Shown: positions 1-64,000 of the stretch, in pieces
Position numbering within the stretch: position 1 is the first letter of the stretch
Layout of the letters: every line of letters begins with the position of its first letter
Source of the DNA: Diphasiastrum complanatum
Lineage: Eukaryota; Streptophyta; Lycopodiopsida; Lycopodiales; Lycopodiaceae
Direction: 5' to 3'
DNA: 64,000 nucleotides
Assembly: GCA_029204225.1 (NCBI GenBank)
Contig: CM055092.1
Location: forward strand, 77,602,201-77,666,200
Translations under genes and position numbers: made by a program
The notes under the pieces: generated by a model
Seen by the model: the letters and a program-made list of their open reading frames with translations, nothing else
What the model was told of the DNA's origin: nothing
The model's database searches: none

Positions 1-41
1 TTAATTGCTTCGGCTAGGCTCTCTGGTTTCTCTGTTGAAGT

Positions 42-1061
42 TCAGAATGATTGAGGTGCATACCTCTCAGGAACTATCCGAGTCTGTGAGGATCTGCGGA
101 CGTTGGGTTGACCAAGATGCACTAATTCTTCTTCTTGAACTTCTCCAAATCTGCTTGAGCTTGTTTGGTCTGGTATGGTGACAGGTACTGTCTTCTGCTC
201 GGCTTCTGTAGTTGTAGCTACAGGTTCTGTAGAAGAATCATCAACGTTGGAAGGTTGAATGCTACGTAAAATAGGATGAAATGACATAGCATCGTTTATC
301 GATGGTTGTCTGAAATCATAGTATGTATGTTTTTGAAATATTACATCCCTAGAGACAAATACTACATTGGTGGATGGATCATAAACTTTATAAGCTTTAT
401 GTTCATCAGGATAGCCAATGAAAATACATTTATTTGTCTTATAATCCAACTTCTTCCTAAGTTGTTTAGGAATGTGAACAAAACATATACAACTAAAGAT
501 TTTTAAATGGCTGACACTAGGCTTGTGCCTATGCCAAACTTCATAAGGAGTTTTGTTGTTGACGGCTTTGATCTGTTCTATAAGTAACAGGTTGTGGCAG
601 TAGCTTCTGCCCAGAACTTCGCAGGTAGGTGTGTTTGATGTAGCATTGATCTGGCTAAGTTGAGAAGAGTTCGGTTCTTCCTTTTCGCAATCCCGTTCTG
701 TTGAGGTGAATAGGAAGTAGTGAACTGTCTTTTGATGCCATGTTCCCAGGTAGTCGGACATCTCGTTGGAGATGTATTTGCCATCACCATCAGTTCAGAG
801 TGCCTTCACTTTCCTAGACGTTTGTGTCTCAGCCATGGCCTTGAACCTCTTGAAGCATTCAAAGGCTTCAGATTTGTGCTTAATGAACATGACTGTAGAC
901 CATCTAGAGTAGTCATCTATGAAAGTGATAAAATAGACTACATCTCCTAAGGATGGATTTGGCATTGGACTACATAGATCTCTATGTACAAGATCTAATA
1001 TATGCTTTGATTTGATGGAATGTGATTTTGGAAAGTTGCTTCTCATAGATGCATGATTCAC
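42..1061 (-). pseudogene. copia integrase and linker (element A)
   Basis: The integrase would join retroelement cDNA into chromosomal DNA. Visible blocks are DLVHRDLCSP and FITFIDDYSRWSTVMF (first catalytic Asp region), a degraded D-G-D-G-K-Y segment where the second Asp is expected, and NKTPYEVWHRHKPSVSHLKIF, followed by a GYPDEHKAYKVYDP block and an acidic Ser/Thr-rich linker before RT. The reading frame shifts twice (around 790 and 760) and there is a stop near 800. No complete catalytic core can be read in one frame. Element B shares this family. Confidence 0.88.
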
Positions 1062-1228
1062 GAAAGAAAAAGTTTCTATCTAATGAAGACGAGAAATTCA
1101 AACCATCAACTATATTATTACAAAACATATAAGAAAGTGATCTTGTATTCACATGTCCAAATCGACTATGCCACAAAACAACACTGTTGTTTACATTTTC
1201 ATTATAGATACTAGCTAATGCAATTGAA

Positions 1229-2000
1229 TTATTCCTTGATGTCGTGATTGGCTCTCTTGCAATATCTGCAGAAAAGCTTCTTGCGCGATCCACCATGCTC
1301 ACCTTGAGTGTGAGGCTTCTGTTGTTGTTGTTGCACCTGATTCTTACCCATGGAATGATCTTCCTTCTTGGTATATAGAGCCATGGATTTGTCTTTGATG
1401 GACATGTTGCTAGTCTTTCTCCGCATTTCTTCTTGAAGAAGGTGACCAATCACCTTTTGAAGAGTGAGGTCGGGTTGTGTGGAGATCATCACACAAAGTG
1501 GTCATACGACTTTGGAAGAGAAGAAAGCAAGGTCATAACGACATCATCATCTTGAATAGAACATCCTACAGTTGATAACTAATCTAACAGGGACTTGAAG
1601 CTATTGATGTGAGAAGTGATGGCAGTAGAATCAGACATGCTAAGAGTAAAGAACTTCCTTCGAAGATGTAATTTCATGGTTACGTCATGAGTCTCATAGA
1701 GACTTGATAACAAGTCTAGTGCTTCCTTAGAGGTTTTGCACGTGGTAACGTGAGATATTTGGGAGTCATCCAGATTGAGTGTGATACATGCTAAGGCCTT
1801 CTGATCTTTGATCCTCCAGGCCTTTGCTTGATCACCATATTCTAGTTTCAAGTCTGCACTTCTACTACATCCCAAAGATCTCTATCTATCAACATCATTC
1901 TAGGTCTCAACTTCCAAATGTAGAAGTTAGAACCATTGAACTTGTCAATGACTCTAGCTTCACTGAGTGATGAAGATGAAGAGCTACCTATATGAGACAT
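1229..2000 (-). pseudogene. copia gag (element A)
   Basis: The ATG at 2000 opens a protein beginning MSHIGSSSSSS, as in element B. It is a UBN2-type copia gag, with LHLRRKFFTLSMSDSTAITS and a later basic Gln-rich segment ending in the zinc knuckle CRYCKRANHDIKE. The CX2C half of the knuckle is intact, but the chain breaks before the last Cys. Stops occur near 1578 and 1493. The sequence then jumps to LWHSRFGHVNTRS of the gag-pre-integrase domain, so the protease is missing. Confidence 0.88.
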
Positions 2001-2057
2001 GATAACAGTAGAAAGGTTGAACTAACTTAATCTCTCGGTTTATTTGAGCTACGCTCT

Positions 2058-2870
2058 GGACGGAGCAACCAACAATCTGTGCTTGGATGATCTATTTATA
2101 GATTTCATCTATGTATTAACTACAATAAATGATTGTCACCTAATTAGGTAAGCCGTTGTACTTGGAAGTATATGGTTTCTGTGACAACTATACATAGTGT
2201 ATCCTGTCAACCCATAGGGAATGTTGACGTGGACGAGGGCATTGCAAATTCTCTCACTTCGCTTTATAAGGGAAGCGACTTTCTCTCACTTCGCAAATTT
2301 GGGAAGTGGATGAAAACGTTTTTCGTTCAAAGTAGATGACTTTCGGCATTTTTTTCTCTCTTCGGGATCTTGCGAAATCGGACGAAGGTGTCCTTAAAAA
2401 GGCGAAGGTGTCTTTAAAATAGTTTAATATGAAAATAGATGACCTTCGGAAATTTTCTCTCTCTTCGTGATCTTTTTGCAAACAAAGTCGAAGGTGTTAA
2501 AAAGTAAACTTTTGAACTGTCGCGAACATTTTGCAAAAAAGTTGAGGGTGTTTTAAAATAGTTGAACTTTTGGACTGTCGTGAAACTGTCGCGAATATTT
2601 TCGAACATAGTTCATTTCTGTAGACTGTCTCGAAAGTAATGTAATTCCGCGGACTTGTTCAATGCAAGTTTGCTTCAGGAAGTCCTTGAATATGGCCAAG
2701 TCTTCAATGACTTCAAGTTATTAAACTTAACATTTGAGCTTTGAAATTATGACAGGATTGGTTACTCTTTGCTGGAGATCAGCCAGAAGCCCGTTGCAGA
2801 CGTTCTTCAAATAAATAAACGGTATGAGTTTGTAATTCCAAGGAGAGAATTGTGGGCTTAATTTCCAACA
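2058..2870 (-). repeat. 5' LTR remnant of element A
   Basis: On the minus strand it starts TGTTGGAAATTAAGCCCAC at 2870, identical to the start of the element B LTR. It holds the promoter TATA box TATAAATA (2093-2100 on the plus strand). It stops abruptly at CTCCGTCCA and continues with GAGCGTAGC, which is the end of the primer-binding site. About 530 bp present in B (the R/U5 end and most of the PBS) are gone. The join shares a CA dinucleotide. The U3 holds several CACCTTCG-like and GAAGTGAGAGAA motifs. Confidence 0.88.
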
Positions 2871-3184
2871 AATTGAAGTTGGAAAAAGATGAATCATAGT
2901 CTTTTGAAGTTGTCCTAGAAGTTAGAGCCAAGAATTTAAGCAATTGGGTTTGTAGGAAGTCAAAAATTGACCAATTTTGGTGAATTTTGGGGGTTAGATT
3001 TATCTAAATTCATAAGGGGATCATTCTGGATTTTTTACAGCATGATTTATGTTCTTTTTTACCTTCCCAACAAGCTATCAGACCTATAAATTGATGGGTA
3101 GAGGCTTATGTTTCAATTCCATCAAGTTTGTAGCAATTTTGACTTCTAGAAATCAAGAATTCATGGTTTGCAGCCCATACGCTT
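2871..3184. other. Non-coding flank, nothing recognised
   Basis: AT-rich sequence outside the LTR of element A. No credible ORF, tRNA or repeat was recognised apart from short A/T runs. Confidence 0.5.
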
Positions 3185-3403
3185 CATATGATCTATATGA
3201 ACCCAACGGGGTTGGCTCAACTGGTTAGCTTGGCATCCAAAGTTTCTTTGGTCCCAGGTTCGAGCCTCCCCTTGGAAACCAAGAAGCATATGATCTATAT
3301 GACCCAACGGGATTGGCTCAGTTGGTTGGCTTGGCATCCAAAGTTTCTTTGGTCCCAGGTTCGAGCCTCCCCTTGGAAACCAAGAAGCATATGATCTATA
3401 TGA
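3185..3403 (+). repeat. Tandem tRNA-derived SINE-like units (2 copies plus border)
   Basis: Two head-to-tail units of 101-102 bp are each bordered by CATATGATCTATATGA (starts at 3185, 3287 and 3388). Each unit carries a pol III A-box-like TGGCTCAACTGG or TGGCTCAGTTGG and, about 35 bp on, a perfect B-box GGTTCGAGCC. Each ends with a small hairpin, CTTGG-AAA-CCAAG. Box order and spacing fit a tRNA-derived SINE head. Acceptor and D stems do not pair well enough for a real tRNA. A duplicated tRNA pseudogene is the alternative. Confidence 0.65.
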
Positions 3404-4014
3404 AGACTTCATGGAACTCTTAGAGACCATTTAAGACTGTTTGGATCATTTATTTTAGGCTTGGTTGAGTGTTTGCAAGTTTTAAGGCAGATTGGGCTTG
3501 AAAAAGTGCGGCCTCCTACAGGTTTTTTGGTTGTTTAGAACTCGCATGTGTGAATCCTAGGTGGCAGGCTGACGTGGCAACTGTCTTGTTCACTAATTCT
3601 CCCTCTGTACTGAGCTTTACAACAAACTGAGTTTTATAGCTGACAATTTCCGTAGAACTTGACTTTTAAAATCCCATAATTGTGTAAAATCAGATTAATG
3701 TTGCATGTCTTGCATGCACGATGGACATTAATGTAGTTAAATTAAGAATGGAACAGTGAATTGCGGTTGCTTAATAATAGACATTGATTTTTTACAAATT
3801 TTTAGAAGACGTAAAATTAAAAAAAAAAATTAAAACTACGAAAACTCAAAATTTTTATTTTTTTTAGTTTCTTGGAATATCTATGAATTTGACTAAAAAT
3901 AGTGATTGGACCATGCTGGAGTCAATTTCAATTAGTTTTTTGGTCAACAGTACTTCACTATGAGTTAATTTGATGTTAACTAAATTTAGTAATTTCTAAG
4001 ATAGATATATTGAG
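3404..4014. other. Non-coding, possible 5' leader of the gypsy element
   Basis: AT-rich sequence with A/T runs near 3800-3860. It lies directly before the gypsy gag start codon. No copy of the gypsy LTR (which begins TGTCCATGACC at 15459) and no primer-binding site could be found, so the 5' LTR is missing, too diverged or lost by deletion. Confidence 0.4.
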
Positions 4015-5235
4015 ATGGCCGAAGAAACTTCAAATCAAGCTGTGAATTCAGCTGCACCATCTGAATTCACAGATGGTGATTTGTCAGCAATTGAGTACGA
4101 TGCTCAATGATATGAATAATCGTAATCAGATGAGAGATCAGCAAATGGAGGTTCAGTTGAATCAAGTCAAATTGATGTCTTCACCCAATTTCGGTTTTCA
4201 ACTAGCAAAACTCGAGGATGCATTTCGGATTGCGAAAGCATATGATTCCACAGTGGTGGCATCTAGGAAGCAGCCTGTGCAATTCCACCCACTTTGAAAA
4301 CCAAGAAGGGTAAGAAGCGCGGTCTAGACCAGGCAAAATATTTTGATGAATTAGATCAAGCAGCATCGGAACTCAGGAAGCCGAAGAGAAAGAGATTTAA
4401 GAAATCTATGTCTCAGGAAAAGGCTAAGAAAGATAACTTATGTTTCGTCTGTAAGAAGCCTGGACATATGATAAAATTTTGTCCAAAAAGGAAGAAAGTG
4501 TCTGCTCACATGATTGAGATCCCAGAAGGCAATGGTAAGACTTTGGAAATTAACTTGACTGATTGTGAGTGTGAATGTTCTTTTAGTACTACTTCTTTCT
4601 TGCCTAATGAACTTTTCCGTTTAATTGGCACAGTTAAAAATCAAGAACTGAGTATTTTATTGGACAGTGGTTCAACTCATATTTTTATTAATTCTCATCT
4701 TGTGCAAAAGTTCAGCTTGAAAACTGAAGCCATCAATCATAGATATAAAGTTTATCTAGCTTTAGGAGCAGAGTTGGAGACTTCAAACGTAAAAGTCCCG
4801 AAGCTCCCAGTTTTGATGCAAGGACACACATAATTAGTTAATTTTCATGTTTTAGACCTAGCTCATACTGATTCAATCTTATGTTATGAATGGTTATTTA
4901 GTAAGTCGCCTTCTTTGTTAATTGATTTTGAGAAGCATGTTCTCACTTTCAAGAAAGGTGATAAGGTAATTACATTATTTGGCAGTAATTTTGTACGTCC
5001 GTTGGATCAAATTTCTATAGTGAATGAAATGGAGACATTGGATTATTCTGAGTATGAAGTTTTTTCAATATGTGCTGGATGTTCCTGTAATGAATCTAAA
5101 TGGTTGTGAATTCTCAGCAATTCTTAACTCAGTTTATTTAGATCATGAACAAGCAATGAAAGAACAGATCACAAATGAATTTAGGAATGTTTTTCCATCT
5201 GAATTACCTCATGGTTAACCACCGTCAAGCTTAGT
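4015..5235 (+). pseudogene. gypsy gag-protease remnant
   Basis: The ATG at 4015 begins MAEETSNQAVNS, then shifts frame near 4073 and loses most of the capsid domain. After a basic segment comes a zinc knuckle, CFVCKKPGHMIKFCPKR (CX2CX4HX4C), then the aspartic protease motif ILLDSGSTHIFI near 4658, with Asp, Ser and Gly intact. A stop at 4831 and frameshifts near 5020 and 5100 follow. The last readable part, EFRNVFPSELPHG, is the lead-in to the gypsy RT. The reading is cut at about 5235, where element I begins. Confidence 0.85.
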
Positions 5236-6912
5236 AGACCACAAGCTTTGCTTTATCAAAAGTTTTTTGTTCTTGAGCCTTGAGCACAGAACCCATTAGG
5301 GCTAGATTCATTTCTAATCTTGCAGGAGGTTTTTGATTTCTACTTGGTCTTTTAAGCGCTCCCTGCTCACTTGATTCGAGAGTATCTCCCTTATTAGCAT
5401 CACTTGTAACTGACAAGTAGTGACTTAGGCACTCTCCTAGGAATCTCATTATTGACTCTATCTTTTTCCATTGGCTCTTCCATATCGACACCAACTTCTT
5501 CCTTCACTTGCACTTTAGCTTTATCATCAAAGGGATCAATTGTCAATTTTATTTGGTCATTTTGACCCATCTCATCAAAAGTAGCATCTCTGGAAATCAT
5601 GATCTTTTGTGCATCTGTGTCATACATCCTGTATGCCTTGGCTCTTTCATCATATCCAAGGAAAATACACTTAACAGCTTTTGCATCCAGCTTCTATCAT
5701 TTTTCATCAGGTACATGAGCGTAAGCATCACAACCAAATACTCGTAAATGAGAAACATTAGGTTTCTTTCCCATAAGAGCTTCGTAAGGTGTCTTACCCT
5801 CCACGGACTTCGTAGGACACCGATTCAAGATATGAGTAGTTGTGTTGCATGCTTCTGCCCAAAAAGTATTTGGCAAACCCTTGCTCTTAAGCATTGTCCT
5901 AGCCATCTCCACAATGGAATTGTTTTTCTGTTCTGCAACTCCGTTCTCTTGTGGTGAATAGGATGTAGTGGTTTGTCTCTTGATCCCTTGATCCTTGCAA
6001 AAGTTTATAAACTCTGTGGAAAAATACTCACCGCCACCATCTGATCTGAGGGTCTTAGTGTAACAACCTGTTTGTTTTTCAACTAGAGCCTTGAACTCTC
6101 AAAACTTGGCAAAAGCATCAGATTTCTTGCTTATGAAATAAATCTAGATATGTCTACTATAGTCATCAATGAATGTGATGAAATAGTAACAACCACTAAT
6201 GGACCTAGTTTGTATTGGTCCACACAGATCACTATGAACAAGATCAAGAATGCCATTGGCTCTTCTTGCTCCATCTTTGGGAAATCTCTCTCTATGCTGT
6301 TTTTCCAAAATGCAACCCTCACAAATTTTTCCATCAAAAGAGATATCAGGCAATCCAACAACTAGATTATCTCTTTTAAGGATTTGCAAGCTTTGAGCAC
6401 TGATATGACCAAATCTTTGATGCCAAAGATCACTTCGACTATCAACAGTGCTTACCATAGCTTGAGTAAAAGATCTCGCATTCAATTTGTAGAGTCAATT
6501 TCCGTTGACTCTAGCTCATGTAGCAATCACTTTGTAGTGATTTTTGATGTCTTTTACAAGACATTTGTCACTGTCAAACTCAACCTTGAGTTGTTGATCA
6601 GCCATCGTCCCAACGGATAGTAGATTGTTAGCTAAGCCAAGTACATATTGCACATTGCTTATATGCTTTATCTTCCCGTTGGCTAACTTTACTGGTACCA
6701 CTCCAACTCCTTTAACAAATAGAAATTTTCTATCAGCTTGTCCAACTTCATCACCATTGTCAGTTTTCTTGAGTTCTGAAAACCACTCTTTCCTTGAAGT
6801 CATGTGCTTGGATGCACCACTATTAATGTACCAAGTATCCTTGGCTTCATCACTTGTCATTAATGCTGTAATGAACAATTTTGAACCCTCACCTGTATCA
6901 TCTTCATATTGA
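5236..6912 (-). pseudogene. copia protease-integrase-linker (element I)
   Basis: From right to left: a protease-like motif WYINSGASKHM near 6830 (the catalytic Asp of D-S-G is Asn here, so it is inactive), LANNLLSVGTM, gag-pre-integrase LWHQRFGHISAQS, LDLVHSDLCGPI, FITFIDDYSR, then NTFWAEACNTTTHILNRCPT, FGCDAYAHVPDEK and a linker rich in Glu/Asp/Lys that ends just inside RT. Several stops and frameshifts separate these blocks (near 6515, 6144, 5697 and 5400). Element H keeps the linker and RT missing here. Confidence 0.85.
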
Positions 6913-6989
6913 TCATCATCGTAGTGATGTTGATCAGTATAATTGTCTTCATAATAATAGTCATCAAATTGATGTTGATCAGCATAATT

Positions 6990-7490
6990 TCTCGCTTATG
7001 ATTTGTCTTTTCTTTGTTCCATCTCCTTCTGTTTCTTGAAGCATTCACGCTCCCAGTGACTAGGTTTGTTGCAGTACCTACAATTTTCAGGTTTATTTTG
7101 TCTTGAATAGCCGCGTCCTTGACCTCGGTCTTGATTCCAATTACCTCGATTCGGACTATCATTGAATTGCTCATGAATTTGTTGAAATGATCCTCGGCTT
7201 GAGTTTCCTCCTCTCGATTGATACTTTCCACGGCCAAATCTTCCACCTCGTCCTCTAACTGCAAGAGCTTGATCATAGCTCCTGTTACGATGATTCAAGT
7301 TCTCTTGACTTGCTCTTCTTGCAAAAGCAATCCACCTAGTTCTTCATAGGTTGGAAGATTTTCTCTTGTGGCTATACTCGTCACAAACATCTGATGTGAC
7401 TCACTCAGACTATTCAATGTCAATTGCATGATCTCACGATCTTGGGTGTGATCGTTCAAAAGACAGAGATCAGTAATGTGAAAAGTATGA
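6990..7490 (-). pseudogene. copia gag fragment (element I)
   Basis: UBN2-type gag: LTLNSLSESHQMFVTSIATR, then an Arg/Gly-rich segment (VRGRGGRFGRGKYQSRGG) and the zinc knuckle CRYCNKPSHWERECF (CX2CX4HX4C, intact). A short acidic Asp/Tyr/Gln stretch leads to the protease. The N-terminal half of gag is not readable; the start codon is lost. It matches the gag of element H closely. Confidence 0.82.
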
Positions 7491-7597
7491 AGCCTTCTAA
7501 CTCTGAAGGGTAGTACTAGACACTATCTAGTGTGATTTGCGGTACTCCAAACAGACAAATGAGAGATTTCTTGGCAAATCTCTCACACAAGTAGCAC

Positions 7598-7801
7598 TTT
7601 CCACAACAACTAGGAAGTATTGTAAGAATTTCCTCCACTCAACAGATTTTCAATCTGTCTGATGCTGCCCTGGCCTTTTGGATGCCTCCGAGACTGTGCT
7701 TTTCACAACAACTAGGAAGTATTGTAAAAATCTCCCCACTCAACATATTTTCAACTTGTTTGATGCTGCCCTGGCCTTTCTGATGCCTCCGGGACTATGC
7801 T
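7598..7801 (-). repeat. 102-bp tandem duplication in the leader of element I
   Basis: Two adjacent copies share CACAACAACTAGGAAGTATT (7602 and 7704) and GATGCTGCCCTGGCCTTT, followed by GATGCCTCCG. They lie between the primer-binding site and gag. The copies differ by several substitutions, so the duplication is not recent. Element H lacks the corresponding leader, so family-wide presence cannot be tested here. Confidence 0.75.
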
Positions 7802-7972
7802 TTCGTTTCCCACTAATGATTCTGAACTCAACCCTTCAAAATACACCAAAGAAGAATATCTTCTAGCCATTTTTGTCTCTCCAAGCTTTTACCTCTTGTG
7901 AAGGACTTTCTCACTTCGTTGCGGATCCTGTGACAAGCTGTATCCACTGATCAGGCACGCATGACAATCGCT

Positions 7973-7984
7973 GCTCTGATACCA
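7973..7984 (-). promoter_or_regulatory. Primer-binding site, initiator tRNA-Met (element I)
   Basis: The minus strand reads TGGTATCAGAGC directly after the LTR end TTCTTGACA. This 12-mer is complementary to the 3' end of plant initiator tRNA-Met, the usual primer for copia minus-strand cDNA synthesis. It is intact. Confidence 0.9.
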
Positions 7985-8246
7985 TGTCAAGAATTAGATA
8001 TGCAACATCAAGCATTCACCATAAGCAATCACCACAAGAAGGCAGAAGAAGAACACGCATTGTCACTCTATCACCCTAACTCATACAGAATGTAAAATGT
8101 ACAAATAAATCCTAAAATCTGATAAAGAGAGAAAACCTATGAGTAGACTAATAGACTAGCCTACGGCTAATGACAGTTGGTCACAGCTGTCAACATTAAT
8201 GTACCTCGTAAACAGTAACAATGAAGTTTATCATTGATTTCTAACA
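7985..8246 (-). repeat. 5' LTR of element I (262 bp)
   Basis: On the minus strand it runs TGTTAGAAATCAATGATAAAC ... ATCTAATTCTTGACA, with the TG...CA ends of an LTR, and is followed at once by the primer-binding site. The LTR at 39354-39616 (element H) is the same family. Sequence beyond 8246 is gypsy RT. Confidence 0.88.
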
Positions 8247-8402
8247 GGGATTTCGTTCTAGATTTGGTCATTTTGAATTCTTAGTGTTGCCATTCGGATT
8301 AACGAATGCTCCAGCAACATTCCAACAAATGATGAATGATTTATTTCGTCCATATTTGGGAAAGTTGTATTCTTAGACAACATTCTCGTTTACAGTAAAT
8401 CC
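8247..8402 (+). pseudogene. gypsy reverse transcriptase fragment
   Basis: Translation gives [20 protein letters not shown] followed by [12 protein letters not shown], the conserved RT block before the catalytic loop. After a short frame slip comes [10 protein letters not shown]. The family motif is F-x-D-D-I-L-V-Y-S; the second Asp is Asn here, so the active site is lost. The preceding gypsy RT (lost) would join 5235; what follows 8402 is unrelated to gypsy. Confidence 0.85.
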
Positions 8403-8408
8403 TTGGTG

Positions 8409-8666
8409 AAACACTTGGTGTCTCAATCACATTCGATCAGAACTAGACATGTTGCAATTCGATCTACCTCAGTATTATCAATTTCGATTGAATGGTGTAA
8501 AGGTATGTTATGCCATATAAAAATATTCTTTTTTTTCTATTTCCAAGTGAATCAGTTTAATAAAATATATACCTAAAATAATTTCTCTTGTGCAGGTAAG
8601 AGTAAGGCAGGAAGAGCATATAAAATGCAAAGACATTGGAACATCCATCGAAATTGAAGATCCATA
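8409..8666 (+). pseudogene. Possible C-terminal exons of an unknown gene
   Basis: One frame reads LDMLQFDLPQYYQFRLNGVK up to a donor-like AAG|GTATGTTAT; after an AT-rich stretch with an acceptor-like TTGTGCAG near 8596 the frame continues VRVRQEEHIKCKDIGTSIEI and stops at 8666. Splice-like signals and an uninterrupted joined frame suggest the 3' end of a gene in the DNA-transposon-like block. No family is recognised and the join to gypsy at about 8405 removes any 5' part. Confidence 0.3.
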
Positions 8667-8811
8667 GATTATGAACTATGGAATTTTGTATTGTGTAATA
8701 CAATTTTTTGTATACATGATTTTTGAAAATATATGAACCACTTTTTCTATGAGGCTCTTTCATTTCTATGATCTCCATTTCCATGGTGCAAAACACAATG
8801 TAATTGTAACT

Positions 8812-9577
8812 GGATAATATGAGTTTTTGATAGCAAGATTCATTGTCTCCTGCAGGAAATGCACTATCTCCATTGGGGAGATCTCCAGTCACTTAAACTC
8901 CAGTGATCACTACAATCTTCGCTTGCCCTTGTTGATTTATCATATATATCGGTTGTATTTTTGGTCTTCATTGCCTTGGTCTGTATTGTCCTTGTCTTGG
9001 CATATTTGGATATGTTCAAAAGATGAACTGATGAAAGCTTTGTTGTAACAAATCTAAGTTTGTCACATGTTTGGATTGGTTGTGACAAAGGTTCCATCAG
9101 ATCATCTTTCTGAACTTATCCAAAAATAACCATGGTGAAGACAAGGCAGACCAAGGCTATTAACAACAACCATGTCGAAAAACCGTAGAAATTGATGATG
9201 AATGAATCATAACATGAATTAATAGCAGGAAAAACAAGTAAGAACAACCATTGAAAAACTGTAAATATATTTCTATTAAAATTTTCTGTACGTGTGTCTC
9301 ATCCACATCAAGTGAGACGAATATTTTATCAGTATCAACTATCTATGATCTCTAAATCCATTTCTCTAGTTGGAAGTAGCTTGGGTGGAGAACACTCGGC
9401 CACTGCAATTGGATATGAATTTTGGATCACAAGCTTTATGGTCTCCTGTCTGAAGTGTATTATCTCCATTGGGGAGGCCTTCGGACATTTAAACTGAAAA
9501 AAAACATACACACAGATAAATGCAATCAACCAAAGATCAGTTAATAGAAATTTGAATATGAAAAAAAACAAAAACAC
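8812..9577 (-). repeat. Diverged direct duplication of an exon-like segment
   Basis: Segments at about 8812-8898 and 9411-9497 are direct copies (shared CTATCTCCATTGGGGAG or TTATCTCCATTGGGGAG and TCTCCTG). On the minus strand they translate to FKCPKASPMEIIHFRQET (right copy, open to a stop at 9335) and FK-stop-LEISPMEIVHFLQET (left copy). A pyrimidine-rich stretch ending in CAG precedes the right copy, as at a 3' splice site. They may be last exons of a duplicated unknown gene. The intervening sequence shows nothing else. Confidence 0.45.
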
Positions 9578-9636
9578 AATTAGAAGTAATTAATCAAAGA
9601 TTACCTCTTCCATCTGAATACTCTTCTTTCTTCTAG

Positions 9637-10875
9637 GCATTCTCCTCCTAATTCTCCTCCTAAGTCTCCTTCTTCTGCTCCCACTCCATCTTTAACTTCT
9701 CCTGCTAAATCTTATTCTCCTAATAATTCTCCACCTCCTAAATCTTCTCCTCCTCCTAAACCCATAAATATTAGTTCCCCTCCTCCTGTTCTTGAAAGCG
9801 ATTTCGATGATTTTGTTAGTGTAAAGGTAGATTCAATTTTGAATGACAATTCTTTATGTGGTTTATCAGCATTACTTCTGTCAACCCCTATACTTGCCTT
9901 TGTAAATACTCTTTAATATGTACAGTATGACCAATTGTTAAACATGTATCTTAAAGTTTTAGGTCCTCGATACAGTTTTAGGATGCCAAAGACCAATGCT
10001 GGTCTCCCCCTTTCTAGTTTAGATACTAGTGAATTAGAAAGTAGGGATAAAATGCTAGGGGACAATGTAGGAGGTGGGGCAATTTAGTACTGGATGGAGT
10101 TCTTCCAGATCCCATTGTTTATAGATGTTGCATTGTTTTTCCTTCAATTCATGGCTGCATTTGATTTTCCTGATCTCAAAAGTCTGCACGATGATATGCT
10201 CCAATACGTCAGACTGGGGACTCCAATTCTCGTGCTGCCATACATAACAAAGTAAGTGTCTTTTTTTTAGATTTTATTTTATTGAATTTTTCATATGAAT
10301 TTTGATTTCACATTGATCCTCATAAATTTATTGTTTTCTAATTTCAGTGATCATTGGAGCTTATATGTGTTGTCCTTGTACGTCAATGATGAGGGTGTGT
10401 GTAATCCAGTTTGTTTAAAGATCAACTCTATTACACACACACACAAAATTGCCAGGACCCATATACAAAAAAGACTGGAAATCTTTCTAGTACCAAATGC
10501 AAACGCATATTCGAAGCTGAAAATGGTTGATGCAGAGGTATACATTTTTTAATATCGGTTCGACACGTCCTTGTAGTTATTGATTGGATTATTATCATAA
10601 TGTGCGCGTTGATCCGATATTCAATCAATATTTTTTTGATATCGGTTTGATGCGCGCTTGTTTCTGTTGTAGATTTTATTCTTACATCCTGCGCGTTGAT
10701 CTGATATCTCATAATGTTAAAATTTGAATTTTTGCAATCCTCCCAGCAGGTTGATTCTGTCAGCTGTGGTTGGTATACCGTATGCAATGCCAAACACTTT
10801 TTTAATTGGCTTGCATTACAGCTTGGAAAAATCCCGCGCTTTAGATGGAGGGTCAAGAGACCTCCTCTTCTTTGA
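9637..10875 (+). pseudogene. Ulp1/C48-type cysteine protease of a transposon, decayed
   Basis: Three exons can be joined. Exon 1 follows TTCTTCTAG and starts with a Pro/Ser-rich stretch (repeated SPP and PPPKS), then about 150 residues. Its donor is AAA|GTAAGT at 10252. Exon 2 (10348-10537) starts within DHWSLYVL, matching the catalytic-His block of Ulp1 proteases. Exon 3 (10750-10875) opens with VDSVSCGWYTVCNAKHF, matching the catalytic-Cys D-x-x-x-C-G block, and ends at TGA. The splice joins keep frame. Two in-frame stops in exon 1 (about 9914 and 10086) indicate decay unless further introns exist. C48-like domains are known cargo of plant MULE and CACTA elements, fitting the transposase-like gene nearby. 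No start codon was found. Confidence 0.6.
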
Positions 10876-10914
10876 AACACTCCCGCTCTGTATACAAATA
10901 ACAAGTCGGGATGG

Positions 10915-11400
10915 CTAGGATTGCTTTGGTTTTTTCCTCTCTGAATCTTTTTTTGGAGGAGAGGAGGGAGCAGGTCTAAAGTATTCAACAAATTTGTCAT
11001 ATGTGTCCCGAAGCCTGAACACAATGTTGAAATCCTTGGGAATGATGGTCACCCTCTTGGCATGGATAGTTGCAACAACAATATCTGAGAAAAATTTCAC
11101 CTGGAAATCCTCATATGTTGTGTGCAGCACCTCAATTGCCGTTACAGTCCATCTCACATTTGCAGATAAACTTCTTGTAACGTCTCTGATAAACCTTTGT
11201 ATGTGAGATTTCGAAATCAGAAGATTGTTTGTCTTCTGAAGCTTTCGAATATCCTTGAGCCAGGGTGGGTCTCTTCTTCTGCCCCTTGGCCTAGGAGGAG
11301 GTGGTGGTGAACGAGGTGGTGGTTGTGGATTTTCCTGACCCGCACCTGAAATTGGTATTCCACCTGAATGCCCTTGTGCTGTTTGCTTGGTCCGTGCCAT
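10915..11400 (-). CDS. Divergent histone H3 variant within a transposon-like block
   Basis: The intact 161-codon ORF starts MARTKQTA, the exact H3 N-terminus. The rest of the tail is Pro/Arg-rich (PPPPPRPRGRRR) and about the same length as in H3. From residue 48 the fold aligns with H3 without gaps: LKDIRKLQK (alpha-N), LLISKSHIQRFIRDV (alpha-1), RWTVTAIEVL (alpha-2) and the hallmark TIHAKRVTIIPKD before alpha-3. A basic C-terminal extension of about 25 residues replaces the short H3 end. H3 K4, K56, K115 and K122 positions are Lys; K9, K14, K27, K36 and K79 are not kept. Histone H3 packs DNA in nucleosomes; whether this one does so is unknown. It lies 17 bp after a transposase-like gene (same strand) and 39 bp from the convergent protease gene. 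Alternatives: a captured or decaying CENH3-like copy. A CAG 3 nt before the ATG could be a splice acceptor. Confidence 0.85.
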   Translation of the reverse strand: MARTKQTAQGHSGGIPISGAGQENPQPPPRSPPPPPRPRGRRRDPPWLKDIRKLQKTNNLLISKSHIQRFIRDVTRSLSANVRWTVTAIEVLHTTYEDFQVKFFSDIVVATIHAKRVTIIPKDFNIVFRLRDTYDKFVEYFRPAPSSPPKKDSERKKPKQS

Positions 11401-11417
11401 TACTGTGAAGTAGCGGA

Positions 11418-13534
11418 TCAGCGCGCGATAATGTTGATTTCAGGATCAGACCTCATGTTGGCCGCGTCGAAGTGATACCTAAGCTCAACAAATTTGTTAG
11501 CTGGTAGCGGATGGACGCGAGCGAGTAGTAACAGATTGAAGGAAGTTGTTATGTAGTCCTGCATTTGACAGAACTATTTCCAACCTCCTAATTGTTGCTT
11601 TAGCCACTGACTCTGGTTTATGATTCCATGCTAGTAGAATATGCAGGTAAATTAGTTTTTCAATAATACGGACCTCAACATGCAATGTGCATATGTGAAC
11701 ATATTTTAATGGAATCGGCAGAACACTTTTCATAATTGGATCTTCAGCTTCTCGTGTTGGGCCAGTGTTTGTTGATCGTCCCAAATTCATATTGTAGCAA
11801 TCCTTCATGCAATAAAGACATGGATGCTTTGATGTTGCCCCATGAGAGACATTATACATACATTTTAATGTTTTCAAATCCCTTGCAAGGTGCCATTGAA
11901 TTTGAAAATTTCCATGGTTTTCGACTGTAAATTTCTCACCCTCCAAATGTCTCTTTATAATCTCGCCATGATTTGTTCTTGAAAATATCCATGATAGTAT
12001 TTTATGGTCCTCTTTCAAGACTTGTAGAAAAACAAGTAATGCATGACATGTCAATAAAAACTGGCAAGGTATGAAAATTGTTAATATAGATATTCTAAAT
12101 GAAAATTGAAATGTATACCTGGAATGCCGCCAACCACCATATGTGATTTTTCGACTGAACAGTAAACGTTCGATCATCTGTATCTGAAATTTTGTTCATC
12201 AAAGTGACACTCACACGTTCCAACTTCTGACCCTTGATGATTTCAGATTCATCCAATTTTATTACAATAATGATCTTTCCATTTACTTGATGTTCGTCTA
12301 GTTTATAGAATCAAATAATGTATTTTAGAACATTTTCAATATCAAGGAAAATATTATTGCAATCGTTGTAATTGAGCTCACCATATTCTGATTTGTATAA
12401 TTCAATTATATGAAGTGATTGGCCAACTACTTTGAACATTTCGTCATTATAAAAATTTCTAGCTAATCCTACCCAATATGGGCGCGGAAGATTAACTTTC
12501 TTCACCATCACTTGGGAAAAAGCTTCTTTAACTATTCTAAAAAAAGTAGAATAAGCATTTCTCCTAATTCCAGATACATCACATGCACCTTGTATCACAT
12601 TCGCATCCAAGTATGATTGAACCTTAATCAAATAGTCTCTACAATTTCATTTTTCATTTTTTCAATCCGAGCATTTTTTATCATTTCATTTGCTGACTTT
12701 CTTGGTAAAACATGATTTAAAGATGATCCAATGCATGAACGATCTATTAAATAGTTCTTTGCCACCAAACATGATCTGCAACAAACATATGAAAATCAAA
12801 TTATGTTTAATAAATAAATAATCCATGTTATCAGTACAAATCAAACTTAAATGACATATACAAATCAAATAAACAGTTTAGATGACAACATACTTGAATA
12901 CTCGGATTCTTTTTTTCTGATTGCCGCTATGTGTAGATAGGTCATCAATATTCTTCATCGATACTCTCTTTCTTTTTCTCTTCATCATTGTCTTATTGAT
13001 AACTTTTAGATCAACAGCAGATTTTAAACTCTCGGATCGCAACTCTTCCATGGATTCTGACATTTCTTGGTTTGATCCTCGAAGAGTAGTGACAATAGCA
13101 TTCAACTCTGACATAGCATTCTTGAGTGCATTGTTTTCAGCACTAGTGTGTTGCACATAATGAAGCAATTGTTGATTAGCATGTTGTAATTGTTGATTAG
13201 CAAACTGTAATTGTTGATTCAGACAAGATATGCTATGCATTCCAATATCATGCAACCTTTGACAATATCCAAGTAATCCGCTATTTCCTTCACATACATA
13301 TCTGAGAAGATGAGTTACGGACTTAAAATCTCGACACAAATTGGTAGCTGGATCATTAGGATAAATTGATCCATCCACCCACAAATCTATATTCATATGA
13401 TTATTCATTCTCAATTCTCTAACTATTGCTGCAACATTCTCTACAACTTTCGCATTTTTCTTAATAATTGGAGTGCATTCCATCAGAAGAGCAACATGCA
13501 AATGGAACATTGCCATTGTTAAAGCTACAATCAT
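11418..13534 (-). pseudogene. Transposase-like gene with intron, decayed
   Basis: From right to left: an N-terminal region with a 7-residue tandem repeat (NQQLQFA, NQQLQHA, NQQLLHYV) typical of a coiled coil, a nuclear-signal-like MKRKRKR, an intron (donor AA|GTATGTTG near 12897, acceptor TTGTTGCAG near 12777), then NEMIKNARIEKMKNEIVET, SYLDANVIQGACDVSGIRR, KLDESEIIKGQKLERVSVT, LARDLKTLKCMYNVSHG, a PCLYC motif and LPIPLKYVHICTLHVEVR. A D-x-K followed by CX2C and a downstream H-x-C-x2-H recalls the Cys-rich insertion of some large DDE transposases; I do not recognise the exact family. A one-base frameshift near 12640, a stop at 12311 and frameshifts near 12170 and 11520 break it. The last frame ends ELRYHFDAANMRSDPEINII before a TGA 17 bp from the histone ATG. 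Confidence 0.55.
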
Positions 13535-14049
13535 GTAGATGAATCTACCTACAATAAATCAATATGAATAGATCTAGCATTCCTTACTTTTGTAATGTTT
13601 ATGTCGCATTGAAAAATCATCTCGCCTCATATTTCACTTTTAGCATATAGTGATTTCAAAAGTTTTGCTCCTCCCGCTTCAGTTTTTGCATTGAGCACAC
13701 CAAGATTTTCAGTCTTAAAGCTCTAGTCCCGAACTTTGGAACGAGCATGAAGAGATGTTATTACATCTCATGCTAAACTAACTATTTTCTGAAGTTAACC
13801 ATACTAGTTAAACGTTGGGCAAGGCCAAAAACAAGAAAACCGGCGACCAAAAATTATTGGTTTGCATTCTCTCTCTACGTAACCACTCTCTAAAGCAAAA
13901 TTTCTTAAAGGGCCCATTTTGAGCCCATATTTTCCCTAATGTCACCCAAATTTCTACGGATCTATATCTTTCGTTGAGAGGAAAATATAAATCAGATTCC
14001 CATTTTGATCACATTTGGAACATTGTTCAGGTCGAAAGAAATGTGGACA
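13535..14049. other. Non-coding border of the transposon-like block
   Basis: No convincing ORF. This is the 5' side of the transposase-like gene and ends where gypsy integrase sequence resumes. I looked for terminal inverted repeats between here and 8405-8460 and saw none that convinced me, so the ends of the block remain undefined. Confidence 0.4.
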
Positions 14050-15428
14050 GTGTTGAGTCAGAAACACAGAAGACTCAACTAACTAAAAAAGATAAGAAGA
14101 TTGTGGAATAGTTCACCATTCGAGATGGATTACTATTTTGGAATGGAAAAGTTTGCGTACCTGGTGATGATGAGCTCAAACGTAAGACTTTGTTTGAATG
14201 TCATGACATACCCTGTGCAGGACATCCTGGTATACACAAGACTCTGGACTTGGTTAAAAGAAAATTTTATTGGCCAAAGCTCAAGCCATATGTCGAGTCA
14301 TATGTTGTTAAATGCAAACTCTGTCAACTAGCAAAGACTAAACGCCATAAGGCTGGTGGTTTGTTGCATCAGTTAGATATCCCATATTAGAAATGGGAAA
14401 GCATATCTATGGATTTTGTAGTTGGACTCCAAAGATCCAATGACAAAATGGATTGGTTAACTAAGTTAGCTGCATTCATACCAGTCAAGTCAACTGTAAA
14501 GACTTCTGATTTAGCCCAGATCTTTGTCAAAAGATTATTTCGGTTGTATGGTCTGCCCAGTGACATTGTTAGTGATAGAGATCCTAAGTCCACAGGTCAC
14601 TTTTGGTCAGTAGTATTCCATAAACTTGAAACTTCTTTGAGTTTAAGTTCTTCTGATCATCCTGAATCAGATGGCCAGACAGAAAGGACTAATCAAACTA
14701 TGAAAGATATTTTGAAGACGTATGTTTCTCACAGACAATCTCATTGGGAAGATTATCTCCCACTGGTTGAGTCTGCATATAATAGTACACATTCTACTAC
14801 AGGTTACAGTCCTTTTATGCTTATGTACGGTTTTCATCCTAGATCTCCAGTAAATGTTGAGACGAAGTCTGTTAAGATCCAGAAGATTGCTGATTTTTTG
14901 CATGATATGCAAGAAATGTTGCAAGTGGCTAAGGATAGTATCCGAAGTGCTCAGGATAGAGCTAAACACTATACCGATCTTAAGAGATCTCCAAGAGATT
15001 ATAAAGTTGATGATTGGGTTTATCTTTGGATTCCAAAAGATTCTAAGATGTTACGTACAAGGAAGCATTATAAGTTGTCTACCCGTTATTGTGGACCTTT
15101 CAAGATTGTATGTAGAATTGGTTCTTTGGCGTATGAACTCGATCTTCAAGGAAAATCGACTGCACACCCAGTATTTCATGTAAGTCATTTGAAACTAAGT
15201 TTACATGATGGTGATACAGTTGGATCGGATGAGGATTTATCCCATTTGGAAGATTTATCGCTTAGTGTACCTTTGGAACTTGAAAAAGTGCTCAGAACTA
15301 GAGATAAACAATTGAGAAATCGTTCTATCTCTGAGTGCCTAATTCGGTGGAAGGGTCATACTGAGGATGATGATTTGTGGGAGAGAGTTGATAACATAAA
15401 GAAGAATTTCTCAAATTTTAGTTTCTAA
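14050..15428 (+). pseudogene. gypsy integrase with chromodomain
   Basis: Order: H2C2 zinc-binding domain (HDIPCAGHPGIHKT ... CKLCQLAK), catalytic core with SMDFVVGL (first Asp), IVSDRDPKST (second Asp) and HPESDGQTER (Glu), then the GPY/F region (STRYCGPFKIVCRI, HPVFHVSHLK) and a C-terminal chromodomain (LEKVLRTRDKQLRNRSISEC, WKGHTEDDDLWERV). From 14409 to 15428 the frame is open for 339 residues. Stops lie at about 14108 and 14388. A few residues seem missing between SNDKMD and WLTKLAAF. The chromodomain would direct insertion to chosen chromatin. RT and RNase H that should precede it are absent. Confidence 0.9.
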
Positions 15429-15458
15429 GGATAGAAACAGTTAAGGAGGGAAAAATAT

Positions 15459-15993
15459 TATGTCCATGACCAATACATAGGATACAATATATTCCTAGTC
15501 TTGGATACACGGTACTCAAGTGAAACAAGTTGTTAGTTATGCCATGCCATACTGGATGTGACCCGAAAGTAACTAATATCCTTGTGGGCCCAGAATACAC
15601 TAAATGGAGTTTAGACAAGGTATGAGACAGTGTAGACATGTGTAGAGTTATCAATAGCAATTCTATGAATAGTTGGTACATACTTAGGACTCTATTTTAG
15701 GTGAATCTATTATATGGAACTTAGGGCTATGCATGGCTATGTGCCCAGGATGCTTTTGGCTCTATATATTGGGATCAAAGTCACCCTACTCCTCATTATG
15801 GTTGTGGATTCATGGCCAGGCTCTCACTGTACATTCATGCTTCTTGTTCCTTGGCTTGGGGGTGAAGCTTCTAGAGTTTGATTGGATTCTTCTACTTGGT
15901 TGGGTGGTTTCTCCATAGTGTGTTATCATGGTGTTTTTGATTTGTAAGCAAGATCTAAGGAGCTTCCCTTATAGATCAATACATGGAAGGAGG
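15459..15993 (+). repeat. 3' LTR of the gypsy element (interrupted)
   Basis: It begins TGTCCATGACCAATACATAG just after the polypurine tract and continues to the element B insertion. A short continuation probably lies after 19715. The window holds no second copy to define its end. Nothing coding is seen. Confidence 0.65.
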
Positions 15994-17484
15994 TGTTGGA
16001 AATTAAGCCCACAGTTGTCTCCTTGGTGAATGACTAATTTCTATTTCATGATCCTTCCTGCACGTTTATTGATCATTGATCTAGGGTCAAGTGAAACCAA
16101 CTTTGGTTCTACGTCTGCTCATCTGATACTTACAGGAATCACAAACATAGATAGCCAATTTATTTGAAGAACGTCTACAACGGGCTTCCAGCTGATCTCC
16201 AGCAAAGGGTAACCAATCCTATCATAATCTCAAGTTCAGATGTTGAGTTCAATAATTTAAAGTCATTGAAGACTTGGCCATCTTCAAGGACTTCCACGAA
16301 ATTAGCATTTAGAACAAGTCTACAAAAATACATTACTTTCGCGACAGTCTGCAAAAATACTCTAAGTGTCGTGACAGTCTGCAGAAATGAACTATGTTTT
16401 CCACAGTGTTGCCTTTTTTGCATTTTTTTGAAATGTGAAATTAGCATAGTCCAAAAGTTTGTGCAGTTCAAAAGTTTAACTATTTTTTAACACCTTCAGC
16501 TTTTTCACATTTTTTCGAAAAATGCGAAGAGAGAGAAAATTCCCGAAGGTCATCTATTTTGATGAGTTAATCTATTTTAAAGACACCTTGAGGACACCTT
16601 CGTCTTTTTAAGGACACCTTTGGCTTTTTTTGCAAAATCTCAAAGAGAGAGAAAATGTCGAAAGTTGTTTATTATTATGAATGAGGAACGTTCCCAGCCA
16701 CTCCCCGAAATTTGCAAAGTGAGAGAAAACCACTTCACGTAAAATGCGAAGTGAGAGAATTTGCGACGTCCTTGTCCATGTCAACATTCCTTATGGGTTG
16801 ATAGTATACACTATGTATAGTTGTCACAAAAGCCATATACTTCCAAGTACAGCGGCTTACCTAATTAGGTGACAAACATTTAATGTTAATACATGGATGC
16901 AGTCTATAAATAGATCATCCCAGCACAGATTACTTGAGATGCTCCGTCCATGAGACGTATTATTTGAGCCTCTCAGTTACGCCGTCATTTTTGGTTGTAA
17001 TTGCTATTGTGCTTCAGTGTAATATAGCAGCAGCATGCTTTTCTATTTGTGTATAACGTAGATGAATGCTTGTTGTGATTGAATGCACTTTATCGTTGTT
17101 TGATCGCGCTTGTTTACTCACTCTGATTAGAACACGGACGTCTACAACTCCTCAGCTTCTGATCAGACGATGACTATCTTTGACGCCTGAGGAACTCGCG
17201 ATATCATACTGCTCTTTCCATCTATTTTAGAACCAAACTTCACATTGAATCCATTTTTCAGTAATACCACACACAAACCATTTTTAATCTGATTGTACTC
17301 TTGTTTTTGTGAGTATAAATTAATTTATAAGATCTTGTTGGGCAATTAGAACACTTAAAGTTGTGATTATTTTTTAGCATAAGCTATCTATTTGACTGTT
17401 TTTGCATCTAGTAGCTGATTATAATGGGAGAGCTGTTTCGCAATATTTCTGCTCTCGCGTTCTTCTATCTCCCTTGCCCCATCA
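15994..17484 (+). repeat. 5' LTR of element B (1491 bp)
   Basis: It runs from TGTTGGAAATTAAGCCCACA to CTTGCCCCATCA. The TATA box TATAAATA is at 16905-16912. The U3 between about 16480 and 16780 is crowded with related short motifs (CACCTTCGTC, GACACCTT, GCGAAGTGAGAGAA, GAGAGAGAAAAT). The same LTR family occurs at 2058-2870 and 44886-46054. Confidence 0.93.
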
Positions 17485-17487
17485 GAT

Positions 17488-17499
17488 TGGTATCCAAGC
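17488..17499 (+). promoter_or_regulatory. Primer-binding site of element B, mutated
   Basis: TGGTATCCAAGC lies three bases after the LTR end. Compared with TGGTATCAGAGC, the initiator tRNA-Met site of the other elements here, two of the last positions differ. Confidence 0.75.
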
Positions 17500-17552
17500 G
17501 TAGCTTATATAAACCGAGAGATTAAGTGTGTTCTATTTGTATTACTGTTAGT

Positions 17553-19197
17553 ATGTCTCATATAGGTAGCTTTTCGTCTTCATCATCCATCGAAGCTAGA
17601 ATCATTGACAAGCTCAATGGTTCTAGCTTTTAAATCTGGAAGTTAAAACTTAGGATGATGTTGATAGATTGAGATCTTTGGGATGTAGAAGAAGGTGCTT
17701 ACCTGAAGCCATAAGATGGTGATCAAGCAAAGACATGGAAGATCAAAGATCAGAAGGCTTTCGCATGCATCACACTCAATCTGGCCGACTCCCAAATATC
17801 CGACGTTACCACATGCAAAACCTCTAAGGATGCATTAGATTTGTTATCAAATCTCTATGAGACTCATGATGTAACCACTAGATTATATCTGAGAAGGAAG
17901 TTCTTTACTCTTAGCATGTCTGATTTTACTGCCATCACTTCTCACATCAACAACTTCAAATCTTTATTGGATCAGTTATTAGTTGTAGGATGTTCTATTC
18001 AAGATGATGATGTCGTTATGACCTTGCTTTCTTCTCTTCCAAAGTCATATGAACACTTTGTGGTGATGATCTCCACACAACCCGGCCTCACTCTTCAGAA
18101 GGTGATTAGTCACCTATTTCAAGAAGAAATGTGGAGAAAGACAAGCAACCTGTCTATCAAAGACAAATCCATGGCTCTATACACCAAGAAGAAAGACTAC
18201 TCCAAGTGCAAGAATCAAGTGCATCAACAACAACAACAACAGAAGCCTCATACTCAAGGTGAGCATGGTGGATCGCGCAAGAATCTTTTCTGCAGATATC
18301 GCAAGAGAGCCAATCATGACATCAAGGAGTGTCGCATCCACATCTACAACGAGGTGAGGAAGCAACAACAGCAGCAGCCAGACTCCTCCAACGCGGCGGA
18401 ATTCAAGGAGCAAGATACACATTTGTTAATAGCTTACAACAACAACAACGAATACTGTGATAGTACCTGGACAACAGCGCTACCCAACACATGAACTCTC
18501 GCAAGGAATGATTTACCGAGTATGCAGCTTACAACAGAGATCAATCCATCTACCTCGGAGATTCAAGCACCATACGCGTTGAAGGCAAAGGGACAGTCAA
18601 GATCACATTCAACAACGATCTATCTATTTGTGTTCCCAACGTCCTTTACATTCCTCAGTTATCAAAGGACCTAGTATCAATCTCTAAGATAACTAATGAG
18701 GGCTACATTGTTACTTTCTCATCTAAGCAGTGTACAATATTTGAGGAAGATACTACTCTGACTACATGCACTAGAGCTAGAAATCTCTACATACTCTCTA
18801 ATTTAGTTGCATTAGCTATCATCTCTCATGAAAATGTAAACGAGAATGCTATTCTGTGGCATAGTCGATTTTGACACGTGAATACAAGATCACTTTCCTA
18901 TATGCGTTGTTGTAATAACTTAGTTGATGGATTGTATTTCTCTTCTTTATTAGATAGGAAGTCTTTTTTTTGTGAATCATGTGTCTATGGCAAACACTCT
19001 AGAAGCAAGTTTCCCAAATCACATTCCATCAAAACAAAGCATGTATTGGATCTTGTACAATACCAACTCCGTCCTTAGGAGATGCAATCTATTTTATCAC
19101 TTTCATGGATGATTATTCTAGATGGTCTACAGTCATGTTCATTAAGCACAAATCTGAGGCCTTTGAATGTCACAAGAGATTCAAGGCCATGGCTGAG
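17553..19197 (+). pseudogene. copia gag to integrase start (element B)
   Basis: The ATG at 17553 starts MSHIGSFSSSS. Two early stops follow, then a long open frame, 17841-18494: LYLRRKFFTLSMSDFTAI, Gln-rich linker, and zinc knuckle FCRYRKRANHDIKEC, whose second Cys is Arg. A stop and frameshift fall where the protease D-S-G motif should be. Further on are DLVSISKITNEGYIVTFSS, gag-pre-integrase LWHSRF and HVNTRSLSYM, and integrase DDYSRWSTVMFIKHKSEAF. The chain ends at ATGGCTGAGA, fused to LTR sequence. Confidence 0.87.
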
Positions 19198-19714
19198 ATG
19201 TATTATTTGAGCCTCCCAGTTACGCCATCATTTTTTGTTGTAATTGCTATTGTGCTTAAGTGTAGCATGCTTTTCTATTTGTGTATAGCGTAGATGAATG
19301 CTTGTTGTGATTGAATGCACTTTATCGCTGTTTGATCGCGCTTGTTTACTCGCTCTGATCAGAACATGGACGTCTATGACTCCTCAACTTTTGATCAGAC
19401 AATGGCTGTCTTTGATGCTTGAGGAACTCACAATATCATACTGCTCTTCCATCTATTTCAGAACCAAACTTCACATTGAATCCATAATACCACACACAAA
19501 CCATTTCTAATCTCTTTGGTGGACTATACTCTTGTTTTTGTGAGTATGAACTAATTTATAAGATCTTATTGGGAAATTAGAACACTTAAAGCTGTGATTA
19601 TATTTAGCATAAGTTGTCTATTAGACTATTTTTGCATCTAGCAGTTGATTGTAATGGGAGAGCTGTTCCGCAATATTCCGGCTCTCGCATTCTTCTATCT
19701 CCCTTGCCCCATCA
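19198..19714 (+). repeat. 3' LTR remnant of element B
   Basis: It matches the last 530 bp or so of the 5' LTR (from GTATTATTTGAGCCTC to CCCCATCA). U3 and the promoter are missing. The join to integrase coding sequence lies in a shared TGAGA(C/T). Confidence 0.9.
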
Positions 19715-19724
19715 GGAGGGAGCT

Positions 19725-20760
19725 TGATAGATGCTACCCACGAGCTAATGCAATGAAGGGCCTATTCTCTTGGAGTATTGGGGGGTAAGTGGTGGGCCTA
19801 CTCTCTCTCCTCCAATAAAAAACACAAATGCATTTCTACCCAAAGAGGGTAGTGTCCTTGGTAGTCCATGTTGTACCACCAAACCATGCCTTTAGCCCTC
19901 ACAAAATGATGAGAGATCTCAATATGCTTTGACCTTGCATGGAAGATTGGATTGGTTGCAAGGTCTTGGGATTCAATGTTGTCATTATAAAGAGTTGGAA
20001 CAACATCTAAACTCATGACCTTTACCTCCATAAGTAGCCTTTTGATCCATAGAAGCTCCTTTGTAGTGGTAGTGAGAGCTTTGTACTTAGCCTCAGTTGA
20101 AGAAAGTGAGATAGTTTCTTGTTTCTTGGACAACCAAGAAACAACTCCTCCACCAATGAATGTTGCATAGGCACTTGTGGATTTTCTATCTCTTTTATCA
20201 CCTACAAATTCGAGTCACTAAAGGCATGCAAATCAATAACATCTCCTCTATAAAGAATTTTATGAGCTAGAGTGCCCAAGATGTATCTCAAGATCCTTTT
20301 AGCACTTTTCCAATTTATGACCAATGGATCTTGCATATATTGACTTAGTCTACACACATTAGAGCATAGATCGGGCCTAGTTATGGTGATCCACATTAAG
20401 AGCCTATAAGCTGCCTATAAAGAGTGATTTCCATAAATGATGCTTCTTCACTTTTGTTGAGCACTTTTACATCTTGCTCCATTGGTGTTTCTACATGCTT
20501 GCAATCTTGCATCTTGAATCTATTGAGAGAACTTTGAGCATACTTAGATTGAATAATGAATATGAAATCTGAACCTCTAAGTATTTCTATGCCCAATATA
20601 AAGTGAAGTTGATCCAGATCTACCATCTTAATATCTAGTGATAGACTTTTCTTGGTTTTCTCAATGCCATCAATGTTTTCACCACTAAGTATGATGTCAT
20701 CTACATAGATCAATAATAATACAATGCCATTTACATCAAACATTATGTACAAGCTTGGAT
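19725..20760 (-). pseudogene. Ty1/copia fragment C: RT end and RNase H
   Basis: On the minus strand from right to left: RT palm with an intact LLIYVDDIILSG active site (20750-20680), FILGIEILRGSDF, a thumb segment, LSQYMQDPLVINWKSAKRIL, then RNase H with ETISLSSTEAKYKALTTTTK and HARSKHIEISHHFVRAKG. Stops at about 20396 and 20201 break it. The RNase H end is followed by a purine-rich tract (minus strand GGAGGAGAGAGAG) as expected before a 3' LTR, but element B truncates that LTR. RT before the palm is gone. Confidence 0.85.
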
Positions 20761-21007
20761 CATACTCACTTTGTCCTAACTGCCCTCCTTCCTTCTCTCA
20801 ATTGTACTCTCTCAAATGAAGCCTGCAGAAAAAAATGAACTGTTTTTCAACAGTCTACATTTTTGGTGTAATTGTCGCTACAGTCTGCATTTTTCTTCAC
20901 AGTTTATGATAGGCGACAATTGCAAAAAATGTGACATTTATGATAGGTGACAAAAGCAAAAAATGCAACATTCATTTTTACATGCAGTTTCTGATAGGTG
21001 ACAAAAA

Positions 21008-21237
21008 GTGAAAAACCCGACACCGTAATTTTACACGGGTTTCTACACAAGCAAAAAACCAACACTATAATTTTACACGAGTTTCTACACAAGTAAAAAA
21101 TCCGACACTACAGTTTTACACGGGATTCTACACAGGCGAAAAACCCGACACTGTAGTTTTACACGGGATTCTACACAGGTGAAAAACTCGACACTGCAGT
21201 TTTACATGGGATTTTACACAGGTGAAAAACCCGACAC
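21008..21237 (+). repeat. 43-bp tandem array, split by element D
   Basis: Five and a half units of about 43 bp share GAAAAACCCGACAC, TTTTACACGGG and TTCTACACAG. The array resumes after element D at 27148-27197 with the same phase (TGTAGTTTTACACGGGATTC). More diverged relatives (GATAGGTGACAAAAAG) lead into it from about 20880. It probably belongs to the U3 or internal end of an older retroelement. Confidence 0.85.
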
Positions 21238-22232
21238 TGAAGAAACGAAATGTTTCTACTACAAAGCCTTGCTAGCTTTCAGCCCTCAGCCTGACGAAGA
21301 TGTTCGTGAACACAAAGTCAAGAGACACGAAGCACGAAAAGTTTCGTGAACTCAAAAGTCAAAGAGACGCGAACTCGAAAGTCGAAGGAACGAAGACAAA
21401 CAGTTCACGAACTCGAAAGATTCACGAACGATAATCTTTTGCGGTCTAGTACGAGAGAAGACAAACGACCAAAACGAGACCTTCTCCTGTCCTCCACGCT
21501 CCAGAGAGTGCCAACGAGATCATGCAAGTACCCAGAAGTACAGATGTATGATCTGATGGCATGACGTCAACAAATACATTTTAAGTCGTGGCTAATCTGC
21601 CAGTCTTGTATTTCTCTGATTAGTTGTAGATGCTTAATCACTCTAATCTTAGATTTACATAGAGCGACTATACTTATTGGATGTTACTTGACATCTAGAT
21701 TAACAGAGCACACATACAGTGTAATGTAGTAGTCTGATGCTAGTAAGCAATCAAGACGAAATACAGAATACATGTCCGCTTGCGTGAGAAGACAATTCTG
21801 TCTAGGATCTGTAGATCCAACTGTCCGCTAGTAAAATGAGACGATTGCTCGTGAGAGAACTGTGTTTCTTCCACGCCAGCGCACTGCGTGGACTTGCATG
21901 CAGTGCTTGAAGAGATCAAAGAGAGAGAGATCAATATAGATGATTTTTTTTGTTGTGTCTGATTTCGAATGCAAATGCGTATGCTGTTTATTCGTGTGTC
22001 TAACTAAGTTTCTTTGTTCATTTGAATTTTGCACCTTGGTTGAAACTATGTTGAATGCTGCATTAATTTTATAAATGTAGATCAGCAGTGCCTGACTACA
22101 CTCTGGATGACTGTAGGAGTGATTCAGCTGGCAATGTCCAACGATCGCATCTGAACTCCATCCGAGGGCAAGAGAGAGTCGTGGTTCCTTCGCAAAAGCT
22201 TCGTGACTTTGATCCTCCTCATACTCTCATCA
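21238..22232 (+). repeat. 5' LTR of element D (995 bp)
   Basis: Starts TGAAGAAACGAAATGTTTC and ends CTCCTCATACTCTCATCA. It pairs with 26185-27147. Repeated CGAACTCGAAAGTCGAAG-like words lie near its start (21340-21430). Confidence 0.93.
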
Positions 22233-22233
22233 G

Positions 22234-22245
22234 TGGTATCAGAGT
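22234..22245 (+). promoter_or_regulatory. Primer-binding site of element D
   Basis: TGGTATCAGAGT one base after the LTR: 11 of 12 positions match the initiator tRNA-Met site. Confidence 0.85.
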
Positions 22246-22348
22246 GGGTCATCCTGTCATATTCTGACATAGCCAAGAAGCTAGCAGATCCAGGAGGCCA
22301 AGCATTCAAACAAACAACCATCAACAAGGGAACAGACTTCAAGAAGCA

Positions 22349-23930
22349 ATGGCTTCAATCAGCAGCATTCAGAGCAAGATCTGCACAATATTTGATTATT
22401 CAGGATCTAACTTTCTAGCCTGGAAAGTTAAGACATCACTGATACTCAAGGGCGAAGGACTATTCCCCTGGGTGGGTGGCACAGAAGAAATGCCTACGAC
22501 AACATGCAAGGAGCTACGCGAATGGAGGGAGAAAAACGACAAGGCAGTAGCCTTGCTATCATCTTCCATCGAAGATAGTCTCACACTTGACCTGGCTACA
22601 CTCTCCAAAGCTAAGGAGATGTGGGATGCATTACTCACCAGATTTCAGACAAAATCAAGAAGTCAAATCATGATTCTGGAAGATCAACTGACGAATTTGC
22701 AGTGGGATGGAAAAGACCTCACTTCTTTTGAAAGAAAGATGAAGGATCTGTTTCTGTCACTACATAACTCTGGAGCAGAGAACACTGTGTCAGCTGAGAA
22801 GTAGCTCACGTACATGTTGAGAGCCTTATCCAGATCATTTCAAATGACAAGAATCCTGCTTGCGAAAGATCCTGCCATGAACCTCGAAAAGGCGATTGTC
22901 GAGATTCGAGAGGAAGTCGAGGCCAGAGAACACTTGATCACAAAGATGGTTCTGATCAGGCCCTCTATGACAACAAAGAAAAATCCAAGAAGCAGTTTAA
23001 GCCTAAGAGGGAGTCAAATCAGAGGCAAGATTGTGACCAGCAAGTAGAGGGGACTAGCAAGAGCAACTGGAAGAGCAAAGGGAGGTTGAAACAACAAGGT
23101 GTAGACAAGAAGACTTGCGTGAGATGTAGAAGAGACGGGCATACAGTAGATACATGTTGGCTCAATTTCAAGATTGAGTGTATGCATTGTCATAAGATCA
23201 TGCAGCCATGGATTGCTGCCAGAACCCGAGAAAGAAATCAGCACAGAACAGACAGGAGAACAACAATAGTTCATCCTATGTCGAGGAGCCTGAGAGCTCA
23301 AAAATGGGCTAAGAAAGAACGAACAAATACTGTTCGACCACCTATATCTGTGAAGATGTGTGTGCAACATCAAGATCTGACACACATGAGATGATTTTAG
23401 ACTCAGGAGCCACCTCACACTTCGTGACATCAAGACATATAATGTCTGATCTAAGAAGTGTAGATCCCTCAAGATTCATAGTTCTTGGAGATGGATCTAG
23501 ACATCAAGTGAACGATATTGGTTCACTATGGCTCAACACCAACGATAGAGACAAACGACTCGAAGATGTCCTGTTTGTGCCTACTTTGCAACAAGACTTG
23601 CTCTCTGTAGCAAGAATAGCAGATGCAGAGATGCGTTTGACATCTTTTGACGAAGCATGCAGCATGTTTGATGCCAGTACCAGTACTTTGATCGCTCAAG
23701 ACAAAAGAAAAAAAAATCTATATCATTTAAAGGTACGCCTACCTGCAGATCAGATGCATCAGACTCATGATGACCAGCCAGACGCTCTGTGGCACAAGAG
23801 ACTCTGCCACATGAAATCAATGGCACTTTACCAAGCAAGCCATCATGGAGCAATAACGAGGTCAGCATCTCGAATGCAGCTAGTTCGACTACCCATGTAC
23901 ACCATTCGTCAAAGACTCCTACAGAATGAC
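22349..23930 (+). pseudogene. copia gag and protease (element D)
   Basis: The ATG at 22349 gives MASISSIQSKICTIFDYSGS, a UBN2-type gag, with SIEDSLTLDLATLSKAKEMW and FQTKSRSQIMILEDQLTNLQ. A TAG at 22802 interrupts; the frame then continues to a stop at 23045. After a frameshift comes the zinc knuckle CVRCRRDGHTVDTC (CX2CX4HX4C, intact). Another shift precedes the protease motif MILDSGATSHFVTS (catalytic Asp intact), FVPTLQQDLLSVARIA and the gag-pre-integrase DALWHKRLCHMKSMAL. The frame ends near 23930. Confidence 0.9.
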
Positions 23931-26195
23931 TAAGATTCTGGAGCTAGTGCATTCTGACATCTACGGACCATTCAACGTGATCTCAGTAGGAGGTTCAAAA
24001 TATTATATAACCTTCATTGATGATTATAGCAAATTTGCCAGTGTATTTTATTCATAATAAATCTGAAGCACTTGATAGATTCACAGAATATGTGAATTGG
24101 GCTAAGAGATGTATAGACAACAAAGTGAAATAGATCAGAATAGATCAAAGTGGCGAATACATCTCGAATCGCTTCACTGACTTCTGCAATGATCGTGACA
24201 TCATTCACATAAGAACTGTAGCCTACACACCGCAACACAATGGTGTTGCTGAATGAAAGAACAGGACCCTAATGGAAGCAGCCAGATGCATGATGGCCTA
24301 CTCGAAAGCTCCAAGGGCACTGTGGGCTGAAGCAGTAGCTACAGCCGCATACATCCAGAATAGAACAAGCAAGTCTGGTGTCCCTCACACGACACCACAT
24401 GAGCTATGGTGGGGTAGAAAGCCTAGTCTGTCTCACATCAGAATCTTTAGCTATGTAGCTTATGCACATATTCCTGATAAGCTTCGAAAGAAGCTTGATG
24501 AGAAAGCCAAGCAGGGATTTCTGGTAAGATATGACAACAATTCGTCATACTACAGAGTCTACATGCCAGACATGAACATTGTGAAAACAGTGAGAGATGT
24601 CAGATTCGATAAGAGCAAGACAATGGCCAATGACGATCCTATCAGCTACGAAGTTCTGGAGAGACAGTACTATGACCTGCCGCCAATGACAGAGAGAGCA
24701 GTGGACGAACACGAAAACGAAGATTTTTGAGTCGCCTTTCATTCGAACGACGAATCTGACGAAGAAAGATTCGAGAGGCAACCTGCCACCGCAATTCCTG
24801 TAAACCAAGATGGTGCTGGATTGAGCAGAGCAGACAAAGACAAAGACGTAGCTATCCCAGAAGGATCTTCCAGAAGGTCGACAAGACCACGAAGAGCACC
24901 AACAAGATATGTGCTAGGCAGCTTAGCTTTCACATTAGAATAGTTCTGCAGATTCAGTGGCAAACCACAGACTTTCGAGGAAGCTATTGAAAGTCCATAA
25001 AAGGACAAATGGATCCAAGCCATGAACGAAGAGATGGAGTCCATGAGGAAGAACCAGGTATGGACGTTGGAGCCATTACCACATAAGTGCAAGACTGTCA
25101 AATGCAAATGGGTTTTCAAGCTCAAATATGGACCAGATGAGAACATCACAAAATACAAGACAAGACTGGTAGTGAAAGGTTTCTCTCAGCGATATGGTAT
25201 TGACTACTCTGAAACCTTCTCTCCTGTCATCAAACATTCGTCCCTACGTTTGTTATTTGCATATGCAGCAGCTTATGACCTCAGGATCCACATTGTGGAC
25301 AAGAAGACAGCCTTCTTGCATGGTGAATTAGACGAAGAGGTCTACATTGATCAACCCCCAGGATACGTCTCGAATACACTTCCTGACTATGCATTCAGAA
25401 TGCACAGAAGCATCTATGGTCTGAAACAATCAGTTCGACAATGGTACAAGAAGAAAGATCAAGCCCTGAAATCATTAGGATTCAAGCCTCTGTTGGTTGA
25501 TTCTAATGTATATGTCAAAGTTACAGATGGGCAGATCATCATAGTGGTTGTATATGTGGAAGACACTCTGATACTTTGTAGGAGTGAACAGCTAATTGCT
25601 GAAGTAAAGGCAGACATCTCAAAACATTTTAAAATAGTGGATCTAGGAGAAGCCAGGTGTTACCTAGGCTTACAAATTGAAAGAGACAACGAGGGAGGTA
25701 AGTTATACCTTCACCAGTTCAGATACATCCAGAAAATCCTAGAGGACTTTGGGATGCTGAACTACAAAGGAGCGAACACTCCAATGCGCGCAGGGATGGT
25801 GCTGACAAGCGACGACTGTCCAAGTACTGAGGAAGAGAGGGAACAAATGTAGCTCACACCTTACAGGAAGCTGATAGGATCATTGATGTACCTTGCAGAC
25901 AACACACGTCTTGATATTGCTTATGCAGTGTTCAAGATGAGCCAATTCTACACGAATCTGGCTCGACACATTGGAAGATCCCGTGTTCCATTCCAGAACG
26001 AAACACATTGCGATCAAGTACCACTTGATCAAGCATGTAAGTGAGAAGAAGATGGTACAGAGCATCTTCATTGGAACGAAAGACATGGTTGCTGACATCT
26101 TCACTAAAGCCCTGGACAAAGGACTCTTTGAGAGACAAAGGAGCAGCCTCGGGATCGTAAAGCTATCATGCTTTGAGAGGGAGCTGAAGAAATGA
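23931..26195 (+). pseudogene. copia integrase, RT and truncated RNase H (element D)
   Basis: Integrase: LVHSDIYGPF-like lead, TFIDDYSKFASV, a stop-containing DQSGEYISNRF and TPQHNGVAE; then a linker. RT from 24990: VKCKWVFKLKYGP, VVKGFSQRYGIDYSETFSPV, FLHGELDEEVYIDQPPGY, MHRSIYGLKQSVRQWYKK and the palm VVYVEDTLIL. The palm should be Y-V-D-D; the first Asp is Glu. A stop falls at 25850. The chain then jumps from QFYTNL to DPVFHSRTKHIAIKYHLI, so the RNase H core is deleted. It ends at a TGA 11 bp inside the 3' LTR. Confidence 0.9.
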
Positions 26196-27147
26196 AATTT
26201 TTCTAACTACAAAGCCTTGCTAACTCTCTGCCCTCAGCCTGACGAAAATGTTTGTGAACATGAAAGTCAGGAGACACGAAGCATGAAAAGTTTCGTGAAC
26301 TCGAAAGTCAAAGGGACGCGAACTTGAAAGTCGAAGGAACGAAGACGAACATTTCGAGAACTTGAAAGATTCACGAACAAGAATCTTTTGCGGTCTAGTA
26401 CGAGAGAAGACAAACGACCAAAACGAGACATTCTCCTGTCCTCCATGCTCTAGAAAGTGCCAACGAGATCATGCAAGTATCTAGAAGTACAGATATTTGA
26501 TTTGATGGCATGACGTCAGCAGATACATTTTAGGTCATGGCTAATCTGCCACTCTAATCACTCTAATCTTAGATTTACATAGAGCGACTATACTTACTGG
26601 ATGTTACTTGACATATAGATCAACAGAGCACACATACAGTGTAATGTAGTAGTCTGATGCTAGTAAGCAATCAAGACGAAATACATAATACATGTCTGCC
26701 TGCGTGCGAAGGCAATTCTGTCTAGGATCTGTAGATCCAACTGTACGCTAGTAAAGCGAGACTATTGCTCGAGAGAACTATGTTTCTCCCATGCTAGCAC
26801 ACTACGTGGACTTGCATGCAGTGCTTGAAGAAATCAGAGAGAGAGATCAATATAGATGATTTTCTTGTTGTGTCTGATCTCGAATGAAAATGCGTCTGCT
26901 GTTTATTCGTGTGTCTAACTAAGTTTTCTTGTTCATTTGAATTTCACACCTTGCTTGAAACTATGTTGAATGCTGCATTAATTTTATAAACGTAGATCAG
27001 CAGTGCCTGACTACACTCTAGAGGACTGTAGGAGTGATTCAGCTGGCAGTGTCCAGCGATCGCATCTGAACTCCATCCGAGGGCAAGAGAGAGTCGTGGT
27101 TTCTTCACAAAAGCTTTGAAACTTTGATCCTCCTCATACTCTCATCA
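26185..27147 (+). repeat. 3' LTR of element D (963 bp)
   Basis: Starts TGAAGAAATGAAATTTTTC and ends ACTCTCATCA. Compared with the 5' LTR it shows scattered substitutions and small deletions, including one of about 30 bp near 26550, so the insertion is not recent. Confidence 0.93.
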
Positions 27148-27786
27148 GACACTGTAGTTTTACACGGGATTCTACACAGGCGAAAACCCCGACACTCTGT
27201 TGAAATACACAAGATTCCTCACAAGTTGTCTACGTATTCACGCTCCAATAACAACTGTTCTAATTAGTCATTTAATTAGCTGTTAGGTGATTTTGTAAAT
27301 GTAAAGCTAGAATAATGCAAGATCTTTCAGCTGCTATATATGTAAATGAGCGATTGAAGATATATAGATCAGATACATTCAAAATAGAGATTAGCATTAG
27401 AGGATGATCTGACAGAAATTAAACGACCAGAACGGGTCTTTCAGTAGCTGACTCCTCAGAGTTAGTGATGATATAGAGAGAGAAATATTCAGAACTTTAG
27501 CAATTGTTTTGAATCTGTGAGTAGGATCACGTTCTTATCAGTGCAATTGTATTGTGGTCTGATCGTTTTTACTACAACTTTATTATATAGATTCGCTACT
27601 ATTCTACATCCTTTTGTATTCTTGTTAAATGAAACTAACTCTCACTCCTCTTACGCAAACATCAACATAAAGAGAAATGTTGTGAAAGTTTTCAAATCCT
27701 TAAGATCCAAGCACTTGAAAGATCTTTGATTAGAAAGAGATCAAATACACTAACCATCTCACCAATGTAGAAAAATTAGCATCTAC

Positions 27787-28328
27787 ACACAAAATGAGAT
27801 GCAAACACTAATAGAACTTGATCAAACTTGAATGAAATGATAAGGTATTGTTGTTGTTTGTACAAAACCAGCAAGCTACTGTATTTCACACATGTGGATC
27901 CGAAAATAGCAATTATAGATCTTTCTTCACATAAAATTGCATGCAATCACAAGTATAGTGCACCAACGAATAGTAGAACCCAAGAGAATTATGTATAAGC
28001 ATGAAATGAGATAGAAGAGAGAAGATTACTCTCTCCATGAGTTACAACATTTTATAACAGGTCCAAACCCTATTTGGCCACTTGGCTTTCCCTCCAAAAT
28101 GCTAACCCTACTATTTTTGGGTCTAGATTCAAAGTACCCGACATTCAAATTTGAATCTACTCAAACTCACCTTCTAACTTTCTGACACTTTCAAAAAGAG
28201 TTTATTCAAATGACATTTAGACTAATTAACTTTGAAAAGTCAATCTCTAAGTCTAAAAACAAAGTTGGCCTCAATATGCCAAATATGGAAATATAGCAAA
28301 TATGATCAAACTAGTTGAATCTTTCACA
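27787..28328 (-). repeat. 3' LTR of element E
   Basis: Matches 30504-31048 over about 540 bp. On the minus strand it starts TGTGAAAGATTCAACTAG directly after a polypurine tract (GAAGAGGGAG). A TATA box (TATAAAA, minus) lies near 28050-28056. ATGTA occurs at 27765-27769 and right after the other LTR at 31049-31053, a possible target duplication if this LTR extends to 27770. Confidence 0.88.
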
Positions 28329-30485
28329 CTCCCTCTTCAACTAGTTTCAACATGGACTTTGATAACACTCCAAATGATTTCCTATGCTTCATGAACAAGT
28401 CCTTTCCCAATGCTTTAGTGAAGATATCAGCTACACATTTTCTTGAAGACACATGTTGAAGCTCTACCTCCTTTGCAATGACTTGCTCCCTTGCAAAATG
28501 ATATTGCACCTCAATATGCTTGCTCCTAGCATAGTTTTTGACCATAGAACTTTGATCCATCATAAGAATGATCTTTTTCCTAAGAATAGATCTCCTCTCA
28601 ATAATCATGTAATGCTCAAAATAGAAACAACCGTAATTGATATAGAGAATAGTGTCCACTTGGGATGCTTCACTATTTCTTACATCAATTTTACATGTAA
28701 AAATGTGACTAGAACATGAAGAATCAAATAGAATGTAAATGAAATGATTCCACCATGCTTCCAACTTTGAACTCTATGAAAAAATACAGCAAACAAACAG
28801 TAAATGTGAGTGATCAACATTTGCTTGCATGTCTCCTCTTCCTTTGTCCTTTGTTGCCATGTATCCACCATGATACTCCATGAATGAGCCTCCATCTCCA
28901 TCTTGCCATAAGATGCCATCATCACTTGATGACTTGGCCATGAATGAGTGACATAATGAAACTATAATAGCTTCATTTCCATAAAAAATAGCAGCCAAGA
29001 ATGCTAGTACAAATCCAACATCAAAACAATGCTCACCAATGTAGCTAGTTTTACCATATCTTGACAATTTGCACACATCCACATGAAAATGCTCAAACAT
29101 GAGATAGAACAAGTAAAGTAAACTTGAAAAACACTTTCTTGATGCTCCTTTGACCTTACTTGAATCTTCAATAAGCTGCAAAAATAGATCCATAACATCT
29201 TTGCCAATTACCTCTCCTTTGATGCTCTTGACTAGTTCCAAATTGCCAACTTTCCTTTTGACTAGTTGAAGCCCTTTGAGATCAACCTCTTGATCAACAA
29301 CTTGATTATCAAATTCATTAAACAAACTTTGTTTTTCAGATTCATTATTTGATTTTACAACAATATAACATCCATCCACTTTCATAGCTCCATGTACACA
29401 AGAAGATCCACCAAAAGATGTTTCACTCTTCATAAGAGCTTGATACTCAAGATCCATTGCATGGATCCACTCCTCTTCTTTCCTTGCTTCATCTACACTT
29501 GTAGGTTAATTAAAAGAGGTTAGGAAAGCAACATAATTTTCAAAAACTACTTGCTTACCATTTTCATCACATGTGAGCCTTGAAGGTACTTGTCTTTCCC
29601 TTGATGTTCTGCTTGGCTTCAGAATTGAAGGTCCATCATCATCACCATCTAAAGTAGGATCCTTTACATCAACATCAAGAATGTTAGATCCATTCACATC
29701 ATCATCAATAGTACTTGAAGACACTTTTGGAATGTTTCCCTCATAAAAAATGATATCTCTACCAACAATCACTTTGTTAGTAGAAGGAATGTAAACCTTG
29801 TAGGCTTTACTCACCTCACTATATCCAACCAAAATACCTTTCTTTGAAGATGGATCCTCCTTGGCCCTATCATCAAGAGTAATGTTGACATAGCATGTGC
29901 ATCCAAAAGTTCTTAGAAAGTTGACACTCAGCCTCCTCTTGAATAGCATCTCAAAAGGTGTCCTTTCATCCAAAATAGCACTAGGCCACCTATTGCACAA
30001 TAAATTGGCACACAACAAAGCTTGATCCCAAAATGGTTTGTCAAGATTAGCACTTAATCTCGTAGCTTTAGCACTCTCACATAAAGTCCTATTCCTCCTT
30101 TCAGCCACTCCATTTTGTTGTGGGGTCCTTGATGTTGTATGCTCCCTCTTTATCCCATGCTCATCACAAAAGGCCTTGAACTTGGTAGATATGTATTCAC
30201 CACCATTGTCACTCCTTAAGCACTTGATCTTTGTGGAGAATTGGTTCTCCCTTGCATTCTTGAGCTTGATAAAGACATCATACACTTCATCCTTGCTAAG
30301 TTAGTAGATAGATCCAACAAAATCTACTAAAATCATCAACGAATATTACATACATCTTAGCTCCACTATTGCTAATTGTAGTAAATCCATGATTATCCGA
30401 ATGTACAAGTTGAAAAGGCTTTGTAATTTTAGATATAGATCTAGTATAAGGTAGTCTATATGACTTAGACAAAGCACAAGTCTAT
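28324..30485 (-). pseudogene. copia pol of element E with RT replaced by foreign sequence
   Basis: The minus frame reads integrase (ENQFSTKIKCLRSDNGGEYI, HGIKREHTTSRTPQQNGVAE), the post-integrase linker (LRTFGCTCYVNI, GYSEVSKAYKVYIPSTNKV) and the pre-RT lead EEEWIHAMDLEYQALMKSET at about 29420. Here RT should begin. Instead there are about 280 codons of unrelated sequence in the same frame (SLLYLFYLMFEHFHVDVC, DVGFVLAFLAAIFYGNEAII), and then RNase H resumes at DQSSMVKNYARSKHIEVQYH, ending VADIFTKALGKDLFMKHRKS before the polypurine tract. Only two stops (29506 and 28774) interrupt about 650 codons. Gag, protease and the 5' part of integrase are deleted, so the coding region abuts the 5' LTR near 30490. 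Confidence 0.82.
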
Positions 30486-30503
30486 AAAACATAACAAAGC
30501 ACA

Positions 30504-31048
30504 ACACAAAATGAGATGCAAACACTAATAAAACTTGATCAAACTTGAATGAAATGATAAAGTACTATTGATGTCCGTACAAAACCAGCAAGCAACTGTA
30601 TTTCACATGTGTGGATCCAAAAATAACAATTATAGATCATTCTACACATAAAATTGCATGCAATCACAAGTATAGTCCACCAATGGATAGTAGAACCCAA
30701 GAGAACCATGTATAAGCATGAAATAAGATGCAGAAGAGAGAAGATTACTCTCTACATGAGTTACAACCTTTTATAGCAAGGCCAGACCCTATTTGGTGAC
30801 TCTGGCTTTTCCTCCAAAATGCTAACCCTACTATTTTTGGGTCTAGATTCAAAGTACCCAACATTCAAATTTGAATCTACTCAAACTCGCCTTCTAACTT
30901 TCTGACACTTTCAAAAAGTGTTTATTCAAATGACATCTAGACTGATGAACTTTGAAAAGTCAAACTCTAAGTCTAAAAACAAAGTTGGCCTCAATATGCC
31001 AAATATGGAAATATAGCAAATATGATCAAACTAGTTGAATCTTTCACA
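30504..31048 (-). repeat. 5' LTR of element E
   Basis: Pairs with 27787-28328. The outer end on the minus strand is TGTGAAAGATTCAACTAG. Its inner side joins integrase coding sequence without a primer-binding site, so the leader and gag were lost in a deletion. Confidence 0.88.
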
Positions 31049-31439
31049 ATGTATGGTTGTCTCTGATTCCTGAATTATTTCTACATTCTCTTCATATCAG
31101 ATTATCAGTATTAGAGGATTGCATGGCTAAAAAATATTTTCTTATTGCATTTAGTTTGTGTCAGAATGCATGCATCTCTGTATTGCTTTTGTAACTAGTA
31201 GAAATTGTCTAAGAATTCAATACTTTATGTTTGGCTACGTAATCACTTAGTATCTAGCAAAAGTTAGCTGCTAAAGATTGAACGTGATTTCCATCACTAC
31301 TGCTTTGTTCAATTTTTGATAGGCATAGTCATGCATTGGAAGTAGGAAGTTTCTGCATTCTATTACTCAACTATTTTCAACAAGACACTCCAAAAGATAT
31401 ATGAATCCAAGAATACTTCAAGGTCGCTATCCTTGAAGA

Positions 31440-31972
31440 ATTAAATCCTCCAATGCTTCCAAGCTAAAGGAAAGAGTGGTCATTCATATGTATTGAGAGT
31501 TAAGGACTTAAATAAGGAGCTTGCTTATATAGGAGATTCCATTAAGGAATGTGAACTTGTTCAACTAATCTTGAATGGACTAAGTGTGCATTTTGCTAAC
31601 TTGGTGCAAGGCTATACAATTATAGGCAAGTTGCCCTCACTTGAAGATCTCCAAGGAGTCCTCATGGCTGAAGAGAGTAGGAGAACTCACATCAAGTCAA
31701 GGATGAATAAGCTCTCCCTCAATGATGGAGATGACAAGGCTCTTTTCATCAAGAGCAAAGGCAAATCCAAAGGCAAAGGAGCTGCATTCAAGAGGAACCA
31801 AGTCAAAGGTGAAGATCAAGAAGGATCTTCAAGTCCAAGCTTGAGCAAGCCAAAGAAGGATAAGTCAAAGAACAAGTGCTACTTTTGTAACAAGATGGGG
31901 CACTACACTTCTAGGAGTGCTTCATGTTGGGGACATGAAATGGAAATTATCAACTCTGATACCACTCTGTAG
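31440..31972 (+). pseudogene. copia gag fragment
   Basis: Reads ECELVQLILNGLSVHFANLV, LPSLEDLQGVLMAEESRRTH, a Lys/Ser-rich linker and zinc knuckle CYFCNKMGHYTSRS, where the last Cys is Ser. The N-terminus is missing. Just downstream CTCTGATACCACT, the reverse of a primer-binding site, is followed by TGTAGGGGAGAC, so a minus-strand element starts against it at about 31960-31971. Confidence 0.75.
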
Positions 31973-33061
31973 GGGAGACTTCTAAACAAAGTCCCAACGA
32001 ACAAGAGAAAGACAATGAATACTATGAAAAATAGTGATAATTGTGTTTAACAAGATTGTGGATTACTTAGAGAACGGAGATTATGAGCTGTTCTTGAACA
32101 AGATTATCAGTGTAGGAGTCTTAGACTACCATGAAAGAGAGATTGCAAAAACAATTAGGCGTTTGAGATCCTGCCCAATTTGCATCTGTGTAACCACTGA
32201 GTAGATTGATTTTGTTGTTGTCGACTGCTCCATAACAAATGCAAAATTGCAATTAATCAAATTATATCTGACTAACATATTGTAGATGTACCTCTATAGA
32301 GTAATGTAGATTAACTTTCGATTTCTGTCTCTGTGGATTTAAATACCAAGGCAGAAATGAGCTTTGCCCAGATCGGTCATGTCGAATTTAGAAGGTAGCA
32401 TTGTCTTGTCTTCTTTTATCAGATTGGAACTGTTGTTGAAAAGCAATGTATCATCCACGTATAAAGTGATAATGATAAAAAACTTTCACACTATCTTTAA
32501 GTAAACATTTGAATTTGAAGAGCTAGGTGTGTAGCCGTGATCGATAAGAAAAGTATTGATCCTTTGAAACCATGCTCGAGCAGATTGCTTCAAGCCAAAA
32601 AGTGCCTTATGGAGTTTACACACATGATTGTGTCTACCCTCGATAATATAACCTTCGGGTTGCACCATGTAAATGTCTTCTTCAATAACTCCATTGAGAT
32701 ATGTTGTTTGTACATCCATTTGATGTATTTCCAAATCTGCTGCAGCAGCAAACGACAATAAAAGTCGAATAGAAGAATGCTTGACTATTGGACTAAAAGT
32801 CTCAGTGTAATTGACATTGTATACCTGAGAAAATCCTCTAGCGACAAGTTGGGCTTTTCTTCTGTCAATGCTTCCGTCTGCTTTGTACTTGAATTTGGAA
32901 ATCCATTTGCAATCAACTACGTTTTTGCTAGCAGGTAATTCGACAATCGTCCATGCCTGGTTCTTGATAAGAAATGATTACTCTTTATCCATAGATTCTT
33001 TCCAGATATCTGAATTTGGCTGACTGAGTGTCTCTTTTGTTAAAATTGAAAAACAATCCAT
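31971..33061 (-). pseudogene. copia RT and RNase H fragment with LTR piece
   Basis: From right to left: ATG-like lead MDCFSILTKETL, VVDCKWISKFKYKADGSIDR, LVARGFSQVYNVNYTETFSP, EIHQMDVQTTYLNGVIEEDI, KLHKALFGLKQSARAWFQRI, a degraded palm, KFDMTDLGKAHFCLGI and RNase H LSGYTDANWAGS near 32165. Several stops break it. Sequence from about 31971 to 32140 follows a reversed primer-binding site and may be an LTR piece of the same element, which implies a large internal deletion. Confidence 0.78.
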
Positions 33062-33769
33062 ATTGATTTCTTGGCTTGCTACAAATGTTGTACCATGCAA
33101 GTATGTAGCTCATTAATGCAAAATGCCAAGTTTGGCCTACATAGAACTCGAGCTACATGGTTATGTATTATCTACTTTGATAAATGCAACTTGCATATAG
33201 TTTGTAGACATAGAATGAGCATGATTATGCTTGTAGAAACTCGTGGCAATTCACATGCATTAATTGTAAGTGATCCATAGTGACATGCAAGGCTTGCACA
33301 AAGTGTAATGGACACATGCATGATGATTTGGACATTTCTAGTTAGAACTAGTACACTTTTAAAATGTTGGTAGAATTTCATGCATGACAAGTGACAAATG
33401 TCACATAGACTCTAGATGTCATTTTGGAATGGATAGATGTGGTTCTACCTCGAGCTACCTCAAACTCCATAAATATGTGTAGCTCTCCACATGATCAATG
33501 ATAAAGAACCAAAGTTTTGTAGCTATCTCATGCCATTTTGGATCTAAACAAATATTGCTTGTTATCTCTCTAGATTTCTCTCTCTGACTCGTGTTGAGGC
33601 TAATGCTCATACACTGAAATCTTGTACTTTTATTCATTCTTTGATTTATTGCTATTATATTTTGTTGATTAGCATGCTAGATTGTGAATTAGCCATTTCT
33701 TTTGAACTAGATTTTGTTGATCAATCTAGAATCAGGTTATAGTGCCAATCATAAAGCTTAATTAATATC
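33062..33769. other. Non-coding, nothing recognised
   Basis: AT-rich sequence between two minus-strand copia fragments. No LTR partner, tRNA or credible ORF was seen. Confidence 0.4.
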
Positions 33770-34750
33770 AGTCACTTTTGTGGACATTCCCCACACGTGT
33801 GAATTCTGGAAATTTTGTCATCTTTGACAGTCGTCGGCTCGTGAACAAGGTAGGCTGTAGACTCGTCGATATACCTGATAAGTGGTCTGCTAGCTCTTGA
33901 TGATCTTCTGGGAAATAGAGAAAGTTGATCAATTTCATCATATAGTAGTTGCTAAACTGCAACATCATCATCTTATGTTGTTTGTCAAGAGTAGATGAGC
34001 TTGGTCCTTGAAGGAAAATAGTTGACTAAGGAACTGGATGTCAGGAGAATCTGACAGGTCGATGGGCTATGCCTTTTTGTTTGAGGTCTTGAAACTAATC
34101 TTCGATGAAGATGACATCTCGACTAATCAGAATCTTCAACTCGATGGGATCGAACAACTTGTAGGCTTGATCTGAAGTAGTGTAGCTGATGAAAATACAT
34201 TTGATACTCTGGAAGTCGAACTTCTTCCTAAGATCGTGAGGAATTTGTGGTGGAGATGTATTCTCCCCCGTTATTTGACCTCAGTGCTTTGATTCGTTTA
34301 CCAATTTGATTTTTTGCATGCTCTTTGAATTGTCTGAACTTGATGAAAGCCTCTAATTTCTGTTTAATAAAAAAAACAGCTATTCTTCTGGAGAATTCAT
34401 CAATAAAGATAATGAAGTACTTTGCATCTAACAATGAAGGAGTTTGCATAGGTCCACATATATCTGTATGAACAACATCTAATAGACCTTTTGTTGCATG
34501 CCTATGACTTGATCTAAAAGGAATCCTAGTCTGCTTTCCAAGGATGCAGCTATGGCAGACAGGGAGATCAACTTTTCCAGAAAAATAGTCGAGATCAAGA
34601 GCTAGGGATTGTCTGGACATGTTCAAAACAGATGCATAATTTAAGTGTCCTAAGCGATGATGCCATAGTAATGCTTTATTGACAAGAATAGAGGTTTTCA
34701 AGGCTTGACTAGAATCATAATAACAATTATGATCAGTAGCTGCGGAATCC
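33770..34750 (-). pseudogene. copia integrase and linker (element G)
   Basis: Reads protease-like DSAATDH, then a jump to gag-pre-integrase ALLWHHRLGHLNYASVLNMS, CHSCILGKQTRIPFRSSHRH, integrase VVHTDICGPMQTP, FIIFIDEFSRRIAVFFIKQK and ALRSNNGGEYIST. It then loses the integrase core and resumes in the linker: SIKCIFISYTTSDQAYKLFD and ILISRDVIFIED, with stops. The first catalytic Asp region is present; the third acidic residue region is deleted. Confidence 0.82.
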
Positions 34751-34755
34751 AAAAA

Positions 34756-35584
34756 TCACAAATCACTTGAATTCGCATATTTGTCATTGACCATAAAAGT
34801 GCTTTCGTCCATTTCGACTTCAGGAGATGTTGTAACTCTATTTGCTTGTTGATCAGGTTGCTTGGCTGCATTCTTCTCTTTCAGAATTCGGCAATCGTGG
34901 ATCTCATGGTTATTGCGTTTGCAATACTTAAAAAACATCTTCTTCTTCGATAAATGTGGATTTGATGATTGTTCTTGACTTTGAGTCTATTTCTGATTCA
35001 ATGCAGACTGCTTGGAGCTTTTCTGTTTTGTCACTTAGAGCCTTTGTTGACATATAGAGCATGAGAGGAGGAAGTAGACAAAGTGTCTTCGATTATCTTC
35101 TTGTCTGATATGTAGAGGGTAGGCTTGAGAGCAATGTCATAATTGCATCTTGATCATCTATGACTGATCCGACAGTGGCAATTTGTTGCAAGAGATTCTT
35201 AAACTGGTTAATATGATTCTGAAGAGAATCATTATTCAACATCTTGAGTGTGAAGAATTTCCTTCGAAGATGTAACTTAGTAGTTATGTCTCTCACATCA
35301 TATAGTGAGCTCAAGATGTTCCAAACTTCCTTCGAAGTTTTAGCTTCAGCTATATGGCCAATTTGAGTATCTGATATATTGAGGGTAATAAGCGTAAAAG
35401 CTTTACCATCCTCCGATTTCCATTTTGAATCTTCTGTGTCATCTTCAGGTTTTACTTCGATACCTGTAACAACATCCCACAACTCGTTGGCGATTAGCAA
35501 GGTCTTCATCTTAAATTTCCACAAATGATAATTGGATCCATTCAGCTTGTCTGTGATAAGACCAGCCTTACTTTGAGAATCCAT
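34756..35584 (-). pseudogene. copia gag (element G)
   Basis: The ATG at 35584 opens MDSQSKAGLITDKLNGSNYH, a UBN2-type gag: LWDVVTGIEV, TTKLHLRRKFFTLKMLNNDS, MTLLSSLPSTYQ, open for 163 codons to 35093. The C-terminal part has stops, then a zinc knuckle FFKYCKRNNHEIHDCRI in which the first Cys is Phe. Related to gag of elements A and B (LHLRRKFFTL shared), but a different family. Confidence 0.85.
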
Positions 35585-35736
35585 CTAAAATTGAGTTTGT
35601 CGATTGTATCGATGATGCTAAGATGTAGTGATGCCAACAAAAGGAAATCGATTCTCTGATATTGAAAGGATGAAAGGAACTGAAGAATATGATATCAATT
35701 TGGTATCGCAATGGATATCAAGTATTAGAGCTTTTC

Positions 35737-35769
35737 GCTCTGATACCATGTTGGTAAGCTGTGATACCA
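35737..35769 (-). promoter_or_regulatory. Doubled primer-binding site of element G
   Basis: Next to the LTR end (CCGACA) the minus strand reads TGGTATCACAGC, then TTACCAACA, then TGGTATCAGAGC. The 21-bp unit (CCRACATGGTATCASAGC plus three bases) is present twice. The inner copy matches initiator tRNA-Met perfectly; the outer one, at the normal position, has one mismatch. Confidence 0.8.
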
Positions 35770-36540
35770 TGTCGGAAATAGGTGAGTAATAGAGAGCGAA
35801 AACTCCCTACTTCCAATGCATGACTACGCCTATCAAAAATTGAACAAAGCAGTAGTGATGGAAATCACGTTCAATCTTTAGCAACTACTTTCGCTAGATA
35901 CTAAGTGATTACGTAGCCAAACATAAAGTATTGAATTCTCAAACAATTTCTACCAATTACAAAAGCAATACAAAGATGCATGCATTTTGACACAAACTAA
36001 ACGCAATAAGAAAATAGTATTGATTCAAAAAAACAAGATTAGATGCTAATGAGTGCAAGACAACAGCGGATAGAAATCGCGCACTCTAAAGCTGTTTCTG
36101 AGTAACTGAGAATAAGTTTGAAATAAGCAACTCTACTGATAAGCAGTAGTGCAATAGCAACTCTAAAATAAATTTTTAAAAGACTGAGCTAGAATGCTCA
36201 AGAGAGTTCAAGCTTGAAAGCTTGATAGAGAGCTAACAACAATACTTTCTGATTGTGAATGATTTGCTTGATGAGAGCACAAGAAATGTCATGTAATAAC
36301 ACTCAACTCCTTCACAATTCACAATGTTGATTGATCACTGATAATGAGATGTATGAATAGCCTATTTATACTAAGTCTTTAGGTCTTCAAATGCGATTGC
36401 CAGTTGGCTGGAGTCTGCTGGCATTCAAAAATAATTGTTAATAAGCAGTTACGATTGCCATAAACAGTTTTCTGCATAAATGAACTAAAACTGTCACTCT
36501 GCATAAATGAACTAAAACTGCCATAGGCAACAGTGTGACA
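35770..36540 (-). repeat. 5' LTR of element G (771 bp)
   Basis: On the minus strand it starts TGTCACACTGTTGCC and ends TCACCTATTTCCGACA. TATA box TATAAATA at 36363-36370 (minus). Near the start CTGCATAAATGAACTAAAAC occurs twice in tandem (about 30 bp). The R/U5 part matches 31080-31382 in the opposite orientation. Confidence 0.82.
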
Positions 36541-36559
36541 GGTGAAGAGACAAGGTCAG

Positions 36560-37700
36560 TGATTGAAGAAGATCAGCAAGCATTTGATAGGAGAAAACGA
36601 AAAGCCTAGAATGTCATCAACTTATAAGTTAGAGATGCACTTATTCCCTATATTTTAGATTTAGAAGGACCAAAAGAAGCGTGGGATACATTGAAGGCAT
36701 TGTTTGAAACGAAAATACATCTCGAATACTGTTTCTGAAGACGAAGTTGCATACATTGCGGATGGATGATGGTGCAACTATTTCCGATCACATACTGAAG
36801 ATCAAAGAGATCCGTGACCAATTAGCAGCAGTTGGACAGTGAGTACAAGATCGTGAGATCGTGCAATTGACATTGAATAGTCTGAGTGAGTCACATCAGA
36901 TGTTTGTGACGAGTATAGCCACAAGAGAAAATCTTGCAACCTATGAAGAACTAGGTGGATTGCTTTTGCAAGAAGAGCAACGTCAAGAGAACTTGAATCA
37001 TCGTAACAGGAGCTATGATCAAGCTCTTGCAGTTAGAGGACGAGGTGGAAGATTTGGCCATGGAAGGTATCAATAGAGAGGAGGAAACTCAAGCCGGGGA
37101 TCATTTCAACAATTTCATGAGCAAGTCAATGATAGTACGAACCGAGGCAATTGGAATCAAGGCCGAGGTCAAGGATGCGGCTATTCAAGGCAAAATAAAC
37201 TTGAAAATTGTAGGTACTACAATAAACATGGCCACTGGGAGCATAAATGCTTCAAGAAATAGAAGGAGATGGAACAAAGAAAAGACAAATGGCAAGCGAG
37301 AAATTATGCTGATCAACATCAATTTGATGACTATTATTATGAAGACAATTATACTGATCAACATCAATACGATGATGATCAATATGAAGATGATACTGGT
37401 GAGAGTTCAAAATTGTTCATTACAGGATAATGACAAGTGGTGAAGCCAAGGATACATGGTACATTGATAGTGGTGAAAAAACACATGACTTCAAGGAAAG
37501 AGTGGTTTTCAGAACTAAAGGAAACTGACAATGGTGATGAAGTTGGACAAGCTGATGGCAAATTGCTATCTATTAAAGGAGTTGTAGTGGTACCAGTGAA
37601 ATTAGCCAGTGGGAAGATAAAGCAGATAATCAATGTGCAATATATACCTGGCTTAGCTAACAATCTACTATCTGTTGGGACGATGGCTGATCAACAACTC
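36560..37700 (+). pseudogene. copia gag and protease remnant (element H)
   Basis: Reads IEEDQQAFDRRKRKA, LEGPKEAWDTLKALFETK, MDDGATISDHILKIKEIRDQ, LTLNSLSESHQMFVTSIATR, VRGRGGRFGHGRYQ, a zinc knuckle CRYYNKHGHWEHKCF (second Cys is Tyr), an Asp/Tyr/Gln-rich acid stretch and WYIDSG of the protease (Asp kept). Stops and frameshifts occur near 36615, 36630, 36841, 37075, 37262 and 37430. Confidence 0.83.
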
Positions 37701-39320
37701 AAGGTGGAAAGAAACCTAATGTTTCTCATTTACGAGTATTTGGTTGTGATGCTTACGCTCATGTACCTGATGAAAAATGATAGAAGCTAGATGCAAAAGT
37801 TGTTAAGTGTATTTTCCTTGGATATGATGAAAGAGCCAAGGCATACAGGATGTATGACACAGATGCACAAAAGATCATGATTTCCAGAGATGCTACTTTT
37901 GATGAGATGGGTCAAAATGACCAAATAAAATTGACAATTGATCCCTTTGATGATAAAGCTAAAGTGCAAGTGAAGGAAGAAGTTGGTGTCGATATGGAAG
38001 AGCCAATGGAAAAAGATAGGGTCAATAATGAGATTCCTAGGAGAGTGCCTAAGTGGTACTTGTCAGTAACAAGTGATGCTAATAAGGGAGATACTCCCGA
38101 ATCAAGTGAGCAGGGAGAGCTTAGAAGATCAAGTAGAAATCAAAAACCTCCTGCAAGATTAGAGATGAATCTAGCCCTAATGGGTTCTGTGCTCAAGGCT
38201 CAAGAACCAAAAACTTTTGATAAAGCAAAGGAGCACAAGGAGTGGCATGAAGCTATGGAAACAAAAATGGAAGCTATAACGAAACATAGGACGTGGAACT
38301 TGGTTGAGCTACCTGACGATAAGATGCCTATCACTTGCAAATGGATATACAAGATCAAAGATGGAGCTGATGGGCAACTCAACAAGTACAAAGCACGGTT
38401 GGTTGCGAGAGGATTTGAGCAGCAGGAAGGTATTGATTTTGAGGAAATCTTTGCACCCGTAGCTAAGATGGTACCTATACGTTCTATCATTGCTATTTCT
38501 GTTTTCTATGGTTGGAAGATCTAGCAAATGGACGTTAAATCTGCTTTTCTTAATGGAGTGCTGGATGAAGAGGTGTACTTAGTACAACCTCAAGGATTTG
38601 TTGAGCCAGGGAGAGAGCATCTCGTTTGTAAGCTCAACAAAGCCATTTATGGATTGAAACAAGCACCACAGGCGTGGTACTCTTGCATTGATGAACACTT
38701 CAAGCAAAGGGGAATGGTAAAGAGTGATGCTGATCCTAATCTTTACATTCTAAGGCAAGACTCAGATATAGTGTTCATTGTGTTGTACGTGGATGATTTG
38801 ATTATTACAAGAAGTAATGAGATCTTAATTGATGAGATAAAATTAGATCTTTCCAATGCTTTTGACATGAGTGCTCTAGGATTGATGCACTATTGTCTTG
38901 GCATTGAAGTATGGCAAAAGAAAGACATGGTCTTTCTTACACAATGCAAATATGCACGAGATTTGCTTTATAAGTTCAATATGCAGGATTGTAAGCCTTT
39001 GAGTACACCTATGGATGTCAACATGAACCTTACTGCATATGATGAATCTGAGAAAGTGGATGCTTATTTGTATAGACAACTGGTGGGTAGTTTGATTTAT
39101 TTGACACACACACGACCTGATATTTCTTATGCTGTTGGTGTTCTTAGTCAATTTATGCAAGATCCTAGTCAAGCACATTGGAAGTCTGCTAAATGTATTC
39201 TCAGATACATTTGAGGGACATTGAATTTTGGTTTAAAGTATAATCAGCCTGAAGCGCCAATGTTGGTAGGTTATACAGATGCCAATGTTGGTAGTTTATC
39301 ATTAGGTAGATGTAAATTTG
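37701..39320 (+). pseudogene. copia linker, RT and truncated RNase H (element H)
   Basis: Linker VFGCDAYAHVPDEK-like (frame-shifted), [20 protein letters not shown], then [42 protein letters not shown], a stop at 38522, MDVKSAFLNGVLDEEVYLVQ, KLNKAIYGLKQAPQAWYSCI and palm VLYVDDLIITRS with YVDD intact, KYARDLLYKFNMQDC, SYAVGVLSQFMQDPSQAHWK. A stop follows at 39212 and RNase H ends after VGYTDANVG. The two largest open segments are 37850-38524 and 38528-39214. Confidence 0.9.
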
Positions 39321-39353
39321 AGAGGTAGATGTAATTTTATCATTGAGAGAGAG

Positions 39354-39616
39354 CGTAAAAAATCAATGATAAACTTCATTGTTACTGTTTACAAGGTACA
39401 TTAATGTTGACAACTGTGACCAGCTGTCAATAGCCGTAGGCTAATCTATTAGTCTACTCGTAGGTTTTCTCTCTCTATCAGGGGTTCAGGATCTATTTGT
39501 ACATTTTACATTCTGTATGAGTTAGTGTGATAGAGTGAGAGTGCGTGTTCTTCTTCCGCCTTCTTGTGGTGATTGCTTATGGTGAATGCTTGATATTGCA
39601 TATCTAATTCTTGACA
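39354..39616 (+). repeat. 3' LTR of element H
   Basis: Matches the 262-bp LTR of element I (ATCAATGATAAACTTCATTG ... ATCTAATTCTTGACA). The first bases are mutated (CGTAAAAAATC in place of TGTTAGAAATC). A purine tract GAGAGAGAG precedes it. Confidence 0.85.
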
Positions 39617-40482
39617 CTTATATGTAAAAAGACTAAGTATAGTTTCTCTATCTGTCTAGAGAGAGAAAATAGTTAGAAAACCATATTGATGCATATGAAA
39701 ATCAAAATGTAGTGATGTTAATAATGGAGATGATTGTGTATAGATAAATGTGGTTTGTGAGAGACAAAATATTTATTAAATCATCAGTATACTAATAGAG
39801 TAGGTGGAAATGTAACCATATGGAAAAGGCATGGACATCATGTGCAATTAAAAAAATTGGCTGTAGAAAAGAAAAAATTGAGCTGGCATTTTTGTTTTCA
39901 ATTTTCACAATTAGTAATGAAGTTAAGAGTTTAAAAGTGTAATGGAAGAGTATTTATCTACAAGGACTATTGATTAAGATTTTGTTATTTTATGTAGATT
40001 ATTGACTTAATATAAAGTTAAACACTTGTTCTATTTTGATTTTTTTAATCACCATATCTTATTATAAAACCTGAAAATCTGATTATTTTGAAATGAAAGT
40101 TGAGACATTGAGGAAATGAAAATGACACCTTGAAGTTAGGATGACAACAATGCTAGCCAAGTCCCAAACGATGGATATATCTCATAATTTTCTATGAAAT
40201 ATAATGACTAGTATGGAGGAGTACAAATAATGCAAGTTTTGTAATAGTAGGATATTATAGTCCTATGTAGTGAGTTGGTCAAGAGTTTCTTTCCTCTCCA
40301 TGGGATCAGGGATTTGACTCCAATTCATCATACAAATGAGAAAAAAAAATAATAATATAAAAAAACTAGAATATTCCAACAGTGTGATTGCATTTCCAGT
40401 TGTTTGTTCACCCTAGGATATTGTTAATACCTAAGTGCAAGGACAATACTCTATAAATGTGGAGCTTGCACACGTGTGTGTG

Positions 40483-40560
<78 letters not shown>

Positions 40561-42878
40561 ATTTTCTACAATATTCTGCTGTATACTTATCACCACTTTG
40601 GCATCATTAAAAATGATTTATTCTTGTGATGTGACACAAGTGGTACTAGAGGTAAAGTAGACTTTAAAAAAATAGATGAGTACGCATATCTTAAACTTGA
40701 AGAGATATTTTCTATAGGAATCTTAATATCCTTTCTATTTATGCTTCCAAGCAAATTCAAAATGAACAACTAAATTCAATCTCACTTATTTATGACATTG
40801 AGCTAAAAAGAGGACCACTTGGAAAAAAAAACTATGTCACTACTAAGATGTACATAACGAAAATTTTGCTTTTTCTCCCAAAACCTTCTAGCTCCTTAAA
40901 ACAAACTATAAAATCATAATATCTCATATTCTATTTCAAAATCAATAGCTTAGATAGTTCTGAGATTCTAACTTATCGGCCTTCCATTTTGTTTTTTAGC
41001 TTTTTACATACATGACATACAATGTCTTACATGTTCCAAGTGTGTGTTTGAGTTAGTTCTTATTTTTAATGCATAGCACATATTTCTTATGTCAGAAAAC
41101 TCAATTAATGCAAGTAGTGTAAACATGATAACATAAAAATACAAGATTTTCTCCTACATATAAAAAGTGTAGGTTTTTATTCCAAGTAAAGAATTTTGAT
41201 GTGATACTATGAAAGAGATAAGGACTATGATGTTATGCATATAAATTTTATTAGTCAATGAGGGTTACTATATTTTTGTGAGCTAATTTAAAAAAAGTGA
41301 GATCATTCTTTGTAAAAGTCTATAGATATCCTTGATTGTTTTAATTTGAATAGTGTAACAGAAATAAAAATCTACATATTAATCATCTCGATGTTGCACC
41401 TCTAAGAATACAATCTAGGTTTTTGGTAGGACACAAGTCTTTCACCTTCCACATAAGTTGTGATGATTTATAATCGCTTGATCATAGTAGATGATGTACT
41501 TGACATAATAGTGACAATTTATGATGGTTATTAAATTATTAATTTTTATTTTTTTGATACATTTTAATTTTATTATTGTTGATACTCTTTCATTTTAGTG
41601 CATCTGAATCTAAATGAGGTCTCTTCAATAATTAATAAACACATTTTCAACAGTGATTACTTAAATGTCTATGAACTTAATTTAATGTATAATATGTTTT
41701 TGGGCATTTTGTGTCATCTTTGAATTTGATCTATTATAGCATTGAAATTATATCATAAGTTTTCATTCTCCTAAATAGGGAGAATAGGAATTTAGTCATC
41801 CCAAAACACATTTAGCATATTATTTGTAAGGAGAAAAGTAAAATAAAAAGTTACTAGGTTGTAAGTTTAGTGAAAGTGAATATTTACACGCATTGTTTCC
41901 AATAACCATGGAGATTTTTAATAGGCATGTATAGTTCTTGAATATATGCTATAAAACAATCTCTATGACAATTTTTTTTCTCAAGAAGATTAAAGATGGA
42001 TTAGAAACCTTTACAAATGTAAACAAAAGAAGAACAAACTCAAAGTGAGGAAACTTCATCAAGCTCAATGAAAAGTACGAGAGATGAGAAAATCACTTAA
42101 TTCAATTTCCCTTCAATTCCCATCTAACCAGATATTTGAGAGATCGATAGCCTTTGAGACAATGCCAAAAATAGTTAATATGAGCGTCAAAATCCAAGGT
42201 GCAAAGCACTCTAAAATTCACATGAAATCGTGTAATGAAAAGAACAATAATAGAATTCTTGAAAGGCAAGTGGTAGAAAAAGAAAAAAGTGTTTCACAGT
42301 TTCACTTAAAACTTTGCACTTAGAGCATAAGTGAGAAGAGTTTTCTATATTTGGAATAGACAAGAAGAGCTTGTAGGATGATTCTAAGAGTAAAGTTTTT
42401 CAGTTTGGTAGGCTTGATCTTACAAGTGCACCGAAATATGGTTTTCCAATATGAAGGAGAATCATATGTATTTCAATTGAAATCGAACCAAAGAAGTGAA
42501 GTTTTTTCTAAAATTGTGCTTAAAATAGAAGAATAGAAGAGTTTGCATGATTCCTCATAGGCTTTATAGAACCCCTTAGAGCTACAGATATTTGGGGGTG
42601 TGTGTCTTTGTAGGCTTGATCTTTGGATTTCATCATAGTGTTACCAGAGCAAGTCTTGTAGTGCGATAAAAAAGTGGAATGGATTTTCCTTATTTCCAAT
42701 TTTTGTCGAAAAATTGTTGCTTTTTGGCTAGTATCATTCACAGTGGTATTACCATATTTAAGTAAGGCTACTTCTCAACAATTTGTGAAATCGGCATTCA
42801 AAGTACCATTTACAAAAGTCAAGAGTTTGACTTCTTTGAGTTTGAAATTCCAACTTGAACCATATTTGGAAGTGAAAC
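39617..42878. other. AT-rich non-coding stretch
   Basis: No credible protein gene, tRNA or LTR pair was recognised over 3.2 kb. It contains a CA microsatellite (40486-40558) and many A/T runs. The longest open frames are short and of biased composition. Confidence 0.5.
40486..40558 (+). repeat. (AC)n microsatellite, about 36 units
   Basis: Uninterrupted AC/CA dinucleotides, preceded by a short GT run (CGTGTGTGTG), so the flank can pair with it as a hairpin. Confidence 0.98.
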
Positions 42879-43463
42879 ATGACAAGAAACCCTGAAGTTG
42901 TGGATGACTGGCTCATAAAATACAATAACTATCTTTATCTCAATAACATTTTTGAAGAGAATAAGGCTGAAAATGTGATTCTATTTCTCCATGGCAAGGC
43001 ATTTTACACATTTTTACTCTCTCATAATTTTGTTACGAGTGAGTATGATCATTTACTTTATTATAGGTTTGCTGGAAATGATGTTACTATATTGCTAATC
43101 GATGTGGATGATATCATATGTAACAACCAAGATGTTGATGATATCAAGAGTGCTCTCAAGAAGGAGTTTGAGGTGCATGATGTTGGTCATTTGCATTACA
43201 TCTTAGGAATAGAAGTGATTAGTACTTCTCAATTTACTTTCATTTGTCAAGATAAGTGTGCTGATTCTATTCTAAGTAGATTTCATATGGTAGATGCAAA
43301 ATCTTGTGATACACCTATGGAGTCAAATGTAAAGCTAACTGTAAGAGGTAATGAAAGATCCTTCGAGGACATTACTCTCTATAGAAGGCTAGTTCGTTCA
43401 CTCATGTATCTAACCATCCCAAGACCAAATCTAAGCTATTGTGTTTATGTAAGTGAGTTATAA
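42879..43463 (+). pseudogene. copia RT fragment with gag-like N-terminus
   Basis: A 194-codon open frame. The first 45 residues (VDDWLIKYNNYLYLNNIF, VILFLHGKA) resemble a capsid-type gag segment. At about residue 50 it becomes copia RT: LLSHNFVTSEYDHLLYYRFA, palm LLIDVDDIIC (normally L-I-Y-V-D-D; the Tyr is Asp), HDVGHLHYILGIEVIS, SCDTPMESNVKL and RSLMYLTIPRPNLSYCVYVS. No LTR was found nearby. The gag-like reading is tentative. Confidence 0.7.
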
Positions 43464-43691
43464 AACTCCACAAAAAACCAAAAAACCATGAAGATAATCT
43501 CAATCCTATTTTATTCTCAAGATAATGAATGTGTGGTGTACAAGTTGTTGGCCTAAGGAGATCCCACAGAAAGAGTGCCTATAATTGATTAAGAAATGGT
43601 GTGGACGCCTAATACATAGGCCCGTCAATTATGTGTTTGGCGATGAAGTACATTCACAAGAGCATTAGTATGAACAATATGTTATGTAGGT

Positions 43692-43873
<182 letters not shown>

Positions 43874-44348
43874 CATAGTCCCTCTAGTCAAGATCGTACT
43901 TTTTTGCTCTTCATACTTAAAATCATAATAATAAATAAACTTTATTCCAAAAGTTTCTAGCTAATATCGTCACCATCCCACCACAAAAGACCACAAAAGT
44001 TAGTGAAATGAAGTAGACATGTGTCATTGTCATCTACTAGTTTTTATGTATGTCCAAAGTACAAATTGTCACTCAAGGCATTGTTGTATCTACATATTTT
44101 TTAAAAACCTTATCTTTGATAGAATTCATCATACAATATCATTCATTGTTGGGGCATCCACCATACTAACTCATTAATATTATACAAATGTAATACATAC
44201 AAATTTCAAAACTATCCATTTATATGAATGTGTTAACAATCAACAAGTACATGTTCTAGTTTCAGTTTGTTTATGAAATATCCAAAAAATAAAGTGTGTC
44301 ATAATGACAACATAGCAATCAAATGAAAGAGAGACATATATCGATATG

Positions 44349-44364
44349 TCTCTCTCTCTCTCTC

Positions 44365-44458
<94 letters not shown>
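44349..44458 (+). repeat. (TC)n then (AT)n microsatellite
   Basis: A short TC run, then about 45 AT units (44368-44458). The AT tract is fully self-complementary and could extrude as a cruciform. Confidence 0.98.
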
Positions 44459-44460
<2 letters not shown>

Positions 44461-44885
44461 CACATGATACCTAACTTGATTTATGGTCATTTGCCTATTG
44501 CCATTGGCTGCCAAAACATATGGCGACTATTTCCAATACTAGTTGCATTTATGATTGACTTTGTGCATTGTGTAGTGACTATGCGAGTATCCCTATTCCA
44601 TTATCTCATCAATGTGCAAAATTAGAGTGTTGGATAGCTTTCTAAATTTGCAATTATCCCGCATATGAGCTTGAATTATGAGAATCCATTTTCATGAGTG
44701 AATATGATGCTAATATGTTTAAGTATCAACCCATGTTTTTCAAAAGTCGTAGCCACAACCTATTGCTATCTATATTGCAGTAGGGAAGACCTAGCAAGTC
44801 TAGGAGCCAAGCTACACAATAGTGTGAATAACATCAAAAGGTAAGTTAAACAAGGTATACCATGGGATTGTTTCCAAATTGCAGT

Positions 44886-46054
44886 AGGGCAACGGACTTC
44901 CGATTGATCTCCAGCAAAGGGTAACCAATCCCATCATAATTTCAAGTTCAGATATTAAGTTTAATAACTTGAAGTCATTGAAGACTTGGCCATTTTCAAG
45001 GACTTCCACAAAACTTGCATTTGGAACAAGTCTGCAGATTTACGTTACTTTTTGAACGGTTTGCAGAAACACTAAGTGTCACACTTCGCATTTTTCGTAC
45101 TTTCCAGAAGGTCCTCTATTTTTAAGGGTTAAACTGTTAAAGACACTAAGGGCAGCTTAAACTTGTTTTAAGAGCACCTTCGGTTCTTTTGCTTTCTCCA
45201 AAAAGTGCGAAAAAGTCGAACTATTTAAGACACCTTTGCCAACTTTCTAAGGGCACCTTAAACCTTGTTTAAAGGCACCTTCGGCTTTTTCGCAAAAACC
45301 CGAAAGGAGAGAAAACGCCGAAGGTTGTTTGTTTTGAACGAGCAATGTTCCTAGCCACTTCCCGAAATTTGCGAAGTGAGAAAAAACCACTTCACGTAAA
45401 ATGCGAAGTGAGAGATTTTGCGATGTACAATGTAATTAATACACGGATGAAATCTATAAATAGATCATCCAAGCACAGATTATTGGTTGCTTCGTCCATA
45501 AGATGTATTATTTGAGCCTCCTAGTTACGCCGTCAATTTTTGGTTGTAATTGCTATTTGTATTGTGCTTCAGTGTAATATAGCAGCAACATGCTTTTCTA
45601 TATGTGTATAACGTAGATGAATGCTTGTTGTGATTGAATGCACTTTATCGCTGTTTGATCGCGCTTGTTTACTCACTCTGATTAGAACATGGACGTCTAC
45701 GACTCCTCAGTTTCTGATCAGACGATGGCTATCTTTGACGCCTGAGGGACTCGCGATATCATACTGCTATTGCTATTTATTTCAGAACTATACTTCTCAT
45801 TGAATCCATTTTTCAGTATTTCCACACACACCATCTCTAATCTCTTCAGTGGACTGTACTCTTGTTTTTGAGAGTATGAATTAATTTTTAAGATCCTATT
45901 GGGCAATTAGTGCACTTAAAGCTGTGATTATATTCAGCATAAACTTTCTATTAGATTGTTTTTGCATCTAGCAGCTGATTGTAACGGGAGAACTGTTTCG
46001 CAATATTCATGCTCTCTTCTCCGTTTGCGTTCTTCTATCTTCCTTGCCCCAACA
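44886..46054 (+). repeat. 5'-truncated solo LTR of the A/B family
   Basis: Homologous to element B LTR from about 16180 to its end (GATCTCCAGCAAAGGGTAAC ... CTTGCCCCAACA). The first 190 bp of the LTR are absent. TATA box TATAAATA at 45455-45462. No internal element sequence follows. U3 has the same CACCTTCGG / GCGAAGTGAG motif cluster, with its own deletions. Confidence 0.9.
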
Positions 46055-46780
46055 CAAAGCCCCAAAAGGCTAAGAGTCATGTTTGTTTAAGCATCAATGC
46101 AAGCTACAAGCCTCATGATAGCCTATAACAAACATTTAGGTGTCAATGTAGGCCAATGAACATCTTTACCACGTTTAGGTTTTCCAAATAGCAAGGGCAG
46201 AAGCCCTTCTTACAAGGTATAGCCCTTAAATCATGGCTAGAACATTGTGGCTTGTAGAGCTTAAACTTAAACTCGTGGCTAAAACAAGATCTTATGTATG
46301 TGCTTGTAGGGTTAGCCTTGAATTTTGGCTTAACCAAATCATAGAGCTGGCAGAAGGGCCCCACAACCTTTATGCTTAGCCCATTGGTTTTTGGACTTGG
46401 ATACAAGATGCCTTGAGCTTTTTTGGCACGGTCCATTTATTTTTTAATCTAAAACAATTTTTATTATATGGTCAAGGCCATACAAGCGAAATTCGAGGCC
46501 TTTTTCAAGAAAACTTGCCCATGGGCCATAAGTCAAAATTTCTCAAAGCTTTTGGAACAAAAACCCAATGATCAATTTTCTATGTATTTATAGTCTCTTC
46601 AATGCTACAAGGACTCCCTGTGATAGATTGTGCTCGAGTCTTTTCAAAAGTGTGCTTTTCTAGTTTCCTCGTGGTCCCAACATTACAAAACTCGTAAATG
46701 TCATTGTTGAGATGTTATTTCAATTTTTCTTTGTAACCAATCTGTACAAAGTCACAATCATTATTGCCACAAGAATTGAC

Positions 46781-46849
<69 letters not shown>

Positions 46850-47639
46850 ACTTTGGTTGTATATTAACGCGCGTAACTGTCCTCACATATAGGCCCATCA
46901 AGTTTACTTTCTGGTGCTTTGGACTATATGTCTATATACAAGAAGAGACAACGACATGGAAGTAACCAATGGGATCTGAAGATGAGAGCATGGATGTTCC
47001 TACCACAAAAGCCATCCACGGTAGGCCAACCAAAATTTAGTCAACCATAAATAAATTTCCTTATTCCTTTGCATTCTAAATCAAACTCTCAGCCCTTTGT
47101 AGAGGTAATAAAGTCTTAGCAACTTGCCACTTATCGAAGGACTCTGTGCAATTAATTGACGCTACTAGATATCACTCAATGTTGAGCAAGTGCCAACTCA
47201 ATCAAAATGGACCAATCGTATCGCAGGGATTCGAACGAGCCAATCACGTTATGCATCATCCAACTTCCAAGTGAAAAGGGATGGTATATTGCTCCGTCAA
47301 CTTAATTGCCAAAGTATAAAGAATAGGATGCAAGTGAAAGGACAAGCGGAGACACTTGGCCCTAGTGTGAAATGGCACTCAAGCGGTGGAACTAGTCAAG
47401 GAAACCGATCAATTATCAATCACCAAGGGGCAACAAAATTCTGGCTGGGTTCTCTCTCTCTCTTTCTTTTCGAAATGGGCTCGAAGTTCGAAGTCTTGTT
47501 TTTTAAGGGCAGGGTCATGAACCCTACCTTATACTATGCAGTCAGCTTTCCAACTTGAAGGGTGACTTCGTGATGGCCTTCAGGTGACATTTAGTAGATA
47601 CTTTTATGTTTGTTTGAAAGGGCAAAGGCTGTTGAAGGG
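46055..47639. other. Non-coding; GA microsatellite at 46785-46847
   Basis: No supported gene. The only clear feature is an uninterrupted run of about 31 GA units. Short open frames here have no recognisable motif. Confidence 0.5.
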
Positions 47640-49589
47640 CATTGGGGTTTGCAAACTGCAGGGCGGGCGAGGGGAAGACCTTGAGGGTCGGTCCTGGTAC
47701 TATGTAGTATGGAGGGGGAGGCAGGACGTGGAAGCGCTTCCGAGGAAAGGAAGCGCGTTTGGAAGCGCTTGCGTGGAGATGGTTGAATGTTTCTCTGCGT
47801 CATCGTCGATCGATGAAAGATGCATCAGAATCAAGGTGATGATATGATGATCCAGATTCCATCGTCTTCTCCATCACGCATGGATGAGCAGATTTTTGCT
47901 GCAAACGTGTTTTCAGATGCTATTTGCAACTAAAAACAACAACAGGCAAGGGATTTTTTCAATATACTCATGTTTTTGTCTAATTATCACTTTATGCTTT
48001 CCCATAAACTAAGTGATTGTGTAATGTATGTCAACAATGTCAACATATCGTGTGTGAATCAGGCTTGTCGCTTTCGCCATAGCCATCTTTCTTGATTGTT
48101 GTATCTCTAGCAAGGATTTTTGGTCAAATGCCAAAGTTTTCTTTGGAAGCGGTCAATCTGCCCTTTTTTAATAGTGTTATTATCTACGGATCTTGAATAA
48201 TACTTGTCCATTGGTGCCTTACAAGTTACCAGGCAGTGAACACTGAAATGTAACATGTTCATAGTTCCATTGTTAAAAGAATTTCACTGTTGATGTATTT
48301 TAGAAAATGAACTTTGAAGCATCTCTTCTTTTTTCTTTTGTACGCTTTGTTGCTCAAAAGTCAAATATCCATTAAATGATGCTTTCATGATCAATCTTAA
48401 TCGAACTTACACATGCTTGCCATCATAACTCTGGCATGTGCTGGAGTTAAGTCAATGACGTATTACTGTTTGTATCTGATCTACTATAACTCCATGAGCT
48501 GTAAATTTTAGTAAGGCTGCAGGGCCCAGGCAGGCATAACTTATAAGCAGCGATTTGTTTCAGGGCCTAATTCAACAACCTTTCACAGATCTCTAGAGTC
48601 TAGACTCCCTTTCCGTCTTTCGTTTCGTTTGTTACATAGAGCTTAGGCCCTACAGGACTAGCTTGTTGTGCTAGCACTGCAGTACTGCAGCAGTGCAGCA
48701 GTGCAGGGTACTCTTGACTCTCGGATCGAAGCTGATATTATGATTCATGAATCAGCCAGCGGCAAGGGCAAGCGCTCTTAATCCATCCCGCGTCCTTTTT
48801 GCAGAAGTGAAGTAACCCTTGGTCTGACATATTTTTTCCCTTATGGCACTTGTTCGTTTCAAAGATGTGACTCGCTTCGTTGCTCCCGAGGTTCGACCAG
48901 GACTCCACGAGGCTCGAGCCACTGCTCGCTTTTAAGCCTTAGGGTAGAGTTTCCACTTTCTTCTTCTTTACAACTTACAAGCTTCTGGAATCTGATCAGC
49001 GTAAAAAAATTTCTTGTAAGTTGTAGCTCATAAGCTCATTAAGTTGTTTTTGTTTGAACTTTGATGGATGCTTTGAGTCTTTGAGTCTTTGAGTCATGAT
49101 AGATAAATGACTTGAATCTCTTTCAACACGCTTTACATGTCCGTAAAGTGTCGACGTACTTGGTACAATCTGTTTGGCATTCATCACGCACTAGATTTAT
49201 TACTATAATAGTGTATATGGTGTATACGTTTGTTTTCGATTAAGAAAGGGAAAATGAGCGGTTGATAGTAACGCAGAAAGTAGCTGACGATATTAAAAGC
49301 AAGACAGACACAACAGCCTGGAATCTGGGAAACTTGGTGTTGCGTGATGACTGATGACTCTATTGTAGTCCAGGCTCCAGCGTGCCTGCGGACAGTAGTG
49401 CATCGCCATCTATCATGAACGATTCATGAATCCTATCGTGTTTCATGACCAATGGAGGAGGGAGCTGGTCCTGTTGAGCAAATATTTTTAAGATCTAGGA
49501 TCGCAGTTGCGGTGCAACATTAGGTCACTCCGGAGCGGAGGCGCACATATTCAGTTTTCCAATGTCTGATATTTGTCAGATTTGCAGCT
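47640..49589 (+). promoter_or_regulatory. Upstream region of the PLP-family gene; possible leader exon and intron
   Basis: Sequence at about 47640-47840 is distinctly more GC-rich than its surroundings and ends AATCAAG|GTGATGATATG, a donor-like site. A pyrimidine/CAG context (ATTTGCAG) lies 2 bp before the ATG at 49590. This would fit a 5'-UTR exon with a leader intron of about 1.75 kb. No clear TATA box was found. At 48673-48706 there is a short GCAGCAGTGCAG-type repeat. All inferred from signals only. Confidence 0.3.
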
Positions 49590-52442
49590 ATGAAATTCTA
49601 TGAGATTGCACCCTCATTCAAGCGTCTAAAAAATTTGAAGGAATCTGCGAGATCCAGATCACCTGCTGGTAGTTCTAAACACAAGAAGGCGTCGCCTGAT
49701 GAAGCCACCACTTCTCGTCATTATGTACACGATGATGACTTCTCAAATGAAGCCGTGCTGGAGGCCGAGGAGCTTTACACCTCCATTCGTGATCTGCCGT
49801 CATTCCGAGCTGCTTACGCAAATTTCAAGCAGCGATACCCTAAGTTTAGTGAGACGCTATACGCAGATGACTTAAGAGAAGAAGAATACAGTCATCTCCA
49901 AGAAAATGGTACTATCTGCATGGACTTCCATGGGTTGGGGCTCTTTTCTTTTGTGCAGCGTTGGCTGGATGGGCGTTCATGCTCTTTTCGGCTCTCATTT
50001 ATTTCAGCTAATCTCCACGATCATGCCTTGTATGGAACAGCAGCAGAAGGAACAGTTGAGTATGATCTTCGCAAACGAATCTTGGAGTATTTGAATGTGA
50101 GAGAGGACGAGTATAGCATGGTTTTCACGGCTAGCCATGCTTCGGCGTTCAAGCTTCTCGGAGAAGCCTTCGCCTTCACATCATGCCCTCGGCTTCTAAG
50201 TGTCTATGATCATGAAAATGAATCATTGAACAGATTGATTCACGGTGCCAAGATTAAGGGGGCAAAGATCATGAGTGCTTCCTTTAGATGGCCATCGATG
50301 CGGATTTGCTCCACAAATCTGAAAAAACTATTGCAAGATAAGAAAAAGAAAAGAGAGAAAGCAAGAGGTATGTTTGTGTTTCCGACTCAGAGCGAGGTAA
50401 CTGGTACTAAATATTCTTATCAATGGATGACGCTTGCGGAGAAGTATAAGTGGAAAGTTGTGCTGGACGCTTCAGCTCTAGGACCAAAAGATCTGGATTC
50501 TTTGGGGCTTTCTCTATATCGTCCCGATTTCATGGTTTTCCCTTTCTACAAAATCTTCGGATCTGATCAGACAGGGTTTGCTTGTCTCTTTATCAAAAAG
50601 TCTTCACTTCAGTGTCTTGAAAAATCTTCTTCAGGCAGAAATTTAGGAATGGTTCGCATTGTGCCACTGCCTGTAGAAGATTTTACAGACCAGGAGGATG
50701 AGTCGGAGAGGGGTAAAGCTGAAAGCCCATTTCAATGCAGTGTGGATAGTCGATCAGAGAGCAACGGCTATTCACCAGTAGCGGGAAATTACAGTGTGGA
50801 AGACAGACGGGTAGAGATCGGTGGAAAGGAGGGGCGGCAGACGCCTCCCTTTACTAAGCCCCATGGATCAAGCTCAGGACTGATGAGAACAAATATGCAG
50901 GGCTTACCACTAGACGGTTCAACGAAAAACTTCATGACAAAAAATTCTCCTCAGGCTGGAGCCGAAGGCATTATTGTCAGCGAGCAAGTCTATACCGAGG
51001 AGAAAGGCGAATTCAGTGAAGATGCCAACTTCAATCTTGACTATAAGAATTCCACAGATTTTCCACCGGAAAACACCAGGATCGGTGCCATTTCTGTGAA
51101 CTCGCAAGAGGAAAATCAAGGAGCCGGGCCTAAAACCGAGGTTTGGGGGAGGCAAACGGAGTCCATGTCATGCACTATGCAGGTGCAATCAGCTTCTTCG
51201 GCGGAAAATAGTTCAAATCAATCGATGTTAAATATGTGTCATAACAGCAGTCCTCACAGCCAATCTCATTTTGATCAAGATTTGCGTCATGGAGAGGATA
51301 AAATGAAAGGTGGTTATTGGGATCCATCCACATTAGCAGCATGGAAAAGAAATTCAGAGGCGAGTCATTCAGGCATTGGATTCGAATCTATGCAAACTCA
51401 TAGCATACCATTTTATCAGCAGGAAGCATTTTCTTTTAGGCATGAAGGATGTGTTGTGAAATCTGCTCAGCAAATATCTCCAAAGGTTTCTGAGACTAGT
51501 GTCAGCAATTTGGCATATGAATCAGAACCTGAGACAAGAAGCTCTGGGGAGTCTGTTGACGATACTGAGTTGCAGGAAAATTCTCATTTTCATTCCGTTT
51601 CTCATCATACAAGAAGCCCTCAAAAACTGGAGGAGGAAATTCAGCAGGAACAAATCGATCAAGTCGAAGACTCTTACCACAAACGCTTGGGAAGGGATAA
51701 TGGGCTTATTGATAGTCGAAAAGTCGATTATTTTCCGTCGCCTTTTACAGAAGAAGGTGAAGATGATCTTACTTCGAACATCAGCTCTGGGCTTTTTGTC
51801 TACCGTAAGAAGGGTACTGCAGGTTACTTAGAACCTCTTCCAGATGATATTTATGGCAGGGATAGTTCAGGCATTGAAGAGTCAGAAGAAGAAGAACACG
51901 ATGCTGGTGGAGGACCTCCTCAGGTTGTGTGCAGAGGTCTTGATCATGCTGATTCTCTTGGCCTTACGAAAGTTAACATTAGACTCAGGAGCCTGATTGA
52001 TTGGCTTGTTGAGTCTTTTGCAAAGCTCCACCATGCACGGCACGAAAGCCCTCATCCTCTTGTTGAGATAGTTGGCCCGAAGGTAAAATATGACAGAGGA
52101 GCATTTGTAGCTTTCAATCTGGTCGACTCCACAGGTAAGCTGTTGCATCCACGTTTCATTCAGAATATTGCTGAGAAAAGCAACATCTTTCTGCAGCTGG
52201 GTTTTGTCTCGAACTTTTATAATGAGAGGAGAACGCAAGGTGTTCCTAATCCATTTGTAGCCAAAACTGTCGCTACACATCAGCCCTCAAAACTTCCTGT
52301 TTTGACTGCAGCCCTTGGCTTTTTATCAAATTTTGAGGACGTTTACAGATTATGGATGTTTGTGTCTAAATTTCTTGATCCTCAGTTTGTAACACAAGAA
52401 AAATCTAAGTATATTGTGTCAAATCAAGAGGCAACATCGTAA
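49590..52442 (+). CDS. PLP-dependent transferase, molybdenum cofactor sulfurase-like (plant family)
   Basis: A 950-residue protein in one uninterrupted exon. It belongs to the plant proteins annotated as PLP-dependent transferase superfamily / Moco sulfurase-like, such as Arabidopsis At2g23520 and At4g37100. Residues about 108-340 form the class V aminotransferase (NifS-like) large domain: CMDFHGLGLFSFVQRW, VFTASHASAFKLLGEAF, VVLDASALGPKDLDSLGL (Asp293 at the cofactor-ring position) and FPFYKIFGSDQTGFACLFI, with Lys321 where PLP attaches. A long Ser/Glu-rich low-complexity segment (about 365-790) follows. Residues about 800-950 match the conserved small domain: HADSLGLTKVNIRLRSLIDW, VEIVGPKVKYDRGAFVAFNL. 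The MOSC domain of true Moco sulfurases is absent. The N-terminal KRLKNLKESARSRS may be basic targeting sequence. Biochemical role in plants is unsettled. The start is the first ATG, after a splice-like CAG. This is the only clear host gene here. Confidence 0.93.
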   Translation: MKFYEIAPSFKRLKNLKESARSRSPAGSSKHKKASPDEATTSRHYVHDDDFSNEAVLEAEELYTSIRDLPSFRAAYANFKQRYPKFSETLYADDLREEEYSHLQENGTICMDFHGLGLFSFVQRWLDGRSCSFRLSFISANLHDHALYGTAAEGTVEYDLRKRILEYLNVREDEYSMVFTASHASAFKLLGEAFAFTSCPRLLSVYDHENESLNRLIHGAKIKGAKIMSASFRWPSMRICSTNLKKLLQDKKKKREKARGMFVFPTQSEVTGTKYSYQWMTLAEKYKWKVVLDASALGPKDLDSLGLSLYRPDFMVFPFYKIFGSDQTGFACLFIKKSSLQCLEKSSSGRNLGMVRIVPLPVEDFTDQEDESERGKAESPFQCSVDSRSESNGYSPVAGNYSVEDRRVEIGGKEGRQTPPFTKPHGSSSGLMRTNMQGLPLDGSTKNFMTKNSPQAGAEGIIVSEQVYTEEKGEFSEDANFNLDYKNSTDFPPENTRIGAISVNSQEENQGAGPKTEVWGRQTESMSCTMQVQSASSAENSSNQSMLNMCHNSSPHSQSHFDQDLRHGEDKMKGGYWDPSTLAAWKRNSEASHSGIGFESMQTHSIPFYQQEAFSFRHEGCVVKSAQQISPKVSETSVSNLAYESEPETRSSGESVDDTELQENSHFHSVSHHTRSPQKLEEEIQQEQIDQVEDSYHKRLGRDNGLIDSRKVDYFPSPFTEEGEDDLTSNISSGLFVYRKKGTAGYLEPLPDDIYGRDSSGIEESEEEEHDAGGGPPQVVCRGLDHADSLGLTKVNIRLRSLIDWLVESFAKLHHARHESPHPLVEIVGPKVKYDRGAFVAFNLVDSTGKLLHPRFIQNIAEKSNIFLQLGFVSNFYNERRTQGVPNPFVAKTVATHQPSKLPVLTAALGFLSNFEDVYRLWMFVSKFLDPQFVTQEKSKYIVSNQEATS

Positions 52443-53694
52443 TTTCAACAATTGAAGTCAATTGTTTGGATCTTCCAGCTTTGTAATGCAATGTATATGT
52501 TAAGCATGAAAAGGCACGTATCTTTGTGTGCTACCATGTGGGAATCTTTGAGACAATGAAGCAAGCCTTGGGCATAGTCAGTTGTGGTTTACTCTATTTC
52601 TCTGGCTGGTTGAAATAAGTACTTTAACTGGCTCATGACAAGCGAAGCCACCAAACTGGCTGATTGTTTTCTTTTGTAAGTAAAGAGGAAGAATGAAAGT
52701 ATCGCAAAGTGGGTCCATTTTTTGAGATAACTATGTCTTTCTATGATTGAAGGAAAAAGTGCTGAAGCGTATCAAAGAGCAGGCTATTGTAGTTGTAGTG
52801 GCAAATATAATGATAAGGTGTAGTCATACGAATCAACTTGTAGAGTTCCACATCCAAATGTGAATGCTCAGTCAATGTCACCATTCATCTTGATTGATTC
52901 GATTTATGAATGTTTAGCAGGTTTTATTGAAGGCAAGCCTTATGCACAAAACTTTGATCAAAGAAGAGATCAGTACATCTGATAAGGTTGCCTTCTACAA
53001 TTGATATATGACATGAAGATAACCTGAACGAAACTTTTTGGTTCTGCTAGTGAGTTAAAAACAGGATCTTGTTGAAGGAATGGAAAAAGGGAAACCTTTA
53101 TGTACTTTATTTTGCAGGAAAAATATACATACTGTACAGACAATTTTTTGAATCTTCAGGGTCCAGGATCAATTTCTAACTGAGACGTAGCAGCTCTCAA
53201 TGTAAGAAGCAATTGCCAGGTACCCCTGGGGTTGATTGTGAATTCTCATTGTGGTCAAATGTCGACAATTTTCAGATGCTTTGCAGAGGTCTGAAATTTC
53301 TCTTTATGTTAAAAGAACATAGAAACCATAAGAAAAGTGATGTCCTAATACTTACATTTATTCTGAAGTTTATCTTGAAGTAATGCTAACTAGATTCAGT
53401 TGTCTATTTTTTGACGTTCACAGAAATGTAATTCTTAGAGAGAGTAATGTGGAGAGTGATTGATGATATCACCATAAACCCAATGCCAAAATCTGCACAA
53501 AACTTGCCATGCAGTTCTTTTCATCAACGCTTTCATTGGGTTATCTTTAGCCATACCAATGGGCTTAACCCCTGTCTTGTCAGCTAGTCTTGTGACAAAA
53601 GATATGGGGTCTAATGTGGTAAACCCTAGTACTTGTAAATTTGGTTGATATGAAATTGGTACCAAACTCCAATCTATTATAGTAAGAGGGCTTA
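52443..53694. other. 3' flank of the PLP-family gene, non-coding
   Basis: The 3' UTR presumably begins here; polyadenylation-like AATGCAATG and TTGTAATG words occur at about 52480. No further gene recognised up to the MITE. Confidence 0.45.
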
Positions 53695-54136
53695 CCTGCG
53701 CCCCACCTACAGTTCTCTCAGTTAGAGATAACTTCTGTAGGTGCTGCTCCACCTACAGTTTCGTAACTGGTTCAGTTAGGAACTTCAGTAAGCGCTAGCT
53801 GAACGAGTGTATTTTCCAGCCTTAACCCACGTCAAAGGGGATGGTCAACTAACTGAAAGCCTGATGGAACAACAGTGTGGGCAACATTTCATCCAAAAAG
53901 ATGAATGTTCAGTCAGGTGCCAGCCTTCACCATGCATCCTTCGGTACTCTATTAGCCAGTTGCACACCTTCAGCGACCTCCTTCAGCATTGGCAACTGAC
54001 TGCTAGCACTTTTTGGTTAGGTGAGAACTAACTGCTAGCACTAACTGTAGGTGGGGCATCAATACATCAGTCAGTGCTAACAGATTCGGTTAACTAAACA
54101 CCAACTCAATTGTGATAACTGTAGTTGGGGTGCAGG
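53695..54136. mobile_element. Foldback-type MITE (442 bp)
   Basis: Terminal inverted repeats of 20 bp: CCTGCGCCCCACCTACAGTT (53695-53714) and AACTGTAGTTGGGGTGCAGG (54117-54136), 18 of 20 paired. The flanks GCTTA and CCTTA match at 4 of 5, fitting a 5-bp target duplication. A second inner copy of the motif exists on each side (CTCCACCTACAGTT near 53748; AACTGTAGGTGGGG near 54043), and CACCTACAG...CTGTAGGTG forms a hairpin near the left end. There is no coding capacity, so it is non-autonomous. The superfamily is not assigned. Confidence 0.75.
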
Positions 54137-56855
54137 CCTTATCTGGGAAAATGCTAATGTTTGCTAGTGCTGCGGTGCTTTAGACATCTATTATCCAGTT
54201 TCATAGCAATATTTTAATGTCACATTAGACATTGACCTTTGAATATACATTTCCAGCTACTAGTAGAGATTTTGGCAAGCTTTCTTTCTCCATGCATTTT
54301 TCTAGCTCTTTACGTACCTGAGGACGATTTTGCTTATTGCTTCAACAAAATTAGCATGATTGTTTTTTTGAGCTCTCATCAAAGTCATAACTAGCAATGC
54401 AGTCCTACAACAGTACTAATTGCACTTAACAAGTGCAAAAGATTTACCTTGATTAGTTAGGTGCTTCAGTTGTCAAGGATAACGGAGATATTGGCGATGA
54501 ATTTTAATATTTTACAATTGTACTTGTAGCAATATCACCAACTAGATAGATACATTTGACAATTTTTTCACCTTCATGGACAGAAATTTTTGCACCAAAG
54601 TATGTGTTGCCTAAAGAATCTAAAAATATGTCCTCCAATAAGTGGTAGTTTGTGAGGCTTCCTATTGTGTGGGAAGGCTGGGACCAAAGGGGAGGATGAG
54701 GGATGTCGCAGCGTCTCTTTAGTGAAGGAGGGGAAAATTACGACCAATTTGGAGGCAGATCTACAAACAAATGGAGGTGGCCAAGTCTACCACAGCGGAA
54801 ATAGTTGTCAAACAGGTTAATGAAATTAAGTTTTTGATGAAGGTCAAGAACTCGCAAAATTTGGGAACAGGGAGAAGGAGGTTTTGACCAAGCTAGGATA
54901 GACTGAAAAAGGCATTTCATGCCAGCTAAAAGAGTGGAAAATTGGACTCAAACAAGAACAAAGAGGTTGTGGCAGTTCTCAACAGAGAAATCAATAGAGT
55001 ATTTGAACATTATGAAGGGTTGCCTGTATGTTCATAGAGACCAAATGAAAGGATGCAATTTTTTAGGGGCCTTCTCCTTCTTGGTGGAGCCTGTTGCTTT
55101 GCGGGTGACATGTAGATGCCCGAGGCTTTTTGAACTATTGAAAGACGGGGGTGGGTTCAGGTATTTCTTTCCAGTATTTCAGATACTTCGTACAGCACCT
55201 AATAAATTATTAGGTTTCTTTTAATGGCTGCAGTACCTGCAGGATGTCCAGAAAATTTTTTGAATCTTATTTTAAAATGGGGGCCGGGCCCTTTTTCTCT
55301 CATTCCAAGTTAATTGAAATGATTTTTGAAAGCTTTGAAAAAATTATTATATTTTTATTTAAAATTTGAATTTAAGCCTTTTCATATCATCATTAATATG
55401 GGTTGAGGAAGTAGACTTAGAGGAATTTGGAGATCTGTTGTGTCATCTTCGTGGGCTCAAGCACCTACCCAAAGCTATTCGATCCCAATGTAAGGAGAGA
55501 GGGAGAAGAGAGAGAGGGAGAGAGAGTGAGAATAGAATAGATGAGTAGAGAAAACGAGAGATTTTCTTTCTTGAATTGAGAACAGATTGAGAATGTTAAA
55601 TGAGTACAAATGGTGCCCTTTTATTCTTGGGGAAAGAAAGTGATGGAACAGACCTCTTGCAATGAGCTATTGGCATGGTAAATTTTTGCTTTAGTTGGAC
55701 AAATATTTTCTTCTATATGGGGGCCAGTTCTTGGATAGTGGAGCCATGCCTTCACAAAGGCAAAAGTAGGATACGCAACTTCAGGGCCTTCATTGTTGGG
55801 AGGGCCCTCGCCAGAGGGCGGGAGCCCGAGGGCAAGCCCGACCAGCAAGGAAGGCCCGAGAGCTTCGGACCTTCCCTACGTAATGCCATTGTGCGAAGGT
55901 GGACACCGTTTTTTTTTTTTTTTTCCGGGCCGTACGGTATGGATGTATAGCTGCACAAGTGGATTAGTTTTTCTTTTTTTTCCTCGCATTTACTATGCAA
56001 ATTTTTTTACATTTGTGGTGGAATGTGCATGTAGACAGCCAATGACGGGCTGCCACATAGCACATGCACATTCCATCGTAGAGAGAGAAGAGAGAATGCA
56101 CATTTGGTAGAGAGAGAACACACATTTTGTAGAGAGAGGACGCACTAGAGAGAGAATGATGATTCCGGAGGAGAGAGAAAATTGAATGAACATTCTGCTC
56201 TTGGAGGTGGTCCCAAAATACAAAGGAAACCTGAGCACATGGCATTACGATGTTGCGGAAGAATGGCGAGAAGTAAGACAAACAAGGGAGAGAGGGGGTG
56301 CCAAGAGGTAGGAACATGTACTTTGCAATTCGAAGGCACCTCAATATTTTGAGCTTAAGCCACTCATGCCTCCCTGTTAATGCCAAATTCTCTTCTGCAG
56401 ACTAAAACCTCAGCGTGCCTTTAAGCCGTCGGAGCAGGTGTTGTGTATGTTTCTAGAGGAATCTAGAGTAGGATGAGAATGGACAAGACATCGGAGATGT
56501 CATAATCATGCTTACAAAAGATAATTTTTTGTGAGACAAAACAGTGTGAGTTGACCACTATAGTACAGTGCCAGATGGAAAAGGGGAGCTGGGAATGGCC
56601 GTGATAGACATGAAGGAGAAGCTCCTTTTGCTTTCACATATCTATCCTCTTGATGAGGGGTTCGCCAATCTAGCAAAGTACTAATGCTTTTCTCCATCGC
56701 CATCACCCTAGCTGCTACACAGTCGTTTCGTAGTTTCTTTAAGGAGATATTTTCCATTTTCAAATTTTGAAAACATTGCCACTTGTCATATTTGCATTGC
56801 GGCTAAGTCTCATTCGAAGCTTGGGTATGCTTTAATAAGTCATGATGGGAAAGAT
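54137..56855. other. Non-coding; GC-rich hairpin block and GAGA-rich degenerate repeats
   Basis: No supported gene over 2.7 kb. At about 55790-55880 a GC-rich block (GGGAGGGCCCTCGCC, AGAGGGCGGGAGCCCG) can fold on itself and is followed by a T-run at 55908-55924. At 56073-56175 a degenerate tandem of GTAGAGAGAGAACACACA-like units of about 22-26 bp occurs. The origin of both is unknown. Confidence 0.5.
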
Positions 56856-58215
56856 ATGAGCATTGTGATGATTTGCTATGTACTTTTAATTCCGATCTGT
56901 GATGGAGAGGTGAAAGCTTACTTCAAGAAGGACAAGCCAAGAGTAAGGGGAAAAGAGCAACATCAACATTTCAAAAAAGACAAGTTAAATGAGGAGAATG
57001 ATGAGGAGCCGTCACAAACATCAACAAGTTGCAAATCCAACAAGAAGTGCTTCCTTTGTGGTAAGAAGGGACATTTTGCTTCTAATTGTTTCAAGAAGAC
57101 GGATGTTGACGTAGCAAGTGGGACTAGATGTGGTAATCTTTTCAAGATTGATGCTAATCCTTGTGGAAGTGTGGCCAAGAGGAGCTTGGATCATCTCAAG
57201 GAGGAGAAGGCAAGTGATGTACCTCAACCTATGTTCCAAGATGGTAAGGCTCATGATGATGGTGCTTTGGCAAAATCACATGGAGAGTTATTGCCAAGGA
57301 GGTCTACTTCTCATCAATTCTCTTATCTTGTTCATTTGGATGATCTCATTTCATCATGTAGAAGCAAATATGGTGCCATTTTATGTGACTTCTTATTTGA
57401 AGAGTTCAATTGGAGGGATGTTTTATCAATGGTGTTTGATATGAAGATTGAAATTGTTGATACTTTGGGAATCTTTAGATCCATATGTTTTGTCAACATT
57501 CCTTTGCAGTAAGGAATAAGGAGGAACTAATCTCAATCAAGGATTCTCAAATCTACCAAAAATCCAAGTGCATGATGGAGATTTGCCAAGGCTTGAGGAG
57601 GAGTCTTCTCAACCCATGGTTTCATGGGGATCTTCAAGAGGCAAGGCCAAACCTTTGTGGGTCACAATACATGGCAAAGAGGGACAATTTTCAGGTGGTA
57701 TCTATTCCAACATTCTCACTTATGCTTATCTTCCATTATTTGATGCACCATCTTGCTTTTATGAGATTTCTACATCTCAAAGTTGGAGTAAGGTGATACT
57801 AGTCTTGTATGATGCCTTTTGTATGGACATATTTCTTGTCTCTAATGGCTTAGATATGTTTCCAAAACATTTTGAAAGCAAGAGGTTGTGTCATCAAATT
57901 GATGCTCTTGGATCTAATAAGAGCAAGAATGAGTTTGTTACTCATAGTTTGAAAAATCATGTTTTTACATGTTGTGGTGAGGCATTTTGGAAACTTCTCT
58001 TGAGATTAAGTGAATCATCCATGAAGGATGCTTACATCCTTGAGCAAGTATTTAGCCTCAAGAAGATCAAGATAATGTTTGATTTCAAGATTAGATTTAT
58101 CATGAAAAAGTTCTCGGATTTCACTCTTTATGGTGCAGCCATCTTCATGCAAGTGGAGCTTTCAAGTCAAAGATCATCATCAAGCATGGAGGAAGCACAA
58201 GGGGTACCTGTATAA
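56856..58215 (+). pseudogene. Zinc-knuckle ORF with unrecognised C-terminal region
   Basis: The first part (56856-57512, 218 codons) has a Lys-rich stretch (AYFKKDKPRVRGKEQHQHFK), a gag-type zinc knuckle CFLCGKKGHFASNCFKK (CX2CX4HX4C) and a C-terminal domain (SYLVHLDDLISSCRSKYGAI, FLFEEFNWRDVLSMVFDM) that I do not recognise. After a frameshift near 57515-57560 a second open part continues to 58215: HDGDLPRLEEESSQPMVSWG, PLWVTIHGKEGQFSGGIYSN, KVILVLYDAFCMDIFLVSNG. No protease, RT or integrase motif follows. It looks like a retroelement-derived or non-autonomous element ORF. LTRs could not be identified around it. The frameshift makes it a likely pseudogene unless an intron lies there. Confidence 0.5.
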
Positions 58216-58664
58216 GCTTCAAGAATTGATGCAAATGTAATGTGTCCAGCATTACTCTTCCATAAGTATCTGTCCAGCAACGATTAGCCAAACACTAGCA
58301 GTAGCTAGTCACAGTAGAGAGGGAGAGAAGAAGAGAAAGCAAAGCTATAAAAGGAAACAGTGGAACTATGTTGTCCCTATCGCATTCTTGAAGTTTTTTG
58401 AGGCCATCACGGGGCACCTAACTAATTGTAATGCACACCATTAGATTTTAGACCTAATAGGTGGAGCAATCTCAATCGTAAAAAAAAAGCTTCTTGAGCA
58501 AGCCTTTGCAAATTTTAAAAAGGCCCCTCTCAATGTATAAGGTATGCAAGCAAAGAAGAAAGTATACATGTTGGTAGAGCAAAAAACTAGCATTAGTAAA
58601 AATGAGCGTTCATGCTCTTATGCCCAAAAGTATGACTAGGAGAGATGTGCATCAAATAGAGTCC

Positions 58665-58666
<2 letters not shown>

Positions 58667-58754
<88 letters not shown>
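58667..58754 (+). repeat. (GA)n microsatellite
   Basis: Uninterrupted GA for 88 bp. Confidence 0.98.
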
Positions 58755-58758
<4 letters not shown>

Positions 58759-60015
58759 ACCTTTTGAAGCTTTTATGCTAGGTTTAAGATAGAGATATTG
58801 CATCTACAATGTTTTTATGATATAAAGTACCATGCAACTCTCTTTTCAAAAGTAATGCACTTGAAATCCACCTCTTATTGTCTCATTTCAAATTTGTCCT
58901 CTCCTTTTTTCAAATGCTCTAAGAATGGTTTTAATTTAGTTAGACATAGATTAGGTTAGCTTCTGAATTTAATTAAGAGCTCTAAGTTCATAGCTTAATT
59001 AGGCTTTTTGTTTTGTAAGCAAGAAAAGATGAAGGAAGCCAAAGGCCAAAGAAAAATGAAGAAGATTAAAAACAAACAAAATATACAAGAAGACAACAAA
59101 ATATCATGGAATAGGACTAGGTGTTTTACTTTCCTTTTCATTATTGCAATCACTAGATAGGGTGTACTCCATGATTACATCATACATTTTGGTGAATGAC
59201 ACTATTTTTCATTTAATTTCCATAAATTGTTCTTTTTAGGCTTCCACTTTCTTAAATGGTAGATCAATACCAAACCTCAACACTATACTTAGCCACAATT
59301 ACCCCTATATAGCAGTAGAATAGCATCTAACATGCTTGGAGTATAATCAAAGAATATTCTTTTGCCTTCATTATCAAAGATGTAACATACCTAGGATCAA
59401 TAATTTTTTACCTATTTTTCAAGTTTTTTTCTCTTTTTACTTGTTTGTGATTGGCATACTTTATGTTCAGCTTTGTGTCAACCACCTTTATGTCATCTTA
59501 GGTTTATCTGTAGTTTTATGCCGTTTGCTTTATTTTGAGTTCTTTATTGTTCCATTTTGGACTCTAATAAATGCAAGTGGAAAGTTGGTTTGTGGATTTT
59601 CACTTTGTATGACATGCCAAAAGGGCTTTTTATTCATCAACTCCAAAAATGTGAATTTCAACTTCACTTGCCAACTCGATCTTGCAAGTTTCTACGAATG
59701 GTGCTCTCAAAGGTAGCATTCTTATTTCACTTGCATGTGAAAGTGGGAGCTCACTAGAAGAAAGTCTATCAGTAGGGAAAACAAAAACTACGTTGGGAAA
59801 GAGGGACATATTATTTCTGACCTCTCTCTCTCATAGAGGCGAGGTACCTTCTCATCCCTACCCGTAATAAACAAAAAAATGGGAAAGGGTTGATTGAAGC
59901 ATGCCCCTCATTTACCAAAGAAGGGTAGGTTCTAATTGCACCACAAAAAGAGCTGGTAAAGAGGGGCAAGTCTCGACCCGTTTGTCATTTGGATATAGGG
60001 CACCATTTTATTTTT

Positions 60016-60020
60016 ATTTT

Positions 60021-60059
<39 letters not shown>
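60016..60059 (+). repeat. Poly-T / poly-G homopolymer junction
   Basis: Fifteen T then twenty-nine G. A G-run this long can form quadruplexes. It may also be a sequencing or polishing artefact. Confidence 0.9.
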
Positions 60060-60061
<2 letters not shown>

Positions 60062-60532
60062 TGGGATTTGTTAGAATCACCATCGCCTATCCAGTCATTG
60101 CTAAAGCAGAAACAGTTGACGAACGCTACGTTACTACCCAACCATAGAGGTACTGCCACCTCTCCCCCGTCAAGCATAGAAGTCTACATTGTTAATGGTG
60201 CTATCTTTAATAACCGAAGATCATAGGGTTTGATCGGATCTTAGTGATCTGATTTTTCTTCACATGGTATCAAAGCTTTGGTGCAAGTTATTTGAAGGAT
60301 CAGCTAGATTTAAGAAGGATATGGAGGAGTCACCAAATCTAGAGCATGCTAGATTGATGTCTACTAAAAAATCAAGCATTTTTCATGTGTAGAATTGACT
60401 TTTTGTAAATCAAAACTCAATATAGGGCAAAATATTTGAAGTAGGCCGATTTTGCTCCATACTTGGTGGAATGTGATGACTTTAATTGCATTGAATAGGT
60501 CTTATTGCATTCTTCAAGAATCTATATCAATT

Positions 60533-62072
60533 TTATAACATTTGCATATAGAAAGTGAATGATTCAATTTGTTGTACTGTTGTAGAAACACTATTTTTGA
60601 TTGGATCTTTTGTGTTTGAAGCTGCTGTAACAACCGTCAATGATGCACTTGGTTCAATAGGTTGGACTGCTGGCTTTTGCTTAATTGTAATCATATTCAA
60701 TGGAGCAGATACCATCCATGACTTTGGTCTTGTTGGACAGTCCTTGTAACAATGTCCATAACTGCATTCCCGACAAAATGGAGTAAACTTTTCTTTATTC
60801 GGACATTTAGCAATTTTGTGATTTTCTCCACTCCAAAGCATCCAAGTGGTGCTCTAGCCCACTGTCTAGGCTATTGTTGTTGCACATCAACATAGATAAC
60901 GTTTTACTCTGAAGAGCCAATATCATGTTCAATATTATAATTCCATTGTTCATTGCCAACCGAAGGTTCCGGTTCCATCATATTTGCATAAGGAACATGT
61001 TGTACTGGAGGAGCTGGCAGGGCTAATTGCTCAAGAAATCCAAGACCATGGGCCTTACCAACATCAGGTCCCTTCCAATTTGGATGATCTCTATATTGAA
61101 ATGTACATATCCGTGCTGAATAATCTGAGGATTAAATGAACAAAAAGTTGTATAATGTCCAATAGAGTTGCACAAATGACAATAAGTATCCATCACATGC
61201 CTTTTCAATGTTGGACACTCATTTATGGTGTGATTTCTAGCACAGATCGCACACCCCACATTTTCTCTGCTAGGAAATTCTTTGACCGTCTTATCAGTTG
61301 TTTTTTTCAATCTTGGCATTCTACTCTTCCAATGCTTTTAACTTTGCATCGAACTGTGACTGCATCTTCTCTAACTACATTTGTTGCTTCTAGCCAAGTT
61401 TTTCAAACTCATCTATCATCAACTCGACTGTTGCATTAACGGTCATAGATGCAATACTTGTAGATATTGTAGTCGTTTGCCCAGTGTATATGACAACACT
61501 TTCATATTTGGTTCATCATCTGAATTTTCATCCTCTTCACATATCACATCATCCATTGCATGTTGCCATGACGTATAATCAGCTCGTCTCTTACGTTCAC
61601 GTCCTATCATTTTAGGTAGACCTTCTAAGGACCACATAATCATAACATCATTATTAATAAGTTCATGATCACACTCTGATATGAGATGCTTGATCAGTGT
61701 AATCTCACACCCCTTCTCTCTTTCCCATTTTAATTTTACTTAAAAGTAGAAAATGATCTTCCAAGAATTTCCTGGGCTTAAATCTCATTATTAGGACAGC
61801 TTCAACTACTTCCCAATCCATACGTTCAATCTCATCTTGGTTGTAAAACTAATCTTGTTGTGCCGCTCCAGTTAAGGACACATGAAATAGCTTAAGTTTA
61901 TCTTGTGGAGAAACTTCTCCATAAACTCACACGATTTAGTAATGATTTTGAGAAATCTAACTGGATCAGATAACCCATTATACTTTGGCAACTCTAGACG
62001 AGGCGCTCTTCTAACAATAATTTGTGGAGCAACAAACGGAAGATTAGGTAGTTCATTATTTGAATTAGCCAT
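60533..62072 (-). pseudogene. Retroelement gag relic with several zinc knuckles
   Basis: The minus-strand ATG at 62072 opens MANSNNELPNLPFVAPQIIV, then LPKYNGLSDPVRFLKIITKS, a retrotransposon-gag capsid start. After a frameshift the capsid continues (MDWEVVEAVLIMRFKPRKF-like, IKHLISECDHELINNDVMIM). Downstream are Cys-rich modules: CAICARNHTINEC, CHLCNSIGHYTTFC, a damaged SGENHKIAKC and CRECSYGHCYKDC. Two intact modules use CX2CX3HX4C rather than the standard CX2CX4HX4C. Several frameshifts and stops; no protease or RT follows before 60530. Probably Ty3/gypsy-like from the capsid, but the lineage is uncertain. Confidence 0.68.
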
Positions 62073-62317
62073 TTTTCCAAATCACTTCAGAACAATGAGA
62101 TTGGATCTAGATTTTTCACCTAATCCTATCTAATCTGTAAAATTTTATCACTTGATTTCAATTAGATTTTGATTTTGATATAAAAAAAATCTTGATCAAT
62201 CAATAATCAACACTTCTAGAATATAAATTTCTCGGAAACAATATCAAACTATAACAGAATCTTCAAAAAATTTGATAGTAGCTAGATCTAATAGATCAGA
62301 GCTTAAAAATAGTACAG

Positions 62318-63070
62318 GCGAAGGTTAACTAGACGAGGGTTCTTTCTAGTATTTTGGATAAAAAATCACTTACATAGCTTTTTGTGACAAGTCTAAAAAA
62401 CTAACCTTTGCCTGATTGACAGTAGGTAGATCTAACTTAGATAAAGCTAGGGTGAAGTAGCGAAGGTTCTTTTTGGTGAACAATGATTTTTTGCAGCTTG
62501 GCGAGACTTTTTGGATAATCCAGATGGATCTAACCTTCGTCGAACTAAAAAATAATGGATTGTTATATTTGTAAAACTTTTAACAAATTGGCGAAAGTTC
62601 AGGCAAAGGATCAAGAGTAATACTGTTATTTTTGCAAAACAGAACACTTTTTTTGACAAAAATAGCTCAATATAACAATTGACCTTGACTTAATGCTGAT
62701 TATCAAAAATAGTAATATGGATTGACTGTGGCTCTGGCAAAGGTTCAGGCGGATGTTTCTCTCAAAGAACTGATATTCTTGTAGAAAGGTGTAAAACTTT
62801 CTACAAAAGGTTACCAGCAACTAGTGGAACCATCACTTTAACTTCTATTTTGAAATTAACCTTCGTCGACCTGGCTGTATATAGATCTAGGTACAGTAGA
62901 CCAGACAAAGGTTGGTTTTCAGTACTTTTTTGTTTTTAGGAGTTTTTATAATTTTTTTGGTGGTTATTGTTCAGAATCTGAAAATCGACTGGAAGTAACC
63001 TTCGCCCTTCAAACTGTAGCTTCATTGCATCACGTCAATACTATATGCAAGTCAGCAAAGGTTGGTTGCT
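62318..63070. repeat. Dispersed GCGAAGGTT / AACCTTCG motif cluster
   Basis: About ten copies of a (G)CGAAGGTT or CAAAGGTT word in both orientations occur in 750 bp upstream of the gag relic (e.g. about 62320, 62459, 62533, 62740, 62863, 62897, 63000 and 63056), often beside TAGATCTA or CAGGC. This may be the U3 or leader of the element that carried the gag. No LTR partner in the window. Confidence 0.4.
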
Positions 63071-64000
63071 AAGGAATAGAAAGCTATCAGTGACTGATGA
63101 ATATTTTGCCCCTTTTGTCACCAAAATAGCATAAATGAACTTGGAAGAGAACTATCCAAATAAAATTGGTTGTCCTTCACACGTGTCTGAGCATTGATTT
63201 CCGTACAACACCAAATCTGATTCAATCCTTATCATATATATCAAAACTATTTGAGAGAGAGAGAATGTCGCCATGCCGTAAAAAATGTCACACTGTGCCG
63301 CCAAAAATGTCACGCTCTGCCCGCAAAAAAATGTCACGCTTTTTGCAATGTGAAAAGCTAAAAAATGATTGAAAGGTCCTATGCGTGAAAAATAACACGT
63401 AGAAGCCATTTTTTTTTTAGGCGCACGCGCACACACAATTTCAAATTTTTCCCCCTCCCAGAGCACGCACACTCTCTCTTTCTCTCAATCGATTCTCTCT
63501 CTCTCTCTCTCTTTCTCTCAATCGCGAGCAGGCGGGATGCGGGTCTCTCTCTCCATTGGGCCTCCTTCGTCTTCTTGCTCTCTTCTTTTTTATTGCATTC
63601 GTTAACTGCAATATCCATATCCATATCCATGCTACAAGGTAAGGTTTGTAACTTAAGAAACTTGAATCCTTTTGTTTATGGTTACCTCACAAGAGTATTG
63701 AACTTGCGAGCCTTCTCAAGCACGTTGATCAGGTCCACCTGGCCTGCTGCGTTGTTGCTAACACCAATAGGCATCAATATATGATCAATCTAAAAAATGG
63801 ATATGTTATAAGAATAACTAGCGCTTCTTTCACTTTGCCAAGCTGAGGAATGTTTTCTTGGAGTTTAAGTTCATTCATGTGGATGTAGCTCAGCTGAAGC
63901 CCTACATGTTGATCTGCGGCAGGATGAGACAGTTGCAGTGAATTGTCAACTCAAATGCCATTACATCTCGGAAGAATGAGTCATGTTTGGAACTGAATAT
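63071..64000. other. Non-coding; short tandem repeats
   Basis: Contains three spaced copies of AAAAATGTCAC(G/A)CT (63277-63345) and a CT-rich stretch near 63470-63550 with GCGCACGCGCACACACA before it. Nothing recognised as coding from there to the window end. Confidence 0.45.

Follow-up and report, generated by a model that had tools for sequence, protein, structure and literature searches.

The histone H3-like open reading frame analyzed here belongs to a high-copy, DNA-transposon-like family of about 10 kb with 32-bp terminal inverted repeats in the genome of the lycopod Diphasiastrum complanatum. It lies in a 64,000-nucleotide stretch (hereafter, the window; contig C1, 77602201-77666200, of the 1.74-Gb assembly that we searched for further copies), and in other copies its 161 codons form only the beginning of a longer frame. 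There, a glutamine stands at the position of the window's TAG and the H3 frame continues through a basic, proline-rich linker into a protease-like domain, which corrects the earlier reading of a 161-codon ORF. We propose, with a probability of roughly 45% and on the strength of sequence comparisons, that this H3-like/protease-like fusion serves the element as an accessory anti-silencing protein. The copy in the window is itself broken, with a TAG after codon 161, an inverted protease-like segment and a truncated transposase-like gene, and because of the TAG and the local inversion it has lost the fusion.

The first-pass annotation had noted an uninterrupted 161-codon frame, and we found it on the minus strand (11400 to 10918); the same frame on the plus strand is closed. 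The profile check against Pfam Histone gave 68.6 bits (cut-off, 26.4), and the top match among solved structures was histone H3.3 (71.6 bits, E 6.8e-19), in an alignment that spans residues 1-130 and is broken only by a one-residue gap in the tail. The motifs that had first suggested H3, MARTKQTA, LKDIRKLQK and IHAKRVTIIPKD, are all present, and the alignment to canonical H3 is indeed gapless, over 85 fold positions. The window copy is identical to canonical plant H3 at 34 of these positions and the family consensus at 37. When we simulated neutral decay by substitutions only, down to the identity of the consensus, the 85 codons stayed open in 131 of 2000 runs, which is a weak test alone. The resemblance of the window ORF to a histone exceeds chance, because the score is far over the threshold and this protein turns up at another 149 scored places, with the decay simulation adding to both. 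Identity in the fold to the nine H3s compared was 29-45%, with no clear closest relative. A search of protein collections with the 161-residue protein returned seven distant H3s, longer fusions being outside the length window of that search, and viral contigs searched with the H3-like protein and with the transposase alignment gave no confirmed match.

Within its own genome the H3-like sequence had 7,338 loose candidates; all 150 that we scored matched, and the 149 places other than the window were 77-89% identical to the window copy. The match was free of stops at 37 of the 150, and many of the genomic copies, the window copy among them, are decaying relics. Host H3 genes separate from the element were found at 13 places, 96-98% identical to canonical H3. 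The outcome that the first-pass annotation had set against its own reading, a poor match to histones or else a decayed host gene in one copy, without a link to a repeat, was tested and is not what we observed.

Upstream of the H3-like sequence, on the same strand, lie broken pieces of a gene whose protein has relatives in other sequence collections, among them P0025 of the fern Adiantum nelumboides and two lgn-tagged (Logan) proteins with 91% and 95% identity to the pieces in the window. These relatives share KLDE, GDLKTLK(CM), CxxC and HICTLHA blocks, a conservation that suggests a DDE transposase with a zinc knuckle. A Pfam scan of eight relatives placed only P0025 above the cut-off, through an unrelated DUF7794 part, and detected no hAT domain in any of the eight; a PDB search returned no match. 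We call the protein transposase-like because neither Pfam nor PDB names it. Its C-terminal part had 10,521 loose candidates in the genome, and all 150 that were scored matched.

The two genes travel together more often than expected by chance. Thirty of the 150 best H3 places had one of the top 150 transposase places no more than 12 kb away (0.31 pairs expected; the close pairs include a few duplicate small contigs), and in 29 of these 30 pairs the genes shared a strand with H3 downstream, 18 of the 29 at 3.4-4.1 kb (range 1.5-8.7). Around H3 copies, 20 ten-kilobase stretches held the transposase upstream on the same strand in nine cases, on the other strand in one and not at all in ten. A protease-like sequence, so labeled from its motifs, accompanies H3 at 30 of 32 places, as the first-pass annotation had supposed.

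The anatomy of the element is well supported. On one strand, a coiled-coil/transposase-like gene is followed about 3.5-4 kb further on by the H3-like/protease-like gene, and terminal inverted repeats sit at the edges of similarity between copies (CATTAGGG.../...CCCTAATG). They form a 32-bp imperfect inverted repeat whose arms are alike at 24 of 32 positions (5', CATTAGGGGAAATATGGGCTCAAAATGGGCCC; 3', the reverse of CATTAGAGAATATTAGAACTCAAAATGGGCTC), and the termini are about 10.0 kb (X30) or 10.6 kb (X37) apart. A 29-base pattern of the 5' terminus, with two mismatches or fewer, matched the genome 1,064 times, and the reversed control did not match at all. Among 100 listed 5' termini, six had a member of the 150 H3 places no more than 10 kb away (against 0.17 expected pairs) and 12 had a transposase place (contigs C1-C10), in every case downstream on the same strand; pairing with the 70 H3 places of contigs C1-C10 and again with all 150 gave the same six H3 pairs. 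No target-site duplication was found in the three copies with both ends (X30, X37 and C6:3354209). The first-pass proposal of a mobile element carrying a strongly diverged H3 is thus borne out by a high-copy repeat in which H3 lies downstream of one transposase-like gene and between terminal inverted repeats; a host H3 gene is its presumed source. Two more gene candidates of the element were seen on the strand opposite to these genes, the minus strand of X30 (L042, L030, L046), at about 8644-6997 and 13604-12325, and also in X37; neither had a Pfam match above the cut-off.

In the window, the element can be followed on the minus strand, apart from one inverted segment, through these parts:

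13910..13941, minus strand: 5' terminal inverted repeat, CATTAGGG..., matched at reversed position 2060 (window 13941) and adjoining Ty3/Gypsy-looking sequence
12878..13534, minus strand: ORF with a coiled coil, the probable beginning of the transposase-like gene, as P0010 holds both parts in one protein
11551..12795, minus strand: decayed transposase-like exons (tblastn of P0008-P0026), with the C-terminus missing from 11551 on
12795-12631, 12646-12314, 12310-12116 and 12036-11551, minus strand: the individual transposase-like pieces
11401..11550, minus strand: leader of the H3 module; similarity to L002-L020 (19 loci) stops between 11550 and 11517
10918..11400, minus strand: H3-like domain, 161 codons, with its TAG stop at 10917-10915
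10821..10914, minus strand: H3 frame continued past the TAG, where the linker begins; other copies read through it
9613..10820, plus strand: inverted segment that contains the proline-rich linker together with the Ulp1/C48-like domain, its exons assigned by inspection
8415..9612, minus strand: 3' region of the element, truncated at 8415 so that the 3' terminus is absent

The coiled-coil ORF also lies upstream of the transposase pieces in L026, L027, L029, L030, L033 and L037. The boundary at 11550/11551 is a deletion junction of the window copy, the full copy X29 having 3.6 kb between the same flanks, and matches to X29, X30, X33 and X37 all stop at reversed position 7586, which is window 8415. 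Directly after the H3 module, the segment at 9613-10820 has the opposite orientation in all 19 of the loci L002-L020 (it is short in L011 and L017); its exons, by inspection, run to about 10250, from 10348 to 10537 and from about 10737 to 10872. We considered and rejected a convergent order of the H3 and protease-like genes in favor of a local inversion of the window copy, and we likewise rejected a Gypsy reverse transcriptase at 8410-8517, which is part of the element's 3' region. That 3' part also contains an 83-base repeat (8817-8899 and 9413-9495, 77% alike), both units of which have an LPNGD...GD reading frame.

The fused layout recurs across the family. With seven re-fetched places counted once, 30 of the 32 distinct places had a protease-like segment downstream of H3 in the same orientation, and two had none. 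In 20 of these 30 the segment was in frame with H3, where chance would give 10, and in 10 it was out of frame; the joint frame was fully open at eight and not open at 22. Some of the 32 places are near-duplicates; among 25 distinct copies other than the window, 23 had the segment, 16 had it in frame and seven were open. The in-frame spacings ranged from 753 to 804 bases, leaving aside L026, where a retroelement lies between the two parts and the frame is maybe kept by luck. Two of the eight open fusions, L021 and L022, have no ATG.

The order of motifs in Ulp1/C48 proteases is His-Trp ... Asp ... Gln-x5-Cys-Gly, and the copies present DHWSLYVL ... MNSIT ... QQVDSVSCGW (HW...Asn-Ser...QQxDSxxCGW), in which the position of the catalytic Asp looks like Asn when compared by eye with 1euv/2iyc. 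The Peptidase_C48 profile did not match exon 1 or two pieces, nor, at a limit of E 10, spliced pieces; solved structures searched with the domain yielded no protease, and hhalign to Ulp1/SENP1 gave E 0.13, with 0.18-0.30 for three shuffles. The name Ulp1/C48 is provisional for this putative protease, since motifs alone speak for it and every profile test failed.

A search with the fusion protein returned P0027-P0029 only. P0029, a named Diphasiastrum complanatum protein, was 64% identical to the element's linker over 10% of the query. P0027, a predicted protein of 653 residues on a 5.9-kb contig, resembles the fusion in uniting Peptidase_C48 and Histone in one protein, but its protease comes first and its H3 last, and that H3 is near-canonical and a far stronger match; it is perhaps an independent fusion or a join made by the gene model.

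We tallied the tail and fold residues over 26 distinct copies. In the tail, T3, K4 and H10 were invariant, Q5 and T6 were kept in 24 copies, A1 and R8 in 20, and R2 and A7 in only 13; position 9 was G in 25 copies and R in one. Between residues 1 and 44 the sole lysine besides K4 was at position 40, in three copies (the tail does not align, and positions beyond 14 are numbered by count). The canonical ARTKQTARK tail with modifiable lysines 4, 9, 14, 18, 23 and 27 was thus not kept in the 26 copies. The constancy of K4 may partly reflect its codon, which offers C-to-T decay no target in the coding strand. Within the fold, R69, R83, K115, R116 and D123 were constant in all 26 copies, H113 and K122 were each kept in 25, position 72 was R in 23 and K in three, and R63 and R128 were lost. 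We take all ten of these to be DNA-contact or H3-H3' interface residues, and most such residues are preserved in the predicted protein. CENH3 has an extended loop 1 relative to canonical H3, and the element H3 has no loop-1 extension, its loop being equal in length to that of the canonical H3 P0001; the element H3 is therefore not of the CENH3 kind.

Comparison among copies shows a signature of selection on both parts of the fusion. In the H3 part, the ratio of replacement to silent changes was 0.81 for private and 0.45 for shared changes (26 distinct copies, Fisher p 0.021; 26 of 40 sequences kept, window included, after re-fetched and near-identical ones were removed), and in the protease-like exon the ratios were 0.76 and 0.37 (20 distinct copies of 34 after the same filter, p 0.0099). 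Two sets of transposase pieces, with five of six and six of eight sequences kept, were too few for the same test (p 0.64 and 0.40). C-to-T changes affected 14.5% of CG, 12.9% of CHG and 3.2% of CHH positions, against 1.1% for A/T transitions. An excess at CG and CHG is the pattern expected from plant cytosine methylation, so copies of the element were probably silenced in the past.

In the proposed anti-silencing mechanism, the histone fold of the fusion keeps most of the residues that contact DNA and the H3 partner; it would therefore pair with H4 supplied by the host and be built into nucleosomes at the element or close to it. Such nucleosomes could carry neither H3K9me2 nor H3K27me3, because the tail keeps ARTK (K4) but almost no other lysine, and the loss of H3K9me2 would break the loop between H3K9me2 and CHG methylation. 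The tethered protease-like domain might strip SUMO from local silencing factors, or free the histone part by cutting. The boldest form of this proposal, in which a plant transposon makes its own hard-to-silence nucleosome from an H3 that keeps the K4 end without the tail lysines for repressive marks and is covalently joined to a SUMO-protease-like domain that strips silencing complexes away, we regard as doubtful. A dosage, targeting or purely structural role of the histone would leave identical sequence evidence.

Copy number and linkage have already refuted the simplest alternative, that the ORF is a decayed host H3 or CENH3 gene merely sitting among repeats. Its histone fold score is good and the window is repeat-rich, but the host H3 genes are accounted for elsewhere, the 149 further copies of the element form come with recurring neighbors, and loop 1 lacks any extension relative to canonical H3; we leave this reading almost no credence. 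A captured H3 fragment could instead have been amplified by transduplication as a passenger without a role. The many copies with stops fit that picture, as do the published fungal hAT cases, which may be of this kind and include hundreds of dead copies (PMC3538342, PMC6710886). Against it, shared changes are poorer in replacements than private ones in both H3 and protease-like parts, the spacing between these parts varies by steps of three in most copies, the fusion layout recurs at nearly all the places tallied and most DNA-contact and dimer residues are kept, and we consider a passive cargo unlikely.

The histone fold might also dock a transposase complex on nucleosomes or H4 and so steer insertion or excision, while proteins of the element would be processed by the protease-like part and silencing would not be the target. 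The constant order and strand relative to the transposase-like gene, and the retention of most residues that meet the H4 partner and DNA, are what such a factor would predict, but it leaves unexplained why ARTK is retained amid the loss of other tail lysines, and we rate it as quite improbable. The anti-silencing reading remains the one we prefer.

H3 genes on transposons are already known from fungi. The cited passages report a hAT element with an H3-like gene, H3L, in Pyrenophora tritici-repentis (26 H3L genes; PMC3538342) and an H3-carrying hAT with hundreds of copies in Pseudocercospora fijiensis and relatives (PMC6710886). As described there, these resemble the present element in being DNA transposons with an amplified H3-like gene beside the transposase, and the fungal H3L matched neither H3 nor CenH3 (PMC3538342, PMC6710886). 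They differ in that H3L is a separate ORF, with no protease-like fusion described in those passages, whereas here the fusion is in frame; and the transposase is a hAT there, whereas the present case is a plant element with a transposase-like protein that has no Pfam name and with thousands of candidate copies. A plant precedent for transposon anti-silencing proteins is VANC, which with KIU is among the anti-silencing proteins of Arabidopsis VANDAL Mutator-like elements, according to the portions cited (PMC10398659; PMC13317346). Like the fusion, VANC is an accessory transposon gene, some versions have a Ulp1 domain, and its element is likewise targeted by DNA methylation; the same portions mention no histone fold, the main text of PMC13317346 does not use the word histone, and the element fusion for its part has no Ulp1 profile match and a putative anti-silencing role.

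Among fungal transposons that carry TET/JBP (KDZ and others), the chromatin gene is a dioxygenase, in the section cited (PMC12730594). There, Kyakuja has 5'-CA..TG-3' termini, as the element does, but no terminal inverted repeats and 7-bp target-site duplications, whereas the element has the repeats and showed no duplication in three copies; Zisupton has 8-bp duplications (PMC12730594). The introduction of that paper names VANC, SET and TET/JBP as transposon-borne chromatin genes. Our search of the open-licence literature, which misses most subscription papers, turned up no publication on an H3-bearing plant transposon or on an H3-Ulp1-like fusion.

Chromatin enzymes and sequence-specific anti-silencing proteins are among the known cargo of transposons; if our proposal is true, a nucleosome component made by the element itself, and under selection, would represent another route against silencing. 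With candidate copies in the thousands, both open and decayed, this single genome allows one to ask whether a parasite can evolve an H3 that is refractory to H3K9 and H3K27 marks and whether hosts and transposons compete over the lysines of the H3 tail. The family would also offer chromatin research a natural set of extreme H3 variants.

A second H3-like group occupies at least 128 places in the genome once the 13 host genes, and those listed fragments with an identity of 78% or higher, are set aside. Its members have 43-56% identity to canonical H3, and many are open. None of these lies less than 5 kb from the 150 scored element H3 places, and the 128 x 150 comparison with the transposase-like gene gave no pair within 15 kb (0.33 expected). 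One member, L056:1-941, stops where H3 stops, without a fusion. The group may be another H3-carrying repeat family.

Elsewhere in the window, an intact ORF of 950 residues on the plus strand (49590-52442) looks, by eye, like a plant gene of the molybdenum-cofactor-sulfurase-like kind. Two inverted pieces 30 kb apart (6863-7444 and 36846-37428), Copia-type by eye, are 94-99% alike, a sign of recent retroelement activity.
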